NCBI GenBank assembly: GCA_902793195.1 | Contig: CADBCS010000004.1 | Location: 38,417 to 102,416 of the forward strand | Direction: 5' to 3' | Origin: an uncultured Coriobacteriaceae bacterium | GTDB taxonomy: Bacteria > Actinomycetota > Coriobacteriia > Coriobacteriales > Atopobiaceae | Length of the DNA stretch: 64,000 bases | Notes under the pieces: generated by a model | What the model saw: the letters and a program-made list of their open reading frames with translations, nothing else | What the model was told of the DNA's origin: nothing | Database searches by the model: none | Shown: piece after piece, positions 1 through 64,000 of the stretch | How the letters are laid out: every line of letters begins with the position of its first letter | Position numbering within the stretch: the stretch's first letter is position 1 | Made by a program: the position numbers and the translations under genes

Positions 1-1
1 G

Positions 2-1444
2 ACGATCTCTGCACAAACGCGGGAGTATCTGGAAAAGATAGGTATATCCGCCCACCACCTGCTGGGAATCATCAACGACATATTGGACATCAGCCGCATT
101 GAATCCGGACGCATAGCAATAAAGAACGAGGAGTTCTCGTTCGCAAAGATGCTGGAACATGTCAATACGATCGTTGGCGGTCAGTGCAACGACAAGGGGC
201 TGCAGTACGACTGCCGGACCATGGGACGGATTGACGACTATTACATTGGCGACGACGTCAAGCTGCGTCAGGTGCTGCTCAACATCCTGGGCAACGCGGT
301 CAAGTTCACGCCGGAAGGCGGCACGGTTGCCCTTACCATTGAGGACGTAAAGCGGTTGAATCACCAAGCCACGCTGCGCTTTACCATCCGCGACACCGGA
401 ATCGGCATGAGCGAGGAGTTCCTGCCCCGCATCTTCGACGCGTTCAGCCAGGAAGACTCCTCTTCGACGAGCAAGTATGGCAGCACGGGCTTGGGCATGC
501 CCATTACCAAGAGCATCGTCGAGCTGATGAACGGGCACATTGAGGTGGAGAGCAAAAAGAACGTGGGGACGACATTTATCGTGACCGTTACCCTGATGCT
601 CGCCGATCGGCAAACGAACGAGGAAGACGAGTTCGAGCTGCACCCCCACGAGATGAGAGTGCTGGTCGTTGATGACGACCACATAGCATGCGAGCATGCG
701 AATCTCGTTTTGAGCCATCTGGGAATCACCTGCGAGACCGTTCTTTCCGGCGAAGAGGCAATGGAGCTGGTAAGGATTCGCCATGCCCGCAGGGAGGACT
801 TCAACCTGATTCTGGTGGACTGGAAGATGCCAGGGATGAATGGGGTAGAAACCACCAGGCAAATCCGCTCAATGGTGGGCGACGACACGCCCATCATCAT
901 CCTCACCTCCTATAACTGGGAAGACATCGAGGAGGAGGCACGCGAAGCCGGAGTTGACACCTTTGCCTCCAAGCCCCTGTTCGCCGGCACGGTTTTGGAT
1001 GAGTTCCGCACGGCATTCCGCAAGAAGAACGCCAGGCCGGATCGGCCTGAGGTGGACCTAAAAGGACGTCGCATACTGCTTGCCGAAGACGTCGAGATCA
1101 ACGCGGAAATCATGATGATGGTGCTCGCGATGCGGGAAATGGACGTGGACGTTGCGCAAAACGGCAAGATTGCCGTAGCGATGTACCAAGACCACGGACC
1201 GAACTACTACGACGCCATCCTGATGGACATGCGCATGCCAGAGATGGACGGACTGGAGGCAACGAAAGTCATAAGGGCCACAAGCCAGGCGGACGCCAAG
1301 ACCATCCCTATTGTTGCCCTCACCGCCAACGCGTTCGACGAGGACGTGCAGCGCAGCATGCAAGCCGGGCTGAACGCCCATCTGTCAAAGCCCGTAGACC
1401 CCGACCTGTTGTTCGAGACCCTGGAGGAGCTGCTAAGGGAGTAA
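2..1444 (+). CDS. Hybrid sensor histidine kinase, 3' part (HATPase + two receiver domains)
   Basis: This is the C-terminal 480 residues of a hybrid two-component kinase cut by the left window edge. The frame is open from base 2 and begins inside the dimerisation helix (HLLGIINDILDISRIESG), so the phosphoacceptor histidine lies upstream. The ATP-binding domain shows the N box (NILGNAVKFTP), G1 (DTGIGM), F (FDAFSQ) and G2 (GSTGLGM) motifs. Two receiver domains follow. The first has VVDDD, the likely phosphoacceptor in LVDWKMPG and the lysine in SKP; the second has LAEDVEIN, LMDMRMPE and LSKPVD. Both look intact, so the protein is a branched or stepwise phosphorelay. No Hpt domain or DNA-binding output is seen, so the signal must pass to a separate partner. 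The input domain and stimulus are outside the window. Confidence 0.9.
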   Translation, partial: TISAQTREYLEKIGISAHHLLGIINDILDISRIESGRIAIKNEEFSFAKMLEHVNTIVGGQCNDKGLQYDCRTMGRIDDYYIGDDVKLRQVLLNILGNAVKFTPEGGTVALTIEDVKRLNHQATLRFTIRDTGIGMSEEFLPRIFDAFSQEDSSSTSKYGSTGLGMPITKSIVELMNGHIEVESKKNVGTTFIVTVTLMLADRQTNEEDEFELHPHEMRVLVVDDDHIACEHANLVLSHLGITCETVLSGEEAMELVRIRHARREDFNLILVDWKMPGMNGVETTRQIRSMVGDDTPIIILTSYNWEDIEEEAREAGVDTFASKPLFAGTVLDEFRTAFRKKNARPDRPEVDLKGRRILLAEDVEINAEIMMMVLAMREMDVDVAQNGKIAVAMYQDHGPNYYDAILMDMRMPEMDGLEATKVIRATSQADAKTIPIVALTANAFDEDVQRSMQAGLNAHLSKPVDPDLLFETLEELLRE

Positions 1445-1515
1445 CGGCCAACGTGCGCGAAGATAGTAACAGGGACCAGGGGAACAGATACGGTTGATCA
1501 AGAAAGGTGCTTGCC

Positions 1516-1836
1516 ATGACAGAAACCAAAATCTATGTTGGCCTTAACGACGCGACCACCAAAACGCAAAAGTTCGACACTGGTCGCTACGTGGAGCTGC
1601 TCAAGAAGGTATGCATTGGCAACGAAACTCCGTTTTCGTTCAACCTCATGGAGGGCGGCTACATCCATGAGGACGGCACCTTCACGCAGGAAAACAGCAT
1701 CGTCGTAACGCTCATCGACGCAGACGACGACGTCGTGGATGCCGTGGCGCGCGACCTGTGCGTGTTCTTCCACCAGGAGTCGGTACTCGTCACCCTCAAT
1801 CAGATAGAGGCGCGCATCATTAGCGAGACGCTGTAG
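1516..1836 (+). CDS. Small hypothetical protein (106 aa)
   Basis: A soluble protein of 106 residues with no membrane segment or signal peptide. The ATG at 1516 is preferred over a GTG at 1507 because AGAAAGG lies just upstream at suitable spacing. It alternates predicted strands and helices (KIYVGLNDATT, then SIVVTLIDADDDVVDAVARDL), which suggests a small ferredoxin-like alpha/beta fold. It faintly recalls DUF3574-like proteins, but I cannot assign it with confidence. It starts 71 nt after the histidine kinase on the same strand and is followed by a strong hairpin terminator, so the two may form one transcript. Confidence 0.6.
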   Translation: MTETKIYVGLNDATTKTQKFDTGRYVELLKKVCIGNETPFSFNLMEGGYIHEDGTFTQENSIVVTLIDADDDVVDAVARDLCVFFHQESVLVTLNQIEARIISETL

Positions 1837-1880
1837 ACGTAGCTTGCGGCGGCGCTGTCCCTCAAGGTCTTTTGCAGGAG

Positions 1881-1920
1881 GGCCTCGTTGGAGAACCACT
1901 CTCCAACGAGGCCTATTTGT
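1881..1920 (+). terminator. Strong hairpin terminator
   Basis: A perfect 14-bp inverted repeat (1881-1894 with 1900-1913) around a 5-nt loop, followed by a short T-rich stretch. It lies 45 nt after the small gene ending at 1836 and should end that transcript. The U-tract is weak. Confidence 0.7.
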
Positions 1921-2091
1921 CATACCGCCACGTAAACTCATTGCAACAGAGATGGAACGGCGGTGAGGCAGCCCGAACTGCGTCGCCGCCGTTGTTACAA
2001 AAAACCCAACAAATGCGTAACAAGGATGGTATAGCGACCAGTCGGGCTCCGATATCATTTAAACAAGACATCAAGTAGGTTGGAGCATATC

Positions 2092-2889
2092 ATGGACATA
2101 GTATTTAGTGACGTGGACGGAACGCTGGTGGGAGACGACCACCATCCCATATTGCAGAGCGCGGACGTAATCCACGCGGCCTGCGAGCACGTAACGTTTT
2201 GCCTGGTATCCGCACGTTCGCCCGAGGGACTCTATCCCATTCAGGAGCAACTGGGCTTTAGCGGTCCGCTTGCGTGCTATTCGGGGGCCTATGTGCTCGA
2301 CCACGAGGGCACGGAGCTCTTTAGCACCACCATCCCCACCACAGACGCCGTAGCCATAAAGGAGTACGTGTCCCACGAGTTCCCCGCCATGACGGTGGGA
2401 ACGTACGGATTCCACACGTGGATCGCAGATGACGTCAACGACCCGCGCATACGCACCGAGGAGAAGCTGGTGCAGACGACCGCCACCGAATGCAAGGACC
2501 TCCTGTCCACCTTTGGGGAGCGTGGCGTCCACAAGCTGCTCCTCATGGGAGAGCCGGACCAAATACGGCTCGCGCAAGAGACGTTGGCCGCGCGCTATCC
2601 CAACCTCAACGTGGTGCGCTCCAGCACGATCCTGTGCGAGGTGATGGCTCGCGACGCAAGCAAGAGCAATGCGGTGCGCATAGTGTGCGAGCGATACGGC
2701 ACCTCGCCCGAGCACGCGGTGGCATTTGGCGACGGCCCCAACGACATCGACATGCTCCAGGCGGTGGGCACCTCATATGCCATGGCCAATGCCGAGAAGA
2801 GCGTAATGGAGTCGGCCACGCATGTCCTGCCGTGGACGAACCAGCAGTCCGGAGTCGCCCGCCAGCTCGAGGTGCTCGTGAGACAGTAG
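2092..2889 (+). CDS. HAD-superfamily hydrolase, Cof type
   Basis: A 265-residue Cof/YidA-type HAD phosphatase, a family that mostly hydrolyses small sugar phosphates or nucleotides in the cytoplasm. Motif I is DVDGTL near residue 8, where the first Asp is the nucleophile. Motif II is VSARSPEGL near residue 40. The conserved lysine is in ASKSNAV and the metal-binding motif IV is GDGPNDIDML. Length is normal for the family. The ATG at 2092 is preferred over a TTG at 2080 because GGAG sits six bases upstream of it. The gene is convergent with the AraC regulator. The substrate cannot be read from the sequence. Confidence 0.9.
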   Translation: MDIVFSDVDGTLVGDDHHPILQSADVIHAACEHVTFCLVSARSPEGLYPIQEQLGFSGPLACYSGAYVLDHEGTELFSTTIPTTDAVAIKEYVSHEFPAMTVGTYGFHTWIADDVNDPRIRTEEKLVQTTATECKDLLSTFGERGVHKLLLMGEPDQIRLAQETLAARYPNLNVVRSSTILCEVMARDASKSNAVRIVCERYGTSPEHAVAFGDGPNDIDMLQAVGTSYAMANAEKSVMESATHVLPWTNQQSGVARQLEVLVRQ

Positions 2890-2928
2890 CTGCGCCTCCG
2901 CCAGTTGCGCCTCCGCGCAAGCTTGGTG

Positions 2929-3756
2929 CTATATCTCGTGGACCTCTCGCGTGCGCCATCCGCGGGGGGTCTCTCCCGTTAGCTGCTTAAACACGTTTTG
3001 AAAGTGGCTTTGCGACGAGAAGCCCGTTTGGTACGCAATCTGGGAGATCTCGCAGTCGGTGGTGTCCAGCAGACGGCGGGCACGCTCCACGCGCAGCCTC
3101 CGCACGTACGAGGCAAAGGTCTCCCCCGTCTCCTGCTTAAACCGCGTGCAAAGCGTCTTGCGGCTCACGCCGCATGCCTCTGCCACCGAGTCGCCGTCCA
3201 GCGGCTCACTCAGGTGGCTGCGCACATAGGTCATGGCGTGGTGCGAGAGCGGGTGCGAGTATGCGCTGGCCTCGTTGGAAACCGCCTTGGTAAGCTCGAG
3301 CATCATGGGCAGCACGAGGTAATGAACGAGCTCCTCGTTAATGGACTCGTTGGCAAGCTTTATGTAGTCCTGCGTAATGGCATAGCCGCGGTCCACGGAA
3401 AGGCCGCCGTTGCGCGCGGCCTGCACGCAGGTGCTCGCCAAAAACGCAATGGCCGTCCTTCCCTGCAGGAGCGGATCGTCGGAGGTGCGCAGCTCCATGA
3501 GCGGCATGTTCATTCGTATGAACTCAAGCAGTCCCTCCACGTCTCCCATCGAGATAAACGACGAAAACCCCTCGTACTGCTCGGCAATCTCACGCGAGGT
3601 TATGTGGGTGTTTACCGCAATAAAGTACATGCGCTTTGAGTAGGTGACTATGCGAGCCAGGTCATCCTCGGTTCCACCCTCGTTCACATACGAGATCGCG
3701 TCCATAATCTCCTGCGTGGTAAGCAGCGTGTACGATTCCGACTCCCCTTGTGGCAT
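2929..3756 (-). CDS. AraC-family transcriptional regulator
   Basis: A 275-residue regulator with two helix-turn-helix motifs in the last 100 residues (DSVAEACGVSRKTLCTRFKQ and ISQIAYQTGFSSQSHFQNVF), which is the AraC/XylS DNA-binding domain. The N-terminal 170 residues form a helical effector domain without clear cupin motifs. The start is placed at 3756 because a purine-rich GAGGGGGAGG precedes it; the frame is open for a further 24 codons. It is divergent from the mannose-type PTS operon across a 184-bp region and is the obvious candidate regulator of that operon (inference from position). Confidence 0.88.
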   Translation of the reverse strand: MPQGESESYTLLTTQEIMDAISYVNEGGTEDDLARIVTYSKRMYFIAVNTHITSREIAEQYEGFSSFISMGDVEGLLEFIRMNMPLMELRTSDDPLLQGRTAIAFLASTCVQAARNGGLSVDRGYAITQDYIKLANESINEELVHYLVLPMMLELTKAVSNEASAYSHPLSHHAMTYVRSHLSEPLDGDSVAEACGVSRKTLCTRFKQETGETFASYVRRLRVERARRLLDTTDCEISQIAYQTGFSSQSHFQNVFKQLTGETPRGWRTREVHEI

Positions 3757-3856
3757 GGCCTCCCCCTCGTAAGTTGTATCAAATCCGCAGAAAAATTGTA
3801 ACAGCGTTGGTATTTTTAGGTTCACCACAATCCCATAATTAACCTTACGGTCAAAC

Positions 3857-3896
3857 AGCGCGGCACCAAACCGTTTCTGGCTAAACGGGCCGCGCT
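3857..3896 (+). promoter_or_regulatory. Leader hairpin upstream of the PTS operon
   Basis: A two-part dyad. The outer arms AGCGCGGC / GCCGCGCT enclose inner arms CCGTTT / AAACGG around a 6-nt loop. It lies about 30 nt before the ribosome-binding site of the EIIA gene and has no T-tract, so it looks more like a 5'-leader structure or operator than a terminator. Confidence 0.45.
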
Positions 3897-3940
3897 ATCG
3901 ATTCTCTCGCCGATGGGCGGAGATGGAAGGAGATATGCCT

Positions 3941-4375
3941 ATGAAGTATTTGCTCTTGGTAAGCCACGGGACCATGGCGCCTGGCGTGCACAGCGTTATT
4001 CGCATGCTGCTTGGCGACCGCGACAACGTGCTCAGCTGCTCGATGGAGGACGGTGTCTCGGCCGACGAATTCGTAAGCCTCTTGGAAGGCGTTATTGCAC
4101 CCATCGATGCCAGCGACTCCGTCGTCCTTCTTGGCGACATCATGGGCGGGTCCCCACTTACCAACACCCTCAACACGCTCACCCAGCATGGCCTTTTGGC
4201 CAACACGGTGGCCTTTGGCGGCCTGAGCCTGCCCATGGCCATTGCCGCCCTCATGGGCATCGAGGATGGCATCGAGGGCGATGCCTTCGTCAACAACGTG
4301 CTGGATGAGGCGCGCAACGGCGTTGTGAAGATCGACCTTGCCTTCGATGACGATGACGAGGAAGAAGATCTGTAG
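3941..4375 (+). CDS. PTS mannose/fructose/sorbose-type EIIA component
   Basis: A 144-residue EIIA of the mannose-family phosphotransferase system. It takes phosphate from HPr on the histidine in LLLVSHGTMAPG (His8) and passes it to EIIB. The core LLGDIMGGSPLTNT is typical of the EIIA-Man fold. The ATG at 3941 is chosen because AAGGAG lies eight bases upstream; earlier ATGs at 3923 and 3935 are too close to it or before it. An unusual acidic tail (about ten Asp/Glu residues) ends the protein. It is first in an operon with EIIB, EIIC and EIID. Confidence 0.92.
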   Translation: MKYLLLVSHGTMAPGVHSVIRMLLGDRDNVLSCSMEDGVSADEFVSLLEGVIAPIDASDSVVLLGDIMGGSPLTNTLNTLTQHGLLANTVAFGGLSLPMAIAALMGIEDGIEGDAFVNNVLDEARNGVVKIDLAFDDDDEEEDL

Positions 4376-4404
4376 GGTTACGAACAGAAGGAAGGAAAAG
4401 GGAC

Positions 4405-4902
4405 ATGATTTCATTCGTACGTATTGACGACCGCATGATTCACGGCCAGACCGTAACGCGTTGGAGCCTGGAGTATCCGTGCGACGGCATCATCGCCGTT
4501 AACAACGTTGCCGCGAGCAACCCCGTGCTCAAGGCCGCCTACAAGGGCGCCGCTCCCGACAAGAAGATCTTCGTGTGGACCATGGACCACTTCAAGGAGA
4601 GCGCCGACAAGGTTCTTGCCAGCAAGACGCGTTACTTCCTGATCACCAAGAACCCGCTGGACATGAAGGAGATCCTGGTTGACTTTGGCTTTAAGCCCTC
4701 CGATGTCAAGCGCGTCATCGTTGGCCCGTGCAACGATCGTCCCAACACCGTGAAGCTGGGCAACAACCAGTCCATCACCGCCGAGGAGGCCCAGGCCTTC
4801 GAGGACATGACGAAGGCCGGCTACACCGTTGAGTTCGCCCTCATCAAGGAAGCCTCCATTGGCGAGTGGCCCAAGTTCCGCGGTCAGTTTAACGTTCAGT
4901 AA
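4405..4902 (+). CDS. PTS mannose/fructose/sorbose-type EIIB component
   Basis: A 165-residue EIIB subunit. The phosphorylated histidine is in RIDDRMIHGQ (His14), followed by the conserved TRW. It accepts phosphate from EIIA and phosphorylates the sugar entering through EIIC/EIID. Length and motif order match the family throughout. A clear GAAGGAAGG ribosome-binding site precedes the ATG. It lies 29 nt after EIIA and 9 nt before EIIC. Subfamily sugar specificity (mannose, glucose, sorbose, galactosamine) cannot be read from this subunit. Confidence 0.93.
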   Translation: MISFVRIDDRMIHGQTVTRWSLEYPCDGIIAVNNVAASNPVLKAAYKGAAPDKKIFVWTMDHFKESADKVLASKTRYFLITKNPLDMKEILVDFGFKPSDVKRVIVGPCNDRPNTVKLGNNQSITAEEAQAFEDMTKAGYTVEFALIKEASIGEWPKFRGQFNVQ

Positions 4903-4911
4903 GGAGCAACC

Positions 4912-5778
4912 ATGGGAATTAGCGTAATACAAGCAGTCCTCCTGGGACTCTTCGCCTGCCTGGCATCCCTGCCTGGCATGGGCGGCACAACCATTGGTAA
5001 CTACACGCTCGGTCGTCCTCTGGTCGGCGGCCTTGTGGTCGGCATCATCATGGGCGACATCCAGACTGGCATCATCGTGGGTGCTGCCATCCAGCTGGTG
5101 TACATCGCACTGGTCACGCCTGGTGGTACCGTCTCCGCCGACGTTCGCGCCGTAACCTACATCGGCATCCCGCTGGCCATCCTGGCCATCCGCGCACAGG
5201 GACTCGATCCCGCATCCGAGGCCGCCTCTGGCCTGGCCGCCTCCCTCGGCGCCGCAGTCGGTACGCTCGGCACCGTCCTGTTCTATGGCACCGCCACCCT
5301 CAACCTCGTGTGGCAGGGCATTGGCTGGAAGGCAATGGATGGTGGCAAGTGGTCCACCATCAAGAAGACCGTCCCCATGGTTGACTTCGTGCTTCCCTGG
5401 ATCAGCCACATCGCGTTCTCCTTTATCCCCACCGTCGTTATTTGCATGGCCGGTGAGTCCATGGTCGGTCTTATGAAGGACTACCTGCCCATGGACGGCA
5501 TTGCCATGAAGACCCTCTTTACCGTGGGTTCGCTGCTTCCCGCCGTCGGTGTTGCCATCCTGTGCAAGCAGGTCGTGCAGAAGCCGCTCGACTGGGTTAC
5601 CTTTGGTCTTGGCTTTACGCTTGCTGCCGTAATGGGCTGCAACCTTATTGCCTCCGCCCTCATCGCCGTGTTCTTTGCACTGATCAACTTCAAGGTGGAG
5701 CAGCTCAAGACCGCCCGCCCCGCAATCGCAGCTGAGGGAGCGGCAACGTTCGATGACGAGGAAGAGGAGGACATATAA
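4912..5778 (+). CDS. PTS mannose/fructose/sorbose-type EIIC component
   Basis: A 288-residue membrane subunit that forms the sugar channel together with EIID. Several hydrophobic helices are visible, with the family pattern GGTTIGNYTLGRPLVGG near residue 25 and glycine-rich GIIMGDIQTGIIVGAAIQL after it. A GGAG site precedes the ATG. The C-terminus is a short acidic tail (DDEEEEDI), echoing the acidic tail on EIIA. The stop overlaps the EIID start by one base (ATAATG), indicating translational coupling. Confidence 0.93.
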   Translation: MGISVIQAVLLGLFACLASLPGMGGTTIGNYTLGRPLVGGLVVGIIMGDIQTGIIVGAAIQLVYIALVTPGGTVSADVRAVTYIGIPLAILAIRAQGLDPASEAASGLAASLGAAVGTLGTVLFYGTATLNLVWQGIGWKAMDGGKWSTIKKTVPMVDFVLPWISHIAFSFIPTVVICMAGESMVGLMKDYLPMDGIAMKTLFTVGSLLPAVGVAILCKQVVQKPLDWVTFGLGFTLAAVMGCNLIASALIAVFFALINFKVEQLKTARPAIAAEGAATFDDEEEEDI

Positions 5779-6611
5779 TGGCTGAGCTCAAAAAAGTTTC
5801 GAAGAAAGCGCGGAACAGCGCATTCCTTCGCTGGATTTACGGCAACCTCACCTGCTTCTCCCAGGAGCACATGCAGACGTTCGGCTACCTGGCCGCAATG
5901 CTGCCCGTAGTGGACGAGCTCTACGACACGGACGAGGAGAAGGTCCAGGCACTTTCCACGTACCGCACCTTCTTTAACACCGAGCCGCAGATCGGCACCA
6001 TGGTCGTCGGCCTCACGGTTGGCCTTGAGGAGGCGCGCGCCAACGGCGAGCCCCTCGACGACGACACCATCAACGGCATCCGCGCCGGCCTCATGGGCCC
6101 GCTTGCCGGCCTGGGCGACTCCATCATCGTCGGCACCTTCATCCCCATCCTGCTGGGCATCGCCCTTGGTCTCTCCACCGGCGGAAACGTGCTTGGCCCC
6201 CTGTTCTACATCGTGGTGTGGAACGTTGCCATGTACTTTGGCATGAAGTTCGCGTTCGACCAGGGCTATGAGCTTGGCGGCTCCGCCGTTGAGGCACTGG
6301 TTGGTCCGCAGTCTGCAGCTCTTCGCTCCTCCATCGTTATGGTGGGCACCATGGTTATCGGCGCCGTTGCCGCAACCTGGATCAACATTACCACCGCACT
6401 CGTCGTGCCCTTCTCGGCCGACAGCAGCCTGGTGCTCCAGGACACGCTTGACTCCATCTATCCCAAGCTGCTCAACTTCGTGTTCGTGTGGTTCTGCTGG
6501 TGGCTCATGACCAAGCGCAAGATGTCGCCGACCGTGGTAATGGGTCTGCTCGTCGTTATCGCTCTGGTGGGCGTACTGGTTGGCTTCTTCAACCCGGGCC
6601 TGTCCTACTAG
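5778..6611 (+). CDS. PTS mannose/fructose/sorbose-type EIID component
   Basis: A 277-residue EIID subunit. The N-terminal half is amphipathic and cytoplasmic (FLRWIYGNLTCFSQEHMQTFGY is the family signature region), with GLMGPLAGLGDSI in the middle and hydrophobic helices at the C-terminus. It completes the translocation unit with EIIC. It is translationally coupled to EIIC and followed after 33 nt by a small membrane protein gene on the same strand. With EIIA and EIIB this is a complete system needing only general EI and HPr, which are not in the window. Confidence 0.93.
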   Translation: MAELKKVSKKARNSAFLRWIYGNLTCFSQEHMQTFGYLAAMLPVVDELYDTDEEKVQALSTYRTFFNTEPQIGTMVVGLTVGLEEARANGEPLDDDTINGIRAGLMGPLAGLGDSIIVGTFIPILLGIALGLSTGGNVLGPLFYIVVWNVAMYFGMKFAFDQGYELGGSAVEALVGPQSAALRSSIVMVGTMVIGAVAATWINITTALVVPFSADSSLVLQDTLDSIYPKLLNFVFVWFCWWLMTKRKMSPTVVMGLLVVIALVGVLVGFFNPGLSY

Positions 6612-6644
6612 TAGCCAAAACGCAAAGCCACAAGAGGAGACGTA

Positions 6645-6971
6645 ATGAAAAAGGCAGCGAACAAGGGCCAAAAGGAGCGCAAGCTCTACCGGCGTGAGTG
6701 GGTGGAAACCGACAACCCGCTGGTAAACGAGGCGCGCGCCCAGACGCTTGCGCTGCAGAAGCTGCAGGTATGGCTTCGCCTCGCATACGCCGCCCTCGCG
6801 CTCGCAGCGCTGCTTGGATACTGGGGATTCGCCGAGAATGGCGGTCTTGCACCAGGCATTGTGGGAATCGTTTTGGGAGTGATTTCCCTGGGTGTGGTAA
6901 TTGTCCTGAGGATCGGAATCGATCACGGGCGAAAGAACGTAAATGCCATGCTCAAGGAGTTGGAAGCATAA
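6645..6971 (+). CDS. Small two-helix membrane protein at the end of the PTS operon
   Basis: A 108-residue protein with a basic N-terminus (MKKAANKGQKERK), two hydrophobic segments at about residues 43-63 and 68-88, and a short cytoplasmic-type tail. No family is recognised. AAGAGGAGA precedes the ATG. It shares the PTS transcript (33-nt gap) and is followed by a rho-independent terminator, so it is probably an accessory or unrelated small membrane protein made with the transporter. A function cannot be assigned. Confidence 0.65.
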   Translation: MKKAANKGQKERKLYRREWVETDNPLVNEARAQTLALQKLQVWLRLAYAALALAALLGYWGFAENGGLAPGIVGIVLGVISLGVVIVLRIGIDHGRKNVNAMLKELEA

Positions 6972-6995
6972 AAATTGCCTTCCTTCCTTCTTCCA

Positions 6996-7028
6996 CCCCG
7001 CGTCGCACGACGGCGCGGGGCTTTTTTT
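6996..7028 (+). terminator. Rho-independent terminator of the PTS operon
   Basis: GC-rich stem (CCCCGC...GCGGGG with inner GTCG/CGAC) followed directly by seven T residues. It lies 25 nt after the stop at 6971. A second hairpin at 7048-7072 (CCCGGA.../...TCCGGG around GGGACCGTCCC) follows. Confidence 0.88.
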
Positions 7029-7198
7029 GCGCAGAGACGACAACTCGCCCGGAAGGGACCGTCCCCTCCGGGTGAAGGATCCCGCGTGACCAGACTGGCT
7101 TCCGTTGCCGCTTAGCCCTAGATGTAGGTTTCTTTTTTTGCATAAGAAGAGTATCGTAAAGAAGCGTTACGGTCAGCGCGCAGACGGTTTCGGTTCGC

Positions 7199-8977
7199 AT
7201 GAACGAAGGTACGGAAATGGTGGCACAAGAGATCGACGAAGCTTCGCTTAGAGTTCTGCTCGACAACATACCCGCCATCACCTTCTTCAAAGACGTTGCG
7301 ACCGGTAGATACCTAGCCTGCAATCGTATGTTCGCCAAGTTCGCTGGCAAGGATAGTCCCCAGGAGATAGTGGGGCTAACGGACCACGACGTCTTTGAGC
7401 GGGAGACGGCCGATCGGTTTGTGAGCGACGACAGGGTCGCGCTGTCCATGGACGAGCCCTACAGGCTCTTTGAGAATGTACGCGATTCGTCGGGCAACTT
7501 GCACCGGCTCCAGAGCTCCAAGGTCAAATTTGTGGATGACTTAGGTCGGCTGTGCGTCCTCGGCATGTCCGTCGACGCAACGGAGACGCTAAGAGCCAGG
7601 GAGGAGAACGAGCGGGCGCGGACCGCACACGAGGAGGCCATGAGTACGAGTGCCATGTACGAGAACATGGTCCATGCGCTCTCGGGGGACTACTTTAGCC
7701 TGTACTACGTAAACGTGGAGACGGATGACTACGTCGAATACCGATTGCGAACCGTGCGCGGCATGGTTGCGACGGAGAGGCGTGGCACCAGCTTCTTTGT
7801 GGAGGCCCGTAAGAACGCACCGCACATCATATACCGTGAGGACCTGAGTCGCTTTGTTGAGGTGATCGACAAGGAGAGGCTTCTTGCCAAGGTGCAGAAG
7901 CACGGTGCGTGCATCTGCCATTTCCGCCTTTTGATCGGTGGGGTCCCAACCTACGTGAGCATGAAGGCTACGCGCGTTCCCAAAGACGACGAGCACATTG
8001 TTATTGGCCTGAGCAACGTGGACGCCCAAGTGAGAGACCGCATAGCGGCAGAGCGCGCAGAAGAGGGCAGGAGGGCGTACCTGAGGCTCAAGGCCTTCGT
8101 TGGAAACCTGTTGGTGCTCTATTACGTGGACCCCACAACCTTCGAATACACGGAGTTCAGCACCACCACGAGCTTCGAGCACCTTGGCATAGCCAAGCAG
8201 GGATCCGACTTCTTTGAGTCCACGTACAGGAACAGCTTTGGCACGGTGCATCCCGAGGACCAGGAACTGTTCCATTCGCATGTTACCAAGGAGAACGTTC
8301 TTGCCGCAATTGAGCGAAACGGCTCGTTCTCGTTGGGCTATCGCCTGCTGAGCGACGGGCTTCCCACGTACGTGAGGCTGCAGGCGGTGATGGTCATGGA
8401 AGGCGATAAGCCCTTGCTCATCATCGGTCTTCTTGACGAGGACGCACAGGTAAAACAGATGCACGAGTACGAACGAAATCTCTTGGTTGCCAAAAAGCAG
8501 GCCGTCATCGATCCGCTCACGGGCGTAAAGAACAAGCATGCCTACGCAGAGTGGGAGGAGAGGATTGACGCCGCAATAGCCAAGGACGAGCAGGATCCGT
8601 TTGCGGTAGTGGTATGCGACATCAACGACCTCAAGGCGGTAAACGACCGGTATGGGCACAAGGAAGGTGACACCTGCATCAGGAGGGCCTGCGCAAGGAT
8701 TTGTAGTGTCTTTGCCCATAGCCCGGTGTTTAGGGTGGGCGGTGACGAGTTTGTGGTAATTCTCACCCTAGGTGACTACGAGCGCCGTACCGAGCTGGTA
8801 GACATGGTAGTTGCTGTGCCAACGGAAGAGCTGGAACACAAGGTGGGAGATACCATCGCCGCCGGTATGGCCGAGTTCCAAAAGGAACGGCACCCTTCGC
8901 TCCTGAGCGTCTTTGAGGAGGCCGACAAAGCCATGTACGCAAGAAAGCGGCTCATGAAGGCGACCGCCGCGAAGTGA
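7199..8977 (+). CDS. PAS-domain GGDEF protein (putative diguanylate cyclase)
   Basis: A soluble protein of up to 592 residues. A PAS domain occupies about residues 15-130 (LLDNIPAITFFKDVATGRYL). Two related sensor-like segments follow, each containing a LxLYYVxxxT pattern near 160 and 300. The C-terminal GGDEF domain begins at DPLTGVKNKHAY and has an intact VGGDEFVV near residue 513, so cyclic di-GMP synthesis is plausible. There is no RxxD inhibitory site in the usual place and no membrane helix. The start is uncertain: an ATG at 7217 has a better AAGG ribosome-binding site than the one at 7199. The doubled sensor segments resemble each other and may have arisen by duplication. Confidence 0.87.
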   Translation: MNEGTEMVAQEIDEASLRVLLDNIPAITFFKDVATGRYLACNRMFAKFAGKDSPQEIVGLTDHDVFERETADRFVSDDRVALSMDEPYRLFENVRDSSGNLHRLQSSKVKFVDDLGRLCVLGMSVDATETLRAREENERARTAHEEAMSTSAMYENMVHALSGDYFSLYYVNVETDDYVEYRLRTVRGMVATERRGTSFFVEARKNAPHIIYREDLSRFVEVIDKERLLAKVQKHGACICHFRLLIGGVPTYVSMKATRVPKDDEHIVIGLSNVDAQVRDRIAAERAEEGRRAYLRLKAFVGNLLVLYYVDPTTFEYTEFSTTTSFEHLGIAKQGSDFFESTYRNSFGTVHPEDQELFHSHVTKENVLAAIERNGSFSLGYRLLSDGLPTYVRLQAVMVMEGDKPLLIIGLLDEDAQVKQMHEYERNLLVAKKQAVIDPLTGVKNKHAYAEWEERIDAAIAKDEQDPFAVVVCDINDLKAVNDRYGHKEGDTCIRRACARICSVFAHSPVFRVGGDEFVVILTLGDYERRTELVDMVVAVPTEELEHKVGDTIAAGMAEFQKERHPSLLSVFEEADKAMYARKRLMKATAAK

Positions 8978-9077
8978 TCTGGCACGCCCACTGTCCGTCC
9001 AGAGATGGGTAGCTGTTCCTAAGCACAAATGAGCGGTATGCTAGGTTCACGGATTGGCATATCGAAAGGAGAACACC

Positions 9078-9359
9078 ATGGGCATTATGGACAAGGCGAA
9101 GGCGGCGTTCGACGCCAACCAGGACGGCACAGTGGAGGCCACCGAGGTAGCCAGCGCCGTAGCGGGCGCCGTAAAGGTCGCCGGTTCCGCAGCCGGCTCG
9201 GCGGTTGCCGGAGCAGCTGAGCAGGTAAAGAAGAACTTCGACATCGACGAGGATGGCAAGGTGTCCATGGAGGAGGTCCAACTGGTTGCCGAGGACGCGC
9301 GCGACAGGGCAGTCGGTGCGGTTGGTGGCTTCGTGGACAAGATCAAGGGCAACAAGTAG
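9078..9359 (+). CDS. EF-hand-like small protein
   Basis: A 93-residue protein with two 12-residue EF-hand loops: DANQDGTVEATE (residues 12-23) and DIDEDGKVSMEE (about 56-67). They are separated by an alanine/glycine-rich stretch (VAGSAAGSAVAGAAEQV) that may form an amphipathic helix. The loops carry acidic ligands at positions 1, 3, 5 and 12, so calcium binding is plausible. AAAGGAGA lies seven bases before the ATG at 9078; an upstream in-frame ATG at 9054 lacks such a site. There is no signal peptide, so it appears cytoplasmic. It lies 13 nt before the Pr6Pr-type membrane protein and is probably cotranscribed. Confidence 0.75.
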   Translation: MGIMDKAKAAFDANQDGTVEATEVASAVAGAVKVAGSAAGSAVAGAAEQVKKNFDIDEDGKVSMEEVQLVAEDARDRAVGAVGGFVDKIKGNK

Positions 9360-9372
9360 ACCGTGGAGCATA

Positions 9373-10041
9373 ATGAGGGTTCGCAGTAAGCTGTTTTCAA
9401 TCGTTTGGAAGGTCGTCCTGCTCGTGGCGGGCGCATGGGGCCTGCTTGACGGTTCGGGCATTCTGGCGGGAGCATACCAAGATGGGTTCCCGCACATGTT
9501 TACCAACATCTCCAACCTGTTCGCATGGGGGTACTTCGTCTGCGCCGTCGTGTGGCTCGTCGTTCGTCGCGACGACCCCAAGGCCGTCACCTTCGCGCCG
9601 CTTGCCAAGTACACCGCCACCATCTCTCTGTTGGTAACCATGATCATCGGGCATTTCCTGCTGCAGGATGCCCTGTGGGAGGGCGGACACCTGGTAATGC
9701 ACCTCGTGGTGCTGCACTACGTCGTGCCCATTATGACGCTGCTCGACTGGCTGCTCTTCGACGAGAAGGGCCGGATGCCCGCGTGGGGACCCTTCGCATG
9801 GCTCTCGCTGGTATTGGTCTATCTGGTCTTCGTGATGGTTGCGGTTGGTGTGTTTGGCGTGTACATGGGCGGAGGCGTGACGGCCGACATATCGCCCTAC
9901 CCCTACACCTTCCTCGACCCGGCCATCTCTGGCGTTGGCGGCGTGATTGGCTTCTGCGCCGCAATGATTGCTGCGTTCGTCGTGCTGGGCTACGCCATTT
10001 TTGGCATCGACCGTCTCCTCGGCAGGAAGTCGCGCGGATAA
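9373..10041 (+). CDS. Pr6Pr-family integral membrane protein
   Basis: A 222-residue protein with six hydrophobic segments. Family marks of the Pr6Pr / FAR-17a-AIG1-like group are visible: FTNISNLFAWGYFV after the first helix, LHYVVPIMTLLDWLLF in the middle, and YPYTFLDP near the end. The biochemical role of bacterial members is unknown; eukaryotic AIG1-type relatives hydrolyse fatty acid esters of hydroxy fatty acids, but that cannot be transferred here. The ATG at 9373 follows GGAG. The gene is 13 nt downstream of the EF-hand gene. Confidence 0.75.
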   Translation: MRVRSKLFSIVWKVVLLVAGAWGLLDGSGILAGAYQDGFPHMFTNISNLFAWGYFVCAVVWLVVRRDDPKAVTFAPLAKYTATISLLVTMIIGHFLLQDALWEGGHLVMHLVVLHYVVPIMTLLDWLLFDEKGRMPAWGPFAWLSLVLVYLVFVMVAVGVFGVYMGGGVTADISPYPYTFLDPAISGVGGVIGFCAAMIAAFVVLGYAIFGIDRLLGRKSRG

Positions 10042-10107
10042 ACGGCCGCGTGGGGACCGCCCCTCCGCCACTGGCCAGCCCATAAGATTGAGCACGCTGC
10101 CAAAAAA

Positions 10108-10175
10108 TGGACAATCGTTTTGATATGTCCGCCAGCCAACGGGGCTTTTTTCAATATTTATGTAACGATTGTCCA
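10108..10175 (+). repeat. Inverted-repeat-bounded unit, family i, copy 1 (68 bp)
   Basis: Begins TGGACAATCGTTTT and ends with its inverse, AACGATTGTCCA. Its reverse complement closely matches the unit at 10193-10260, including the internal GAAAAAA and GTTGG blocks. Confidence 0.7.
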
Positions 10176-10192
10176 CTCGCTATTTTATCGAG

Positions 10193-10260
10193 TGGACAAT
10201 CGTTTTATCAAATGTGAAAAAACGCCTGTTGGTTACAAGCATCGCCAAAACGTTTGTCCA
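10193..10260 (-). repeat. Inverted-repeat-bounded unit, family i, copy 2 (68 bp)
   Basis: The same length as copy 1 and in opposite orientation. It starts TGGACAATCGTT and ends with the degenerate inverse AACGTTTGTCCA. The facing ends of the two copies (10164-10179 and 10189-10204) form a perfect 16-bp hairpin with a 9-nt loop. Together they fill most of the 307-bp gap between genes. Confidence 0.7.
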
Positions 10261-10280
10261 CTTTTTGGACGTATCGTTGA

Positions 10281-10324
10281 GGAGCGGCCCCCCGCCTCGC
10301 CCGGAGGCACGGGAGGGCCGCTCC
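10281..10324 (-). terminator. Hairpin downstream of the giant surface-protein gene
   Basis: Perfect 10-bp arms GGAGCGGCCC / GGGCCGCTCC separated by 24 nt of GC-rich sequence, 25 nt beyond the stop codon of the minus-strand giant gene. There is no T-tract in either direction, so the terminator call rests on position and stem strength. Confidence 0.5.
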
Positions 10325-10348
10325 AAACGGCTCGTATGTGCCTAGCGC

Positions 10349-13300
10349 CTATCCGCTGCGACGCCGGCGCAGCACGCCAGCCACGGTAGACGCGCCGCCG
10401 GCTGCCACGAGGGCGGCAACCGCCCAGAGGCTCGTGGCATCACCCGTCTGCGCCGTGGCGATTCGCGACGCACCCGACGTGGTGGTCTTGGACGTTGGTG
10501 TCGTCGGCGTCGACGGCGTGTAGGTGTTGGTGCAGGTAACGGTGTGGGTCAGGCCGTCCTTGGACTTTACCGGTTTGCCCATGGTGGAGATGAGGCCACC
10601 CGTATCGGTCTCTGCAATCTGGTAGCCCAGCTCGTCCTTCTCGTTGAGCGGCAGACCCGTAGCCTTCTTGCTCTCGCCGTGCTTGAGCTTAAAGGTCGCG
10701 ACACCCTTCGTAAACTTCATGTCGCCATATGTGCCCGTAACGGTCTTGTCGTCCAGCGTGACCTTAAAGGCATACTCGCGGGTCTTGTCTTGCGAGCGCG
10801 AGCTCGAGACGGTCTTCTTTACAATGAGGGATGCAGGCTTTTCGGTGGTGTAGGTGTTGGTGACGTTCACCTGAGCGACCTGTCCCTTTGCCACGGGTGC
10901 CGATGCGGACTTGGTCGTGGCGGCACCCTCACCGACCACGTAGGTGGTGGCAAAGTTGTACTTCTTGAGGTTGTTGGTCTCGGTTACCGTGTAGGTCCCC
11001 ACGGGCAGCCCCTCAACCGTCCAAGACGGATCGGTCTCGCCTGTAGCGACCGCAAAGTTCGCAAGCGTGTTGGTGCGCACCGTCTTGCCGTCGGCGTCGG
11101 CTATCGTAAACACAATGTCGTTGAGCTCCTCGGCAGAAAGCGCCGCGAGGTCGAAGTCCGCAAAATGCTTGGTCACCCTAAGGCCGCCCACGTCAACGGT
11201 GTTGGTAAGGGTGGTAAGAAGCCCGGCCTCGTTCGTAACCTCCTCTGTAACGGCCTGGCCGTTGTTGGTATACGTCTTGCCGCTCAGCGACCAGCCATCC
11301 ACACTCTGCTCGGCCCACGCGTACGTGTAGGCGACACCGCTTTCGTCGACCTTGGGCAGTTGGGACACGTCGGCCGTCCAACTGTTGCCCGCGTTGAGCG
11401 TAACCTCCTTGTAGGCCTGACCGTTGCGGTTGAGCGTTACCTTGAGCTCGGGCGGCACGACGCTCTTGTCGCTGGCAATGCTGCTGTTCGCCTCGTCCCA
11501 AACCTTTGCAACGGAAGCATCAACGAACTCGCGGCTGTTGCTTACCGTGGCCGTGGTAACGGCATCGCGCGGTATCGTGCGGGCCTCGTCGGTTGTTACC
11601 GCCGTGGTGCCAACGGTGTACGAGACCGACGGCGTAAAGCTCTGCACCGGCGTGTAGCTTATGCCGGCCGGCACGTCTTCTGCGCGCGTCACCTCGGCAA
11701 CCTCGTAGCCAAGCCCCACGGGCAGCTCTACCGCGGACGCACGTTCGCCGCTCTTAAGCAGCACGTACGCAACGCCGTCTTGGAACTCGAGCGGCTTGTC
11801 GCCTTCCTGCTGCGTCGCAAGCGTCGTATCCATGTCCTCGGCAACGTCCGAGCGCGTCCAATCGGTGTACATCGTCACCTTAACGAGGAACTCCCTGGTC
11901 GCGTCATCGTCCACGGGATTCACCACGTTTTTGGTCACCACCAAGTCGCCGTGATAGATGCGCTCGTTGGTAAAGGTCACGCTCGTTGCGTCCTGGTCTT
12001 GCGAGGACGCGGTAATGGGACCGAACACCTGCCCGTTCGTGGGGTTGGTGAGGGTGAAGTTGTGCTGCTGCTTGGCGGTCATTTCCTCTGTGATCGTATA
12101 GTACAGGTCGGTTGGCAGGCCAGTCGCGCTTACGGACCATTGGTTGGCCTGGCTGAGCGTAACGTTGCTGGCAACGCCGTTGGCAAAGGTCACGTCGCCA
12201 TAAGTTCCGGTGAGCGCCTCGGGGGTGGTCGCCGTCGCATCGCTAAAGAGCCTAATGGTAAAGGCGAACTCCTCCGCGGCATCGACGCCGTAGTCGGAGA
12301 CCATGTTCTTTGCGAGCTTGAATCCTCCCAGCGTGCGCTTGTTGGTTATGGTGTCCGGCTTGCCTTCCTGATTTATGGTGATCGGCTTAATGTCCTTTGT
12401 CACAACGCCCGTCTGCTCAAAGCCGGTCGTGGTATCCTCGGTTACGGTATAGCCCACGTCGGTGGGCAGCCCCTCGATGGACGCGAACTCGCCATCCTTG
12501 AGCTTGACAGTGGCAGAGCCGTTGGTAAACACCAGGAGCTTGTCGGAGGGGCTCCATGGCGTGTAGGCAGCACGGGCGCCCGACGTGTTGATGCTGGTGT
12601 CCAAAAGACGCACGGTAAAGGTGAACTCGCGTCCGTTGTCAAACGAGGCCTCGGAGTTGACCTGCTTGCCAATGCGCAGCACGCCCCGCACGCGCTCGTT
12701 GGTAAAGGTCACGGCAGAGGGTGTGGTGCTATCGATAATGCCCCACACGCCTTCCTGCACAGGCGCGGTTGATCCACCCGCATCGTCGTCTGTGGGAGCC
12801 ACCGTATCGGTGCACAGGTGATCGTCATCCGGCGTCGCCTGGCTGCTCGTGCGTCCCGTAAGGGTGAATCCGGTGGCGCTGGCCTCGGTAACGGTGTAGT
12901 AGACGCCGTCGGGCAAGCTCGTGGCCGTTGCGCTGTTGCCGCCCGTAAGCTGCACGGTCGCCACGCCACCGGCAAACGTCATGTCGCCATAGACCCCGTC
13001 AACCTTGGCAGGCTGCGTGCGACCCTGGTCCGTGTACAGCTTGACCGTAAAGGTGAAGGCCTGATCCTTGTCGGCCGCGGCGGCGGACACCAGCTCCTTG
13101 CTTACGGTGAGATTGCCGCCCTCGCGCGTGTTGGTGCATTCGGCGTTCGACAAGGTCGTGGTGCTGATGGTGCCCGTGTTGCCCACCCACGTGTCGGTGA
13201 GGCCATTGTTGCCGGTTTCGGTAATGGTGTAGTTCACTCCGCGCGGCAGTCCGTTCATCTCGTTGTACAGGAGCGATCCCTTGTACTCCTCCACCGGGAC

Positions 13301-16300
13301 GAGCGCGTGCTCCCCCTTCGCCGGCTTCCAATCGCCATCGAACGACGGGTCATCCTTGTAGAAGTATACGTACTCGCCATCCTTGAGCTGTATGTTGTTG
13401 AGCTCGCCGTTTGCAAAGGTGTAGGTCTTGCTTGGGTCGGGAGTGTAGTCGTACAGATCGGAGTTGTACGTCAGCTCGGCAAAGGTCGAGGCGTAGGTTT
13501 CGTCGGCAAGCTTGACCGAGAAGGTGTAGGTGGCTTCCTTGTCGCTTTGCAGTTCGCTCTCCACCTTCTTGCTGAGCCTGAGCTCGCCCGTTAGGTGCAT
13601 GTTCCGGTAGCCACTCAGCGTTCTCCAGTCCACCGTGCTGTTTGGGAACTGCGCTTCGCGCACGGCGTCGGCAATGATCTCTTCCTCGCCGCTCATGTAA
13701 TACCCAACGCGATTCCTGCTGTTGTATGGCGAACCCTGGAAGTCGCTGCTTGCATCCTCGGTCACCTCATAGCGCGCGCCCTTGGGAACGCCCGTGGCAA
13801 TTACGACGTCGCCGGCCTTGAGGTCAAAGCCCTCGGAGCCCTTGCCGCCTGTCTCACTCACGGTGTAGCCCACGCCGTTTTCGAAGTACATGTCGCCATA
13901 GACGCCGTCCGCAACCTTGTCGAACAGCTGAACGTGGAAGTGGAACTTCTGCACGTCTCCGCTCACCGGGCTGTCAACCATCTTGTAGATGCCGAGCGTA
14001 CCGGTTATGAGCGTGTTGGCAAACGTGACCTCGTCCGTGTGCTCGGGTGTGATGGCGTTCACCAGCACCTCACCCACGTACTTGCCATCTGCGTCGGTCT
14101 GGCGCCAAGCCCACTCCGTGGAGTGGTCGCCGTTGTTCCAGGACTTCTGCGCATCGTCCGCAAAGTCAGCGTTTGTCGCAACGCTCGTCTTGCCATCGCC
14201 CCAGCTGATGGTACGGGTCTCGGAAACGGGCGCGTACATGGAGGGGTATCCGTCTATCTCGGAATACTCATCGCTCTTCTCCCACTGCTGGTCGTAGCGG
14301 TAGGTGTACGTTACCGGGTCGGTTTCTCCCTCGTCGTTGTTGGCCCACGTCTTGCTCTCCCATGTGGTGGAGTAGCCGTAGGAGTTGGTCTCGGTCACCC
14401 GATACTTAAGGCCAATGGGCAGCGTATACACGGGCTCGGCATCGGTGCCTTCGTTCGTGCTGGCAGACTCACCCTTTCCAAGCGTGAAGGTCGCTACGCC
14501 GTTGGTAAACGTCATGTCGCCAAACGTGCCGTTGATGGTCTTGTCCTCCAGCTCCACGGTAAAGCTGTACTCGTCCACGATGTCTTGCTGACCCGCAACT
14601 GCCGGCGCCTTGGTCACCTTGAGGTTGCCTGCCTTGCGTGTGTTGGTAACCGTAACGGAGCGGTTCCCGTTGGCAGAGATCTGCCCGTACTCACCCGTCC
14701 AGGCCGGGTTGGCAACCACGTCCTCCACAACGGGACCCGAGGTCGTTACGTTAAACTCGCCGTCCCTCTTCTCCATAACGGTGTAGTACATGTTGGAAGG
14801 CAGGTTGATGGCGTAGCGGAACTCGCCGTCCTTGAGCGTGGCCGTCGCCTCGCCCCCGCTAAACACGAGCGCATTGGCGTCGGTGCCATATTTGCCATTT
14901 ATGTTCGCCGCCTTAATGCTCTTAAGGGCCTCCTCGGATTTGAGCACCTTCTTTCCGCCTTCGTCCACGGTGGGATCGGCGGTGTAGAGCGTCACACGGA
15001 ACTCGAACGTCTTGCTCTTGTCGGCGTCAACGTGGCTGTTCACGTTCTTGTAGACCGAGAGGCCACCCTCGATCTGCATGTTGGTAAAACGCGAGGTCGT
15101 GGTCGAGCGGATCTTGCCGTTATCGTAGGGCTGCCCGGCAGCATTCTTTACCTCGCCCAGCTTGGTTGTGGTGGAGAGGCCGTGGTTGTCGGTCTCGATC
15201 GTCTCGTAGTAGATGCCCATGGGCAGGCCGGCAAGATGCTTGTTTTCATCCTGCGCGATCGCCGCCGTCTCTCCGTCCTTGAGCGAGAAGGTCGCCACGC
15301 CGTCGGTAACGGGCACGGCCTTTTGGCTCCCGCCCTCCATTACGGGCTTGCCGTCGGCATCGTAGACGAGCAGCTGGTAGGCATCGCCCGTTATGTCCGT
15401 CGCAACCACGGGGTGTCCAGCCTCCGCGTAGGTCTTGCTCGGGTCCTCGGTGTAGAACGTCACCTGGAATCCGTACGCGTTGTCCTTGTCGCTGGGGGTG
15501 TGGCTCACCACTTGCTTCGTTACGGCAAGCCTGCCGTATTCGCGCGTGTTGGTGGCGGTTGTGGTCGCCACCTCATTGGCAACGATCATGCCCTTGCCCT
15601 CGGTGTCCACCGGGTCGGTCGTCGCGTTTACGCCCTCGTCCGTGCTCACCACGTCGCTCCATGTGGTCGTTATGCCCTCCACGGAGGTCTCGGTAACGGT
15701 GTAGAGGGTGTCTGCGGGCAGGCCCGTTATGGATGCGTAATCGCCATCCTTGAGTGTGAACGTTGCCACACCGTTTACAAAGGGGATGACCTTGTGGCCA
15801 GCGTCGATCTTTGCATAGCCGCCGCTGTAGGCCGTCGCGCTTGCGCTGTCCACCGCCGTGACGCTCTTGTTGGAGAGCTCCACGCGGAAGCTGTACTCCG
15901 CCGCCTTGTCGGGGTCGTAGGAGCTCGCCACCGTCTTGTGGACTATGAGGCCACCCTCCTCGTGCGTGTTGGTAAAGGTGGGGCCGGCAAACGTGGCGGG
16001 GTCTCCGGTCGCCTCGCTCACCTCACCCACATAGTTGGTGGCCGAGACCTTGCCGTCGCTCATCGTGTAGTACCAATCGCCAACGTTCGTGGCGTCGGCC
16101 TCGCCGTCCTTCTTGGTTCCGTCCACCGTGGTAACAAAGCCGTTGGCGCTGTTCTCGGAAAGCGTGTAGCGCACGCCAAGCGGCAGGTTTTGCACCTCGA
16201 CGGTCTGGCCGGCCCTGATCCTAAACGTGGCAACACCGCTGTTGAACGCAATGGGCTTATCGGTTTCGTTGTTCTCTCTGTACGTGCCGTAGGTCTTTTG

Positions 16301-19300
16301 GCCTTCCTGGTCCGTAAAGCCAGTGCCGTTCACGTCCAACGCGCCCTTGAGCCTGAGCGTAAAGGTAAACGTTTGGTCGGGTGCGGCGAGACCACTCACC
16401 GCCTTGGTGAACTTGAGCCCACCGTACTTGCGCTGGTTCTTGAACACGGCCGTGGCTTCGCTGGCCCCAATCGTGCCATTTTCGCCCGTAACGCCCGTCA
16501 TGGCATAGCCTTCGACGGTGTCCTCCGCAACGGTGTAGTACATGCCGCGCGGAAGGCCGTCTATGGTCTTGGACGCCCCACCCTTAAGGGTGACGGTACC
16601 CACGCCGTTGGCAAACGCCACTCCGCCAAAGGTGCCGTTGATTCCGGTGTCTATGTTGGAGTCGCTGGTGTCGCTGCTCTTGAACAGCTTGATCGTAAAG
16701 GTAAACGTCTGGTCCTTGTCTGCGCTCTGCTGCGAGAACAGCTCCTTGGAGATCGTGAGCTTGCCCGTTTGGCGCTCGTTGGTGAAGCTCGCCACGGAGC
16801 GCACGGTGCTTATGGAACCTGTCTTCCCGTACACGCTGGTGCCGCTCTTGAGGTCTGCCCCGGTGCCGGTTACGCCCGTGAGCTTCCAGCCGTTGGCCTC
16901 GAGCTGGCCCTCGCCAAGGGCAACGCCACCCATCTTGGTCTCGGTCACCTCGTAGTGCAGGCCGGTGGGCAGGTTTCTGGCCGATGCCGTCCAGTTGTTG
17001 TCCTTGTTGAGCACCACGGTGGCAATGCCGCCGCTAAACACGATGGGTGCGTTGCCATCGGCAACAACGGGGTACTTGTAGACTCCCCCATCCTGGCTAT
17101 TCTGGATGGTCGTGTCGATGGTCTTGGTCTGGTCGGTGTACACGCCGTACAGCTTAACGGTAAGCTCGAACTCCGCGCCTTGGTCGGCCGCCGCCTTGGA
17201 GACAACCTCCTTGGTAAGGACAAGGTCGCCGGTCTCGCGCGCGTTCGTAAACGTTACCGTTGAGTCGGCCTTGGCGACAACGCCGCTGTTGCCGTTGGCT
17301 GCCGTCCCGTCGCCCACCTTGGTGGTGATGCCCGTTAGGGCAAAGCCGGGTGCGTTGTCCTCGGTGACCCTGTATTCAACGCCCGTGGGCAGGTTGTCTA
17401 TGGTCGCGCTACCGCTGCCTGTAACCGTAACGGTGGCCTCGCCGTCCTTGAAGGTGGCGCCATAGGGTTTGGAGGTGTTGTTGGTGCCGTCCGCGTTCTT
17501 TGCGTAGGCGCCGTTGATGGTGCTGTCGGACAGCTTGACCGTAAAGGTAAACGTCTGGCTCGCGTCGGCCGCCGCGTCGGAGACAACCTGCTTGGAAACG
17601 ACGATCTTTCCCGTCTCGCGCGTGTTGGAAAACACGACCGTCGATGGCGTGGTATTCCGAACTTGACCCGTGCGCATAACATCGCCCGTGAGGGTAAAGC
17701 CCACGGTGCTCGCCTCGGTAACGGAATAGTAGAGGCCATCCGGCAGGCCCTGCGCCTTCACGCTTGCGCCACCCTTTACGTCTACCGTTGCTACGCCCTC
17801 GCTAAAGGTCATGTCGCCAAACTTGCCACTAATGGATGTGTCAACGTTCGTGTCGACTATGGTGCTCGACTTGTACAGCTTTACCGTAAAGGTGAAGTCC
17901 TGGCTCTTGTCGGCCGCCGCGTCGGAAATGAGAGTCTTGGACACGGTAAGGTCACCGGTCTTGCGCGTGTTGGTGTAGCGCCACGAGCTGGTGGCCGTGC
18001 TTATCCGGCCCCTTTGCACCACGCCATCGGCTATGGCCACGGGCAGCAGCGCGGTGTCGGAGCCATCCACGACCGCCTTGTTGTAGTCGCTTATGTTGGC
18101 GAACAGCGCGGAGTCGGTTGGCTTGTTCGTGAGGTTTCGTGTCGCTGCCACGGTCTCTGCGGTGGTGCTGACCTCCTCGATCGTGTAATACGTGTCCACG
18201 GGTATGCCGGTGCCCGTTGCCGACTGGTCGTCGGTGAGCAGCACGTAGGCGACGCCGTTGGTAAACTTCATGTCGCCATAGGTGTTGTTGTCGTTAAGGA
18301 CGACAGTGCGCGCAGAGTTGCTGTAGAGCGTGATCTTGAACGTGTAGTACTTGCTCTTGTCGCTGCTCGCCGCCGACATCACGCGTTTGTGTATGTTGAG
18401 GCCGCCCTCGTCTCGCGTGTTCTCGAACTTGGCCTCGGATTGCGTGGTCGATATGGTTCCCATGTCTCCCGTGACGCCCGTGAGGGTATATCCCTCGGCC
18501 TTGGTCTCGGTAACAACATAGGTTATGCCCGCGGGAAGGCCAGTCGCCAGCTTGTAGGCGCCCTTGGTAAGCGTGAAGGTGGCAACGCCATTGGTGAACT
18601 TCATGGAGGTGGCGCCGCTTCCAAACGTCCCATTGATGGAGGTGTCCGAGAGGACCACCTTAAAGGTGAACTCGGTGGTGTCGGCCGCCGCCGTGGAGAT
18701 GAGCTCCTTGGAGACCTTGAGGTCGCCGTAGGAACGCTCATTGGTCGCCGTGGTCGACTTCGTTTGGTCCTTCACGATGGTGCCGGGCTGCGCCGTGGTT
18801 CCCGTGTCACCCGACCACGTGGTGGTAAAGCCGTCGGCGCCCTTCTCCTCCACGATGTACTTTGTGCTCGCCGGCAAGCCAACGGCCTTGCGGCTCTCGC
18901 CATGCTTGAGCTTGAAGGATGCCACGCCGTTGTTAAACGTCATGGCCGTGTTACCCGTGCCGTAGGTGCCCGAAAGCGTGGACCTGGCACCGGTGGAGGT
19001 GAGCAGCGTAACCGTAAAGTCGAACAGCTTGTTGTTGTCGGTGGCAAAGTTGCTCGCGACCGTCTTCTTGACCTCCAGGTCGCCCTCGTCGAGCTTGTTC
19101 GTAAACTCCACCTGGGACTTGGTCTTGGTGATGGTGCCGTCGCGATCGGTCGTACCGTCGAGCGTCCAGCCAGTCGCGCTTTGCTCGGTCACGCGATAGT
19201 ACCGACCCGTGGGCAGGTTGCCGGCCGTCTTCGTTTGCCCGCCGGTGAGCTTTACCGTGGCAACGCCCTTGTCGAAGTACATCTCGCCATAGTTGCCGCT

Positions 19301-22300
19301 AATCGACGTATCCACGGTGCCGTGCGCAGCGTCGGTGTACATGGTTACCGTAAAGGTGAATTCCGTCTGGCTCGCCAGCGCCGGACTCTTGGAGACCACC
19401 TGCTTGGAGAGCTCCAGCTCGCCGACTTCGTCGCGATTGTTGGTGAGCTCGGCGGTGGGAACTTGTGCGGTTTGGCCCGCGACAACCGTCACCTGCTTGT
19501 TGTTGCCGCCCTGACCGTTCCCGCCCACAAGATACATGCCTGCGGGCAGGTAGGGCTGGCCAGTCGCGGAGTTTGTTCCCTCGAGCTCGTGAACCACATA
19601 GGTTCCCGGCACGAGGTCGGGGATTATCACGTTCTTTTGGTCATCGATCGTCGCAGCATGCCACGTGGAGACGTTCTTGCCCTGTCCGTCGGTGGTGCGC
19701 TCGTCGATCCACTCATACTGGGCTTCGCTCGCAACGCCGTTGGCAAAGGTTATCCGTACGCGCGCGACTTGGGTTCCGGTCTTGAACCCGCCCTTCCATA
19801 TTTGGAAGGTGTACGTTCCGTCGCAGGAGGCCTGCGTGCCGAACGCAGACGTCTGGGCCGCCGGCACACCGTTCACGGTCACGTTCTTCTTGATCATGAG
19901 GGAGCCGGTGTCGTAGGTGTTGGTGATGGTCTCCACCGTTTGCGATGCCGTCTTGCCCGCAACCACGCTAACCGTGTGGACCGTCGCGTCGAGCGTTACG
20001 CCGTTGTTGGAACCCGTCTCCTTAACGTAGTAGGTACCTGCAGGCAAGTTCTCGAAGTCGAGCGTGGAGGTGGCGCTGCCGTTGGCGTCGATGGTAATGG
20101 ATCCCGTGCAACTGGTGCCGTCGGCGGTCGTGGCCACCGTGCTGCATGCGGAGTCGGTGTACACGCCAAAGTCGTAGGTGCCTGCGAGCTTGGCCTTGCC
20201 ACGCGTGGTGGGCGTTCCGCCGTTTTCCGTAATCGCCTTAACAATGCGTAGGCCACCAAGCTTTCGGTTGTTGGTGAAAGTGGTGAGCGCCGCTGCCTCG
20301 CCCGTCTTGCCAGCCTCGACCGTCACCTCTACGTTGTTCGGGCTCGTAAGCTCCATACTGGAATCAAGACTCTGGTCGTCCTCCGCAATAACGTACGTGC
20401 CAACCGAGAGTCCACCTATCTCAACGTATCCACGCTGCGCAACCCCGTCAACGGCTTCCCCGTCGATCGTGGCCTCACTCACCCTGCCGTCCGCAATCGT
20501 TATCGAGACGCTCTTCTGCACGTCCGACAACTCGTCCTTGCCCGTAACGGTAAAGTTGTAGGTACCGTCGGCCAGTGTTCCGGTGGTGCCTGCGTCGTTG
20601 ACCGTTACCTCCTTGGTAAGCCTGAGCGATCCGGTCTTGGGGTAATTGGTAACCGTGCGTGCGTTGAGTGTCCCACCATAGTGCCACGTGAACTCCTGGT
20701 TGTTGCTCGTGTTGTTGGAGTCATCGTGCATGGCGGTGCTGGTGGTGGTGTCGGCATTGTTGCTGGTGCTGTTGATGCCGCGCTCCTTGATCTGGTATTC
20801 GACCTTAATGTCCTCTCCGCCAACGGTCACGAACACCGGCAGGTCTTCGAACTTGTGCTCCCAGTTGTTGTCCTTGTCGAGCCGCACCTTGGTAAACGAC
20901 TCGGGGTACTCCGTTCCATCCGCCTTGAGGACCGTGTCGCTCCACTGGTTGTTGCCGTTGGGGCTTTCCCATATGCCCGTACCGTTCTTAACGAGCTTCT
21001 GCTGCTGGAGCTGAACGATAACGAAGTCGGTGTCCTTGGGCACGTAACCGCCGCCCCAGAACTTTTGCACATACATCTCGGTACCAGGAGTGTTCTTTGC
21101 ACTCATGGTGTCGCCGGAGTGGTAGATGTACTTGCTGTAGTTGGTGGTGCCATCCGACGAGACCTTAAAGGCGTAATCGAAGTCCGAGAGCTTATGGTCG
21201 GCGGGCGCCTTCGTCTCCTTGAGGAAGTAGTAGCGGTCGGCATGGATGGACCATCCGTCGCGGTCCTCGTCACCCTTTACCTCAATAAGACCATCGTCGT
21301 CGGTCGTAAACGTAACCACCTTGCCACTGCCGTCCTTCACGGGATTGCTCTCGTCAATGACGTAACCAAGTGTCGCGCTGGGGTCCTGTTTGTTGTTGAA
21401 GAGCTGGAAGACCGCACCCGGGAGCTTCCTGCTCATGTTGCCGGTCTCGTATTTCATGAGCTTGACGGAGTAGATCTCTGCCGCGCCCGCGCCCGTGTTC
21501 TTGCGATGGGCGTTCTTGTTGACCTTGTCGGAATAGTCACCCATCGTTACCGTGTTGCTAAAGGCCACGGACACGGTCTCGCCCATGCTGCCCGTCGAGT
21601 CAAACTTCACGCGTCCCCGATACTTTATGATGAGATGCGTAGCGTCGGGCACATTCTTAAACGTGAGGACGTCGCCTTCCATGTCGTAGGAAAGTCCCCA
21701 GGCGTCCAACTGAGACTGCGTAACCTCCGCCCCCGTCTCATCGCACACCTTGACGGAGGTGATGTCGACACTCAGGTTGGTGTTGGTGTCGACGATGTCG
21801 GGCAGAGGTGCCCCGTTGTTGATTTGGGATGCGGCAGTGTTGATGTCGAGCTCAAAGTCCACGAATATGTCGGCGTCCTCGGAGTTGATGTCGCGTGCAA
21901 CGAGCACCTCTCCCGTGGTTCCATCCTCGTTGACCTTAAAGGCCTTCTTCTGGATGCCGGGATACTCGTAGGTCACCTCTGCGGGGTCGATGGTGTTGTT
22001 CCACTCAGCAATGTTGGTACCCGTGTAGTCTGTGCCATCTATGTTCTTGGTGGTGGTGATCGTGTAGACGCCACCGTCGTTGGCCGCACGCGACTGAATG
22101 GTTCTGAGGGCCGCCTCGTCCTTTACGGTGAGGTAGTAACCGATCTTGGTGATGGGATAGAAGCCCGTGAGGGAGCTTGGGTCGGTTACCATGCTGTCGG
22201 CCGTGGTGATGATGTCCATACCATCTGCCGTGTTTACGTAGGTAACGGGACGCACCGCGTCGATGTTCGTGCCGTAGGTGGGGTTCGTGGTGTGCCATGC

Positions 22301-25300
22301 AAAGTAGTAGGGCTCGAAGCCGTCAACCACCTTGTTTCGTCCGTCAGAGTCGTTGATCGTGTAGAATGGCGCGAGCAGCTTGGTATCGAAGTAGTCGTGA
22401 ATGGTGTTGTTGGCAGAAGTGACGTTTCGCAGCTCAAGCTCGAAGTAGTACACGGGAAGCTCGACGCCGTCCACCGTGCGCGTGCCCACCTGCTTGAGCG
22501 ACTTGTTCACACCAACACCGGCCACGGTAACGCTGGCGGGCGCCTCGAGCGTTTTGGTCCTTACCTGGTTGGTGTGCGTCTCGAGATAGCTGTTCTTGGC
22601 TGCCGCCGCAAGCCACTCGTCGTCGATAGCCGTGCGGAGTTTAACGGTTATGGTGCGGGCAGCGCCGCTGGCAAGGCCGGCGTCCGTGCCGTTTTTGGTA
22701 AAGCTGATGCTGGCCTTGTGGTCGGCCCCCTCGGTGACGGACCAGGTCTCGTCGCCTCGCAGACCCGCTACGGTGACCTTGTACTTCTTGCTGTTGGCAT
22801 CACCTGCCACAGCCCTGCGGTGGCTGTCGGAGTCGTCCTCGGCATCGGCCTTGGCCAGCGTGTCGTAGACCTGGTGGCCACTGATCCACTGGCCACCAGG
22901 AAGGATGTCGGTGAGGTTGACGTCGTCGGCAGACCAGTCGGTGGCGCTCTGCGGAAGGGTCAGCGTAATGGTCCAGGCAATTTCCTTGTTCTCGTAGTCG
23001 ATGTTGTCTGCCGTCTTGAAGAGCTTCTCCTCACCTTCGGTGGGAGTCCAGATGCCCGTTCCCGTGCTCTGCTTGTCGCCGTCGGTCACCACGGTGTTGT
23101 TGACGGTTATTTGGGTGTGGGCACCGTCGGTGCCCGTGACCTTTGCCTGATAGGTCACCACATAGGTGTAGTTTCCGGTATCGGATGCGGGGGTGTGGTA
23201 CTCGAACTTGTTGTCTGCGGTCTTGGTTACGGAATTGCCGTGCGTACCGGTCTGTCCCCACGCGATCGTCTCGGTGTATGCGGCCGTGGTGCTGCCCTTT
23301 GGATAGGCCGTAACGGTAATGCCTGTGGTTCCCTCAAATGTGAGGTGGTCGCCCAGCGTGTCTGTCATCGAATGGGATGCGCCACTCACTGAAGCGTCCT
23401 CGTTAAAGGTAAAGCTGCAGTCAAAGGTCTTGCCGTCCTCGTTGAGGGTCATACCATCCTTGCGGATCTTTGGCGTGTAGTCGATGGTGGTCTGCACCGT
23501 GGTGGTGTCGTGTTCTGGCTTGTACTCATTCCACACCTCAACGGTGTTGGTGCCAGTCTCCACCTGTACGTTCTTGCCATCCTTGAGCTCTGCGGGAATC
23601 TTCGTTGGGTCGATATTCGCGTCGTAGGTAAACGTGATGACCTCGCCACTTTTCATCGAGGGGATCGTGTAGTCAAAGGTGTTGCCGTTTACGGTCGTGT
23701 TCGAGAACGTAACTGGCTGCCCCGTGCTCGAGTATGCGTGGATGGAACTTGAGTCCAAGCTCAGGGCACCCTTTTGGTCGGTAATGGCGTCCTTAACGTG
23801 TACGTTGGTGCTGTTGCCAGTGGAGACAACGGACACCTGATAATGGACCTTGTTGTTTGCCAGGTCAAAGCTGGCAGACTTGGATGCGGACACGCTGCTG
23901 GAGTTGTCTACGGTAACATGCTTGACGATGTCGCCGCCAAAGCTGACGTCGGTGGTCTCTTCCACGTAGGCGCCATCGAAGCTCACAGAAAAGCGAGCGT
24001 TGTTTGCCGCCGTAAGCTTGTGCCACGCTTCGCTGTTGTCGCTGTTAAAGCGCACCTGCAGTTGGTTGCCCACGATCTGGTACGTGTTGCCGTCGAGCGT
24101 GTAAACGGTGCCGTTGTCGTCGGTAACCTTGATCTTAAAGGTGCTCGGGTTGTCCATCGCAGCAACTTTGAGGTTGGATGGGAGACTGTAGGTCAGCGTG
24201 GAGCCATCGTTTGGGAACTGCGTCGCATCCTCGGCAAACGAAAGGCTGACGCTGTAGGTGTCACCCGCCTTCATCACATAACCGTCGTTGTTTGTGGGAG
24301 CCTGAATGGACGCCGAGGTTATAAAGTCGGCAAGATTGTTCGAGGAGCTGGCCGCATGCAGCAAGCCCGAGTTCTCGTCATCCGTTTGCGGGGTCCCAGA
24401 TGCGTCCTTGGAAGTCCCGTCCGCCGAGTTGGCCCTGTAGCTAAACGCAAAGGCCGAGAAGCTGCTCGTGCTAAAGCGCGCGGTTTCGGCCAAGACCGAC
24501 ACGCTTGCGTCGAGGCGCTCCGCCAAGGGCGTATTGCCCGCCATGGGAAGGTGCGTAACCTCGACCTGCCCCAGCACCGACGCGCCGATCTCGCCTTGCA
24601 GCTGCTGGCCCTTAAACGCAATGGACACGCTCACGCTGCTCTGGCGCGGCTGAACCTCAACGCCGTCCGCCATAAACGCGATGTCGTAGAGCATCGTGTT
24701 CTGCGCCGTGTATGTGGCACCATCTGCGGTGTTGAGCGCGTCGAGGTATGCCGCGTAGGTGGCGTCATCCTGGGTTATGGGGGCAACGCGCAGCGTGGTG
24801 CCAGCCGGAAGGGCACCGCCCCTCTCGAGCGTTGCCGTCGCGGTGAGATACGCGTCCTCGTACGTGAGCATGTCGGCGGTGAGGTTGGTGGTGGTCTTTG
24901 GTGTGGAGACGCCCTGCTGCGTAGACTCGGCGCCGCTTGCATCGTCTGTGCCGGACATGGTTGAGTCGCCGTTGGTTGCCTCCTGCTCGGGCTTCTCGTC
25001 CCCATCCTTTTTTGACTCGTCCTGCTTGGAGTCGTCCTTCTTGGAATCGCTCTTCTTGTCCTTTGCCTCGTCTTTTTTGCCCTTTGTTTGACTGTCCGCC
25101 TGTTTGGGCACAACGCTCATTGCGATGGAACCCGCGCCAAAGTCCACGGCCTCGGCGCCTGCGGCAAAGGAGCCTTGCACGACAAGCTCAAGCTCGAGGT
25201 CGGTAAGGGCAAACAGGGAATCGTATGCGGCTGCCACGTCCTCGGGCGTGCGGTTGTCGGCATCGCGAACCTTCCACGCCACGTGAAGCGTGTTGCCATC

Positions 25301-25969
25301 GACCCACCACGACTCCTTGCCTAGCTCGATGGGCAGGCGCTCGTCGTCGCTATGGTAGAAGGCAAACAGCGCCTCCTTGGCGGCTGGCTGCTCGGCAGCG
25401 GGGACAAATTCCTCGGGTAGGGCAAAGGTCAGCTCGCGATCGTTGGCAAACTGCAGGTCGCCCCTCTCGGCAAACGTGAGCTTGACGGCGTATGCCTCGC
25501 CTTCGTCGACCACATAAGCGCCGTCCTTTTGGTCCGCATCCTCAATGGCCGCGTTAACAATAAAGTCGCCAAGATCCTGGCTGCTGGGAATCTGGGGCTG
25601 CGTGGGCTCGGCGGACTGTCTATCGCCGCCAGACGAGGTGTCTGCAGGCGTCGCGGGTTCCTCCGCGGGCTCGGCAGGGCTCTGCTCCGTGGCGGCGTCG
25701 GTGGCCTCGGCTGCGGGCTCTGTGCTTGGGGCTTCTGCGGGCGCAGAGCCACCCGCATCGTCTGGGTTGTCATCCTGCCCGTCCGTCTCGTTGGGGGTTG
25801 TGGTCTCCTCCGCCGTACCGCTTGGATCCATCACGCCCGCAAGCTCCTCCTGAGCCTCGGCGAGGCCCTGTGCCGGGAACAGGTTGATTACCAATACGAG
25901 GCTTGCGAATATGCTCGCAAGCCTCGTAAGGGGTGAGTCGTACTTATTATATTTTTTCTTTGATATCAT
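10349..25969 (-). CDS. Giant cell-wall-anchored adhesin with about 25 isopeptide-type repeats
   Basis: A 5206-residue secreted surface protein. It has a basic signal peptide (MISKKKYNKYDSPLTRL, then a hydrophobic core to about residue 38) and an acidic Pro/Glu/Ala-rich stretch to about 125. A charged KKDDSKQDESKKDG linker lies near 300. Large N-terminal adhesin-type domains run to about 1490, followed by a SpaA-like domain at about 1500 (SVKLMKYETG ... LPGAVFQLF ... YFLKETKAP). From about 1777 to 5130 I count about 25 repeats of 95-180 residues. Each carries a Lys near its start (GDLxVxKxVVS), VTE in the middle and FTN at its end, the Lys-Glu-Asn triad of self-forming isopeptide bonds in Cna-B-like domains. 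The C-terminus has a Ser/Thr linker, ATAQTGD, a hydrophobic helix and RRRRSG. The ATG at 25969 follows GGAGGAAAC. Probable role: adhesion or a stiff stalk. Confidence 0.93.
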   Translation of the reverse strand: MISKKKYNKYDSPLTRLASIFASLVLVINLFPAQGLAEAQEELAGVMDPSGTAEETTTPNETDGQDDNPDDAGGSAPAEAPSTEPAAEATDAATEQSPAEPAEEPATPADTSSGGDRQSAEPTQPQIPSSQDLGDFIVNAAIEDADQKDGAYVVDEGEAYAVKLTFAERGDLQFANDRELTFALPEEFVPAAEQPAAKEALFAFYHSDDERLPIELGKESWWVDGNTLHVAWKVRDADNRTPEDVAAAYDSLFALTDLELELVVQGSFAAGAEAVDFGAGSIAMSVVPKQADSQTKGKKDEAKDKKSDSKKDDSKQDESKKDGDEKPEQEATNGDSTMSGTDDASGAESTQQGVSTPKTTTNLTADMLTYEDAYLTATATLERGGALPAGTTLRVAPITQDDATYAAYLDALNTADGATYTAQNTMLYDIAFMADGVEVQPRQSSVSVSIAFKGQQLQGEIGASVLGQVEVTHLPMAGNTPLAERLDASVSVLAETARFSTSSFSAFAFSYRANSADGTSKDASGTPQTDDENSGLLHAASSSNNLADFITSASIQAPTNNDGYVMKAGDTYSVSLSFAEDATQFPNDGSTLTYSLPSNLKVAAMDNPSTFKIKVTDDNGTVYTLDGNTYQIVGNQLQVRFNSDNSEAWHKLTAANNARFSVSFDGAYVEETTDVSFGGDIVKHVTVDNSSSVSASKSASFDLANNKVHYQVSVVSTGNSTNVHVKDAITDQKGALSLDSSSIHAYSSTGQPVTFSNTTVNGNTFDYTIPSMKSGEVITFTYDANIDPTKIPAELKDGKNVQVETGTNTVEVWNEYKPEHDTTTVQTTIDYTPKIRKDGMTLNEDGKTFDCSFTFNEDASVSGASHSMTDTLGDHLTFEGTTGITVTAYPKGSTTAAYTETIAWGQTGTHGNSVTKTADNKFEYHTPASDTGNYTYVVTYQAKVTGTDGAHTQITVNNTVVTDGDKQSTGTGIWTPTEGEEKLFKTADNIDYENKEIAWTITLTLPQSATDWSADDVNLTDILPGGQWISGHQVYDTLAKADAEDDSDSHRRAVAGDANSKKYKVTVAGLRGDETWSVTEGADHKASISFTKNGTDAGLASGAARTITVKLRTAIDDEWLAAAAKNSYLETHTNQVRTKTLEAPASVTVAGVGVNKSLKQVGTRTVDGVELPVYYFELELRNVTSANNTIHDYFDTKLLAPFYTINDSDGRNKVVDGFEPYYFAWHTTNPTYGTNIDAVRPVTYVNTADGMDIITTADSMVTDPSSLTGFYPITKIGYYLTVKDEAALRTIQSRAANDGGVYTITTTKNIDGTDYTGTNIAEWNNTIDPAEVTYEYPGIQKKAFKVNEDGTTGEVLVARDINSEDADIFVDFELDINTAASQINNGAPLPDIVDTNTNLSVDITSVKVCDETGAEVTQSQLDAWGLSYDMEGDVLTFKNVPDATHLIIKYRGRVKFDSTGSMGETVSVAFSNTVTMGDYSDKVNKNAHRKNTGAGAAEIYSVKLMKYETGNMSRKLPGAVFQLFNNKQDPSATLGYVIDESNPVKDGSGKVVTFTTDDDGLIEVKGDEDRDGWSIHADRYYFLKETKAPADHKLSDFDYAFKVSSDGTTNYSKYIYHSGDTMSAKNTPGTEMYVQKFWGGGYVPKDTDFVIVQLQQQKLVKNGTGIWESPNGNNQWSDTVLKADGTEYPESFTKVRLDKDNNWEHKFEDLPVFVTVGGEDIKVEYQIKERGINSTSNNADTTTSTAMHDDSNNTSNNQEFTWHYGGTLNARTVTNYPKTGSLRLTKEVTVNDAGTTGTLADGTYNFTVTGKDELSDVQKSVSITIADGRVSEATIDGEAVDGVAQRGYVEIGGLSVGTYVIAEDDQSLDSSMELTSPNNVEVTVEAGKTGEAAALTTFTNNRKLGGLRIVKAITENGGTPTTRGKAKLAGTYDFGVYTDSACSTVATTADGTSCTGSITIDANGSATSTLDFENLPAGTYYVKETGSNNGVTLDATVHTVSVVAGKTASQTVETITNTYDTGSLMIKKNVTVNGVPAAQTSAFGTQASCDGTYTFQIWKGGFKTGTQVARVRITFANGVASEAQYEWIDERTTDGQGKNVSTWHAATIDDQKNVIIPDLVPGTYVVHELEGTNSATGQPYLPAGMYLVGGNGQGGNNKQVTVVAGQTAQVPTAELTNNRDEVGELELSKQVVSKSPALASQTEFTFTVTMYTDAAHGTVDTSISGNYGEMYFDKGVATVKLTGGQTKTAGNLPTGRYYRVTEQSATGWTLDGTTDRDGTITKTKSQVEFTNKLDEGDLEVKKTVASNFATDNNKLFDFTVTLLTSTGARSTLSGTYGTGNTAMTFNNGVASFKLKHGESRKAVGLPASTKYIVEEKGADGFTTTWSGDTGTTAQPGTIVKDQTKSTTATNERSYGDLKVSKELISTAAADTTEFTFKVVLSDTSINGTFGSGATSMKFTNGVATFTLTKGAYKLATGLPAGITYVVTETKAEGYTLTGVTGDMGTISTTQSEAKFENTRDEGGLNIHKRVMSAASSDKSKYYTFKITLYSNSARTVVLNDNNTYGDMKFTNGVAYVLLTDDQSATGTGIPVDTYYTIEEVSTTAETVAATRNLTNKPTDSALFANISDYNKAVVDGSDTALLPVAIADGVVQRGRISTATSSWRYTNTRKTGDLTVSKTLISDAAADKSQDFTFTVKLYKSSTIVDTNVDTSISGKFGDMTFSEGVATVDVKGGASVKAQGLPDGLYYSVTEASTVGFTLTGDVMRTGQVRNTTPSTVVFSNTRETGKIVVSKQVVSDAAADASQTFTFTVKLSDSTINGAYAKNADGTNNTSKPYGATFKDGEATVTVTGSGSATIDNLPTGVEYRVTEDNAPGFALTGITTKVGDGTAANGNSGVVAKADSTVTFTNARETGDLVLTKEVVSKAAADQGAEFELTVKLYGVYTDQTKTIDTTIQNSQDGGVYKYPVVADGNAPIVFSGGIATVVLNKDNNWTASARNLPTGLHYEVTETKMGGVALGEGQLEANGWKLTGVTGTGADLKSGTSVYGKTGSISTVRSVASFTNERQTGKLTISKELFSQQSADKDQTFTFTIKLFKSSDTSDSNIDTGINGTFGGVAFANGVGTVTLKGGASKTIDGLPRGMYYTVAEDTVEGYAMTGVTGENGTIGASEATAVFKNQRKYGGLKFTKAVSGLAAPDQTFTFTLRLKGALDVNGTGFTDQEGQKTYGTYRENNETDKPIAFNSGVATFRIRAGQTVEVQNLPLGVRYTLSENSANGFVTTVDGTKKDGEADATNVGDWYYTMSDGKVSATNYVGEVSEATGDPATFAGPTFTNTHEEGGLIVHKTVASSYDPDKAAEYSFRVELSNKSVTAVDSASATAYSGGYAKIDAGHKVIPFVNGVATFTLKDGDYASITGLPADTLYTVTETSVEGITTTWSDVVSTDEGVNATTDPVDTEGKGMIVANEVATTTATNTREYGRLAVTKQVVSHTPSDKDNAYGFQVTFYTEDPSKTYAEAGHPVVATDITGDAYQLLVYDADGKPVMEGGSQKAVPVTDGVATFSLKDGETAAIAQDENKHLAGLPMGIYYETIETDNHGLSTTTKLGEVKNAAGQPYDNGKIRSTTTSRFTNMQIEGGLSVYKNVNSHVDADKSKTFEFRVTLYTADPTVDEGGKKVLKSEEALKSIKAANINGKYGTDANALVFSGGEATATLKDGEFRYAINLPSNMYYTVMEKRDGEFNVTTSGPVVEDVVANPAWTGEYGQISANGNRSVTVTNTRKAGNLKVTKAPAVAGQQDIVDEYSFTVELEDKTINGTFGDMTFTNGVATFTLGKGESASTNEGTDAEPVYTLPIGLKYRVTETNSYGYSTTWESKTWANNDEGETDPVTYTYRYDQQWEKSDEYSEIDGYPSMYAPVSETRTISWGDGKTSVATNADFADDAQKSWNNGDHSTEWAWRQTDADGKYVGEVLVNAITPEHTDEVTFANTLITGTLGIYKMVDSPVSGDVQKFHFHVQLFDKVADGVYGDMYFENGVGYTVSETGGKGSEGFDLKAGDVVIATGVPKGARYEVTEDASSDFQGSPYNSRNRVGYYMSGEEEIIADAVREAQFPNSTVDWRTLSGYRNMHLTGELRLSKKVESELQSDKEATYTFSVKLADETYASTFAELTYNSDLYDYTPDPSKTYTFANGELNNIQLKDGEYVYFYKDDPSFDGDWKPAKGEHALVPVEEYKGSLLYNEMNGLPRGVNYTITETGNNGLTDTWVGNTGTISTTTLSNAECTNTREGGNLTVSKELVSAAAADKDQAFTFTVKLYTDQGRTQPAKVDGVYGDMTFAGGVATVQLTGGNSATATSLPDGVYYTVTEASATGFTLTGRTSSQATPDDDHLCTDTVAPTDDDAGGSTAPVQEGVWGIIDSTTPSAVTFTNERVRGVLRIGKQVNSEASFDNGREFTFTVRLLDTSINTSGARAAYTPWSPSDKLLVFTNGSATVKLKDGEFASIEGLPTDVGYTVTEDTTTGFEQTGVVTKDIKPITINQEGKPDTITNKRTLGGFKLAKNMVSDYGVDAAEEFAFTIRLFSDATATTPEALTGTYGDVTFANGVASNVTLSQANQWSVSATGLPTDLYYTITEEMTAKQQHNFTLTNPTNGQVFGPITASSQDQDATSVTFTNERIYHGDLVVTKNVVNPVDDDATREFLVKVTMYTDWTRSDVAEDMDTTLATQQEGDKPLEFQDGVAYVLLKSGERASAVELPVGLGYEVAEVTRAEDVPAGISYTPVQSFTPSVSYTVGTTAVTTDEARTIPRDAVTTATVSNSREFVDASVAKVWDEANSSIASDKSVVPPELKVTLNRNGQAYKEVTLNAGNSWTADVSQLPKVDESGVAYTYAWAEQSVDGWSLSGKTYTNNGQAVTEEVTNEAGLLTTLTNTVDVGGLRVTKHFADFDLAALSAEELNDIVFTIADADGKTVRTNTLANFAVATGETDPSWTVEGLPVGTYTVTETNNLKKYNFATTYVVGEGAATTKSASAPVAKGQVAQVNVTNTYTTEKPASLIVKKTVSSSRSQDKTREYAFKVTLDDKTVTGTYGDMKFTKGVATFKLKHGESKKATGLPLNEKDELGYQIAETDTGGLISTMGKPVKSKDGLTHTVTCTNTYTPSTPTTPTSKTTTSGASRIATAQTGDATSLWAVAALVAAGGASTVAGVLRRRRSG

Positions 25970-26082
25970 GTTTCCTCCGCCACTCGTATACATTCTTATT
26001 TATATATCGAGTGCTGATTCGTTACACTTGTGCTACGGATGTACGGTAGGAAACAGACGTTGAAATGTGCCTGAAACACCAA
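25970..26082 (-). promoter_or_regulatory. Upstream region of the giant adhesin gene
   Basis: AT-rich compared with its surroundings. A TATATAAATA stretch at about 25995-26005, read on the minus strand, could be the -10 region of the adhesin promoter. No convincing -35 hexamer is seen. Confidence 0.35.
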
Positions 26083-26234
26083 AGCCGCTCAGGGACAATC
26101 CCTAAGCGGCTGGTTACAGGGGATGGTTTGGACAAGACATGCGACGCGGGGTGCGAGGTCGTCCCGCACTCCAGCCCCAACCCCTATTCGATGGCTCCGG
26201 TAAGATGGGCAATCAGCACGTTCTCGGGCGCCTC
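26083..26234. repeat. 152-bp direct repeat, copy A
   Basis: Matches 27195-27346 with six mismatches by eye. It begins with a terminator-like hairpin (AGCCGCTCAGGGA / TCCCTAAGCGGCT, 26083-26111) and ends inside the last codons of the DUF3791-like gene. The two copies bracket the DUF3990/DUF3791 module. Confidence 0.9.
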
Positions 26235-26639
26235 ATAGAAGAAGCTTCCACTGTAGTCTCGCAGGAGGGGGGCTATGGGAGAGCGGAAGGCTTCCATGGT
26301 CGCCTCCACTGGCCCAACGCCGCGTTCACGCATGATGCCAAGCACGAGCCGCTTGTACACCTTCCCCATGTCCCAATGGCTGGGCAACCCATAGGGTGCA
26401 TTCGATGCGCTGTCATCATTGCCCTGCACGATGCCGGCCTCCTCAATATAGCGAGCAGCGACCGATTCGATGTTTTCGCAGTGCAGGACGTCAGCATATT
26501 CAATCATGTGACCAAGTGTCGCTGGCCCCAACGCGCTCACGATAACATCTTCCGTATTGTGTGTAAGTCGTGCGATGTACTCTATAAGCCCGCATGCGTA
26601 GAACAAGTTATTTGCGAGCCGACCTTCTCTACCCTCCAC
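26184..26639 (-). CDS. DUF3791-like protein, partner of the ART-like gene
   Basis: A 151-residue soluble protein. The first 75 residues (NNLFYACGLIEYIARLT ... YADVLHCENIESVAARYIEE) resemble the small DUF3791 domain that commonly accompanies DUF3990 genes; the rest is a helical extension. A GTG start at 26639 is chosen: AGGAGG lies seven bases upstream, inside the end of the DUF3990 gene, and the GTG falls immediately after that gene's TGA, so the two are translationally coupled. An ATG at 26675 would overlap the neighbour without a good ribosome-binding site. The family assignment is moderate. An antitoxin or partner role is inference from coupling only. Confidence 0.7.
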   Translation of the reverse strand: MEGREGRLANNLFYACGLIEYIARLTHNTEDVIVSALGPATLGHMIEYADVLHCENIESVAARYIEEAGIVQGNDDSASNAPYGLPSHWDMGKVYKRLVLGIMRERGVGPVEATMEAFRSPIAPLLRDYSGSFFYEAPENVLIAHLTGAIE

Positions 26640-26641
26640 AA

Positions 26642-27100
26642 TCAGACCTCCTGAGAAGAGACGAATTTGAGACATTTGAGCGATCGTGCGGTACAAAAGG
26701 CCATCTGGTGCGTTGGATATTTGAATTGAGCCAGAACCCAGAATTGGTCCCGAGTGATGACACCATCAAGGTAATCCGCAACGTAGTTCCACACTTGGTC
26801 GTTAGCCATAGGGCCAATCACGATGTCGTAATCATGCGGCTCGCCTGCCCTGCAGGCAGCAATAAAATCGAGCCACTCGTTGGTCATCTCCTTGAACTCC
26901 CGTATGCGCAACGAGGAGTCGATATGCACCCCATATTCGTTAACTACGGACGTGGGGAGACGCCGTGCCCAACGCACAGCCTGCTCTCGAATGACCGTAC
27001 AATAGAACCCGGGGCCAAAGTCCTTTGTAAAGCGGCCAGGTATGATTTTTGGATCGCGGACTTCCGTCGGGCCTCCGTGGAATACCGTCACAGCACCCAT
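26642..27100 (-). CDS. DUF3990 ADP-ribosyltransferase-like protein
   Basis: A 152-residue protein with the DUF3990 pattern, a family placed in the ADP-ribosyltransferase-like superfamily: VFHGGPTEV near the start, FTKDFGPGFYCTVIREQA, a central EWLDFIAACR, the conserved IVIGPMANDQVWNY, and a C-terminal Gln/Phe-rich QMAFCTARSLKCLKF. The ATG at 27100 follows GGAGGTGTTTGC; longer reading-frame extensions upstream lack such a site. It is the first gene of a tight two-gene unit with the DUF3791-like protein. The NAD-binding activity of the family is predicted rather than shown here. A toxin-antitoxin pair is a reasonable hypothesis. Confidence 0.82.
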   Translation of the reverse strand: MGAVTVFHGGPTEVRDPKIIPGRFTKDFGPGFYCTVIREQAVRWARRLPTSVVNEYGVHIDSSLRIREFKEMTNEWLDFIAACRAGEPHDYDIVIGPMANDQVWNYVADYLDGVITRDQFWVLAQFKYPTHQMAFCTARSLKCLKFVSSQEV

Positions 27101-27194
27101 GCAAACACCTCCACAAAGTACTTTACCCCAACACGATCGTCGGTCGATGCTTGCGTGGCCCTCATCCAGACAATACGCAGCACAGGAGAAGACC

Positions 27195-27346
27195 AGCCGC
27201 TCGGGGACAATCCCTAAGCGGCTGGTTACAGGGGATGCTTTCGACGAGAAATGCGACGCGGGGTGCGAGGTCGTCCCGCACTCCAGCCCCAAACCCTATT
27301 CGATGGCTCCGGTAAGATGGGCAATCAGCACGTTCTCGGGCGCCTC
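27195..27346. repeat. 152-bp direct repeat, copy B, with a remnant 3' end of a DUF3791-like gene
   Basis: Offset 1112 bp from copy A. On the minus strand it still encodes the C-terminal APENVLIAHLTGAIE and stop codon of the DUF3791-like gene, but nothing upstream. It is therefore a gene remnant or the scar of a duplication, and also carries the same terminator-like hairpin. Confidence 0.88.
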
Positions 27347-27425
27347 CGGGCAAACGCCGTCGTATCTTACGTACGTACATGCTGTAAGATGCAAGAGTAA
27401 GCAAATCAGGCGCAAAGGAAACACC

Positions 27426-28172
27426 GTGGCCAAACGTGACGTCCAGATTCTCAACATCCTCATTACCGAGCAAAAGATCGACGTGTCATCGCTCGCGCAA
27501 CGTCTGGGCGTCTCGGAGGTCACAACTCGCAAGGATCTTGACGCCCTGCAGGCCAAGGGTCTCGTTTTGCGAGAGCATGGCTATGCCACGCTCTCCAACC
27601 CCAACTACGTAGGCGGTCGTCTTGCCTACCACTACGAAGAGAAGCTGCAGATTGCACGCACCGCGGCCGATCTTGTGCCAGACGGCGCCACCATAATGAT
27701 CGAGAGCGGCAGCTGCTGCACGTTGCTCGCGCGCAACCTCGCCGACACCAAGACCGACGTCACCATAGTCACCAACAGCGCCTTTATTGCCGACTATGTG
27801 CGAGGTAGCGTGAACGTGACCGCAATCCTGCTGGGCGGCACCTACCAGCGCGACAGCCAGGTGCTGGTTGGCCCCCTCGTGCGCACGTGCGCGCAGGAGT
27901 TCTACGTCGATCGTCTCTTTATTGGCGCCGACGGCTGGGTGGAAGGCATCGGCCCCACCAATGCCGACCAGATGCGTGCCGATGCCGTTCGTTCCATGTC
28001 GGAGTCCGCCGCGGAGGTCGTGGTTCTCACCGAATCCGAGAAGTTCGGCCATCGTGGAGCAGTGCCCATGCGTCTGCCGGGCAAGCGTCTCTCGCTGGTC
28101 ACCGACGCGAACATTCCGCAGGAATGGCGCGACTCCCTGGCACGTGACGGCGTGGAGGTCTCCATCGCCTAG
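27426..28172 (+). CDS. DeoR/GlpR-family transcriptional regulator
   Basis: A 248-residue repressor-type regulator. The N-terminal winged helix reads VSSLAQRLGVSEVTTRKDLDAL, the DeoR signature (residues about 18-40). The C-terminal sugar-phosphate-binding domain contains IMIESGSCCTLLAR, VTNSAFIADYV, LLGGTYQRDSQVLVG and FIGADGW, the usual DeoRC motifs. The GTG start at 27426 follows AAAGGAAACACC. Members usually sense a phosphorylated sugar. The nearest sugar-metabolism genes are the glycyl radical enzyme, its activase and the aldolase 1-6 kb downstream, which are candidate targets. Confidence 0.9.
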   Translation: MAKRDVQILNILITEQKIDVSSLAQRLGVSEVTTRKDLDALQAKGLVLREHGYATLSNPNYVGGRLAYHYEEKLQIARTAADLVPDGATIMIESGSCCTLLARNLADTKTDVTIVTNSAFIADYVRGSVNVTAILLGGTYQRDSQVLVGPLVRTCAQEFYVDRLFIGADGWVEGIGPTNADQMRADAVRSMSESAAEVVVLTESEKFGHRGAVPMRLPGKRLSLVTDANIPQEWRDSLARDGVEVSIA

Positions 28173-28285
28173 AAGAAGGTGTCGAATCCCTCGTCAAACA
28201 GCTCCGTCCTAACGGGATATATTATATGGGCATGGACACGCTACACAGCGCAGGTTACGAGCGCGCAAGCGAGAAGGGATACGCC

Positions 28286-28750
28286 ATGTCAAAGAACATC
28301 CAGACGATGGAGCGGTTCGTGGAGGCGCAGAACAACCACGACTCCGCGGCGGTGGTCGCGTGCTTCGCCCCGGACTTCCGTCGCAAGTCCGCCGAGACCG
28401 GTTGGGAGGAGATGGGCGCAGGCAACTACGCCGACATGTCCGATCGCTACTGGGCGGCCTTCCCCGACACCCACTTTAAGGTGGAACACCTCCTCGAGGA
28501 CGGCGACTTCGTGTTTTTGCAGTACATGGAAACCGGCACGTGGACGGGCGTGTGGGAGATGCCAGGCGGCATTTCGATTCCTCCCCAGAACACGCCGTAC
28601 GAGTCGCGCGGCATCATCACGTGCACCATGGATGAGAACGGCCTCATTCGCAGGTACTGCTATCACCACGAGGGCGGGTTCGTAAAGGCGTATCCCATTC
28701 TCGCCCAAATGACCGTGCGCACGATGAACAAGGATGCCGATCAGGGCTAG
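28286..28750 (+). CDS. SnoaL/NTF2-like protein
   Basis: A 154-residue single-domain protein with the cone-shaped NTF2-like pattern: an N-terminal helix (TMERFVEAQNNHDSAAVVACF), FPDTHFKVEHLLEDGDFV, then alternating strands ending EGGFVKAYPI. It resembles the SnoaL-like ester cyclase / polyketide cyclase group, but this fold is also used for binding proteins and the catalytic residues cannot be confirmed. The ATG at 28286 follows GAGAAGGGA; an ATG at 28226 lacks a site. It is convergent with the activase gene (26-nt gap). Confidence 0.78.
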   Translation: MSKNIQTMERFVEAQNNHDSAAVVACFAPDFRRKSAETGWEEMGAGNYADMSDRYWAAFPDTHFKVEHLLEDGDFVFLQYMETGTWTGVWEMPGGISIPPQNTPYESRGIITCTMDENGLIRRYCYHHEGGFVKAYPILAQMTVRTMNKDADQG

Positions 28751-28776
28751 GTTCGTCTCCCAGGTGCGCTCGGTCG

Positions 28777-29685
28777 CTACAAGAACGCCTCGATGCCCTC
28801 GTCGAGGTAGGTCTTCCGGTAATCCTCAAGGTCTTCGGGGTGCAGGTTCTGCGTGCCATGCATGGTGTAGGGCATGTCGAGCAACTCGTACTTGGCCTCG
28901 CCAAAGTTGTGGAAGGGAAGGAGCTGCACGCGAGTTCCGCCGGCGTCAAGAAGCCAGCGGGCCATGGCTCGGGCATCGTCCATGCTGTCGTTGAAGCCGG
29001 GAATCACCGGCGTGCGCGGCAGGACATCCGGGTGGTTTGCCAGCGCCCAACGGAGGTTCTCGAGCATGAGGTCGGCCCGAGCGTTGGCGTGGTCGCGGAG
29101 CTTGGCGGGATCGACGTGCTTAAGGTCGATGAGCATGTGGTCGAGCAGGCCTGCAATACGCTGGAACACCTGTGGCGCCACATGCGCCTCGGTCTCTATG
29201 CAGGTGTCGATGCCCTCGTCGCGCAGACGGATGAGCAGCTCCTCGCAAAAGTCGGGCCATGTGAGCGCCTCGCCACCACTGAGCGTAACGCCACCCCCGG
29301 AGTCCTCGTAGAAGGGCTGGTCCTGTAGGCAGACCTGTAGGACCTCTTCGACGGTCTTGCTTTCGCCGACGATGGAGAGCGCGCGTGCGGGGCAGGCTGC
29401 CACGGCCGCTCGAGCCTCGGCTGAGTCGCCGCTCAGACCGCGCACGTCCACGTGGCGCTTACCCGCGTGCTCGACGGCCTTGGCGCCGGGCGCGGCGGCC
29501 AGACAGGCACCGCAGCCCACGCAGGCGCTTTCCTTCCACTCGAGCTGCGGCGTACGAAGCTGGCTCTCGGGGTTGGAGCACCATGCGCAGCGCAGCGGGC
29601 ATCCCTTGAGGAAGACCACCGTGCGGATGCCTGGTCCGTCGTTGAGGCTGAACTTCTGTATGTTGAACACCGTGGCGCTCTGCAT
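28777..29685 (-). CDS. Glycyl-radical-enzyme activating protein (radical SAM)
   Basis: A 302-residue activase that uses S-adenosylmethionine and a 4Fe-4S cluster to install the glycyl radical on its partner. The radical-SAM CxxxCxxC is Cys29, Cys33, Cys36 (GCPLRCAWCS) and SGGE follows at 136-139. The inserted ferredoxin-like segment has CxxCxxC (55, 58, 61) and one later Cys98 (AACPARA). The usual fourth cysteine of the first set is replaced (CLAAAP), so it can hold at most one auxiliary cluster. The best partner is the glycyl radical enzyme at 31096, on the opposite strand 1.4 kb away. Both genes have related inverted units 56-62 nt before their start codons. Confidence 0.92.
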   Translation of the reverse strand: MQSATVFNIQKFSLNDGPGIRTVVFLKGCPLRCAWCSNPESQLRTPQLEWKESACVGCGACLAAAPGAKAVEHAGKRHVDVRGLSGDSAEARAAVAACPARALSIVGESKTVEEVLQVCLQDQPFYEDSGGGVTLSGGEALTWPDFCEELLIRLRDEGIDTCIETEAHVAPQVFQRIAGLLDHMLIDLKHVDPAKLRDHANARADLMLENLRWALANHPDVLPRTPVIPGFNDSMDDARAMARWLLDAGGTRVQLLPFHNFGEAKYELLDMPYTMHGTQNLHPEDLEDYRKTYLDEGIEAFL

Positions 29686-29741
29686 GTGTCGCCCTCCTCG
29701 CGCCCGCCGCCCTCGGCCCTCGCCGCCCTCGGCGCGCCGAA

Positions 29742-29853
29742 AAAGTGCGTAACTTTACTTTGTGCGATATTTGATTAGACTAGCGTTGCCGCAGGTAGAT
29801 GGGACGTAAAATCACTGAACCCCCTCTAAGCGTACTACAAAGTTACGCACTTT
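29742..29853 (+). repeat. Inverted-repeat-bounded unit, family ii, left copy (112 bp)
   Basis: Bounded by AAAGTGCGTAACTTT and its inverse AAAGTTACGCACTTT. The interior ATTTGAT ... GCAGGTAGA ... GACG matches the right copy when that is reverse-complemented. It lies 56 nt before the activase start codon and 40 nt before the DUF559 gene. Confidence 0.75.
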
Positions 29854-29893
29854 CGGCACAGGGGCGAGGCCGTAGCGCGGGAATGGAGCGAAG

Positions 29894-30913
29894 ATGGCGT
29901 ATGTGTTGGGTAGGGGGTCGGCGGTCGAGTGGCTTCGGCAAAACCGAAACGTGTCGTTGGTGCAGCATCCCTGGACGGTGCCCTATCCGTTGCTGGAGGG
30001 GAGCCGCACGCGGCTGGAGGCGGTGCTGCCGCACCTTGAGGGGCTCTCGGTACCCTACCAGCTCATCGTGTGGACGCGCGAGGACCGGCGCCGAACAGCG
30101 CTGGCCTGCAGCCACATGCTCGACTTACGCGACGGACACTACCCGGCCATTCACGTAACCGACGAGCTGTTCGTCTCGACACCTGAGTTCACCTTCCTGC
30201 AGATGGCAAGCGTGCTCGACGACGAGCACCTGCTCTTTTTGGGCCTCGAGCTGTGTGGACGCTATGGCATGCGCAACGGACGGGTGTTCATGAGAAGGCA
30301 GGCGTGCACGCGGCAGCAGCTGCTGGCGTTTGCCGAGTACGCCCGGCATGTGCACGGAAGAAAGCGCGCCTTGAAGGTGGCGCCAAACGTGCTTGAGGGG
30401 GCCGGGTCGCCCATGGAGGCGGCGCTGGCGCTCGTGTTGCACGCTCCGTGCGAGGAGGGCGGGCATGGTCTTGCGGCGCCGGAACTTAACCGTTCGCTTT
30501 CGGTCGTGGGGGCTGCCCGTCGCCTCTGGCCGGATGACCACATCACGCCGGACTTGCTGTGGGAAGACGCAAAGCTCGCGATCGAGTACGACAGCGATGA
30601 GCACCATACGGCCGGGCAGCGCATCGCAAACGACGCGCGTCGGCGAGACGTGCTCGTTGAGCTGGGATATCGCGTGGTTACGGTAACGACCGAGCACATG
30701 AGAAGCACCCGGGAGGTCGAGCGCATCGCGGGAATCGTGGCGCGTGCGGTCGGCGCGGACCTCGCGCCGCAGGACGAGGAGGCGCGAAAGGCGCGGGCGA
30801 GCCTCCTGGAGCGCATGCGTCGGATGGCGACCCATCCCGAGGAGCTGACGGCCCTGCCTCAGGCGCGGGATTCTCGCTCGTGGCGTCCACGACGCCCACC
30901 CGCGCGCCCGTAA
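29894..30913 (+). CDS. DUF559 / Vsr-fold endonuclease-like protein
   Basis: A 339-residue protein. The C-terminal part contains LLWEDAKLAIEYDSDEHH, followed by RRRDVLVELGYRVVTVT (residues about 218-260), the PD-(D/E)xK-type pattern of DUF559 / very-short-patch-repair-like nucleases. The first 190 residues are a separate helical/beta region with PYQLIVWT and HVTDELFVSTPEFTFLQMA, seen in AbiEi-like and related coriobacterial proteins. The active-site Asp/Glu residues look present, but activity is unproven. The gene is flanked on both sides by inverted units of family ii, which makes it look like a cassette between the activase and glycyl radical enzyme genes. Arginine-rich tail. Confidence 0.7.
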   Translation: MAYVLGRGSAVEWLRQNRNVSLVQHPWTVPYPLLEGSRTRLEAVLPHLEGLSVPYQLIVWTREDRRRTALACSHMLDLRDGHYPAIHVTDELFVSTPEFTFLQMASVLDDEHLLFLGLELCGRYGMRNGRVFMRRQACTRQQLLAFAEYARHVHGRKRALKVAPNVLEGAGSPMEAALALVLHAPCEEGGHGLAAPELNRSLSVVGAARRLWPDDHITPDLLWEDAKLAIEYDSDEHHTAGQRIANDARRRDVLVELGYRVVTVTTEHMRSTREVERIAGIVARAVGADLAPQDEEARKARASLLERMRRMATHPEELTALPQARDSRSWRPRRPPARP

Positions 30914-30918
30914 GTGCG

Positions 30919-31028
30919 AAAGTGCGTAACTTTTGAGAAGGGTTTCTCGCGCCTGTGAAGAGCGCGTCGCTTCTACCTGCGCAAACGTGATTGCATCAAA
31001 TAGTCAATGGAAAATAGTTACGCACTTT
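30919..31028 (-). repeat. Inverted-repeat-bounded unit, family ii, right copy (110 bp)
   Basis: Bounded by the same 15-bp motif (AAAGTGCGTAACTTT, then ATAGTTACGCACTTT) and inverted relative to the left copy. It lies six bases after the DUF559 stop and about 67 nt before the glycyl radical enzyme start. A TATAAT at 31065-31070 sits between it and the ATG. Confidence 0.75.
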
Positions 31029-31095
31029 CGGCAGGGCATATGCTAGGATATTTACGAACGAAAGTATAATTTCTTTGGTAAGGAAGAAGAATCCC

Positions 31096-33513
31096 ATGGA
31101 GAACCCCAAGCACTTTGGCACCCTCACCAAGCGCATGCAGGACTTCCGCGAGGAGGTGCTGGACGAGAGACCCTTCGTGGATGCCGAGCGCGCCATTTTG
31201 TGCACGGAGTCCTACCGACAGACGATCGACCAGCCGCCCGTGATGCGCCGCGCCCTGTCCTTTGCCCACATCCTCGACAACATGACAATCTACATTGAGG
31301 ACAAGACCCTCATCGCCGGCAATCAGGCCACCAAGAACGGCAACGCGCCCGTGTTTCCCGAGTACACGCTTGGCTTCGTGCTCGACGAGCTCGACAAGTT
31401 CGAGAAACGCGACGGCGACGTGTTCTACATGACCGAGGAGGACAAGCAGGCCATCCGCGACATCGCGCCCTTCTGGGAGGGCAACACCCTGCGCGAGCAC
31501 GGTCTGGCAATGCTGCCCGACGCAGTGGCCCCCTTTATGGAGACCGGCGTCTTTGGCATGGAAGGCAAGCTCAACGCAGGTGACGCCCACCTCGCCATCA
31601 ACCACGCCCGCCTGCTCGCCGAGGGCCTTGCCGGCTACGAGGCGCGCACCCGCGCCGCCAAGGACAACCTCGACCTGGCCGACCCCGAGGCCGTAAACAA
31701 GCACGCTTTCTACAAGGCCGTGCTCATCGTGATCGACGCCGTGCGCCGCTGGGCCGGCCGCTATGCCGAGCTGGCCACAAGCCAGGCCGCCGCGTGCGAC
31801 GACCCCGCGCGCAAGGCCGAGCTCGAGCGCATCGCCGCCGCCTGCGCGCGCGTGCCCTACGAGCCAGCGCAGACCTTCTTCGAGGCCGTCCAGGCCGTAT
31901 GGTTTTCTCAGGTACTGCTGCAGATCGAGTCCAACGGCCATTCCTTGAGCTTTGGCCGCTTCGACCAGTACATGCATCCGTACTACAAGGCCGACCTCGA
32001 GGCGGGGCGCATCACCGAGGACGAGGCGACGGAGCTTCTTGCCAATCTCTGGATCAAGACGCTCACCGTGCAGAAGATCCGCAGCCAGGCGCACACGTAC
32101 TCCAGCGCAGGCAGCCCCATGTACCAAAACGTCACCATTGGCGGCCAGACGCCCGACACGCACGAGGATGCCGTCAACCCCATGAGCTGGCTCGTGCTGC
32201 GCTCCGTGGCCCAGACCCGCCTCACCCAGCCCAACCTCACCGTGCGCTACCACGCGGGACTCGACCCAGCCTTCTTTGCCGAGTGCATTGAGGTCATGCG
32301 CCTGGGCTTTGGCATGCCCGCGCTCAATAACGACGAGATCATCATCCCCAGCTTTATCGCCTGGGGCGTCTCGGAGTACGACGCCTACAACTACTCGGCC
32401 ATCGGCTGCGTGGAGACGGCCGTACCAGGTCGCTGGGGCTACCGCTGCACGGGCATGAGCTACATCAACTTCCCGCGCCTGCTCCTGTGCGCCATGAACG
32501 GCGGCGTGGACCTCACCTCCGGCAAGCGCTTCGTGCAAGGCCACGGCACCTTCCTCGAGTGGGAGACCTTTAACGAGCTCATGGATGCCTGGGAGGCCAG
32601 CCTGCGTGAGATGACCAAGTGGTCTGCCGTGGTGGAGAACGCCATCGACAAGGCCTCCGAGCGCGAGGTGCCCGACGTGCTGTGCTCCGCCCTCACCGAC
32701 GACTGCATCGCCCGCGGCAAGACCATCAAGGAGGGCGGCGCCGTATACGACTTCATCAGCGGACTGCAGGTGGGCATCGCAAACATGGCCGACTCCCTCG
32801 CCGCCATCAAGAAGCTCGTCTACGAGGAGGGTCGCATCTCGCGCCAGCAGCTGTGGGACGCGCTGACCAGCGACTTTGCTGGCGAGGAGGGCGCCCGCAT
32901 CCAGCAGATGCTCGTCAACGACGCCCCCAAGTACGGCAACGACGACGACTACGTGGACGACCTGGCCGTGGAGTGCTACGCGCCCTACATTGACGAGGTG
33001 GCCAAGTACCCCAACACGCGCTACGGACGCGGCCCCATTGGCGGCATCCGCTACGCCGGCACGAGCTCGATTTCCGCCAACGTGGGCCAGGGCATGGGCA
33101 CCATGGCCACCCCCGACGGACGCCACGCACACGAGCCGCTGGCCGAGGGCTGCAGCCCCGCGCACAATGCCGACAAGCAGGGTCCCACGGCCGTGTTCAA
33201 GACCGTCTCGAAGCTGCCCACCGACAAGATCACCGGCGGCGTGCTGCTCAACCAGAAGGTAACGCCGGCGATGCTGGCCAACGAGCAGAACAAGGTCAAG
33301 CTGCAGATGATGCTGCGCACGTTCTTCAACCGGCTGCACGGGTACCATGTGCAATACAACGTGGTGGATCGCGCCACGCTGCTCGACGCGCAAGCCCACC
33401 CCGATCGCCATAGGGACCTCATTGTGCGCGTGGCCGGCTACAGCGCGTTCTTCAACGTGCTCTCCAAGGCAACGCAAGATGATATTATCGATCGCACTGA
33501 GCAGGTACTTTAG
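31096..33513 (+). CDS. Glycyl radical enzyme of the PflD/YbiW type
   Basis: An 805-residue glycyl radical enzyme, a normal length for the family. The catalytic thiyl cysteine is Cys438 in SAIGCVET, with the general-base glutamate two residues on (GCVE). The radical glycine is Gly781 in RVAGYSAFF. GCVE excludes pyruvate formate-lyase, which has adjacent cysteines, and puts it among C-O or C-N eliminating members. The aldolase gene downstream matches the E. coli ybiW-fsaA and pflD-fsaB neighbourhoods. Published work on those enzymes reports ring-opening of 1,5-anhydroglucitol-6-P or 1,5-anhydromannitol-6-P to 1-deoxyfructose-6-P. Glycerol or propanediol dehydratase activity is a weaker alternative. 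The ATG at 31096 follows AAGGAAG; no cobalamin is needed. Confidence 0.9.
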   Translation: MENPKHFGTLTKRMQDFREEVLDERPFVDAERAILCTESYRQTIDQPPVMRRALSFAHILDNMTIYIEDKTLIAGNQATKNGNAPVFPEYTLGFVLDELDKFEKRDGDVFYMTEEDKQAIRDIAPFWEGNTLREHGLAMLPDAVAPFMETGVFGMEGKLNAGDAHLAINHARLLAEGLAGYEARTRAAKDNLDLADPEAVNKHAFYKAVLIVIDAVRRWAGRYAELATSQAAACDDPARKAELERIAAACARVPYEPAQTFFEAVQAVWFSQVLLQIESNGHSLSFGRFDQYMHPYYKADLEAGRITEDEATELLANLWIKTLTVQKIRSQAHTYSSAGSPMYQNVTIGGQTPDTHEDAVNPMSWLVLRSVAQTRLTQPNLTVRYHAGLDPAFFAECIEVMRLGFGMPALNNDEIIIPSFIAWGVSEYDAYNYSAIGCVETAVPGRWGYRCTGMSYINFPRLLLCAMNGGVDLTSGKRFVQGHGTFLEWETFNELMDAWEASLREMTKWSAVVENAIDKASEREVPDVLCSALTDDCIARGKTIKEGGAVYDFISGLQVGIANMADSLAAIKKLVYEEGRISRQQLWDALTSDFAGEEGARIQQMLVNDAPKYGNDDDYVDDLAVECYAPYIDEVAKYPNTRYGRGPIGGIRYAGTSSISANVGQGMGTMATPDGRHAHEPLAEGCSPAHNADKQGPTAVFKTVSKLPTDKITGGVLLNQKVTPAMLANEQNKVKLQMMLRTFFNRLHGYHVQYNVVDRATLLDAQAHPDRHRDLIVRVAGYSAFFNVLSKATQDDIIDRTEQVL

Positions 33514-33516
33514 GGG

Positions 33517-33785
33517 GTGGACGGCGTGTTTCTCCGTGCTCAAACAGCTCGCTGCGCGAGAACTGCGCGCGGAGAAACACGACCGTCCACCTCACCGAAG
33601 AACGCGGCCGACCATGCTCAGGGCATTCCACAACGGAGGAAATGTGTGCGCTTCGCGCGCTTGGCAAAGGGGGGTGCGCGCGGAGAAACACGACCGTCCA
33701 CCTCACTGAAGAACGCGGCCGGCCATGCTCAGGCATTCCACCTCGGAGGAAATGTGTGCGCGCTTCGCGCGCGTTTGGAAAGAAG
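33517..33785 (+). repeat. Tandem 111-bp repeat with an inverted copy, between the glycyl radical enzyme and aldolase genes
   Basis: CGGAGAAACACGACCGTCCAC occurs at 33570 and 33681, 111 bp apart, with the surrounding unit repeated (33564-33674 and 33675-33785). A nearly perfect inverse copy lies at 33517-33536, so 33517-33590 can form a long hairpin. Each unit ends with a GCGC-TTCG-GCGC tetraloop hairpin, the second just before the aldolase ribosome-binding site. Confidence 0.85.
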
Positions 33786-33794
33786 GGAAAGACA

Positions 33795-34460
33795 ATGGAG
33801 TTCTTTATTGACAGCGCCGACATCGAGGCGATTCGCGAGCTTTGCGACTATCTGCCCATCGATGGGGTAACCACCAACCCCACCATCATCACCAAGAGCG
33901 GCAAGCAGCCCGAGCAGGTGTTCGCCGAGCTGGCAGAGGTGCTCACCGAGGATCAGAAGATCATCGCGCAGGTAGTGAGCCTCGACTACGAGGGCATTCT
34001 GACCGAGGCCGAGCGCATCGCGCAGGTTCGCGGCGGCAAGAACATCGTGGTAAAGATTCCTGTTACCCGCGAGGGCCTGCGTGCCATCCCGGCCGTAAAA
34101 GCCAAGGGCATCTGCGTGCTCGCCACCGGCATCTACTCGGCGACCCAAGCCTTCTGGGCGGCCAAGGCCGGCGCCGACTACCTGGCGCCCTACGTCAACC
34201 GCATGTGCAACTACGGTGACGGCGTGGGCCAGGTGATCGAGCTTGTGGAGACGCTTGCCGTGTACGGCATGGACGCCAAGGTGTGCGCCGCGAGCTTTAA
34301 GAACGTGGACCAGGTGCACCAGCTGCTGGCCGCAGGCGTGCCCGCCATCACCGTGGCGCCCGACGTCATCCGCGCCATGGTCGCGCATCCCGGCACCGCC
34401 ATCGCCATGGAGGAGTTCACCACCAACTGGAGCAAGGCCTACGGACGAACCACGCTATAG
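33795..34460 (+). CDS. Fructose-6-phosphate-aldolase-like enzyme (FSA/TalC type)
   Basis: A 222-residue class I aldolase of the small transaldolase subfamily (E. coli FsaA/FsaB are about 220). The N-terminal FFIDSAD, then GVTTNPTII, and the Schiff-base lysine in NIVVKIPVT (Lys87) are all present, followed by LATGIYSATQAFWAAKAGADYLAPYVNR. In E. coli the homologues cleave fructose-6-P or 1-deoxyfructose-6-P to glyceraldehyde-3-P plus dihydroxyacetone or hydroxyacetone. Its position after the glycyl radical enzyme favours the second reaction here (inference). GAAAGAAGGGAAAG precedes the ATG at 33795. The 281-bp gap to the upstream gene is filled with repeats. Confidence 0.9.
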   Translation: MEFFIDSADIEAIRELCDYLPIDGVTTNPTIITKSGKQPEQVFAELAEVLTEDQKIIAQVVSLDYEGILTEAERIAQVRGGKNIVVKIPVTREGLRAIPAVKAKGICVLATGIYSATQAFWAAKAGADYLAPYVNRMCNYGDGVGQVIELVETLAVYGMDAKVCAASFKNVDQVHQLLAAGVPAITVAPDVIRAMVAHPGTAIAMEEFTTNWSKAYGRTTL

Positions 34461-34468
34461 CAGCCTGC

Positions 34469-34493
34469 CACGTTGGGGATACACCCCAACGTG
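34469..34493 (+). terminator. Hairpin after the aldolase gene
   Basis: CACGTTGGGG / CCCCAACGTG, a 10-bp stem with a short loop starting 8 nt after the stop codon. There is no T-tract directly after it. Confidence 0.5.
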
Positions 34494-34507
34494 CATCCGT
34501 AGGCACG

Positions 34508-34597
34508 TACGATTTTGTGACAAGCTAGATCACTGCCGCGTACGATATAGCGCAAATATCGTACGCGGCAGTGACCCATTTTTACCACGAATCGTAC
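34508..34597 (+). terminator. 19-bp hairpin within a mirrored element, T-run on the plus side
   Basis: The core is a perfect 19-bp stem, TCACTGCCGCGTACGATAT / inverse, at 34530-34548 and 34556-34574, with a 7-nt loop, followed by CCCATTTTT. Outer GTACGAT (34508) and ATCGTAC (to 34597) extend the symmetry to about 90 bp. It lies between the aldolase gene and the convergent Nif11-leader peptide gene. Confidence 0.7.
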
Positions 34598-34630
34598 ATG
34601 GTGCCCCATGGCGCTCGATGGGACTCCTTG

Positions 34631-34837
34631 CTATCTCGTCCTGCCGTAACAACCCGCATCGGCGTCGCAGTAATAGGGCGAGTTGCACGAACTCCACACG
34701 CCACCACCGGCCACGCCTTCCAGCTCCTCTTCGGAAAGCTGGTATCCCTCGCTCCGCGCAAACTCGAGCAGTTCCTCGGGGGTCGTGCAATCCTTCGCCC
34801 TTTGCATCTGCTCCTCAGACAGTTCGTTAAAATCCAT
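34631..34837 (-). CDS. Nif11-leader RiPP precursor peptide
   Basis: A 68-residue peptide with a Nif11-like leader: CTTPEELLEFARSEGYQ, then LSEEELEGVAGG, the usual leader end with a double-glycine cleavage site at residues 44-45. The remaining core of about 23 residues starts GVWSSCNSPYYC and has cysteines at 51, 57 and 63, an exact six-residue spacing, plus several Tyr and Ser. This is the architecture of a ribosomally made, post-translationally modified peptide that is exported with leader removal. GAGGAGGGGGC precedes the ATG. No LanM, cyclodehydratase, radical-SAM maturase or C39-peptidase ABC exporter is adjacent; the only close partner is the divergent HipA-like kinase. Modification and export genes may lie elsewhere. 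Confidence 0.8.
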   Translation of the reverse strand: MDFNELSEEQMQRAKDCTTPEELLEFARSEGYQLSEEELEGVAGGGVWSSCNSPYYCDADAGCYGRTR

Positions 34838-34948
34838 GGGATGCCCCCTCCTCGCTTATTGCCCATTACGCATATACCTATAGTATGTTCTACAAGACGC
34901 CTCATCTCAACATGCGTCTACACAAATACATGCGAGGGATGCCAATCC
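34838..34948. promoter_or_regulatory. Divergent promoter region of the peptide and kinase genes
   Basis: A 111-bp AT-rich gap with ATATACCTATAGTATGT at its centre, suitable for back-to-back -10 regions. It separates the peptide gene (minus) from the kinase gene (plus). Confidence 0.4.
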
Positions 34949-36136
34949 ATGCGCTACACGCTTATGAACCAAGGACGCGAGGTGCTTGACTTCGCGATGG
35001 ATGCCAACTCCGGGCTTCCCACAGACATACGACCCCGTGAGGGTATGGGGTGGGCGCCCATGCAGTTTCCCACGGACGGGCAAGACCTCGTGCCGTCACT
35101 CGACCGATTCCTGCGGCAACGTGCCATCTGCGTCGATCGAGAGGACCTTGCGAGCATCATGCGCGCGTGTGGAACCCGGCGCGCCGTTGACCTGGCGCTC
35201 CAGTCGGGTGGCTTCTCGCTCTCGGACCAATACTGGTACAGGCGTGAGGGCACCGACCAAACGTGGGAGGGATCGAACTTCTTTGACAACGAGTGGGACC
35301 CCTCGTTTGGCGAGGCCATACTCAAAAAGGACTACGACGCCCTCGCCCACGCGTCGGCACGCACCCCCGACACCACCCTTGGCGGCTTTTGTCGCAAGGC
35401 CTGGATCCAAACCGAGCGGGGCCCTCGGCTCCACAAGGCTACGTGCGCCGACGATGCGAACATCCTTTGCGAGGCCTTGGTCTCTCGCATGCTCGACCGT
35501 CTTGTTGGAATGCGCGGCCACGTCCCCTACCAGCCCGCGACGTTTTGTGGGGAGCTCTACTCCACCTCCCCCGTCATGCTGGGCAAAGACGAGGAGCTGG
35601 TGCGAGGCATCGAGCTTTTGGGCAGGGAGGGCGTGGCCCTCGAACGGCTCGACGCGGCAACGGGCATGCGCAACTTCGATGAGCTTATGGGTATCTATCT
35701 GCGCGCGCTTCAAAAGCACGGCGTGCCCGAACCCCGGCAGGCCGTGGCCAAAGTGTTCGTTACCGCAACGCTCACGCTCGACTTCGACACACATCCCTCC
35801 AACTTTGGCTTTATCCGCAACCTCAAGACGCTCGAGCTGCGTGAGGCGCCGCTCTTCGACCACGGACGTGGATTCACCTACATGAGAGACAAGTTCGCGC
35901 TCATCAAGAGGGAACCTAGGGTCGCCGAGCTTTTGCTCGGACTCCATTTTTGCCGGCTCGACCCCGCGTGGGACTACTCGTGGTACGACCCACATGCGCT
36001 CGACGACTTTGAGGACGAGATTCTGGAGACGCTATCTGCCATCGACGCGCTGCCCAAGGGGTATGCGGAGCTGATGGTCGCCCTGTTCAAAAAGCAGCGC
36101 AGCTACGTGAATCGCATCGCGGAGCGCTCGCGCTAG
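34949..36136 (+). CDS. HipA/CtkA-like protein kinase-fold protein
   Basis: A 395-residue protein with a HipA-fold kinase core. The catalytic loop reads DFDTHPSNFGFIRN (about residues 276-289), with the D-x-H-x-x-NFG arrangement of HipA-type kinases, and DHGRGF (about 303) supplies the metal-binding aspartate. An ATP-binding KATCADDANILCEALVSRML segment lies near 165-185. There is no HipB antitoxin gene next to it and no DNA-binding domain, unlike hipBA operons. HipA relatives phosphorylate Ser/Thr on proteins. It is divergent from the Nif11-leader peptide gene; whether it acts on the peptide is unknown. The start at 34949 follows GCGAGGGATG. Confidence 0.75.
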   Translation: MRYTLMNQGREVLDFAMDANSGLPTDIRPREGMGWAPMQFPTDGQDLVPSLDRFLRQRAICVDREDLASIMRACGTRRAVDLALQSGGFSLSDQYWYRREGTDQTWEGSNFFDNEWDPSFGEAILKKDYDALAHASARTPDTTLGGFCRKAWIQTERGPRLHKATCADDANILCEALVSRMLDRLVGMRGHVPYQPATFCGELYSTSPVMLGKDEELVRGIELLGREGVALERLDAATGMRNFDELMGIYLRALQKHGVPEPRQAVAKVFVTATLTLDFDTHPSNFGFIRNLKTLELREAPLFDHGRGFTYMRDKFALIKREPRVAELLLGLHFCRLDPAWDYSWYDPHALDDFEDEILETLSAIDALPKGYAELMVALFKKQRSYVNRIAERSR

Positions 36137-38376
36137 TCCCTCGTGACGGCGCCCATGCCCTTGAGCTGCATCTTGCGCTCGTACATGAGGTTGTCCGCAC
36201 GCTGAAAGACCTCGTGGAAGGATTCGTCCACCTCGGGGTCGAAATCCGACAGACCCAGAGAGATGACCACTTTGTCCTTGCCGATGTTACCCTCGATCTC
36301 GGTGTTGATGTCGCGCATGATATCGTGCCGATCCTCGAAGTCGCGCCCCTGCAGGAGCACCACGAACTCGTCGCCGCCAACGCGATAGACCGGGCTGTGC
36401 TTGAAGTACTCGCACAGCATCTTACAGGCGGAACGAATGTACTCGTCACCTGCCTTGTGGCCCAATGTGTCGTTGATCTTCTTGAGGCCGTTGACGTCAC
36501 AGACGATCACGCCGAACTCGTCAACGTCGCCGTCCACGATATGCGTCTCCATGTCGCCTTCCTTAACGGCAAAGGCATGCTTGCTCTTGACGCCGGTGAG
36601 CGGGTCTGTGAAGGCAACGGTGTGGGCCTCGTCGCGCTCCTCGATGGCCTTCTTCTCCCATTCGCCCGTCGTGCGATAGTTCACGAACATCACGATGGCC
36701 GCGAGCCCAAACACACCGAAGATAATGTAGGCACTGGTGTTGTCGGCGGCGTGGAGCCGCACGCCTATGGTTTCCAAGAACTCATCCGTGCTCATGGCCT
36801 GGTGCGTGGCATCCGCCGTCCCGTTGATGTAGCTGCCTATGTCTGCGACAATAACGTTCTCGCTTGCCTCGTTTATGCGCTCGGCCAGAGTCGTGGACAT
36901 GAGGACTATAAACGCCAGCATGGCAACCCACACGATGATGGCCTTGCCAAAGCTCCTTGCATGGTCCCTTCGTATGACCCAGTTGAAGAAGAACAGCCCG
37001 ATGACCGACCACCCTATCATGAGCACGTAGGTCTCCGTCTCGATGGTATGGTCGGCAAAAAAGCCCGGCAGGAGGAGGAACACCAAGAACGCGACGAGTA
37101 TGAACAGGCAGATTCCGCTGATGAGGCGGTTCCTCCTGACCCCCTCCTGACCCGAGACCTTGAAGACCGCCACGGACGCAAAGCCATAGACGATGGTCGC
37201 GCCAATGGTGGTGGTGTCCACGATCCAGCCGATGGTCGTCCTGCCAAGGAAGGGTATGGGCAGCGAGACGACGACGGCGAGGAGTATTGCGTTTACCGGA
37301 ATCCGCTTGTCACTGAGCTTGGAGAACCGCTCGGGCAGCACGCCGTCGTGGGCCACGGCGTAGCACAGGCGGCTCACGGCGCGCAACATGCCAATGAGAC
37401 TGGAGAGCACGAGTGCCAAAAGCGAGGCCATGAGGATGTAGACGCCTGCGTCACCGAGGTAGTGATAGGCGGCATAGAAGGCGGGAAGACCCTCGATCCC
37501 TTCGAACTCGTCCAGGCGACCGATGTAGTCCAGCCAGCTGGAGCAACCCTCCGGATAGGCGGTAATGCTCAGCAGAATGATAAAGATGTACAGCGCGGTC
37601 ACAACGGCAACGGCGGACACGAGGACGCGGAACATGTACTTGTGCTCGAACTTGTACTCCATGGCCGAGTGCGACACGCTCTCGAATCCAATGAACGCCC
37701 AGGGCGAGAGGAAGGCGATGCGCAACACCTGTCGGAAGGCTCCCTTGTCCGGAACGAAGGCTGGCCTCATCGTCAAGCCCGTTCCTCGATGGCCCAACAT
37801 GGCGAGCAAGGTGACAACGGTGATGCCTGCAATAAACAGCAGCACCATTACCACCATCGTCTTTGCGGTCGCCTCCTTGCTCTTTATGCACAGCAGGGCA
37901 ACGAGCGCGATGACCGCCAGCGTTATGAGGGTCTCGCCCAAGTAGACCTCGTAGCCAAATATGGTGTAGAGGTAGCCGACCTTAAACACGCCGCGGAGGA
38001 AGTAGCGGGCGAACAGCGGAACGCTGGTTGCGTTTGCCCAGAAGATGGAGATGTACGTGAGGAACAGGTACCAAGCCACCAAAAACGCACGGTCGTAGCC
38101 AAAGACGTTCTTTATGTAGTTGTACAGTCCACCAATGCCGGGAAAGCGGTTAGCCAAGAAGTGGTAGTGGCTGGACACCATGAGCATCATGATGAACCCG
38201 GCCAGCAGGCCCAGAATGGAACCCGCCGGTCCCGCCTGGGACAGGTAGGACTTGCTGGTGACCACAAGCGAACCCCAACCAATGGCAGAGCCAATGGACA
38301 GGGCCCAAACCGCCAACCGCGAGAGATAAGGCTGCGGGCCCGTCGTGGCTTTGCTGGCAGATGACGGTTCACTCAT
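36133..38376 (-). CDS. Amino-acid permease fused to a GGDEF domain
   Basis: A 747-residue fusion. Residues about 25-480 form an APC-superfamily permease with 12 or so helices; the N-terminal LSIGSAIGWGSLV matches the G-rich first helix of amino-acid transporters. A further helix pair encloses an extracytoplasmic loop of about 60 residues, then a cytoplasmic GGDEF domain (DPLTGVKSKHAF to the end) with intact YRVGGDEFVVLL near 665. Thus a transporter, or transporter-derived sensor, is coupled to a putative diguanylate cyclase. The start at 38376 follows GGGGGGTGGG. It overlaps the kinase gene end by four bases, convergently. Whether the permease half still transports is unknown. Confidence 0.88.
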   Translation of the reverse strand: MSEPSSASKATTGPQPYLSRLAVWALSIGSAIGWGSLVVTSKSYLSQAGPAGSILGLLAGFIMMLMVSSHYHFLANRFPGIGGLYNYIKNVFGYDRAFLVAWYLFLTYISIFWANATSVPLFARYFLRGVFKVGYLYTIFGYEVYLGETLITLAVIALVALLCIKSKEATAKTMVVMVLLFIAGITVVTLLAMLGHRGTGLTMRPAFVPDKGAFRQVLRIAFLSPWAFIGFESVSHSAMEYKFEHKYMFRVLVSAVAVVTALYIFIILLSITAYPEGCSSWLDYIGRLDEFEGIEGLPAFYAAYHYLGDAGVYILMASLLALVLSSLIGMLRAVSRLCYAVAHDGVLPERFSKLSDKRIPVNAILLAVVVSLPIPFLGRTTIGWIVDTTTIGATIVYGFASVAVFKVSGQEGVRRNRLISGICLFILVAFLVFLLLPGFFADHTIETETYVLMIGWSVIGLFFFNWVIRRDHARSFGKAIIVWVAMLAFIVLMSTTLAERINEASENVIVADIGSYINGTADATHQAMSTDEFLETIGVRLHAADNTSAYIIFGVFGLAAIVMFVNYRTTGEWEKKAIEERDEAHTVAFTDPLTGVKSKHAFAVKEGDMETHIVDGDVDEFGVIVCDVNGLKKINDTLGHKAGDEYIRSACKMLCEYFKHSPVYRVGGDEFVVLLQGRDFEDRHDIMRDINTEIEGNIGKDKVVISLGLSDFDPEVDESFHEVFQRADNLMYERKMQLKGMGAVTRD

Positions 38377-38663
38377 GGAACCCACCCCCCGAATCGAGCT
38401 TCCTCTGTACGTACGGTCATAAAGTTTAAGCATATAGTAGCAGCACTTGGGGTGTCGTTCGTTCACGTATTCGCTAACAGTAATAGTTTGGCGGGCACGC
38501 GTCTTTGCGCCCTTGGAATGCACGTGAGCGATTGGTCTGCAGTGCCGAGCCAGGCGACATTGGCCGATTTGTCCGCGCACGCGCGCCGTTTCCACCATGC
38601 GAGGGAGCCGTCATTAGTACAATGGACTACATGAGTCCGTGCATGTGTACGAAAGGAAGGACT

Positions 38664-39722
38664 ATGGTGCTCTTTAACGCAACGACGCCTATTCAGTGGA
38701 TAGGCTGGGTTCTGGTGTTCGTGGGCCTCATCGTGGCCAACGAAATCGAGCGACGCAGCAAGGTCGGCGGCCTCATTTTCTTCGTTGGCCTGCCCATCCT
38801 CATGACCATCTACTGCGTGGCCATCGGCATCGGTGTGGCGCAGGGCGCGGAGTGGGCGCTCACCAACCCCACCCACATATACCAGAACGGCTGGTTCCAC
38901 TACGCCAAGGTGTATGCGGCACTCACCGGCTGCATTGGCTTCATGGCCATCAAGTACAAGTGGGGCAAGCTGGGCAAGGCGCATTGGTTCCGCGCGTTCC
39001 CGTTTGTAATAGTGGCAATCAACATCCTCATCGCCGTCGTGTCTGACTTCGAGAGCTACGCGCACTTTGTCTCGGGCGACTACACCGTGGTTACCGCCGG
39101 CAGCGAGCTTACGCAGTATGCGGCAGTGGGCGCTCCCGTGTGGCTCACCAGCGAGGGCGTGTGGCAGCTTTGCGGCATCAACAACCTGTTCAACGGCATC
39201 GCAGGTCTCATCAACATCTTCTGCATGACCGCGTGGTGGAGCGTCTATGCCGGCAAGAACGAGGAGGACATGCTGTGGCCCGACATGACATGGGTCTACA
39301 TCATCGCCTACGACATCTGGAACTTCTGCTACACCTACAACTGCCTGCCCACGCACTCGTTCTTCTGCGGATTCGCGCTGCTGCTGGCCCCCACCGTCGC
39401 CAACGCCATTTGGAACAAGGGCGGTTGGATCCAAAACCGCGCCAACACGCTTGCGACCTGGTGCATGTTCGCACAGGTGTTCCCCTGGTTCCAGGAGGAG
39501 TCCATGTTCCGCACCGTCTCGCTGCAGAACCCAACCATAACCAACGGCGTTGCCATTGCGGCGCTGGTGATTAACGTGGCGGCCATCGCCTACATCGTCT
39601 ACCGCGCCAAGAAGCTGGGCGTCAACCCATACAAGAGCGACGTCTTCGTGGGCACCCGCGACTGGGAGAAGGCCACCGCCCGCCGAGAGGACCCCGCGCT
39701 CGACCCCGGCATCGCCGCATAG
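38664..39722 (+). CDS. DUF5692-family integral membrane protein
   Basis: A 352-residue protein with about eight to nine hydrophobic segments spread across its length, separated by short loops. The conserved-looking centre (MLWPDMTWVYIIAYDIWNF, then CLPTHSFFCGFALLLAPT) matches what I recall of the DUF5692 family, seen mainly in Coriobacteriia. Function unknown. GAAAGGAAGG lies directly before the ATG at 38664. It is divergent from the permease-GGDEF gene across 287 bp and convergent with the first UbiB-type gene, with a shared hairpin between. Confidence 0.75.
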   Translation: MVLFNATTPIQWIGWVLVFVGLIVANEIERRSKVGGLIFFVGLPILMTIYCVAIGIGVAQGAEWALTNPTHIYQNGWFHYAKVYAALTGCIGFMAIKYKWGKLGKAHWFRAFPFVIVAINILIAVVSDFESYAHFVSGDYTVVTAGSELTQYAAVGAPVWLTSEGVWQLCGINNLFNGIAGLINIFCMTAWWSVYAGKNEEDMLWPDMTWVYIIAYDIWNFCYTYNCLPTHSFFCGFALLLAPTVANAIWNKGGWIQNRANTLATWCMFAQVFPWFQEESMFRTVSLQNPTITNGVAIAALVINVAAIAYIVYRAKKLGVNPYKSDVFVGTRDWEKATARREDPALDPGIAA

Positions 39723-39778
39723 GGGAGCTGCCGTCCAACAACGCAGGCCAACGAGGTCAAACCGACGCACATGGAAAT

Positions 39779-39815
39779 GGGCCGTGCCCTTGGGAAGTCC
39801 CCAATGGCGCGGCCC
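39779..39815. terminator. Bidirectional hairpin between convergent genes
   Basis: GGGCCG...CGGCCC with an inner CTTGGG / CCCAA-type stem, between the DUF5692 gene and the first UbiB-type gene. There is no strong T-tract; it is called from position and stem. Confidence 0.55.
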
Positions 39816-39890
39816 ATGCCTTTGGCTGCAAAACGTACGGAACGAGGCGGCTTGCGCCTCGCGGGGCGGCACCCACGGTGCTGCCGCAGG

Positions 39891-41702
39891 CTACTTGCCC
39901 TTCTTTATGTTCCTGTACAGGCGATACGCAAAGAACACGCTGATGAGGTAGCCACAAGACCCCAGCGCCCTAATGACGACGGTAAGAGTCCCCTGGTCGT
40001 TGGTGAGGGCAGGCGCCGTGCACAGCAAGCAGGAGCCAATAAAGAACGCGATGACCAAGAACGCACGAATGAGGTATCCCACGAGACGGTTCACCGTCGC
40101 GAGGGCCTTCTCCTCAAAGCTGAAGTCGGTGCGCACCCTGATTTGGCCCTTCTCGAGCATGTCGAGCGTCTCGGCGGTCTTGGCCGAGGACTTTGAGGTG
40201 CTCTCGAAGAACTTGATGAGCTCCATGGCAATCTCGGGGTTCAGTTCGGCGAGGCTGTCGGAGTCGAGGTTCTCGAAGTCGATGTCCATACCGAGATCCA
40301 CCTTGTCGGTGAAGAAGTTCAGTATGTTGACGTTTGGGCTGAGCGTCCTGATGGTGCCCTCCACCGCGATGATGCCGCGCGAGAGGTTGGTGAGGAAGGG
40401 GTCGATCTTGTAGTTCTCGTCCTGCAGGTTGTTGAGGACGGTGCCCAGAAGGTCGCCCAGGGCAAAGTCACCAAAGTCCGACCCGGTGTACTGGCCGCAC
40501 ATGTCCTCACACATCTCGAGCATGGCACCGTGGTCGATCTCGCCCTGCGGCTTGGCAACCTGCAGCACCGTCTTCTTGAGGCCGTAGGCGTCGTTCATCA
40601 CGATGTTGGTAACGAGGCTAATGAGGATCGAACGCTGCTTGTCGGTGAGCGACCCCATCATGCCAAAGTCGATCCACTCGATGCCGTGCTCCGGAAGCTG
40701 TGGCGTCTGGTCGTCCTCCGCAGCCTCGGCGTCGTCAGCAATCTCGGCGGCCTCGGCGTCGGTATCCTCGTCGCCCTCGGTAGCGGGCGCCTCTACGGCC
40801 TCGTCGCCCTCGGTAGCGACCTCGTCTTCCGGCTCGGGCAGGACCGGCTCCTTGATCAGCACGTTGCCCGAATGCGGGTCGGCGTGATAGAAGCCGTCAA
40901 CAAGAACCTGCGTGGAGAAGTTGTCCGCAATGAGGGAGGCGATGCGCTCGCGCTCGTCTGCGTCGAGCGAGTTGATGTAGTCCAGATCGCCCACCTCGGT
41001 ACCCGTAACAAAGTCCTCGGTAAGGATGGCCTCGTTGGTGAGCTCGCGGTAGCACTTGGGGCTTCTCACGCCAGGGCGATCCTTGTTGAGCTCCCAAAAA
41101 CGCTCGAGGTTGGTGGCCTCGTTGGTAAAGTTGAGCTCGGTCTTGGACGTGCGCTCAAGCTCCACGATGAATCCGCGGATGTCGAAGCCGCCCAGCGTGT
41201 CCTTAACGAACATGTCAAGGATCTTCTCGATGAGGGCGAAGTCGCGCGCGACCGTGTCCACGACACCGGGACGACGAACCTTTACGGCCACGACGGTGCC
41301 GTCGAAGAGCTCCGCCTTGTGCACCTGACCGATGGAGGCAGACCCCAGGGGCTTCTGGTCGAAGGAGGCAAAGAGTTCGTCGGTCGACTTGCCAAGGTGC
41401 TTCTCGATCTGGGAATAGACGGTCTCGAGGTCCATGGGAGCCACGCTCGAGCGCAGCTGGGCCAGGGCATCGCAGTACTCGGGGGGAATGTGCTCGGACT
41501 GCTGGGAAGCGATCTGGCCAATCTTGACGAAGGTGGGTCCCAGGTCCTGAATGATTCCAACCACTATCTCGGGCGTAATGCCATCGTCGTAGTCGTACTT
41601 ACGTATGATCCCGATAATCTCCTTGAGCCTGCCGTTGGTGTCCGGACTGCTGTTCTTTGCGTCCTTGCGCTGCTTGATCAAAGCGGAGATGAACCCTGCC
41701 AT
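39891..41702 (-). CDS. UbiB/ABC1-family atypical kinase (first copy)
   Basis: A 603-residue UbiB/ABC1/COQ8-family protein. The family KxGQ signature is FVKIGQ (residues 58-63), the Ala-rich nucleotide loop is GSASIGQVHKAEL (120-132), the lysine is VVAVKVRRP (Lys141), and the catalytic region is HADPHSGNVL then EWIDFGMMG. Two C-terminal hydrophobic helices anchor it in the membrane. Between HADPHSGN and DFG there is an insertion of about 65 residues rich in Glu, Asp and Ala, including two EGDE-type repeats. Members usually support quinone or lipid metabolism. Its paralogue at 44317 lacks the insertion. GGAGG precedes the start. Confidence 0.9.
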   Translation of the reverse strand: MAGFISALIKQRKDAKNSSPDTNGRLKEIIGIIRKYDYDDGITPEIVVGIIQDLGPTFVKIGQIASQQSEHIPPEYCDALAQLRSSVAPMDLETVYSQIEKHLGKSTDELFASFDQKPLGSASIGQVHKAELFDGTVVAVKVRRPGVVDTVARDFALIEKILDMFVKDTLGGFDIRGFIVELERTSKTELNFTNEATNLERFWELNKDRPGVRSPKCYRELTNEAILTEDFVTGTEVGDLDYINSLDADERERIASLIADNFSTQVLVDGFYHADPHSGNVLIKEPVLPEPEDEVATEGDEAVEAPATEGDEDTDAEAAEIADDAEAAEDDQTPQLPEHGIEWIDFGMMGSLTDKQRSILISLVTNIVMNDAYGLKKTVLQVAKPQGEIDHGAMLEMCEDMCGQYTGSDFGDFALGDLLGTVLNNLQDENYKIDPFLTNLSRGIIAVEGTIRTLSPNVNILNFFTDKVDLGMDIDFENLDSDSLAELNPEIAMELIKFFESTSKSSAKTAETLDMLEKGQIRVRTDFSFEEKALATVNRLVGYLIRAFLVIAFFIGSCLLCTAPALTNDQGTLTVVIRALGSCGYLISVFFAYRLYRNIKKGK

Positions 41703-42010
41703 ATGTCAACTACCTCCATGCAATACGGTGACCTTCCTTGCGTCCAACACCAGTCCGCGGTGCCAGCAGAGCAATGTAGGTCACGCCTTCGCAGACGGGC
41801 CATCCAACCAACGTCCGCATGTACCTGCAAAAAACATTATATGCAGACAGCATCGCATTGTGACAATCGGGAATGCACTTTTTTGACGTGTTCCCTGCTC
41901 CGCCTCCCATCGCCTCCCGACATTCCCCGCGCGGTGACGACTCGTGCGGTGCTAGGACGCTCGCATATGCCACTTACCACCCTACCGGTGCAGTTCGACG
42001 CCCCATCCCT

Positions 42011-42039
42011 TTGGGAACTAGCGCATCGCATACTATAAA
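42011..42039 (+). promoter_or_regulatory. Likely promoter of the MFS gene
   Basis: TTGGGA (42011-42016), 17 bp, TATAAA (42034-42039), about 40 bp before the MFS start codon. The rest of the 380-bp gap (41703-42081) shows no gene. Confidence 0.55.
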
Positions 42040-42081
42040 AAAGGACGGGCGTTGTCGTCGGCAAACGGGAGGGGGCTACCG

Positions 42082-43263
42082 ATGGGCGAAGTTCGCGCAG
42101 CGGTCACGCATCGCAGGGACTATCTGTGGGTCATTCTTTTTCTCATTATCTTCGTAAACGGATTCGAGTCGGGCGGTTATCAGGCGAGTCTGCTCAGCAT
42201 TGGCGAGACCTACGACCTATCCGTTACCTCCATGGGCCTGTTCGCGGCATTGGAGCTGTTGGCCGACATGCTTGCCCCCCTGCTGCTCGGCAGGTGGGCC
42301 GACCGCTTTGGCAAGGGTAAGAGCATGCTGGTCATGCTCTCGTTGCAGCTCGTCATCTCCCTCCTGCTGCTCCTCACCACGTCACGGGAGATCTTCCTTG
42401 GCGGCATGTTCTTTCTGGGACTCACCACCAGCGCGATGCAGTTCATCGCCATCGCGGCCCTCGCGGACGCCTACCCCCTTAGCCAGGGCAAGCGCATTGG
42501 GTACATGACCTCCATGTACGCGCTGGGCGCCGTCGCGTCGCCGCTCATCGTGTCACTCTACCTGGGCCTTGGGATCAGCTGGAGGGCACTGTTCGCCCTG
42601 CTGGGCGCAGGCTCGCTCGTCGCCCTTGTTGGCCTGCTAAGGAACGACGTGCAACCGCGCGAGAAGGCTCCGAAGTCGGCTGGCGGGCAGGTCGGGTCGG
42701 GTAGATTCGTGCTCGTGGGCGTCCTGCTGCTCTGCGTCGTGATGTGCATCTACGTGGGCTTCGAGAATGGCTTCGCGTTCTTTGTGGACACCCTGTTCGC
42801 AAAGGTGTTCAACTCCTCCGCGGGCAAGCTGGCCCTCTCGCTCTACTGGGCCGTAATGATTCCCTCGCGCGTGATCGTGGGGCACAATGCGAAGCACGCC
42901 TACAAGATCCTGTTGGCCTCCGTCATCACCATCCCCTGCATGGCGGCGCTCATCGCCATCGCGCCAAGCAGCGCCCTGGTCATGGCCCTGTGCGTGCCCC
43001 TGGGCCTCGCCAGCGGCGCCATCTATCCCTGCTCGCTCACACTCGCCCTGCCGTTTGCCGGCAAGAAGACCGCCACGGCAACGGGTATGATCACGACTGC
43101 CACGGGCATAGGCGGCTTCGCCTTTACGGCACTCACCGGCTTTCTGGCCGACAGGCTGGGTATGCAGGCTGCCTTGCTGGTGCTGGCGGCCTTCTTCGCA
43201 CTGTCGCTCATCGCGGTACTGCGCATACGCGCGTACCAAACCGCATCCGCAGAGCAAGAGTAG
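42082..43263 (+). CDS. MFS transporter
   Basis: A 393-residue major facilitator with about twelve hydrophobic segments. The loop 2-3 motif is LLGRWADRFGKGKS (about residue 72), matching the MFS G-x-x-x-D-R-x-G pattern, and the central cytoplasmic loop (LRNDVQPREKAPKS) divides two six-helix halves. A second DRLG motif in the C-terminal half (GFLADRLGM) supports the assignment. The substrate is not evident. The ATG at 42082 follows GGGAGGGGG; an upstream start at 42052 is possible. It is followed after 15 nt by a lipoprotein gene and lies between the two UbiB-type kinase genes. Confidence 0.88.
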   Translation: MGEVRAAVTHRRDYLWVILFLIIFVNGFESGGYQASLLSIGETYDLSVTSMGLFAALELLADMLAPLLLGRWADRFGKGKSMLVMLSLQLVISLLLLLTTSREIFLGGMFFLGLTTSAMQFIAIAALADAYPLSQGKRIGYMTSMYALGAVASPLIVSLYLGLGISWRALFALLGAGSLVALVGLLRNDVQPREKAPKSAGGQVGSGRFVLVGVLLLCVVMCIYVGFENGFAFFVDTLFAKVFNSSAGKLALSLYWAVMIPSRVIVGHNAKHAYKILLASVITIPCMAALIAIAPSSALVMALCVPLGLASGAIYPCSLTLALPFAGKKTATATGMITTATGIGGFAFTALTGFLADRLGMQAALLVLAAFFALSLIAVLRIRAYQTASAEQE

Positions 43264-43278
43264 AGAAAGGAACCTCAC

Positions 43279-44223
43279 ATGAGACGCACGACCATCTGCA
43301 TTGCCGCAGCACTCACCGCAGCCCTGAGCATGGGTGCCATGCCAGGCTGTGGCAACCAACAGACGGCCGCCCCGGCAACCGACGTCGCCCCGGCAGCACA
43401 GCAGTCGCAGGAAGAGCTCGTTTCCGAGCTTAAGGGGGCCCTCGCAAACGTCCCCAAGTTCAAGTCGGTCACGGTGGTCGAGACCACCGACTCGGTCCTC
43501 AAGGACGACGCAGCATCTGCCGACGGCTCGGGCGCATCCTCTGCAACCGACGAGGCAAGCACGGAGTCCAACAGCATCAGTTCGATGACCATCTACAAGT
43601 TCGACGCAAGCGGGGACAAGCTCAAGACGCACATGACAAGCACCATAGAAGACGTTACGCTGCAGTACTACTCCAATGGCGACGACGCCGTGTGCGTTAC
43701 CGACGGACCCATCTACTCCGGCAAGACCGAACAGTTTGACAGCGTCCACTTTGATGGCTTCGAGGCATACTTTACCGATACCTTTGGCGACCTCACAAAG
43801 GTGGTCGACTGCGTTGACAACCTTACGAAGGAGCAGGAGCAGAACCTGACCGTCTACACCCTGTCCCTCAATCCCCAAAAGTACATCGAGTCCGATGAGC
43901 TCCTTGCCCTCATGGCAGAGAGCGGCGACCCGATCCAGGAGGCCGTCTTCGTTATCAAGTTCGACCAGGACGGCCACATGGTGTCGGTAAACTCGAGAAG
44001 CGAGTACAAGCAGGTCTCTGCCGTGCGGAACGCCGAGCTCTCGGAATTCGACGCCACCGTCGTTGACCCCATGCCCAAGGCCGACAAGACGTACGAGGAG
44101 ATGGAAAAGGACATGGACGCGAAGTACGACGCCTTCGACAAGGGAACCCTGGAGCAGCTGCTCGCGGAGGGCCCGGACGCCCTGGACTCCAACGCGGAGG
44201 CCGCGAGTCCCGACGCCAAGTAG
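43279..44223 (+). CDS. Secreted lipoprotein, unknown function
   Basis: A 314-residue lipoprotein. The signal peptide ends in the lipobox GAMPGC (Cys24), followed by a Gln/Ala-rich linker. A Ser/Asp/Ala-rich low-complexity stretch lies at about 75-100. The globular part has strands such as SSMTIYKFDASGDKLKTHM and LQYYSNGDDAVCVTDG, typical of lipoproteins binding lipids or envelope ligands (LppX/DUF6612-like), but I do not assign a family. AGAAAGGAAC precedes the ATG. It is probably cotranscribed with the MFS gene (15-nt gap), so it may help that transporter at the membrane surface (inference). Confidence 0.78.
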   Translation: MRRTTICIAAALTAALSMGAMPGCGNQQTAAPATDVAPAAQQSQEELVSELKGALANVPKFKSVTVVETTDSVLKDDAASADGSGASSATDEASTESNSISSMTIYKFDASGDKLKTHMTSTIEDVTLQYYSNGDDAVCVTDGPIYSGKTEQFDSVHFDGFEAYFTDTFGDLTKVVDCVDNLTKEQEQNLTVYTLSLNPQKYIESDELLALMAESGDPIQEAVFVIKFDQDGHMVSVNSRSEYKQVSAVRNAELSEFDATVVDPMPKADKTYEEMEKDMDAKYDAFDKGTLEQLLAEGPDALDSNAEAASPDAK

Positions 44224-44252
44224 CCCCAACCCACAAGGCCCTCGCATGGATA

Positions 44253-44288
44253 GTGCCCCCGTCAGGACATGGGTCCTGTCGGGGGCAC
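44253..44288. terminator. Hairpin between convergent lipoprotein and UbiB-type genes
   Basis: GTGCCCCCGTCAGGAC / GTCCTGTCGGGGGCAC, a 15-16 bp stem with one mismatch and a 4-nt loop, 30 nt after the lipoprotein stop. It can serve both strands. Confidence 0.75.
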
Positions 44289-44316
44289 CGCTTAGCGCAA
44301 CGTCGAGAAAGCTCCG

Positions 44317-45939
44317 CTACCTGTCCTTGCGTATCGTAACGAAGATGTACACCATCAGAGCGAATCCTATGGCACCAAAGCAATAGCCGGCGTTTACGAG
44401 GGTCGCCATGCCGGAGCTCGCGCCCGCAGAGCACAGCAGGCACGCGCCGATGAACAGCGCCATTGCCAGCAGGGCAAAGATGGTGTTGCGCACCATGTAG
44501 TTGATCGCCTTGGTGGTCTTGGGGTCCATCCCAAAGTCGCCGCCCATCTTGATCTGGCTCTTTTGCAGCATGTCGAGCGTCTCCACCGCCTTGGTGGGCA
44601 GCCCCGCCATGTCGTCGAGGCCCTGCACGCCCTTAAGCATAAAGTTGGTGACGATGCGCTCGATGCTCTCGGGGTCGAAGCCCGTGTTGATGTGGCGCGT
44701 CATGATGTCCATGATGTTCACGCGCGGGGACAGCTCCTTTACCGTGCCCTCGACGGTGATCAGGCCGCGCCCCAGGTTGGTGAGGAAGGGGTCGATGTCG
44801 TAGCCCTCGTCCTCGAGGCCGGAGGTGATCGACGCGAGAAGCTCGCCCGTGTCGAAGCTCTCGAGGTCGGACTCGGCGAACTGGCTCGTCATCTGCTCGC
44901 ACGTGTCGAGGAGCGCACCGTGGTTGATGGGGCCACGCGGCTTGGCGATCTGCAGCACGCAGCGCTTGAGGCCATAGCTGTCGTGCTTCACCAGGGCGGT
45001 TACGATGTCGAGCAGGATCTGACGCTGCTTGGAGTTGATGGTGCCCATCATGCCAAAGTCAATCCACTCTATCCCGTCGTCCACCAGCAAGACGTTGCCT
45101 GCGTGCGGGTCGGCATGATAGAAGCCGTCCAAGAGGATCTGGTTGACGTAGTTGTCGGCAACGAGGTCGGCCAGTCGGTCACGCTCCTCGTCGGGAAGCT
45201 TTGCGAGGTACTCGGCGTCTCCCACCTCGGGCCCGCTCACAAAGTCCTCGGTGAGGATCGCCTCGTTGGTGTACTCGTCGTAGCACTTGGGCGACTTTAC
45301 GCCCTCGCGTCCCTCGTTGTTCGCGCCAAAGCGAATGAGGTTGTTCGCCTCGTTGGTAAAGTCCAGCTCTATCGTGGATGTTTGCTCGAGCTCCTTTACC
45401 ATGGTCATGAGGTCCATGGCGTTCTCGCCGCCAGACGAGAACTTCTCGCCAACCTTGAGGATGCGCTCGATGAGGGCGAAGTCCTGCGCGACCGTCTCCA
45501 CGACGCCGGGGCGACGGACCTTGACGGCAACCACGGTGCCGTCCGCGAGCTCGGCCTTGTGCACCTGGCCGATGGAGGCAGAGCCCAGGGGCTCGTCCTC
45601 GAAGGACGCAAAGATCTCGTTCGCCGGCTTGCCCAGGTGCTTCTCGATCTGCGCGTGCACCGTCTGGGCGTCCATGGGCGCAACGCTCGAGCGCAGCTTG
45701 CCAAGGGCCTCGCAGTATTCCTCGGGCAGCATGTCGGTGTGCGTGGAGGCGATCTGGCCGAGCTTTACAAACGTGGGGCCAAGGTCCTGCAGTATGCTGA
45801 CCGTCGTCTCGGGCGTAAGCCCGTCTTCGTAGTCGTACTTCTTGAGAATCGCGATGATCTCCTTGCCGCGCGCGTTGTAGTCGATGGTGTCCTTGGTCTT
45901 GGTGCGCGCTTTCCTCAGCGCCTGTAAGAAGCTCGCCAT
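44317..45939 (-). CDS. UbiB/ABC1-family atypical kinase (second copy)
   Basis: A 540-residue paralogue of the protein at 39891. It shares FVKLGQ (KxGQ), GSASIGQVHKAEL, VVAVKVRRPGV, HADPHAGNVL and EWIDFGMMG. It ends in the same pair of hydrophobic helices, but lacks the acidic insertion between HADPHAGN and DFG. Near-identical blocks along the length indicate gene duplication. The start at 45939 is chosen because AAAGGAC lies upstream; the frame is open for 16 more codons. A role in membrane lipid or quinone biology is known for the family, not shown here. No ubiquinone genes are in the window. Confidence 0.9.
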   Translation of the reverse strand: MASFLQALRKARTKTKDTIDYNARGKEIIAILKKYDYEDGLTPETTVSILQDLGPTFVKLGQIASTHTDMLPEEYCEALGKLRSSVAPMDAQTVHAQIEKHLGKPANEIFASFEDEPLGSASIGQVHKAELADGTVVAVKVRRPGVVETVAQDFALIERILKVGEKFSSGGENAMDLMTMVKELEQTSTIELDFTNEANNLIRFGANNEGREGVKSPKCYDEYTNEAILTEDFVSGPEVGDAEYLAKLPDEERDRLADLVADNYVNQILLDGFYHADPHAGNVLLVDDGIEWIDFGMMGTINSKQRQILLDIVTALVKHDSYGLKRCVLQIAKPRGPINHGALLDTCEQMTSQFAESDLESFDTGELLASITSGLEDEGYDIDPFLTNLGRGLITVEGTVKELSPRVNIMDIMTRHINTGFDPESIERIVTNFMLKGVQGLDDMAGLPTKAVETLDMLQKSQIKMGGDFGMDPKTTKAINYMVRNTIFALLAMALFIGACLLCSAGASSGMATLVNAGYCFGAIGFALMVYIFVTIRKDR

Positions 45940-46102
45940 ATCTGTGTCCTTTCGGTCCGCGTTGCATGTACTTTGAGGCATCTCCATCCAAATGGTAATG
46001 CTTGGCCAGTGCTGTTTAAGCGTTTTTTCGCCGATTATTAGCCATCGCCTCGCCCGCGCATCTCGTGGGGATTCGAACCCGCGTCCTCGCTATACTGTAG
46101 GC

Positions 46103-46567
46103 ATGACACATGACTCCAGTGACATGGCGGGAAGGATCCCCTATCGGCCGCAACTCCCCACCCCACAACAGGTTGGGATGGGACTCGCGGTCATTACGCT
46201 CACAGGCCCCATGGCCTTGGGCGGAACCCCCGTTGTGCCCGTTACCGTGGATGACGAGCGCCGTCGCCAGCAGGACCAGGTTCAACAGGTCAGCGAATCG
46301 AGCGTTGGCATCTACCAGACCTCGGCAGAGGCCGAGGTGGGCCTGGCCCTCTCGCAGCAGCGCCTTGCGGTGGCCACAGGCGAGATCGAGGAGGTTGGCG
46401 CCCAAGACGTGACCGAGCAAGACGTCTTCCACGCAGCCGAGCGCGTCTTTTCCGGAGAGGTGCAGGGCAAGCCCGGCAGGAAGTTTCGCGCGGCATTTAC
46501 CCGCACGGTATGGGACAACGTGGACCTCTACATCCTGCGCGGAAGCGAGGCCCAGGCCGATTTGTAG
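46103..46567 (+). CDS. Hypothetical protein (154 aa)
   Basis: A 154-residue reading frame with no recognised family. It has a short hydrophobic stretch (GMGLAVITLTGPMALGG, about residues 28-44) that is too polar to be a clear membrane segment, then a Gln/Val-rich helical region (RRRQQDQVQQV) and an alpha/beta tail (FRAAFTRTVWDNVDLYILRG). The start is uncertain; ATGs at 46103 and 46124 both lack a strong ribosome-binding site. Codon usage looks real (GC-rich third positions), and no longer competing frame fits the gap. Confidence 0.5.
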   Translation: MTHDSSDMAGRIPYRPQLPTPQQVGMGLAVITLTGPMALGGTPVVPVTVDDERRRQQDQVQQVSESSVGIYQTSAEAEVGLALSQQRLAVATGEIEEVGAQDVTEQDVFHAAERVFSGEVQGKPGRKFRAAFTRTVWDNVDLYILRGSEAQADL

Positions 46568-46595
46568 TGGCGCGCACGTCCTGACGTTGGCACCC

Positions 46596-47051
46596 CTATG
46601 CGCGCAGGGCCGCGAGCAGTGCCTCGCACCCCCGTCGCACGTCGGCATAGGTGGCGTCGTAGTCGCAGGTGTACCATGGGTCATCTATCTCGCGGGGGGC
46701 GTCGGTCCAATCGAGCAGCAGGTGTACCTTGTGTTGGGGATCGCCTCCCAGAATGCGCATCATGTCGCGGCGGTTCTCCTCGTCCATGCCCACAATGAGG
46801 TCGTAGCGACCGTAGTCGGCCCGGGTCATGGGGGTCGCACGGTGGCCACCGCAGCGGATGCGGTGCTTGCGCAGCACCGCGCGGGTACCCTGGTGCACGC
46901 CCCAACCCATGGCGTCGGTCGTTGCCGCCGCCGAATCGGCCACTATCGCGTCTTCCAGGCCCGCCTCGCGCACCAGGTGGCGCATAACGTACTCGGCCAT
47001 GGTGGAGCGGCATATGTTTCCGTGGCACACGAACAGAATCCGTATGGGCAT
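46596..47051 (-). CDS. Low-molecular-weight protein-tyrosine-phosphatase
   Basis: A 151-residue phosphatase. The N-terminal P-loop CHGNICRS (Cys9 nucleophile, Arg15) is the family signature CxGNxCRS, and the general acid aspartate is in DDPWYTCD near residue 124. Length and order are typical. It removes phosphate from protein tyrosines, often controlling capsule kinases, or from small phosphoesters. GGGGAGG precedes the ATG at 47051. It is followed upstream by the serine hydrolase gene on the same strand (28-nt gap), so the two are probably cotranscribed. Confidence 0.93.
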   Translation of the reverse strand: MPIRILFVCHGNICRSTMAEYVMRHLVREAGLEDAIVADSAAATTDAMGWGVHQGTRAVLRKHRIRCGGHRATPMTRADYGRYDLIVGMDEENRRDMMRILGGDPQHKVHLLLDWTDAPREIDDPWYTCDYDATYADVRRGCEALLAALRA

Positions 47052-47079
47052 GCGAACCTCCCCGGCCACAGGCACGCAA

Positions 47080-48195
47080 CTACGATGCCTGCATGTCCTC
47101 GTAGGAGGCCTCTCCAATCTGCCTCATGGTCTCCATGGCCCCCTGCTCGCTAAAGCCGTCGCCGCCGCACAGGGCCACGATCACATAGGGCTTGTCTCCC
47201 TCCACAATGCCACCGTCGTGGCGCACCGTGCCCAAGGAGCCCGTCTTGTGCGCGAACACCGTGCCCTCGGGCAGGCCCTTGGAGATGCAATCGTTGTCCA
47301 CCTGGGCCTCGAGGGCCTCCTGCATGAGGGCGCTCATCTCGGCATTCACAAAGGTCTTGTCGTGGACCATCTTGAGCAGCGTCGCCACGTCGTCGGCCGA
47401 CGTGTAGTTCTCGCGACCCTCCTGCGAGGCCTGCGTGTCCATCATGTGACGTGCGAGCACCGTGCTCTTGAGGCCCAGGGCCTTTGCCTCGCTGTTGACC
47501 GCATCCATGCCGCAGAGGTCAATGAGGACGTTCGTCGCCACGTTATCGCTCTCGCTTATCATCTTGTGCACGAGCTCGCGCTTGGTAACGGAGGCACCCG
47601 CTCCCTGGCTTCCCAGCGATCCGGTTCCCCCCACGATGTCGGACTGCTTGAGCTCGTACGTGTCGTCCAGGGCGTGCTTGCCCTCGCTCACCTGCTTGAG
47701 AAACGTCTCGGCAATGGCGAGCTTGATCATGCTCGCCGACACCATCTTCTCGCCGGACTGATAGGTGGCCGTGGCACCCGAGGTGAGGTCGATGGCACTC
47801 ACGCACACCTTCATGCCCGAGTCCTTGGCAATCTTGGTGAGGTCCTTTGTCCATGCCTTGCCCAACGCCTCGTTGGGTGCGGCCGCCTGGTCCTTTGCGT
47901 CCTTGGCATCGGCCTGCGCATCATTGGCGCTCGCGGCGTCCTTGGCCTCCTGCTTCGCGTCGCCGGCAGTGGCCGTGGCGTCTTCGGCGCTCGTGTCGGC
48001 GCTCGTGGTCGTGGGTTCTTCCTGCTCCGTGGCGTCCGTCTTTGCGGGGGCGGGCTCCGTCGCACCCTGCTGGCCCTGCTGCGCGCAGCCAAACAGGAAA
48101 GTCGCAAGCGCCAGCGCGCATGCCAGACACGACACCGCCAGGCGACGGGACAGGTTGGACCACATGGATGAGCGGGACGAATGACGCAGGGACAT
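47080..48195 (-). CDS. Class-A beta-lactamase-like serine hydrolase lipoprotein
   Basis: A 371-residue lipoprotein (lipobox LFGC, Cys37) with a charged Ala/Asp/Glu/Thr-rich linker (about 40-110) and a penicillin-recognising domain. The catalytic SxxK is SMIK (Ser155, Lys158), the SDN loop is 216-218 and the KTG motif is 317-319. The omega-loop glutamate of true class A enzymes is not obvious: the region reads QEGRENYTSADDVATLL, with no ExxLN. It may be a poor beta-lactamase or a cell-wall hydrolase or peptidase. AAAGGAGG precedes the ATG at 48195. It faces outward from the membrane. Confidence 0.85.
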   Translation of the reverse strand: MSLRHSSRSSMWSNLSRRLAVSCLACALALATFLFGCAQQGQQGATEPAPAKTDATEQEEPTTTSADTSAEDATATAGDAKQEAKDAASANDAQADAKDAKDQAAAPNEALGKAWTKDLTKIAKDSGMKVCVSAIDLTSGATATYQSGEKMVSASMIKLAIAETFLKQVSEGKHALDDTYELKQSDIVGGTGSLGSQGAGASVTKRELVHKMISESDNVATNVLIDLCGMDAVNSEAKALGLKSTVLARHMMDTQASQEGRENYTSADDVATLLKMVHDKTFVNAEMSALMQEALEAQVDNDCISKGLPEGTVFAHKTGSLGTVRHDGGIVEGDKPYVIVALCGGDGFSEQGAMETMRQIGEASYEDMQAS

Positions 48196-48320
48196 GGTTC
48201 CTCCTTTGGGCACTGCTGTTTTTGTGTATACGATAGCATTCTTTTAAACGGCGACCGAGACAAGATGGTCATGACGCTATGGTTGCCTCTAGCTAACAGT
48301 TGTCAGAGAAAGCCGTGTTA

Positions 48321-50693
48321 ATGGACACATCAACCGTGCTCAGCGAGCTTGGGGAACATACGCCTGCGGTCGTTGCGGAGGTCGGCGGTACGGGTGCGCT
48401 GCGCCAGCACTTCCTCGACATGGGGCTCATCCCCGGAGTCCAGGTGGAGTTTGTAAAGAAGGCGCCTCTGGGCGACCCTCTCGAGTACCGCATTCACGGA
48501 TACGAGCTCACGCTGCGCATGGAGGACGCCGCCAAGATTCGCGTGAGAATCGCGGACAAGTCCCACGATGCGGCGGACGAGCCTGGTCCCCAGGCCGCAG
48601 AGGACGTCGTCGAGCACCCCGGACTCGGAGAGGACGGCCGATTCCACACGCGTGCCGACGAGCATCCCCTACCCGACGACACCACGCTCACCTTTGCGCT
48701 GGCCGGCAACCAAAACTGCGGCAAGACCACGCTCTTCAACCAGCTCACAGGCTCCAACCAACATGTGGGAAACTTTCCGGGCGTCACGGTCGACCGCAAG
48801 GAGGGTCCCATTCGCGGGCACGACCGCACCAACGTCGTCGACCTGCCCGGCATCTACTCCATGTCGCCCTATAGCAGCGAGGAGATCGTCTCGCGCGAGT
48901 TTATCCTCAACGAGCACCCCACCGCGATCATCAACATTGTGGATGCCACCAACATCGAGCGCAACCTGTACCTCACCATGCAGCTCATGGAGCTCAACGT
49001 CCCCATGGTGCTGGCCCTCAACATGATGGACGAGGTGCAGGGCAACGGCGGGTCGGTGCGCATCAACGAGATGGAGGGCATGCTGGGCATCCCCGTCGTG
49101 CCCATCTCGGCAATTCACAACGAGGGCGTGGCCGAGCTCGTTGACCATGCGCTCCACATCGCACACTATCAGGAGCGACCGGGACGCCAGGACTTTTGCG
49201 ACAAGAGCGACCATGGCGGGGCCGTGCACCGATGCCTGCACGGAATCATGCACCTCGTGGAGGATCACGCCGAGCGGGCCGGCATTCCCTTGCGCTTTGC
49301 CGCGACCAAGCTCGCCGAGGGCGACAGGCTCGTGGCCGAGGCGCTTGGGCTCACGCAAAACGAGCTGGAGACGATAGAGCACATAGTGGTGCAGATGGAG
49401 GAGGAGCGCGGCCTCGACCGCGCCGCGGCCATCGCCGACATGCGCTTCTCGTTTATCTCCAAGGTGACGTCGAGCACCGTGGTAAAGCCCCTCGAGAGCA
49501 AGGAGCACCTGCGCAGCAAGCGTGTCGACAGGCTGCTCACCGGCCGCTTTACCGCCATTCCCATGTTCGTTGCCATCATGCTCTCCATCTTCCTGCTCAC
49601 CTTTAAGTTCGTGGGTCCCTTCTTCCAGGGCATCATCAGCATGGGCATCGACCTCGTTACCGAGGCGACAAGCAACATGCTCGTCTCGGCCGGGGCCAGC
49701 GACGTTGTGCGGTCGTTCGTCATTGACGGCGTGTTTAGCGGCGTGGGCACGGTGCTGCTGTTCGCCCCGCTCATCGTTATCATGTTCTTCTTCCTGTCGC
49801 TGCTGCAGGACACGGGCTACATGGCGCGTGTCGCGTTCTTCATGGATCGTGCCCTGCGCAAGATCGGACTCTCGGGCCGCTCGATCGTGCCCATGGTCAT
49901 GGGTTTTGGTTGCACGGTCCCCGCCGTCATGGCCACGCGCACGCTCCCCTCGCAGCGCGACCGCAAGCTCACGGTCCTGCTCACGCCTTTTATGAGCTGC
50001 GTTACCAAGCTCACCATCTATGGGTTCGTCGCCCAGACGTTCTTTCCGCAGCATGCGGCATGGGTCATGATCGGCCTGTATCTCTTGGGCATCCTCATCG
50101 CCATCGTGTGTGGCCTCGTTACGCACAAGCTCTTCTATCAGGGCGAGGCCGTCCCGTTCGTCCTTGAGCTGCCCAACTACCGGATGCCGTCCGCAAGGAG
50201 CGTCGGCCGACTCGTGTGGGACAAGTCGCGCGACTTCATCACGCGCGCGTTCACCGTAATCGTGGTGGCCACGCTTGTCGTATGGTTCCTGCAGTCCTTC
50301 TCGCCCCAACTCAACAGGGTCACCGATGCCCAGGGCAGCATACTCTCGCTCCTGGCCGGCTGGATGGCACCACTCTTCGCGCCGCTCGGGTTTGGTGACT
50401 GGCGCTTTGTGACGGCGCTCATCGCTGGGTTCATGGCCAAGGAGACCGTCGTCTCCACCATCACGGTGCTGTTCCCGTCCACGTCCGCGCTGTTTGCGGC
50501 GCTCTCGCCTGCCGCAGCTGCAAGCTTCTTGGTGTTCTGCCTGCTCTACACGCCCTGCATCGCCGCCATTGCCGCAATCAAGCGCGAGCTGGGCGTGAGG
50601 TGGGCCTTAGGCGTCGTGATGCTGCAGTGCGCCATCGCCTGGGTGGTCTCCTTCGTCGCCTTCCACGTTGCGATTGCCCTTGGGTTGGGCTAG
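48321..50693 (+). CDS. feoB: Fused FeoA-FeoB ferrous iron transporter
   Basis: A 790-residue protein. Residues 1-78 are a FeoA-like SH3 domain (GALRQHFLDMGLIPGV). After a 45-residue linker comes the FeoB G domain with G1 GNQNCGKTTLFN (129-140), G3 DLPGIYS and G4 NMMD, then a helical regulatory domain, then about eight to ten transmembrane helices. These carry the gate motifs GFGCTVPAVMATR and LTPFMSC. FeoB imports Fe(II) in a GTP-dependent way under anaerobic conditions; FeoA is usually a separate gene. The ATG at 48321 is used, with a TTG at 48300 also possible. No FeoC is seen. Upstream is an AT-rich 125-bp gap. Confidence 0.93.
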   Translation: MDTSTVLSELGEHTPAVVAEVGGTGALRQHFLDMGLIPGVQVEFVKKAPLGDPLEYRIHGYELTLRMEDAAKIRVRIADKSHDAADEPGPQAAEDVVEHPGLGEDGRFHTRADEHPLPDDTTLTFALAGNQNCGKTTLFNQLTGSNQHVGNFPGVTVDRKEGPIRGHDRTNVVDLPGIYSMSPYSSEEIVSREFILNEHPTAIINIVDATNIERNLYLTMQLMELNVPMVLALNMMDEVQGNGGSVRINEMEGMLGIPVVPISAIHNEGVAELVDHALHIAHYQERPGRQDFCDKSDHGGAVHRCLHGIMHLVEDHAERAGIPLRFAATKLAEGDRLVAEALGLTQNELETIEHIVVQMEEERGLDRAAAIADMRFSFISKVTSSTVVKPLESKEHLRSKRVDRLLTGRFTAIPMFVAIMLSIFLLTFKFVGPFFQGIISMGIDLVTEATSNMLVSAGASDVVRSFVIDGVFSGVGTVLLFAPLIVIMFFFLSLLQDTGYMARVAFFMDRALRKIGLSGRSIVPMVMGFGCTVPAVMATRTLPSQRDRKLTVLLTPFMSCVTKLTIYGFVAQTFFPQHAAWVMIGLYLLGILIAIVCGLVTHKLFYQGEAVPFVLELPNYRMPSARSVGRLVWDKSRDFITRAFTVIVVATLVVWFLQSFSPQLNRVTDAQGSILSLLAGWMAPLFAPLGFGDWRFVTALIAGFMAKETVVSTITVLFPSTSALFAALSPAAAASFLVFCLLYTPCIAAIAAIKRELGVRWALGVVMLQCAIAWVVSFVAFHVAIALGLG

Positions 50694-50780
50694 CGCAACG
50701 TTTGTCCGCGCCGTGGGGTCCATCCTCAGGCCTTGGCGCCGGGCCAAGACCGCCGAATTCTCGGGCGGCGGCGCCTTTTT

Positions 50781-50794
50781 GTAGATGTGAACTC
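50781..50794 (+). repeat. Extra half-element of family iii
   Basis: GTAGATGTGAACTC preceded by TTTTT, pairing with the inverse copy at 50810-50823 to form a 14-bp stem with a 15-nt loop. Confidence 0.75.
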
Positions 50795-50809
50795 GGTTTG
50801 GGAGGACAA

Positions 50810-50899
50810 GAGTTCACATCTACATCATTATTTGTATTAGCACTCATGCCAACTGGTGTTTTACCACTTTTGATGTACCGTTTTTGTAGATGTGAACTC
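50810..50899 (+). repeat. Inverted-repeat-bounded unit, family iii, copy 1 (90 bp)
   Basis: Exactly bounded by GAGTTCACATCTAC and GTAGATGTGAACTC with 62 bp between. It lies in the 531-bp gap between the FeoAB and HtrA genes, which contains no supported gene. Confidence 0.8.
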
Positions 50900-50913
50900 C
50901 AAACGCATGCCAG

Positions 50914-51003
50914 GAGTTCACATCTACAAAAACGCCGTAAGGTACACCGCCGCTAGCTGGGCTTTTGTTGCACGGGTGCAAAAAACGACGTAGATGTGAA
51001 CTC
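50914..51003 (+). repeat. Inverted-repeat-bounded unit, family iii, copy 2 (90 bp)
   Basis: The same 14-bp ends and the same 62-bp spacing as copy 1. Together with 50781 there are five copies of the 14-mer in strictly alternating orientation, spaced 15, 62, 14 and 62 bp. Confidence 0.8.
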
Positions 51004-51224
51004 GCCCCCCTCGTCTGGTTTGCAATCGGGTTGGAACCTTCGCGCAGCTCGACCGTCTAAAACGCGCCAGACCTCTTTGAACGTCCATTTTAAGCCGTGC
51101 TTCAGAGTCTTTCAGGTTACCAAGAGCGTTGTCACACTCCTGTGCAACGCGTTTGGGCTGCGTCAGCACGCCTCTTCCAGCGGGTACATCTTAGGTGTAA
51201 GCCAATAACGAAAGGTGGGCAATC

Positions 51225-52496
51225 ATGAAGAACAGGTACTCAGCCCAACAGGTGCGACCGGCCACGTCCTGGAAGGGCATCGCCGGTGGCGCCGTAGCCG
51301 GGGCGGCCGTCTCGGCAGCACTGGTAACCGCACTCATGGGGTCGGGCGTTATGGTGCCCGCGGGCACCCAACGCCAGACCAACGCGCAGAACCTTCCAAG
51401 CTCGTCGCTCAACGTCGCGACCACCAGCGACGATGCCACCACGTCCGAGGCCGTTGCGGCCAAGTGCCTTCCCTCGGTCGCCTCGATCAGCGTTCAAACG
51501 CCCGAGGGCGAGGGCATCGGGTCGGGTGTCGTCCTGGACACCGACGGCAACATCATCACCAACTGGCACGTTGCCGGTGATGCCACGAGCATCAAGGTCA
51601 CCATCGACGGCAACGAGTACGACGCCACCTTGGTGGGCGGTGACGCCTCAAGCGACATTGCCGTGGTGAAGGCAGAGCTCAACGGGACACCCGTCACTCC
51701 CATCGAGGTGGGCGACTCCTCCGCACTCGTCGTGGGTGATTGGGTTATGACGCTGGGCAGCCCCCTGGGTCTCGACCAGTCGGTCTCCACCGGCATCGTC
51801 AGCGCCCTGTACCGCAACCAGCTCATGTCCGACTCCAGCGGAAGCACGCTCTACACCAACCTCATCCAGGTGGATGCGGCCATCAACGGAGGCAACTCGG
51901 GTGGCGCCCTCGTAAACGACCAGGGCCAGCTCGTCGGCATCAACTCTCTGTTGGCCGACGCGGGCGGAACGGGTTCGTTCTCGGGCATCGGCTTTGCCAT
52001 TCCCGGCAACTACGCGGTCGACATCGCCAACAAGGTCATCGCCGGCGAGCAGGTGACGCATGCCTACATCGGCCTGTCCTGCGCCACCGTAAACGAGCAG
52101 AACGCCCAGGCGAACCACCTTGACGCGAGCTCCGGCGCCTACGTTGCCGAGATCGCCTCGGGCGGCCCGGCGGAGGCAGCGGGGATTAAGGTGGGAGACA
52201 TCGTTACCAAGATCGGCGACCTCGAGGTCACCTCGGCCGACAGCCTCCTGCTTGCCGTACGCACCAACTCCGTGGGAGACACGGTGGACGTCGAGTACGT
52301 GAGAGACGGACAAACGCAAACCACCAGCGTTACGCTCGGATCCGATGAGCTGCTACAAGCCCAGCAGGAAGAGGAGGCCAAGGCCCGCGAGGAACAGCTG
52401 CAGCAGCAGTACAGCCCGTATCAGCAGTACAACCAGCAACCGCAGTCAAACCAGTACGACCAATACCAGCAGTTCCTCGACCAGTTTGGGTTCTAG
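51225..52496 (+). CDS. HtrA-like serine protease with PDZ domain
   Basis: A 423-residue trypsin-like protease. A membrane anchor at about 17-44 puts the rest outside the cell. The catalytic triad is His115 (NWHVAG), Asp144 (SSDIAVV) and Ser225 (GGNSGGAL). A single PDZ domain follows (about 285-375, VAEIASGGPAEAAGIKVGD). The last 45 residues are a low-complexity tail rich in Gln and Tyr (QQYSPYQQYNQQPQ). The family handles misfolded exported proteins. GAAAGGTGGG precedes the ATG. It is a monocistronic-looking gene ending in a clear hairpin terminator. Confidence 0.92.
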   Translation: MKNRYSAQQVRPATSWKGIAGGAVAGAAVSAALVTALMGSGVMVPAGTQRQTNAQNLPSSSLNVATTSDDATTSEAVAAKCLPSVASISVQTPEGEGIGSGVVLDTDGNIITNWHVAGDATSIKVTIDGNEYDATLVGGDASSDIAVVKAELNGTPVTPIEVGDSSALVVGDWVMTLGSPLGLDQSVSTGIVSALYRNQLMSDSSGSTLYTNLIQVDAAINGGNSGGALVNDQGQLVGINSLLADAGGTGSFSGIGFAIPGNYAVDIANKVIAGEQVTHAYIGLSCATVNEQNAQANHLDASSGAYVAEIASGGPAEAAGIKVGDIVTKIGDLEVTSADSLLLAVRTNSVGDTVDVEYVRDGQTQTTSVTLGSDELLQAQQEEEAKAREEQLQQQYSPYQQYNQQPQSNQYDQYQQFLDQFGF

Positions 52497-52516
52497 TCCC
52501 ATCGGGCACGCCACAG

Positions 52517-52546
52517 GGGGACCGTCCTTTCGGGGACGGTCCCCTT
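52517..52546. terminator. Hairpin terminator between the HtrA and FAD-protein genes
   Basis: GGGGACCGTCC / GGACGGTCCCC, a perfect 11-bp stem with a 6-nt loop, between two convergent genes. Confidence 0.75.
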
Positions 52547-52575
52547 CGCGGTGTGAGGGACGATCCGTTCGCGGC

Positions 52576-53946
52576 CTACCCTTCCGCAACGATGTCGCGC
52601 GCGACGAAGACGCCGCTGGCAGAGGCGTGGCTCAGCGAGTGCGTGACGCCGCTGCCGTCACCAATGATGTAGAGCCCCTTGTACATTGTCTCCAGGTTGG
52701 CGTTGAGCTGGACCTGCATGTTGTAGAACTTGACCTCCACGCCATAGAGCAGCGTGTCGTCGTTTGCCGTGCCAAGTGCGATCTCGTCGAGCGCATAGAT
52801 CATCTCGATGATGCCGTCCAAGATGCGCTTGGGCAGCACGAGCGAGAGGTCGCCCGGCTCCGCCTTGAGCGTGGGGGTCACAAATCCCTCGGCAATGCGC
52901 TCGTGCGTGCTCCTCCTCCCGCGAATCAGGTCGCCAAAGCGCTGGACGATGACTCCGCCACCCAGCATGTTGGACAGGCGCGCGATGCTCTCGCCGTAGC
53001 CGTTGCTGTCCTTGAACGGCTCCGAGAAGTGCTTGGACACGAGCAACGCGAAGTTCGTGTACTCGGTCTGCCGAGCGGGGTCCTCGTAGCTGTGCCCGTT
53101 GACGGTCACGATGCCGTTGGTGTTCTCGCTCACCACAATGCCGTGGGGATTCATGCAAAACGTGCGCACCCGATCCTCGAACTTCTTGGTGCGGTACACG
53201 ATCTTGCTCTCGTAGAGCTCGTCGGTGAGATGGCTAAACAGCTCGGCGGGCAGCTCCACGCGCACGCCAATGTCCACGCGGTTCGACTTGGTGGGAATGC
53301 CAATGTCGCGGCACACCTCCTCCATCCACTTGCTGCCGCTGCGCCCCACCGACACGATGCACGTCGTGCAGGTGTAGGCACCGCGCTTGGTGTGCACGCG
53401 GTAGGCGCCCTCGAGCACCTCCAAGCGCTCGACGGGCGTGAGGAAGAAGAAGTCGACCCGGTCCTTGAGTTCGGCATACAGGTTCTCGAGCACCACATGG
53501 TTGATGTCGGTGCCCAGATGCCGCACCGACGCATCGAGCAGCTGGAGCTTATGCTGCAGACAGGTCTTCTTGAGCGTCGTGTCTGCCGTGGAGTACAGCT
53601 TGGTTCCTGCGCCTCCGTGACTGAGGTTGATCTGGTCCACGTACTCCATGAGGCGTGTGGCCTTCTCCTTGCCAATGTACTCGTAGAGGTTGCCGCCAAA
53701 GTCGTTGGTGATGTTGTACTTTCCGTCCGAGAAGGCCCCCGCACCGCCAAAGCCGCTCATGATTGAGCAGCTCTTGCAGTGGATGCAGGTCTTGATGCGC
53801 CTTCCGTCTATGGGGCACCTGCGCCTGTCGAGCGTGTTGCCCGCCTCGAACACGCCCACGCGAAGATCGGGGCGCAGCTTGTACAGCTCGTAGGCCGCAT
53901 AGATGCCTCCAGGGCCAGAGCCAATAATTATCACATCATAATCCAT
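52576..53946 (-). CDS. FAD-dependent oxidoreductase
   Basis: A 456-residue flavoprotein. The N-terminal Rossmann motif is VIIIGSGPGGIYAAYEL (residues 5-21) with the acid at the end of strand 2 (VFEAG), and the C-terminal FAD contact is YIIGDGSGVTHSLSHASASG. A cysteine-containing insert (CPIDGRRIKTCIHCKSC, about 44-60) could hold metal or a cluster. It resembles the bacterial NAD(P)/FAD proteins annotated as uncharacterised FAD-dependent dehydrogenases, related to geranylgeranyl-reductase-like enzymes. The substrate is unknown. GGGGGAGG precedes the ATG at 53946. Confidence 0.85.
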   Translation of the reverse strand: MDYDVIIIGSGPGGIYAAYELYKLRPDLRVGVFEAGNTLDRRRCPIDGRRIKTCIHCKSCSIMSGFGGAGAFSDGKYNITNDFGGNLYEYIGKEKATRLMEYVDQINLSHGGAGTKLYSTADTTLKKTCLQHKLQLLDASVRHLGTDINHVVLENLYAELKDRVDFFFLTPVERLEVLEGAYRVHTKRGAYTCTTCIVSVGRSGSKWMEEVCRDIGIPTKSNRVDIGVRVELPAELFSHLTDELYESKIVYRTKKFEDRVRTFCMNPHGIVVSENTNGIVTVNGHSYEDPARQTEYTNFALLVSKHFSEPFKDSNGYGESIARLSNMLGGGVIVQRFGDLIRGRRSTHERIAEGFVTPTLKAEPGDLSLVLPKRILDGIIEMIYALDEIALGTANDDTLLYGVEVKFYNMQVQLNANLETMYKGLYIIGDGSGVTHSLSHASASGVFVARDIVAEG

Positions 53947-54182
53947 AGTCAAACCTCCCCCGTAAGTGTACGGCATTTGCCCGACATTTGGCGCGGCACA
54001 TACAGGGAGGAGTCGCGGCCTCCCGTCACGAATCCTACATAAATAAGCATAGCCTCCTACCTGCTGTTTTGCTACCTGCCGACCCCGGGATCCAGTGGAA
54101 GCGAAACTCATATTCGGCGATATCCGGATTTGCTAGAATCCCTGCTCAAGGGTCGTTTGGGTTCCTTAGAAAGGGGTTAATC

Positions 54183-55616
54183 ATGTTAAGCTTCGTACCC
54201 ATTTGGCTCGTCCCTGTCATTGCGGCACTCGTGGTGGCAATCCTCATCTTCATGCTATCCGGATACGTCAAGGCATCGCCCGACGAGGCGCTGATCCTCT
54301 CGGGCCTGCACGCAAAGCCACGCGTGCTCATCGGCCGCGCGGGCTTTAAGATTCCCTTCTTCGAGCGCGTTGACCGCCTGTGCCTCAAGCAGATCTCCGT
54401 GGACATAAAGACCGACCAGTTCATCCCCACCAACGACTTTATCAACGTTCGCGTTGATGCCGTCGCAAAGGTTCGCGTGACCGAGGACCCCGACGGAATG
54501 CTCCTTGCCGAGCGCAACTTCCTCAACATGCGCGAGGCCGACATCGCAGCAAGCCTGCAGGACTCGCTGCAGGGCAACATGCGCGAGATCATCGGCACGC
54601 TCGACCTCAAGTCCATCAACACCGACCGCGACTCGTTCTCCGACCAGGTAATGGCCAAGGCGTCGCGTGACATGGAGAAGCTCGGCATCGAGATCCTCTC
54701 GTGCAACATCCAAAACGTCACCGACGAGCATGGTCTAATTAACGACCTGGGCATGGACAACACCTCCAAGATCAAGAAGGACGCGAGCATCGCCAAGGCG
54801 AAGGCCGAGAAGGAGGTGGCCGTGGCCCAGGCGGAGGCAGACCGCGAGGCAAACGAGGCGCGCGTGGCCGCCGACCAGCAGATCGCGCAGCGTCAGAACG
54901 AGCTTGCCATCAAGCAGGCCCAGCTCAAGGCAACCGAGGACACCGAGCGCGCAAAGGCCGACGCCGCCTACCACATCCAAGAGCAGGAGCAGCGCCGCAC
55001 CGTGCTCGAGGCCGAGACGCGCGCGAAGGCCGAGTCGGTGCGCGTGCGCGAACAGGAGCTCGACGCCGAGGTACGCAAGCAGGCCGAGGCCGACAAGTAC
55101 AAGGCGATCCAGAGCGCCGAGGCCGAGATGGAGTCCAAGAAGCGCGCCGCCGAAGCCCAGGTGTATGCGGCCGAGCAGGAGGCAAAGGCCATTCGGTTGC
55201 GCGGCGAGGCGGAGGCCGAGGCAGCACGCGCACGCGGTCTTGCCGAGGCCGAGGCAGCACGCGCAAAGGGCGAGGCGGAGGCAGCCGCGCTCGAGAAGCG
55301 CGCCGAGGCGCTGCAGAAGATGAACCAGGCGGGCATGGCAGAGATGATGATCAAGATCCTGCCCGAGATGGCAACGGCGGTTGCCGGACCTCTGTCGTCC
55401 ATCGATCACGTCTCCATCTATGGAGGTGCGGAAGGAGGGTCTGGCATCGGCCAAATCTCCGGCGCAATGCCAACGGTCATCAAGCAGGTGTTCGACACCA
55501 TGAGCGACGCCACCGGCGTGGACATGCGTGACATCCTGCGCGCCGGCACCATCGAGGCCTCGACGCAGCGAAACGTCCACGTGGAGGGCTCCGCGGCAGG
55601 TGTTTGCGTAAAGTAA
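54183..55616 (+). CDS. SPFH-domain flotillin-like membrane protein
   Basis: A 477-residue flotillin-like protein. An N-terminal hydrophobic helix (VPIWLVPVIAALVVAILIF) is followed by the SPFH/band-7 domain (about 25-200) and a long Ala/Glu-rich coiled coil (about 200-400) with repeated EAEAARA and AKAEAE blocks. The C-terminal region has hydrophobic glycine-rich segments (IYGGAEGGSGIGQISG). Flotillins form membrane microdomain scaffolds, and it fits the usual length. GAAAGGGG precedes the ATG at 54183. No NfeD-like partner is adjacent; the neighbour is a short unknown gene in the opposite direction. Confidence 0.92.
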   Translation: MLSFVPIWLVPVIAALVVAILIFMLSGYVKASPDEALILSGLHAKPRVLIGRAGFKIPFFERVDRLCLKQISVDIKTDQFIPTNDFINVRVDAVAKVRVTEDPDGMLLAERNFLNMREADIAASLQDSLQGNMREIIGTLDLKSINTDRDSFSDQVMAKASRDMEKLGIEILSCNIQNVTDEHGLINDLGMDNTSKIKKDASIAKAKAEKEVAVAQAEADREANEARVAADQQIAQRQNELAIKQAQLKATEDTERAKADAAYHIQEQEQRRTVLEAETRAKAESVRVREQELDAEVRKQAEADKYKAIQSAEAEMESKKRAAEAQVYAAEQEAKAIRLRGEAEAEAARARGLAEAEAARAKGEAEAAALEKRAEALQKMNQAGMAEMMIKILPEMATAVAGPLSSIDHVSIYGGAEGGSGIGQISGAMPTVIKQVFDTMSDATGVDMRDILRAGTIEASTQRNVHVEGSAAGVCVK

Positions 55617-55643
55617 CCATAGACAAAGGCTACGGCGAGCCTG

Positions 55644-56087
55644 CTAAGACCACATAGATCTCTCGGTGCCGGGGGAAACGTGCGTTCCCCCGGCACCTTG
55701 CCGTAGCATACGCGCAGGCCGATAGGAGACGCAGTCGCCCAGCGTGCTGCTGAGGTAGCCGTACGGCACGTTCCATCCGTCAAGCTCGTCCATGAGGTCG
55801 GTGAGGAACATCTCGTTTTCCACCATGTGTCGCCCGAGCGCATCCCCCACGTCCGCAGACGCAACGGTAAGGTGTGCCCCCAGCACCGCAAAGGTGTCCG
55901 GTGCCAGATGGATGCAGTGGTGATGCTCCTCGGCATCGTACACGTCGCGCGTAAGCGGCCCCCATGTGGTCTCGCCCACCTCGAGGCTGCGTCCTCGCAT
56001 GCGGGTGTACACGCGACGCCGCTCGCCTCTATGGCTTGCGGAATAGAGCGTCGCCTTCCAAGGTACGGCTTCCTGATGTGAGTCCAT
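55644..56087 (-). CDS. Hypothetical protein (147 aa)
   Basis: A 147-residue soluble reading frame of unknown function. The N-terminal part has basic beta-like sequence (KATLYSASHRGERRRVYTRM) and the centre is a helix (VGDALGRHMVENEMFLTDLMDELD). The start at 56087 follows GGGGGATAGC. The last 20 codons overlap a strong hairpin (55665-55697) that probably ends the convergent SPFH transcript, so the true C-terminus is less secure. No family recognised. Confidence 0.55.
   Translation of the reverse strand: MDSHQEAVPWKATLYSASHRGERRRVYTRMRGRSLEVGETTWGPLTRDVYDAEEHHHCIHLAPDTFAVLGAHLTVASADVGDALGRHMVENEMFLTDLMDELDGWNVPYGYLSSTLGDCVSYRPARMLRQGAGGTHVSPGTERSMWS
55665..55697 (+). terminator. Hairpin after the SPFH gene
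   Basis: GGTGCCGGGGGAA / TTCCCCCGGCACC, a 13-bp stem with a 7-nt loop, 49 nt after the SPFH stop. No T-tract. It overlaps the 3' end of the minus-strand hypothetical gene. Confidence 0.6.
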
Positions 56088-56228
56088 GCTATCCCCCAAA
56101 TAAGAACATCTGTTTGCTTTTATGGACAGTATAGCACAGAATCGCGTAATAAGGTACGTGTGTTCTTTATCGGGCCGAAAAACAATGCGGCGCCAGCAAA
56201 GACGTCGCATTGCCTCAGTTCCCGCAGC

Positions 56229-57515
56229 CTAGCCTTCGGGCGTTATGGTCGTGACCCCACCCATGTAGGGCACGAGCGCCTCTGGGACCGTTATGGTGCC
56301 ATCGGCGTTTTGGTAGTTCTCGATTACTGCCGCCATGGTACGACCCACGGCCAGACCCGAGCCGTTGAGCGTGTGCGCAAACCGCGTGCCCTTGAACGCC
56401 GCCGGGTCGCGGTACTTGATGTTGGCACGACGTGCCTGGAAGTCGCCGCAGTTGGAGCAGCTCGAGATCTCCTTGTAGGCATTGTAGCTGGGCAGCCACA
56501 CCTCGATGTCGTAGGTCTTCTTTGCACTGAAGCCAATGTCGCCGGTGCACAGGGTGACCACGCGATACGGAAGGCCCAACTTCTGCAGGATGAGCTCCGC
56601 CTCGGCCGTCATGCTCTCCAGCTCGTCCATGGACTCCTCGGGCTTGGCGAACTTGACCATCTCGACCTTGTCGAACTCGTGCACGCGAATGATGCCACGG
56701 GTGTCTCGGCCGGCACTGCCCGCCTCCTCGCGGAAGCACGGGGTAAAGGCGCAGTAGCGCAGCGGCAGCTTGTCGCCGTCGAGCACCTCGTCGCGATGCA
56801 GGTTCGTGAGCATGACCTCGGCCGTGGGAATGAGGTAGAGGTCCTCGCCCACGTGGTACAGGTCCTCGTCGAACTTGGGCAGCTGACCCGTGCCGAACAG
56901 CGAGGCGTAGTTGGTGATGACCGGCGGCCACCACTCCTTGAAGCCCGCCTCGTTGTGGCAGTCGATCATAAAGTTGATGAGCGCGCGCTCCAGTCGCGCA
57001 CCGAGTCCGCCCAGCACGTAGAAGCGCGTGCCGGCGAGCTTGACCCCACGGTCGAAGTCGATGATGTCCAGCGCCGGACCCAGGTCCCAGTGCGCCTGTG
57101 CCTCGAAGTCGAACGAGCGCGGCGTGCCCCAGCGGCGTACCTCGGGGTTGTCGGAGTCGTCGGCGCCATAGGGCACGGACTCGTCGGGAATGTTTGGAAT
57201 GCCGGAGACCAGGTCGAACAACTGCTGCTCGACCTCCTTGCGGCGCTCGTTGAGCTCGGCGATGGTCCCCTTGCTCGCCGCCACCTTGGCCTTGGCGGCC
57301 TCGGCCTCGTCGCGCTTGCCCTCACGCATGAGCTGGCCGATCTGCTTGGACGCGGCGTTGCGCTCGGCCTGCAGGCGCTCGACCTCGACGATGGTGGAGC
57401 GACGGAGCTCGTCGAGCTCGAAGAAGCGATCGCGATCCCAATGCGCGTTTTGGCGCGACGCACACGAGGCGTCCACCACGTCGGGATTCTCTCGTACGAA
57501 CGTAATGTCCAGCAT
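56229..57515 (-). CDS. serS: Seryl-tRNA synthetase
   Basis: A 428-residue class II aminoacyl-tRNA synthetase that charges tRNA-Ser. The N-terminal tRNA-binding coiled coil runs to about residue 105 (VERLQAERNAASKQIGQLMR). Motif 2 is FREEAGSAGRDTRGIIRVHEF and motif 3 is GSGLAVGRTMAAVIENYQ. Ser-binding and dimer-interface regions are present and the length is typical. AGAAAGG precedes the ATG at 57515. It appears monocistronic, convergent with nothing close, with a 141-bp AT-rich gap beyond its end. Confidence 0.97.
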   Translation of the reverse strand: MLDITFVRENPDVVDASCASRQNAHWDRDRFFELDELRRSTIVEVERLQAERNAASKQIGQLMREGKRDEAEAAKAKVAASKGTIAELNERRKEVEQQLFDLVSGIPNIPDESVPYGADDSDNPEVRRWGTPRSFDFEAQAHWDLGPALDIIDFDRGVKLAGTRFYVLGGLGARLERALINFMIDCHNEAGFKEWWPPVITNYASLFGTGQLPKFDEDLYHVGEDLYLIPTAEVMLTNLHRDEVLDGDKLPLRYCAFTPCFREEAGSAGRDTRGIIRVHEFDKVEMVKFAKPEESMDELESMTAEAELILQKLGLPYRVVTLCTGDIGFSAKKTYDIEVWLPSYNAYKEISSCSNCGDFQARRANIKYRDPAAFKGTRFAHTLNGSGLAVGRTMAAVIENYQNADGTITVPEALVPYMGGVTTITPEG

Positions 57516-57638
57516 GGGATGCCTTTCTAGTGGGCCCTTTCGGGCGATTCCTCAATGCGCGCGAGGCTCCCCGCGCAGCATTCATCAGTATATACTTGTG
57601 CATGCAAAAACGACACGCCACAGAGGGAGGCAGCGCAC

Positions 57639-57821
57639 GTGGACTCCATCATCGCTTTTTTTGAATGGTTGTTTGGCACACGCCCAGGCGTCATCACGCT
57701 CATGGTTGGGGGCGTCCTGCTGTGCGCACTCATCGCATGGCTGCTCGAGAGGCGCACGCGAGCCCGCTACTACAACCACGAGAAGCAGGAGGGCGACTGG
57801 GACCTCTTCGACGAGGAGTAG
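57639..57821 (+). CDS. Small single-helix membrane protein (60 aa)
   Basis: A 60-residue protein: an amphipathic start (DSIIAFFEWLFG), one transmembrane helix (GVITLMVGGVLLCALIAWLL) and a charged cytoplasmic tail ending in EGDWDLFDEE. A GTG at 57639 is used because GGGAGG lies ten bases before it. There is no clear family. It is on the opposite strand to serS and 109 nt before the TerB-like gene. Confidence 0.65.
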   Translation: MDSIIAFFEWLFGTRPGVITLMVGGVLLCALIAWLLERRTRARYYNHEKQEGDWDLFDEE

Positions 57822-57930
57822 CCCCACCGGCAAAAGCGCCCCGCTCTCCTAGAGCATCCCGCCTGCTCCCATGCCCCGTCCTATAATTCTTTGCATGTAT
57901 TCGAGGGGCTTCCAAAGAAGGGGCGGGCAC

Positions 57931-58398
57931 ATGAACACCAAGACAGAGATTGCACTTTCCCACTTTTGCGAGGACTTCGACCAGTTCCTCGTTCGGTGTC
58001 ACGAACTCGAGAAATCGGGCAAGTGGAGCGTGAGCACATACGGCCTCATGTCCGCCTACTTCGAGTCGGACCTCTTTGCCGTGCTGTTGCAACTCATGTC
58101 GGCAGACGGCGTGTTCGAGCGCGCCGAGGCGGACGTCATCAACCAGATGTTCTCCACAAGTTACAGCGTGAGGGAGTTGTCGAAGCTCTATAGGTCGCTT
58201 GCCCCCGTCGTGGACGACTACTGCGACGAGGAGGCGGCCGACGCCATGGCGCTGCTCACCAAGATCGACCCCCAGCTCCGCGACGACTATCGCAGGCTCA
58301 TGCTGGAGGCCTGCAACATCATCTCGATGAGTGACGGCGTTGCCGAAGGCGAGGAGCGCGCGCTCATCGAGAAGCTGGCCGCAGTCCTCGAGGGATAG
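57931..58398 (+). CDS. TerB-like domain protein
   Basis: A 155-residue helical protein. Two similar acidic loops, QLMSADGVFERAEADVI (about residue 52) and NIISMSDGVAEGEERALIEKL (about 132), match the pseudo-repeat of TerB-like (tellurite resistance TerB / DjlA-type) domains. There it is often a helical scaffold with metal-binding acidic residues. AAGAAGGGGCGG precedes the ATG at 57931. No other Ter genes are nearby, so tellurite resistance should not be assumed. Confidence 0.7.
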   Translation: MNTKTEIALSHFCEDFDQFLVRCHELEKSGKWSVSTYGLMSAYFESDLFAVLLQLMSADGVFERAEADVINQMFSTSYSVRELSKLYRSLAPVVDDYCDEEAADAMALLTKIDPQLRDDYRRLMLEACNIISMSDGVAEGEERALIEKLAAVLEG

Positions 58399-58421
58399 AG
58401 CACCAAGCGTGTCACCGACAC

Positions 58422-58518
58422 AGTGTCCAAACCAACTGCCTTGTCGCGGTGCTTGGTAGTGGTTTTGGACACTTTGCGTCGCTTGAGACCCGTCTTTCGT
58501 CCAAATGGACTACCAAGC
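58422..58518. repeat. Nested inverted repeats next to the attachment site
   Basis: AGTGTCCAAACCA (58422-58434) pairs with TGGTTTTGGACACT (58460-58473), and GCTTGGTAGT (58451-58460) pairs with ACTACCAAGC (58509-58518). They lie between the TerB-like gene and the tRNA fragment; no gene is supported here. Confidence 0.6.
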
Positions 58519-58588
58519 CACGTTTCGGACACAGACGGTCAGGGCATGAAAAAACGGCCCTGCCAATGCAGAGCCGCCGATGAGTCGA

Positions 58589-58640
58589 TGGTGCGGGCGA
58601 AAGGACTTGAACCTTCACGGGACTCTTTGGGCTTGTGACC
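58589..58640 (-). other. Attachment site: 3' end of a tRNA-Leu without its 5' part
   Basis: On the minus strand the sequence ends with a T-arm (GAAGGTTCAAGTCCTTT), an acceptor 3' strand CGCCCGC and ACCA, typical of a bacterial tRNA-Leu. The matching 5' strand GCGGGCG is not found upstream, so it is a tRNA fragment, not a gene. This is what remains at one end of an element that integrated into a tRNA gene; the complete tRNA should lie beyond the other end. The right limit of homology is approximate. Confidence 0.75.
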
Positions 58641-58785
58641 TGCGGTTATTCAGATGGACTAGAAAGGACTAACGTACTTTTGAGCTGGTAAAACGTTGTG
58701 ACTGTTGGCGTACGGTTTGGACTAGTTAGGACTAGGGTTTTGCGCCAAATTTGCGCCAACTTTACGCCAAGGATTCAGGGCAAAG

Positions 58786-58825
58786 GAGGCACCCAAACAA
58801 GCTGGTTTTCGGGTGCCTCTCCACT
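58786..58825 (+). terminator. Hairpin at the left end of the integrated element
   Basis: GAGGCACCC / GGGTGCCTC, a 9-bp stem (58786-58794 and 58812-58820), before a region of TGGCNTGG repeats. The same stem sequence occurs at 59198-59237. Confidence 0.5.
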
Positions 58826-58845
58826 CGCTACAATGGGATTGAAGC

Positions 58846-58935
58846 GGTATGGCATGGTATGGCTTGGCAAGGTTGCTTTTGGCTTGGCTAGGTTTAGGCG
58901 TGGTAAGGCATGGCAAGGCTTCTCTTGGCTTGGAT
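58846..58935 (+). repeat. Cluster of TGGC(A/T)TGG-type short repeats
   Basis: About ten imperfect copies of TGGCATGG / TGGCTTGG / TGGTATGG in 90 bp just before the small gene at 58964. It resembles an iteron array, but could also be a leader region. Confidence 0.55.
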
Positions 58936-58963
58936 TCATTGAATCTAACGAAAGGAAGTAGCT

Positions 58964-59182
58964 ATGTCTGAGGTTGAGTTTCGTAATCAGGTTGATTCGT
59001 TGGCAAAGAAGCTTGCGGATGAGTTCACCCGTAAGGCTATCGAGAGCCTAGATGAGGCCACGCGCAATGATGAGGATGCATTTCGTGAGGCAATGCGCGA
59101 TATCGAGGATTGCTTGAAAGGCGAAATGCCCGATATCATCCGTGAGGCTGAAGAAGAAGCTCGAATGATGCTCGGCAACTAA
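58964..59182 (+). CDS. Small acidic helical protein of the element (72 aa)
   Basis: A 72-residue protein, strongly acidic and predicted all-helical (LAKKLADEFTRKAIESLDEATRND). There is no known family. GAAAGGAAG lies before the ATG, giving a good start. It is the only plus-strand gene in the left part of the element, followed by a hairpin terminator at 59198. It may be a small regulator or a phage-related accessory protein; function is unknown. Confidence 0.65.
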   Translation: MSEVEFRNQVDSLAKKLADEFTRKAIESLDEATRNDEDAFREAMRDIEDCLKGEMPDIIREAEEEARMMLGN

Positions 59183-59197
59183 CCGCTTCACACAAGT

Positions 59198-59240
59198 AGG
59201 CACCCGTTGCAGGTTTCGCGCCTGTGGCGGGTGCCTCTTG
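59198..59240 (+). terminator. Hairpin terminator of the 72-aa gene
   Basis: AGGCACCCG / CGGGTGCCT with an inner CAGG.../...CCTG stem, followed by CTTGGT; 15 nt after the stop at 59182. Confidence 0.7.
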
Positions 59241-59381
59241 GTATCCACATGGGGTGTGCACTCCCCACGGGCAAGGCGAGTGAAAAAGAAACCCCGCCGA
59301 GTGTGCACCTCGACGGGGTGGGAACATGACCGACGCAAGGTAGAAAGGCAGACCCTCGCGCGGCCTTGCGTGGAATTCTGA

Positions 59382-60080
59382 TTAATCGAGGAGTCGCGCC
59401 GCCTCGACCGTCGCGGCGTTGCCGACAATGACCTTGGTAAACTCGTGCTCGCTCATGTTTCCTGCGTCAACGTCGGCACTCACGGCAGCTCCAAGAGGTA
59501 TCCGCTCGCTCTCTGGTACGTGTTGCAAACGTTGAGCGTTCCTCTCGGACATGAGCGAGGAACGGTTACCGCCTGACCATTGCAAGCACATTCCCGCCGC
59601 CTCTTGGAACGCCCCCAATGCGTCGTGCGCCTTTCCCCTCTTGCTCTTGCAGTCCGCGACCGCGCTAACAACGACCCCGCCCCTCGCGGTGCAAAGCTGT
59701 TGCAACGTCGCAATGGCATCGTCGTTACCTGCAAGCGCAAGGGCGGCAGACTTCGCCTCGGTCGCGCTGATTGAGTCGCGCATCGCCAACATCTGCAACA
59801 AATGTACCTGCTCGGCGGTAGGTGCTTGCATGACCTCGCCTTGCTCTTCGGCCTTGTCGCGCATGGACTCAAGCACACGACGAAAACCGCCCTTCGCCTC
59901 TACCCGTGCGGCTTCGACCGCCTGACCGAACTTGTCTCGCGCCGCCTTGCGCTCGCCCTCGGCACGCTCGCCCTCGTACTTTTCTAGGCGTGAAAGCTCC
60001 TTGTCGCGCTCCTCTACGGCAGCGGTAACCCGCTTGCGATAGCTCGCCCACGTTGTTTGATAGTCTCGAATGTTGCTCAT
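59382..60080 (-). CDS. Coiled-coil protein of the element (232 aa)
   Basis: A 232-residue soluble protein. The first 90 residues are a highly charged helix (AVEERDKELSRLEKYEGERAEGERK) likely to form a coiled coil; the middle is Ala/Gln-rich and helical, and the C-terminus ends in VIVGNAATVEAARLLD. It has a resemblance to phage head-scaffold proteins only in composition, which is weak evidence. AGGAGAACG precedes the ATG at 60080. It is the last of five minus-strand genes running from the excisionase. Function unknown. Confidence 0.65.
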   Translation of the reverse strand: MSNIRDYQTTWASYRKRVTAAVEERDKELSRLEKYEGERAEGERKAARDKFGQAVEAARVEAKGGFRRVLESMRDKAEEQGEVMQAPTAEQVHLLQMLAMRDSISATEAKSAALALAGNDDAIATLQQLCTARGGVVVSAVADCKSKRGKAHDALGAFQEAAGMCLQWSGGNRSSLMSERNAQRLQHVPESERIPLGAAVSADVDAGNMSEHEFTKVIVGNAATVEAARLLD

Positions 60081-60242
60081 GTTCCGTTCTCCTATCTTTG
60101 TTGATAACTTGTCTTGTTCGGTTTGACCATCTCGCGGCCACCCTCGCACAGTCTCAGAAACCTACAGTCGGCACACCCTGCAAGGCACCCGCCGTTGCGA
60201 CCGAACCGCAACGCCTCGCGCACCAATGCTGGGGGTGTGCCT

Positions 60243-60596
60243 TTACTCCTCCCCATCGTCACCCATTAGCAACGCCTCGATTTCGTCATACGTCGATTGC
60301 GGTATGGCTGGCGTGGACACCTCGACGGTGTTTCTGGGCTTGCCCTCGCAGGTGTCGCGTATCTCACAGAACGCACGAACATTCCCGTTTCGAGCCTCCC
60401 GAACCATGCTCGCCGCAATCGCCTCGGCATTGCTGACCTCCTCGCCGTCAAGCTCGGTTGTCATGCTTAGGCACTCTTCGAGACATTCACGCAGACGCTT
60501 CTTCTCACGTCTGGCCTTCCCGCTACGGATACCGCCCAAACGCCCTTGCTCTCGGGCTTCGCTCGGGGTTAGCGTTCTCAAGTTTTCGTCATTCAT
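60243..60596 (-). CDS. Small terminase-subunit-like protein
   Basis: A 117-residue protein with the layout of small-terminase-like phage proteins: a glycine-rich basic segment (EQGRLGGIRSGKARREKKRL), then a helix pair (NAEAIAASMVREARNGNVRAF) and EGKPRNTVEV. The EIRDTCEGKP stretch resembles the conserved DRxEGKP of DUF5681-type phage proteins. It would recognise packaging-site DNA. AGAGGGGG precedes the ATG at 60596. No large terminase subunit gene accompanies it, as expected in a satellite that borrows one from a helper phage (inference). Confidence 0.65.
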   Translation of the reverse strand: MNDENLRTLTPSEAREQGRLGGIRSGKARREKKRLRECLEECLSMTTELDGEEVSNAEAIAASMVREARNGNVRAFCEIRDTCEGKPRNTVEVSTPAIPQSTYDEIEALLMGDDGEE

Positions 60597-60699
60597 GACC
60601 CCCTCTTTCTCTTCGCAAAACTTCGCTTTTCTTCGCATCTAATCGGATTTGAGGCTCTGAGAGGCGTTCTAAGCCCCGTTATCATCTCATCATGGGTAT

Positions 60700-61365
60700 T
60701 TACTCGTTCCATAGCGAATAACCCTCAGAATCGACCTCACGCTTGTTCTCGAACTCCCCGCAATCTGGGCATCGAACCATGACCCTCGTTCCGACGTTCC
60801 AATACACCGAATGGGCGTTCTTGCACTTGGGGCACCAACAAGGATGCAAATCCTCCCCCTCCCCGTGTGCCCCTTCCCCTGAATCTTTGGGTGGGTCTGT
60901 TGGTGTATGTGGGCCTGTCGCTGGGTCTGTGCCTGCAACTGGGTCTGGGTCTGAGTCTGTTAGTGAGTCTGTATATGTAGAGCCTTGGTTAAGGCTTGAA
61001 TAAGGCTTATCGACCTCGGGGCACACAAAGGCGCTCTTGAACGACTCGCCCTCGAACCCGATTTCACCCGACACGATTTCTCGCATCGTCTCTGCGTAGT
61101 TGTGATTCGGCCTCTTGAAGGTGTTGTTAACCCAAAAGTGCCGCGCCCAGCACGCGCCGTCGTAGTCGAACAGGTAGCCCGCATCGTACAAGGCTTGCAG
61201 GGCACCCGCGCCGCTCCCATACCCTCGGGCTATGCGCCTGACCCCCTGAATCTTGCCGTATGTCCCCTCGCTCCCAAGACGGTAGTAAAGGAGCTGGGCA
61301 TCGTCTGGTAGGTCAAGAAAGGCATCTGTGCCCACCACATCTGGCGAGAACATGCACTTACCCAC
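60700..61365 (-). CDS. Phage replication-initiation-like protein with a zinc ribbon
   Basis: A 221-residue protein. The N-terminal 90 residues (FLDLPDDAQLLYYRLGSEGTYG ... LQALYDAGYLFDYD) match the replisome-organiser N domain of phage replication proteins. A Pro/Thr/Asp-rich linker follows (about 130-165), then a zinc ribbon CxxC ... CxxC (CPKCKNAHSVYW and CPDCGEF). A GTG at 61365 is used because GGAGGGCGAGCC precedes it; it overlaps the previous gene by eight bases, giving translational coupling. It probably starts replication of the element after excision. Confidence 0.75.
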   Translation of the reverse strand: MGKCMFSPDVVGTDAFLDLPDDAQLLYYRLGSEGTYGKIQGVRRIARGYGSGAGALQALYDAGYLFDYDGACWARHFWVNNTFKRPNHNYAETMREIVSGEIGFEGESFKSAFVCPEVDKPYSSLNQGSTYTDSLTDSDPDPVAGTDPATGPHTPTDPPKDSGEGAHGEGEDLHPCWCPKCKNAHSVYWNVGTRVMVRCPDCGEFENKREVDSEGYSLWNE

Positions 61366-61807
61366 GGCTCGCCCTCCTCGCCTCAAACACTGGGTCGTAT
61401 ATCGACCGCCTGACCTCGACGTAAGGCTCCGACTCAGGCACCCGCTCGACAATCAGCCTCGAAAGGATGCTAATGTCGCTGTTGTTGACCGTTACATCCC
61501 TGCCCTTGGAATCGCTCGGTCGATACCACCTCAGCCATTGGCAACGCTCATAGAGGCTGAACCTGCGACCCGCCGCCGCGCAAGCTCGCGCATGGTCTAG
61601 GAAGTATGCCGCAAGCCTCGAATCGCCCAAGTATCGACGCTCAACTTCGGCCACCCGTCGCGATAGCTCCTCGAACCTGCTAGAATTGCATTCAGCGACG
61701 TTTACCTTCTCGTCCGCGCACTTGGCCGTACCTTCTCCCGTGGTGCGGCCTCCTTCTTTTTCCTTCCTCCGCTCCCTCCTTCCCATGTTCCTGATTTCGT
61801 CGGTCAT
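61358..61807 (-). CDS. Hypothetical protein of the element (149 aa)
   Basis: A 149-residue basic protein of unknown function. The N-terminus is very charged (RRERRKEKEGGR), then a helix (RFEELSRRVAEVERRYLGDSRLAAYFLDHARA) and a Trp/Arg-containing C-terminus. GGAGG precedes the ATG at 61807. It lies between the excisionase (3-nt gap) and the replication gene (overlap), so it belongs to the early operon of the element. Confidence 0.65.
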   Translation of the reverse strand: MTDEIRNMGRRERRKEKEGGRTTGEGTAKCADEKVNVAECNSSRFEELSRRVAEVERRYLGDSRLAAYFLDHARACAAAGRRFSLYERCQWLRWYRPSDSKGRDVTVNNSDISILSRLIVERVPESEPYVEVRRSIYDPVFEARRASRG

Positions 61808-61810
61808 GGG

Positions 61811-62008
61811 CTATGCCTCCAATGTCGCAAGGAACTTGTCGAACTGGGATTTGCTAATGCGCACAGCACGACCAAAGCGGTAGCAATGCAAGCGACCCTC
61901 CGCAATGGCACGTGATAGCGTCCGTTCTGAAATGTGATGCTTTCCTGCCCAATACTTCTTTGGGAACGTTGGCTCGTCCATGCACTCTGCTTGTTCAAAA
62001 TCAGGCAT
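61811..62008 (-). CDS. Excisionase / AlpA-like MerR-type DNA-binding protein
   Basis: A 65-residue protein with a winged-helix of the excisionase/AlpA type (HHISERTLSRAIAEGRLHCYRFGRAVRIS). It is divergent from the repressor gene at 62117 and opens the minus-strand operon of the element. In related satellites an AlpA-type protein of this kind activates the element's excision and replication genes. AAAGGAC precedes the ATG at 62008. Confidence 0.78.
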   Translation of the reverse strand: MPDFEQAECMDEPTFPKKYWAGKHHISERTLSRAIAEGRLHCYRFGRAVRISKSQFDKFLATLEA

Positions 62009-62116
62009 TGCTAGTCCTTTCACTCGTGTACTTGTCCTGACTGGGCTTGATTCTAACCCATTTTTCGTGTTATAGTAAAACCCTAGATACCTGTTTTTCG
62101 TGTGTTAGGAGTTCAT
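62009..62116. promoter_or_regulatory. Divergent control region with repeated TTTTTCGTGT
   Basis: TTTTTCGTGT occurs at 62061-62070 and 62094-62103, flanking a TATAGT (62071-62076) that could be a -10 box of the repressor promoter. The repeats are likely operators for the repressor or AlpA-like protein. Confidence 0.6.
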
Positions 62117-62665
62117 ATGCCAAGACCGAGGAAAGAGCCTAACGAGGTCGCAATTAAACGACTTCAAGAAGTATTCGAGGATTCAGGAAAGACCCAAAGC
62201 GAGTTTGCACGCAGCCTTACCCGTGAAGGTTATAAAACTCGTCAGCAGAACGTACAACGGTATCTGGCAGGTAAGAATGAGATACCCTCCGCGTTTGCTC
62301 GTGAGGTCGCAAGGGTTTATGGAGTCAACGAGTCTTGGCTTCTCGGTTACTCCCCCTACAAGACTCCTGTCGATGAGTCTATGGCCCGAATATCCCATAT
62401 CCGTAACAAATTTGAGAAACGACACCTACTCTTTGACCTCATGGCTGAACTCAACTTGTGGACTTTGACTCAGCCTCAAGATGTAGCAGCTCCCATAGTT
62501 GGAGAAGGTGAGGTGTTCGATATGTCCGCGATTCATATGGACCGTTTCCGCACGTTCCGCACGATAAGGCGTGGAGATACGACCATTGAGCTTGACCAAG
62601 TTCAGGTTGAGAAGCTTGTTCGCAAGGTTGCCGATTATTTCGATTTCGAGATTGAGCACCTGTAA
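62117..62665 (+). CDS. XRE-family phage-type repressor
   Basis: A 182-residue protein with an N-terminal helix-turn-helix (SEFARSLTREGYKTRQQNVQRYL ... VYGVNESWLLGY, residues about 25-80) of the XRE/CI type, and a C-terminal domain of about 100 residues with no clear protease motifs. It likely keeps the element silent by binding the repeats just upstream. The ATG at 62117 follows TAGGAG. AT-rich compared with chromosomal genes, in line with transfer. Confidence 0.85.
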   Translation: MPRPRKEPNEVAIKRLQEVFEDSGKTQSEFARSLTREGYKTRQQNVQRYLAGKNEIPSAFAREVARVYGVNESWLLGYSPYKTPVDESMARISHIRNKFEKRHLLFDLMAELNLWTLTQPQDVAAPIVGEGEVFDMSAIHMDRFRTFRTIRRGDTTIELDQVQVEKLVRKVADYFDFEIEHL

Positions 62666-62682
62666 CGGAAAGGAATGCAACA

Positions 62683-63165
62683 ATGACTCTCTATCACTAC
62701 ACTACCCTCCAACACTATCTAGAGATAGTTGTAGCCGGACAAATCAATACGACTCACAGCGAATTGTTACGACCCGTAAGTATTCACCTTAACGATGAGG
62801 GCAATGCGTGGGTTGACGAGGCTACAGACAATTACAAGCCTGTCGTATGGCTAACTAGCAATCCCAATGCAGTAAGTGAGGATTACGGAAACTACGATAC
62901 TGCCACGGTTTCAAAGACGGAAGTACGAATCGCAATCAAACGACGCCATGGCATGTTTCTTTGGAGCGCGTGGGCAAAGCAGAATCGTATTGAAACATCT
63001 TGGTTTGAATCGCTAAAGAACAATATGCCTGATTGGAAAAGCGTTTATGTGTGCGAAAAACCTATTCCGACCAGCGAATTCTTAAGCGTTGACGTATCGA
63101 CTGCGGCACTAAAACGTGACGGCCTCTTAGATTCAGCAACTAAACCAATAAGCAGGACAAGCTAA
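62683..63165 (+). CDS. Cargo protein of the element, possibly ADP-ribosyltransferase-like
   Basis: A 160-residue protein between repressor and integrase. It starts LYHYTTLQHYLEIVVAGQI and has VVWLTSNPNAV in the middle. The HYTT-type opening with a later W/LTSN block is seen in some ADP-ribosyltransferase-fold phage and antitoxin-related proteins, but I cannot confirm the fold or an active site. Low GC compared with the window average. GGAAAGGAA precedes the ATG. Position between repressor and integrase is a typical cargo or defence slot in phage satellites. Function is unknown. Confidence 0.55.
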   Translation: MTLYHYTTLQHYLEIVVAGQINTTHSELLRPVSIHLNDEGNAWVDEATDNYKPVVWLTSNPNAVSEDYGNYDTATVSKTEVRIAIKRRHGMFLWSAWAKQNRIETSWFESLKNNMPDWKSVYVCEKPIPTSEFLSVDVSTAALKRDGLLDSATKPISRTS

Positions 63166-63195
63166 CTCCATGTACGTCGGAAGGAAGGTAAGGAC

Positions 63196-64000
63196 ATGTG
63201 GAAAGTCAAAAACAATGGCACGGCCTCATTCAGGGGCAAGAACAGTTGCCGCGTGTCGTTCCAAGTTGAGAACGACGCGACGGGTGAGATTAAGCGTGAG
63301 ATGAAAACGTTCCACGTCTCGGGCCAAACCCAAAAGGAAAAGAAGCGTTGCATTGCTGAGTTCCGCGCCGAACTCGAAAGCGGCTTGAACCGTGACGCTC
63401 GCTTTCTCACGTTCTCTGAGTATGCCGACGAATGGTTGAAGGAACGCGAGAACGGCATAAGGCTCACAAGCACGGGCAAGCGCGTTGCTCCCCGCACAAT
63501 CGCCCGCGACCGCGACCGCATCCGCAACATCAACATCACTCTTGGGAACATGCGCCTTGTGGCAATCACGAAAGCAGACGTGAAGAAGTTCCAAGCTGCA
63601 CTCATGACCACAGACGAAAGCGGCAAGGCTCCCACGATTTCAGGCAAGCCCATGAGTGGTGCGACCGCTCATGGTGTCTGCGTCACGTTGAAGCAGATTC
63701 TTCAAGACGCGGTAGACGATGACATTATCGCCAAGAACCCGTGCAACGGCCTTGCCTCCCCACAGGTAGACACAAAGGAGAAGAAGCCTCTGAGCAAAGA
63801 GCGTGTCGCAGAGTTCCGCGCGTTGCTCGACGCTTCGACGCCCCGCCCGTCGCTTGTGGGCTTTCGTCTCTGCCTCTTTGCGGGCTTGCGTCGTGGTGAG
63901 GCTTGCGACCTCACATGGGATGATTTCGACGCTGAGAAGGGCACCATAACGGTTAGCAAGAGCCTTTGCACCGAAACGCTCAAATCCAAGCCCACAAAGA
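63196..64000 (+). CDS. int: Tyrosine site-specific integrase, N-terminal part (runs off the window)
   Basis: At least 268 residues, cut by the right edge. An N-terminal AP2-like arm-binding segment (residues 1-60, FRGKNSCRVSFQVEN) is followed by a SAM-like core-binding domain (FLTFSEYADEWLKER ... ITKADVKKFQAAL), then the catalytic domain with the first active-site arginine in LFAGLRRGEACDLTWDDF. The His-x-x-Arg and Tyr are beyond the window. It would recombine the element at the tRNA-Leu site seen at 58589. AAGGAAGG precedes the ATG. Confidence 0.92.
   Translation, partial: MWKVKNNGTASFRGKNSCRVSFQVENDATGEIKREMKTFHVSGQTQKEKKRCIAEFRAELESGLNRDARFLTFSEYADEWLKERENGIRLTSTGKRVAPRTIARDRDRIRNINITLGNMRLVAITKADVKKFQAALMTTDESGKAPTISGKPMSGATAHGVCVTLKQILQDAVDDDIIAKNPCNGLASPQVDTKEKKPLSKERVAEFRALLDASTPRPSLVGFRLCLFAGLRRGEACDLTWDDFDAEKGTITVSKSLCTETLKSKPTK

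Follow-up and report, generated by a model that had tools for sequence, protein, structure and literature searches.

The window analysed here, a stretch of 64,000 nucleotides, comes from the genome (3.04 Mb in 64 contigs) of an uncultured Coriobacteriia species whose genus is otherwise represented in this work by ruminant-gut MAGs. It carries a short peptide gene and a kinase gene arranged back-to-back, with the following features.

34530..34574, no strand assigned: terminator-like palindrome downstream of the peptide gene, with a 19-bp stem and then a T run
34631..34837, minus strand: Nif11-leader precursor peptide, 68 amino acids (from the ORF, Pfam and a local Nif11 HMM)
34838..34948, no strand assigned: divergent intergenic region of 111 bp, containing both ribosome-binding-like motifs
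34949..36136, plus strand: HipA/CtkA-fold kinase, 395 amino acids, intact (from the ORF, a profile, an AF2 model and Foldseek)

The peptide (MDFNELSEEQMQRAKDCTTPEELLEFARSEGYQLSEEELEGVAGGGVWSSCNSPYYCDADAGCYGRTR) has the Nif11 leader, the VAGG motif and the cysteines at positions 51, 57 and 63 that had been claimed for it in the first-pass annotation. Its leader comprises residues 1 to 45, up to the GG (VAGG at residues 42 to 45), with an additional cysteine at residue 17, and its 23-residue core contains the three cysteines and one tryptophan. The peptide scored 27.9 bits against Pfam Nif11 (PF07862; gathering score, 23.8; E = 2.8e-6) and 84.7 bits against the local Nif11 HMM; against NCBIfam TIGR03798 it reached 23.0 bits, under the cut-off of 32.3. 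It thus shows the marks of a Nif11 precursor, namely, a domain above the Pfam curated score and a GG with a short core. The exact six-residue spacing of the core cysteines was not repeated in the related peptides that we inspected, the related three-cysteine cores being spaced otherwise, and we dropped it as a family signature. Within the window, no maturase or exporter gene adjoins the peptide, as had been annotated, and we located candidates elsewhere in the genome.

By consensus match only, ribosome-binding-like motifs precede both start codons (GAGGAGG at the peptide ATG and GAGGGA at the kinase ATG), and a weak promoter-like match at 34910-34882 on the minus strand faces the peptide gene. 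The neighbors of the kinase are the Nif11 peptide gene, a transaldolase/FSA gene and a permease-GGDEF gene. The last of these (36136-38598, minus strand) is a single frame of 821 amino acids consisting of an amino-acid permease and a C-terminal GGDEF domain. The segment 28777-33513 encodes a PFL-like glycyl radical enzyme, the radical SAM enzyme that activates it and then the transaldolase/FSA, and a 339-amino-acid protein encoded at 29894-30913 (plus strand) has weak, sub-threshold matches to MTES_1575/DUF559 endonuclease-like families.

No curated Pfam or NCBIfam family matched the kinase (the Pfam HipA_C match was sub-threshold, with E = 0.15), so that structure and profiles were required for its identification. 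A 43-row profile of its relatives matched CtkA in the PDB with E = 1.9e-6 and matched HipT/HipA weakly. The AF2 model (pLDDT, 92.9; pTM, 0.91) found HipA (best E = 9e-9) and CtkA (best E = 9e-7) in Foldseek searches. ORFs, profile and structure model therefore all bear out the proposal that a 395-amino-acid HipA/CtkA-fold kinase lies back-to-back with the peptide gene, 111 bp away. The catalytic set is intact (K163, D280-x4-N285 and D304); in the subfamily, K163, N285 and D304 are present in 47 of 47 aligned kinases and D280 is present in 45 of 47. Because these residues are conserved, it is plausible that the window kinase is active. It has its fold and catalytic motif in common with CtkA of Helicobacter pylori and the HipA toxins but is 11 to 16% identical to them by structure alignment, and it differs from them in having no HipB partner and in lying in a RiPP gene context.

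The first-pass annotation had suggested that conserved co-occurrence of the two genes would support a functional link. A scan of GTDB contigs yielded 49 loci of the kinase subfamily, in Coriobacteriia, Bacilli/Erysipelotrichaceae and Ruminococcus. Among loci with at least 600 bp readable on both sides, a Nif11 peptide lay no more than 600 bp from the kinase at 14 of 21 Coriobacteriia loci and 12 of 19 Bacillota loci, counts that come from loci related to one another and are not independent events. Conserved pairing was thus found in two phyla. Nif11 peptides were this close to 0 of the 21 HipA-like paralogs that fall outside the subfamily and to 3 of 75 further genes at these loci. On the kinase tree, the Nif11-neighbor label was clustered (0 of 500 shuffles were as low). 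We also searched 224 genomes from a single Bacilli family, some of them shared with the contig scan, with the whole-kinase profile. Of the 28 subfamily members recovered, 15 had a Nif11 peptide no more than 600 bp away, and 19 had a radical SAM maturase no more than 1.5 kb away. Gene calls at the related loci came from a simple purpose-written caller, and many of the contigs are short MAG pieces. The pairing of kinase and Nif11 peptide is not due to chance.

The closest homologs of the window kinase (L101, 63% identity; L102, 58% identity) lack an adjacent Nif11 peptide in the available flanking sequence, although their genomes have eight to nine Nif11 hits. In genome G014, a kinase with 44% identity to that of the window has a Nif11 peptide 240 bp upstream; that pair (L061/L103) is co-directional, whereas the window pair is divergent. 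Within the genus, the kinases nearest in sequence are directly preceded by a Nif11 peptide at every readable locus except one. At locus L064, the reading frame of the Nif11 peptide is broken.

In Bacilli, the usual gene order is response regulator, kinase, Nif11 peptide, radical SAM/SPASM protein, small HlyD-like protein, NHLM peptidase-exporter, second NHLM ABC protein, STAS protein and SpoIIE phosphatase, and some operons also have an RsbW-like ATPase. At several Bacilli loci (L126, L132 and L134), kinase and maturase are direct neighbors that no peptide gene separates. A maturase elsewhere that always accompanies the peptide had been named as evidence against the proposed system, and in Bacilli this was partly what we found, in that a radical SAM maturase lies in the kinase operons. 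In peptide sets hand-picked from the Nif11 hits, the leaders of kinase-linked Bacilli peptides were 71% identical, compared with 60% for other nearby Nif11 peptides (0 of 2000 permutations), and a CxxC core was found in 0 of 11 kinase-linked Bacilli peptides versus 17 of 17 other local Nif11 peptides. This leader specificity, read from sequence, points to contact between kinase and precursor.

The rumen Coriobacteriia loci have a different composition, with two proteins of 332 to 342 amino acids followed by a peptide, whose core mostly ends in CMNETW, and the kinase. The 332- to 342-amino-acid proteins had no Pfam or NCBIfam match. A structure model of one of them (pLDDT, 81.5) matched the ABBA-type aromatic prenyltransferases CymD, DMATS1 and AmbP1, and we model these proteins as ABBA-type prenyltransferase-like. 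Genes of this family (for example, L113:5396-7419, L114:5531-7554 and, in G000, C4:24240-25244, C20:31223-32188 and C2:119899-120876) are often in tandem and lie beside Nif11 peptides, LanM genes or radical SAM genes. At locus L107, a three-cysteine Nif11 peptide (NFWTCSAQCDNDRCPSWSRP) has a radical SAM maturase on one side and a kinase on the other, and NHLM exporters are encoded upstream; within the peptide set, the layout of the core of this peptide is the most like that of the window core. Two subfamily kinases (8016-9194 and 11031-12209) flank the maturase and peptide of L107. Kinase-linked cores as a whole are varied, including three-cysteine, CMNETW, charged RKIDS-like and CxxC types (the last in L105 and L109), and we saw by eye no Ser/Thr position specific to kinase-linked peptides.

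The window genome contains several of these parts at separate places. It has two NHLM exporters, one on contig C4, ~62 kb from the pair, and one on C14. C29 encodes a radical SAM maturase that has no Nif11 peptide near it and shares 63% identity with its L107 counterpart, the one between kinase and Nif11 peptide. C4 also carries a Nif11 peptide and a prenyltransferase-like gene ~48 kb from the pair, and C6 carries two Nif11 peptides; these other Nif11 peptides of the genome are without a kinase. Since parts that are united in relatives are scattered in the window genome, it is plausible, judging from the gene content, that maturase and exporter are supplied in trans.

Taken together, these results make it probable that the kinase is part of a peptide natural-product pathway. 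The explanation that we favor, to which we give just short of an even chance, is that the window kinase is a member of a dispersed Nif11 RiPP pathway, most likely phosphorylating the precursor. The window pair would be one part of this pathway. The Nif11 leader of the precursor would be recognized by the pathway enzymes, and an NHLM peptidase-exporter working in trans would cleave the precursor at the GG. The HipA/CtkA-fold kinase, predicted to be catalytically competent, would be dedicated to Nif11 precursors and would most likely move phosphate to a Ser or Thr of the precursor, either as a last tailoring step or to license export or other modification of the precursor. We infer the substrate, the modified residue and the in-trans enzymes of the window genome from what was observed: both genes, the fold and catalytic residues of the kinase, the pairing in two phyla, the kinase-specific peptide type of the Bacilli and the presence of pathway enzymes in the same operons. 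Against this explanation stand the absence of an adjacent peptide at L101 and L102, the diversity of the cores, the lack of a specific Ser/Thr and the peptide-less L126, L132 and L134.

These same points bear on an alternative that we consider unlikely, although it deserves to be taken seriously, in which the kinase belongs to the RiPP locus but is regulatory or self-protective and acts either on a regulator or on whatever the peptide targets in the producer, with the peptide or its leader maybe serving as a switching signal. Such a role has room because the cores are diverse, which suits a kinase indifferent to core chemistry, because no Ser/Thr is kinase specific and because at some Bacilli loci no peptide gene separates kinase and maturase. 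Regulation is also built into the Bacilli operons, which start with a response regulator and finish with STAS and SpoIIE-phosphatase genes, some having the RsbW-like ATPase as well. However, such regulators are confined to the Bacilli loci and one NHLM system of the window genome, with none beside the window pair, and the leader specificity in Bacilli suggests that the kinase contacts the precursor.

It is more doubtful still that the window genes are unlinked neighbors, the subfamily being RiPP-linked in other genomes but the window kinase being a relict or having another role and the peptide being handled by other enzymes. The peptide-less nearest homologs, the divergent layout, unlike that of the G014 pair, and the other Nif11 peptides of the genome that lack a kinase would all fit this idea, but the Nif11 peptide upstream of the G014 kinase, the background rate of Nif11 neighbors (3 of 75 genes) and the intact window kinase with its catalytic residues argue against it. 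We give little credence to the idea that the HipA fold here transfers AMP, closes a ring or binds the precursor instead of phosphorylating it; RosX provides a precedent as a lanthipeptide cyclase with a kinase fold, but it lacks the kinase catalytic residues (PMC12291118), whereas the Lys, Asp, Asn and Asp are retained in the window kinase subfamily. Finally, although its nearest fold matches are HipA toxins, we reject as highly improbable a HipBA-type toxin-antitoxin kinase lying beside the peptide by chance, as no HipB-like HTH gene adjoins the window kinase and the HipA-like paralogs with a short HTH-like neighbor (L091 and L094, judged by sequence) sit outside the subfamily clade.

Stand-alone RiPP-precursor kinases are already known from a few types, the HPr-kinase-like enzymes of lasso peptides and the APH-like enzymes of class V lanthipeptides. 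Among the former, BsfK phosphorylates its precursor ahead of leader removal, and BsfK, ThcoK and their relatives have a G-G-x-G-K-S type motif (PMC10368454). As in the window, a dedicated kinase gene lies beside a RiPP precursor in these systems, but we saw no lasso genes near the window pair, and we rejected a phosphorylated lasso peptide because the fold of the window kinase is HipA/CtkA and not the HPr-kinase-like P-loop fold. The class V LanK proteins CaoK and LxmK are aminoglycoside-phosphotransferase (APH)-like and work with a HopA1-type lyase (PMC9486802). They too are stand-alone kinases acting on a precursor, as we propose here, but their fold differs, and we rejected a class V system because a HopA1-like lyase (PF17914) was found in 0 of 16 genomes, the window genome included. 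A class II system was rejected for the window genome, in which the LanM dehydratase (PF13575) is absent; it is present in 8 of 16 genomes of the genus. MppC prenylates a lanthipeptide with a Nif11-type leader (PMC12715784), a combination of Nif11 precursor and prenyltransferase like that suggested by the prenyltransferase-like genes beside related pairs; the available text of that report mentions no kinase, and the prenyltransferase-like proteins described here differ in having no Pfam or NCBIfam match. Our literature search found no paper joining Nif11, HipA and RiPP and none joining a HipA-like kinase with a RiPP.

Among the nearest known counterparts are the Nif11/NHLM-exported RiPP cassettes (PF07862; TIGR03798, TIGR03796 and TIGR03797), with which the window has in common a Nif11 leader ending in GG. 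In relatives, a radical SAM/SPASM maturase and an NHLM peptidase-exporter are encoded next to the peptide, as in these cassettes. What differs is the HipA/CtkA-fold kinase as a recurrent member and, in the window, the absence of an adjacent maturase or exporter. Thus, of the new peptide system first proposed, the conserved pairing stands, and the remainder is better described as the addition of a new accessory to RiPP cassettes of the Nif11/NHLM type. The kinase is not the lone maturase, because it is usually accompanied by a radical SAM maturase and NHLM exporter in Bacilli or by ABBA-type prenyltransferases in Coriobacteriia. More broadly, and somewhat more tentatively than for the window itself, we propose that this HipA/CtkA-fold family consists of dedicated Nif11 precursor kinases in ruminant-gut Actinomycetota and Bacillota, mixed with radical SAM maturases, ABBA-fold prenyltransferases and NHLM exporters to give phosphorylated, perhaps prenylated, peptides. 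If true, this would add a lineage of RiPP kinases, with a third fold and across two phyla, would give a role to a HipA-like branch otherwise filed with toxins and would make testable why many gut-bacterial Nif11 peptides have no adjoining maturase.

Other short peptides were seen in the course of this work. A 62-amino-acid peptide at L104:7729-7917, whose non-Nif11 leader ends in EEVAGG, immediately precedes a subfamily kinase. Short non-Nif11 VTGG peptides, at L196:5351-5557 and 10491-10637 (G000:C4), flank the NHLM exporter of the window genome. Finally, 38 of 132 distinct Nif11 peptides, at loci including L034, L124, L128 and L131, have CxxC...CxxC cores that are zinc-ribbon-like rather than typical of a RiPP core.
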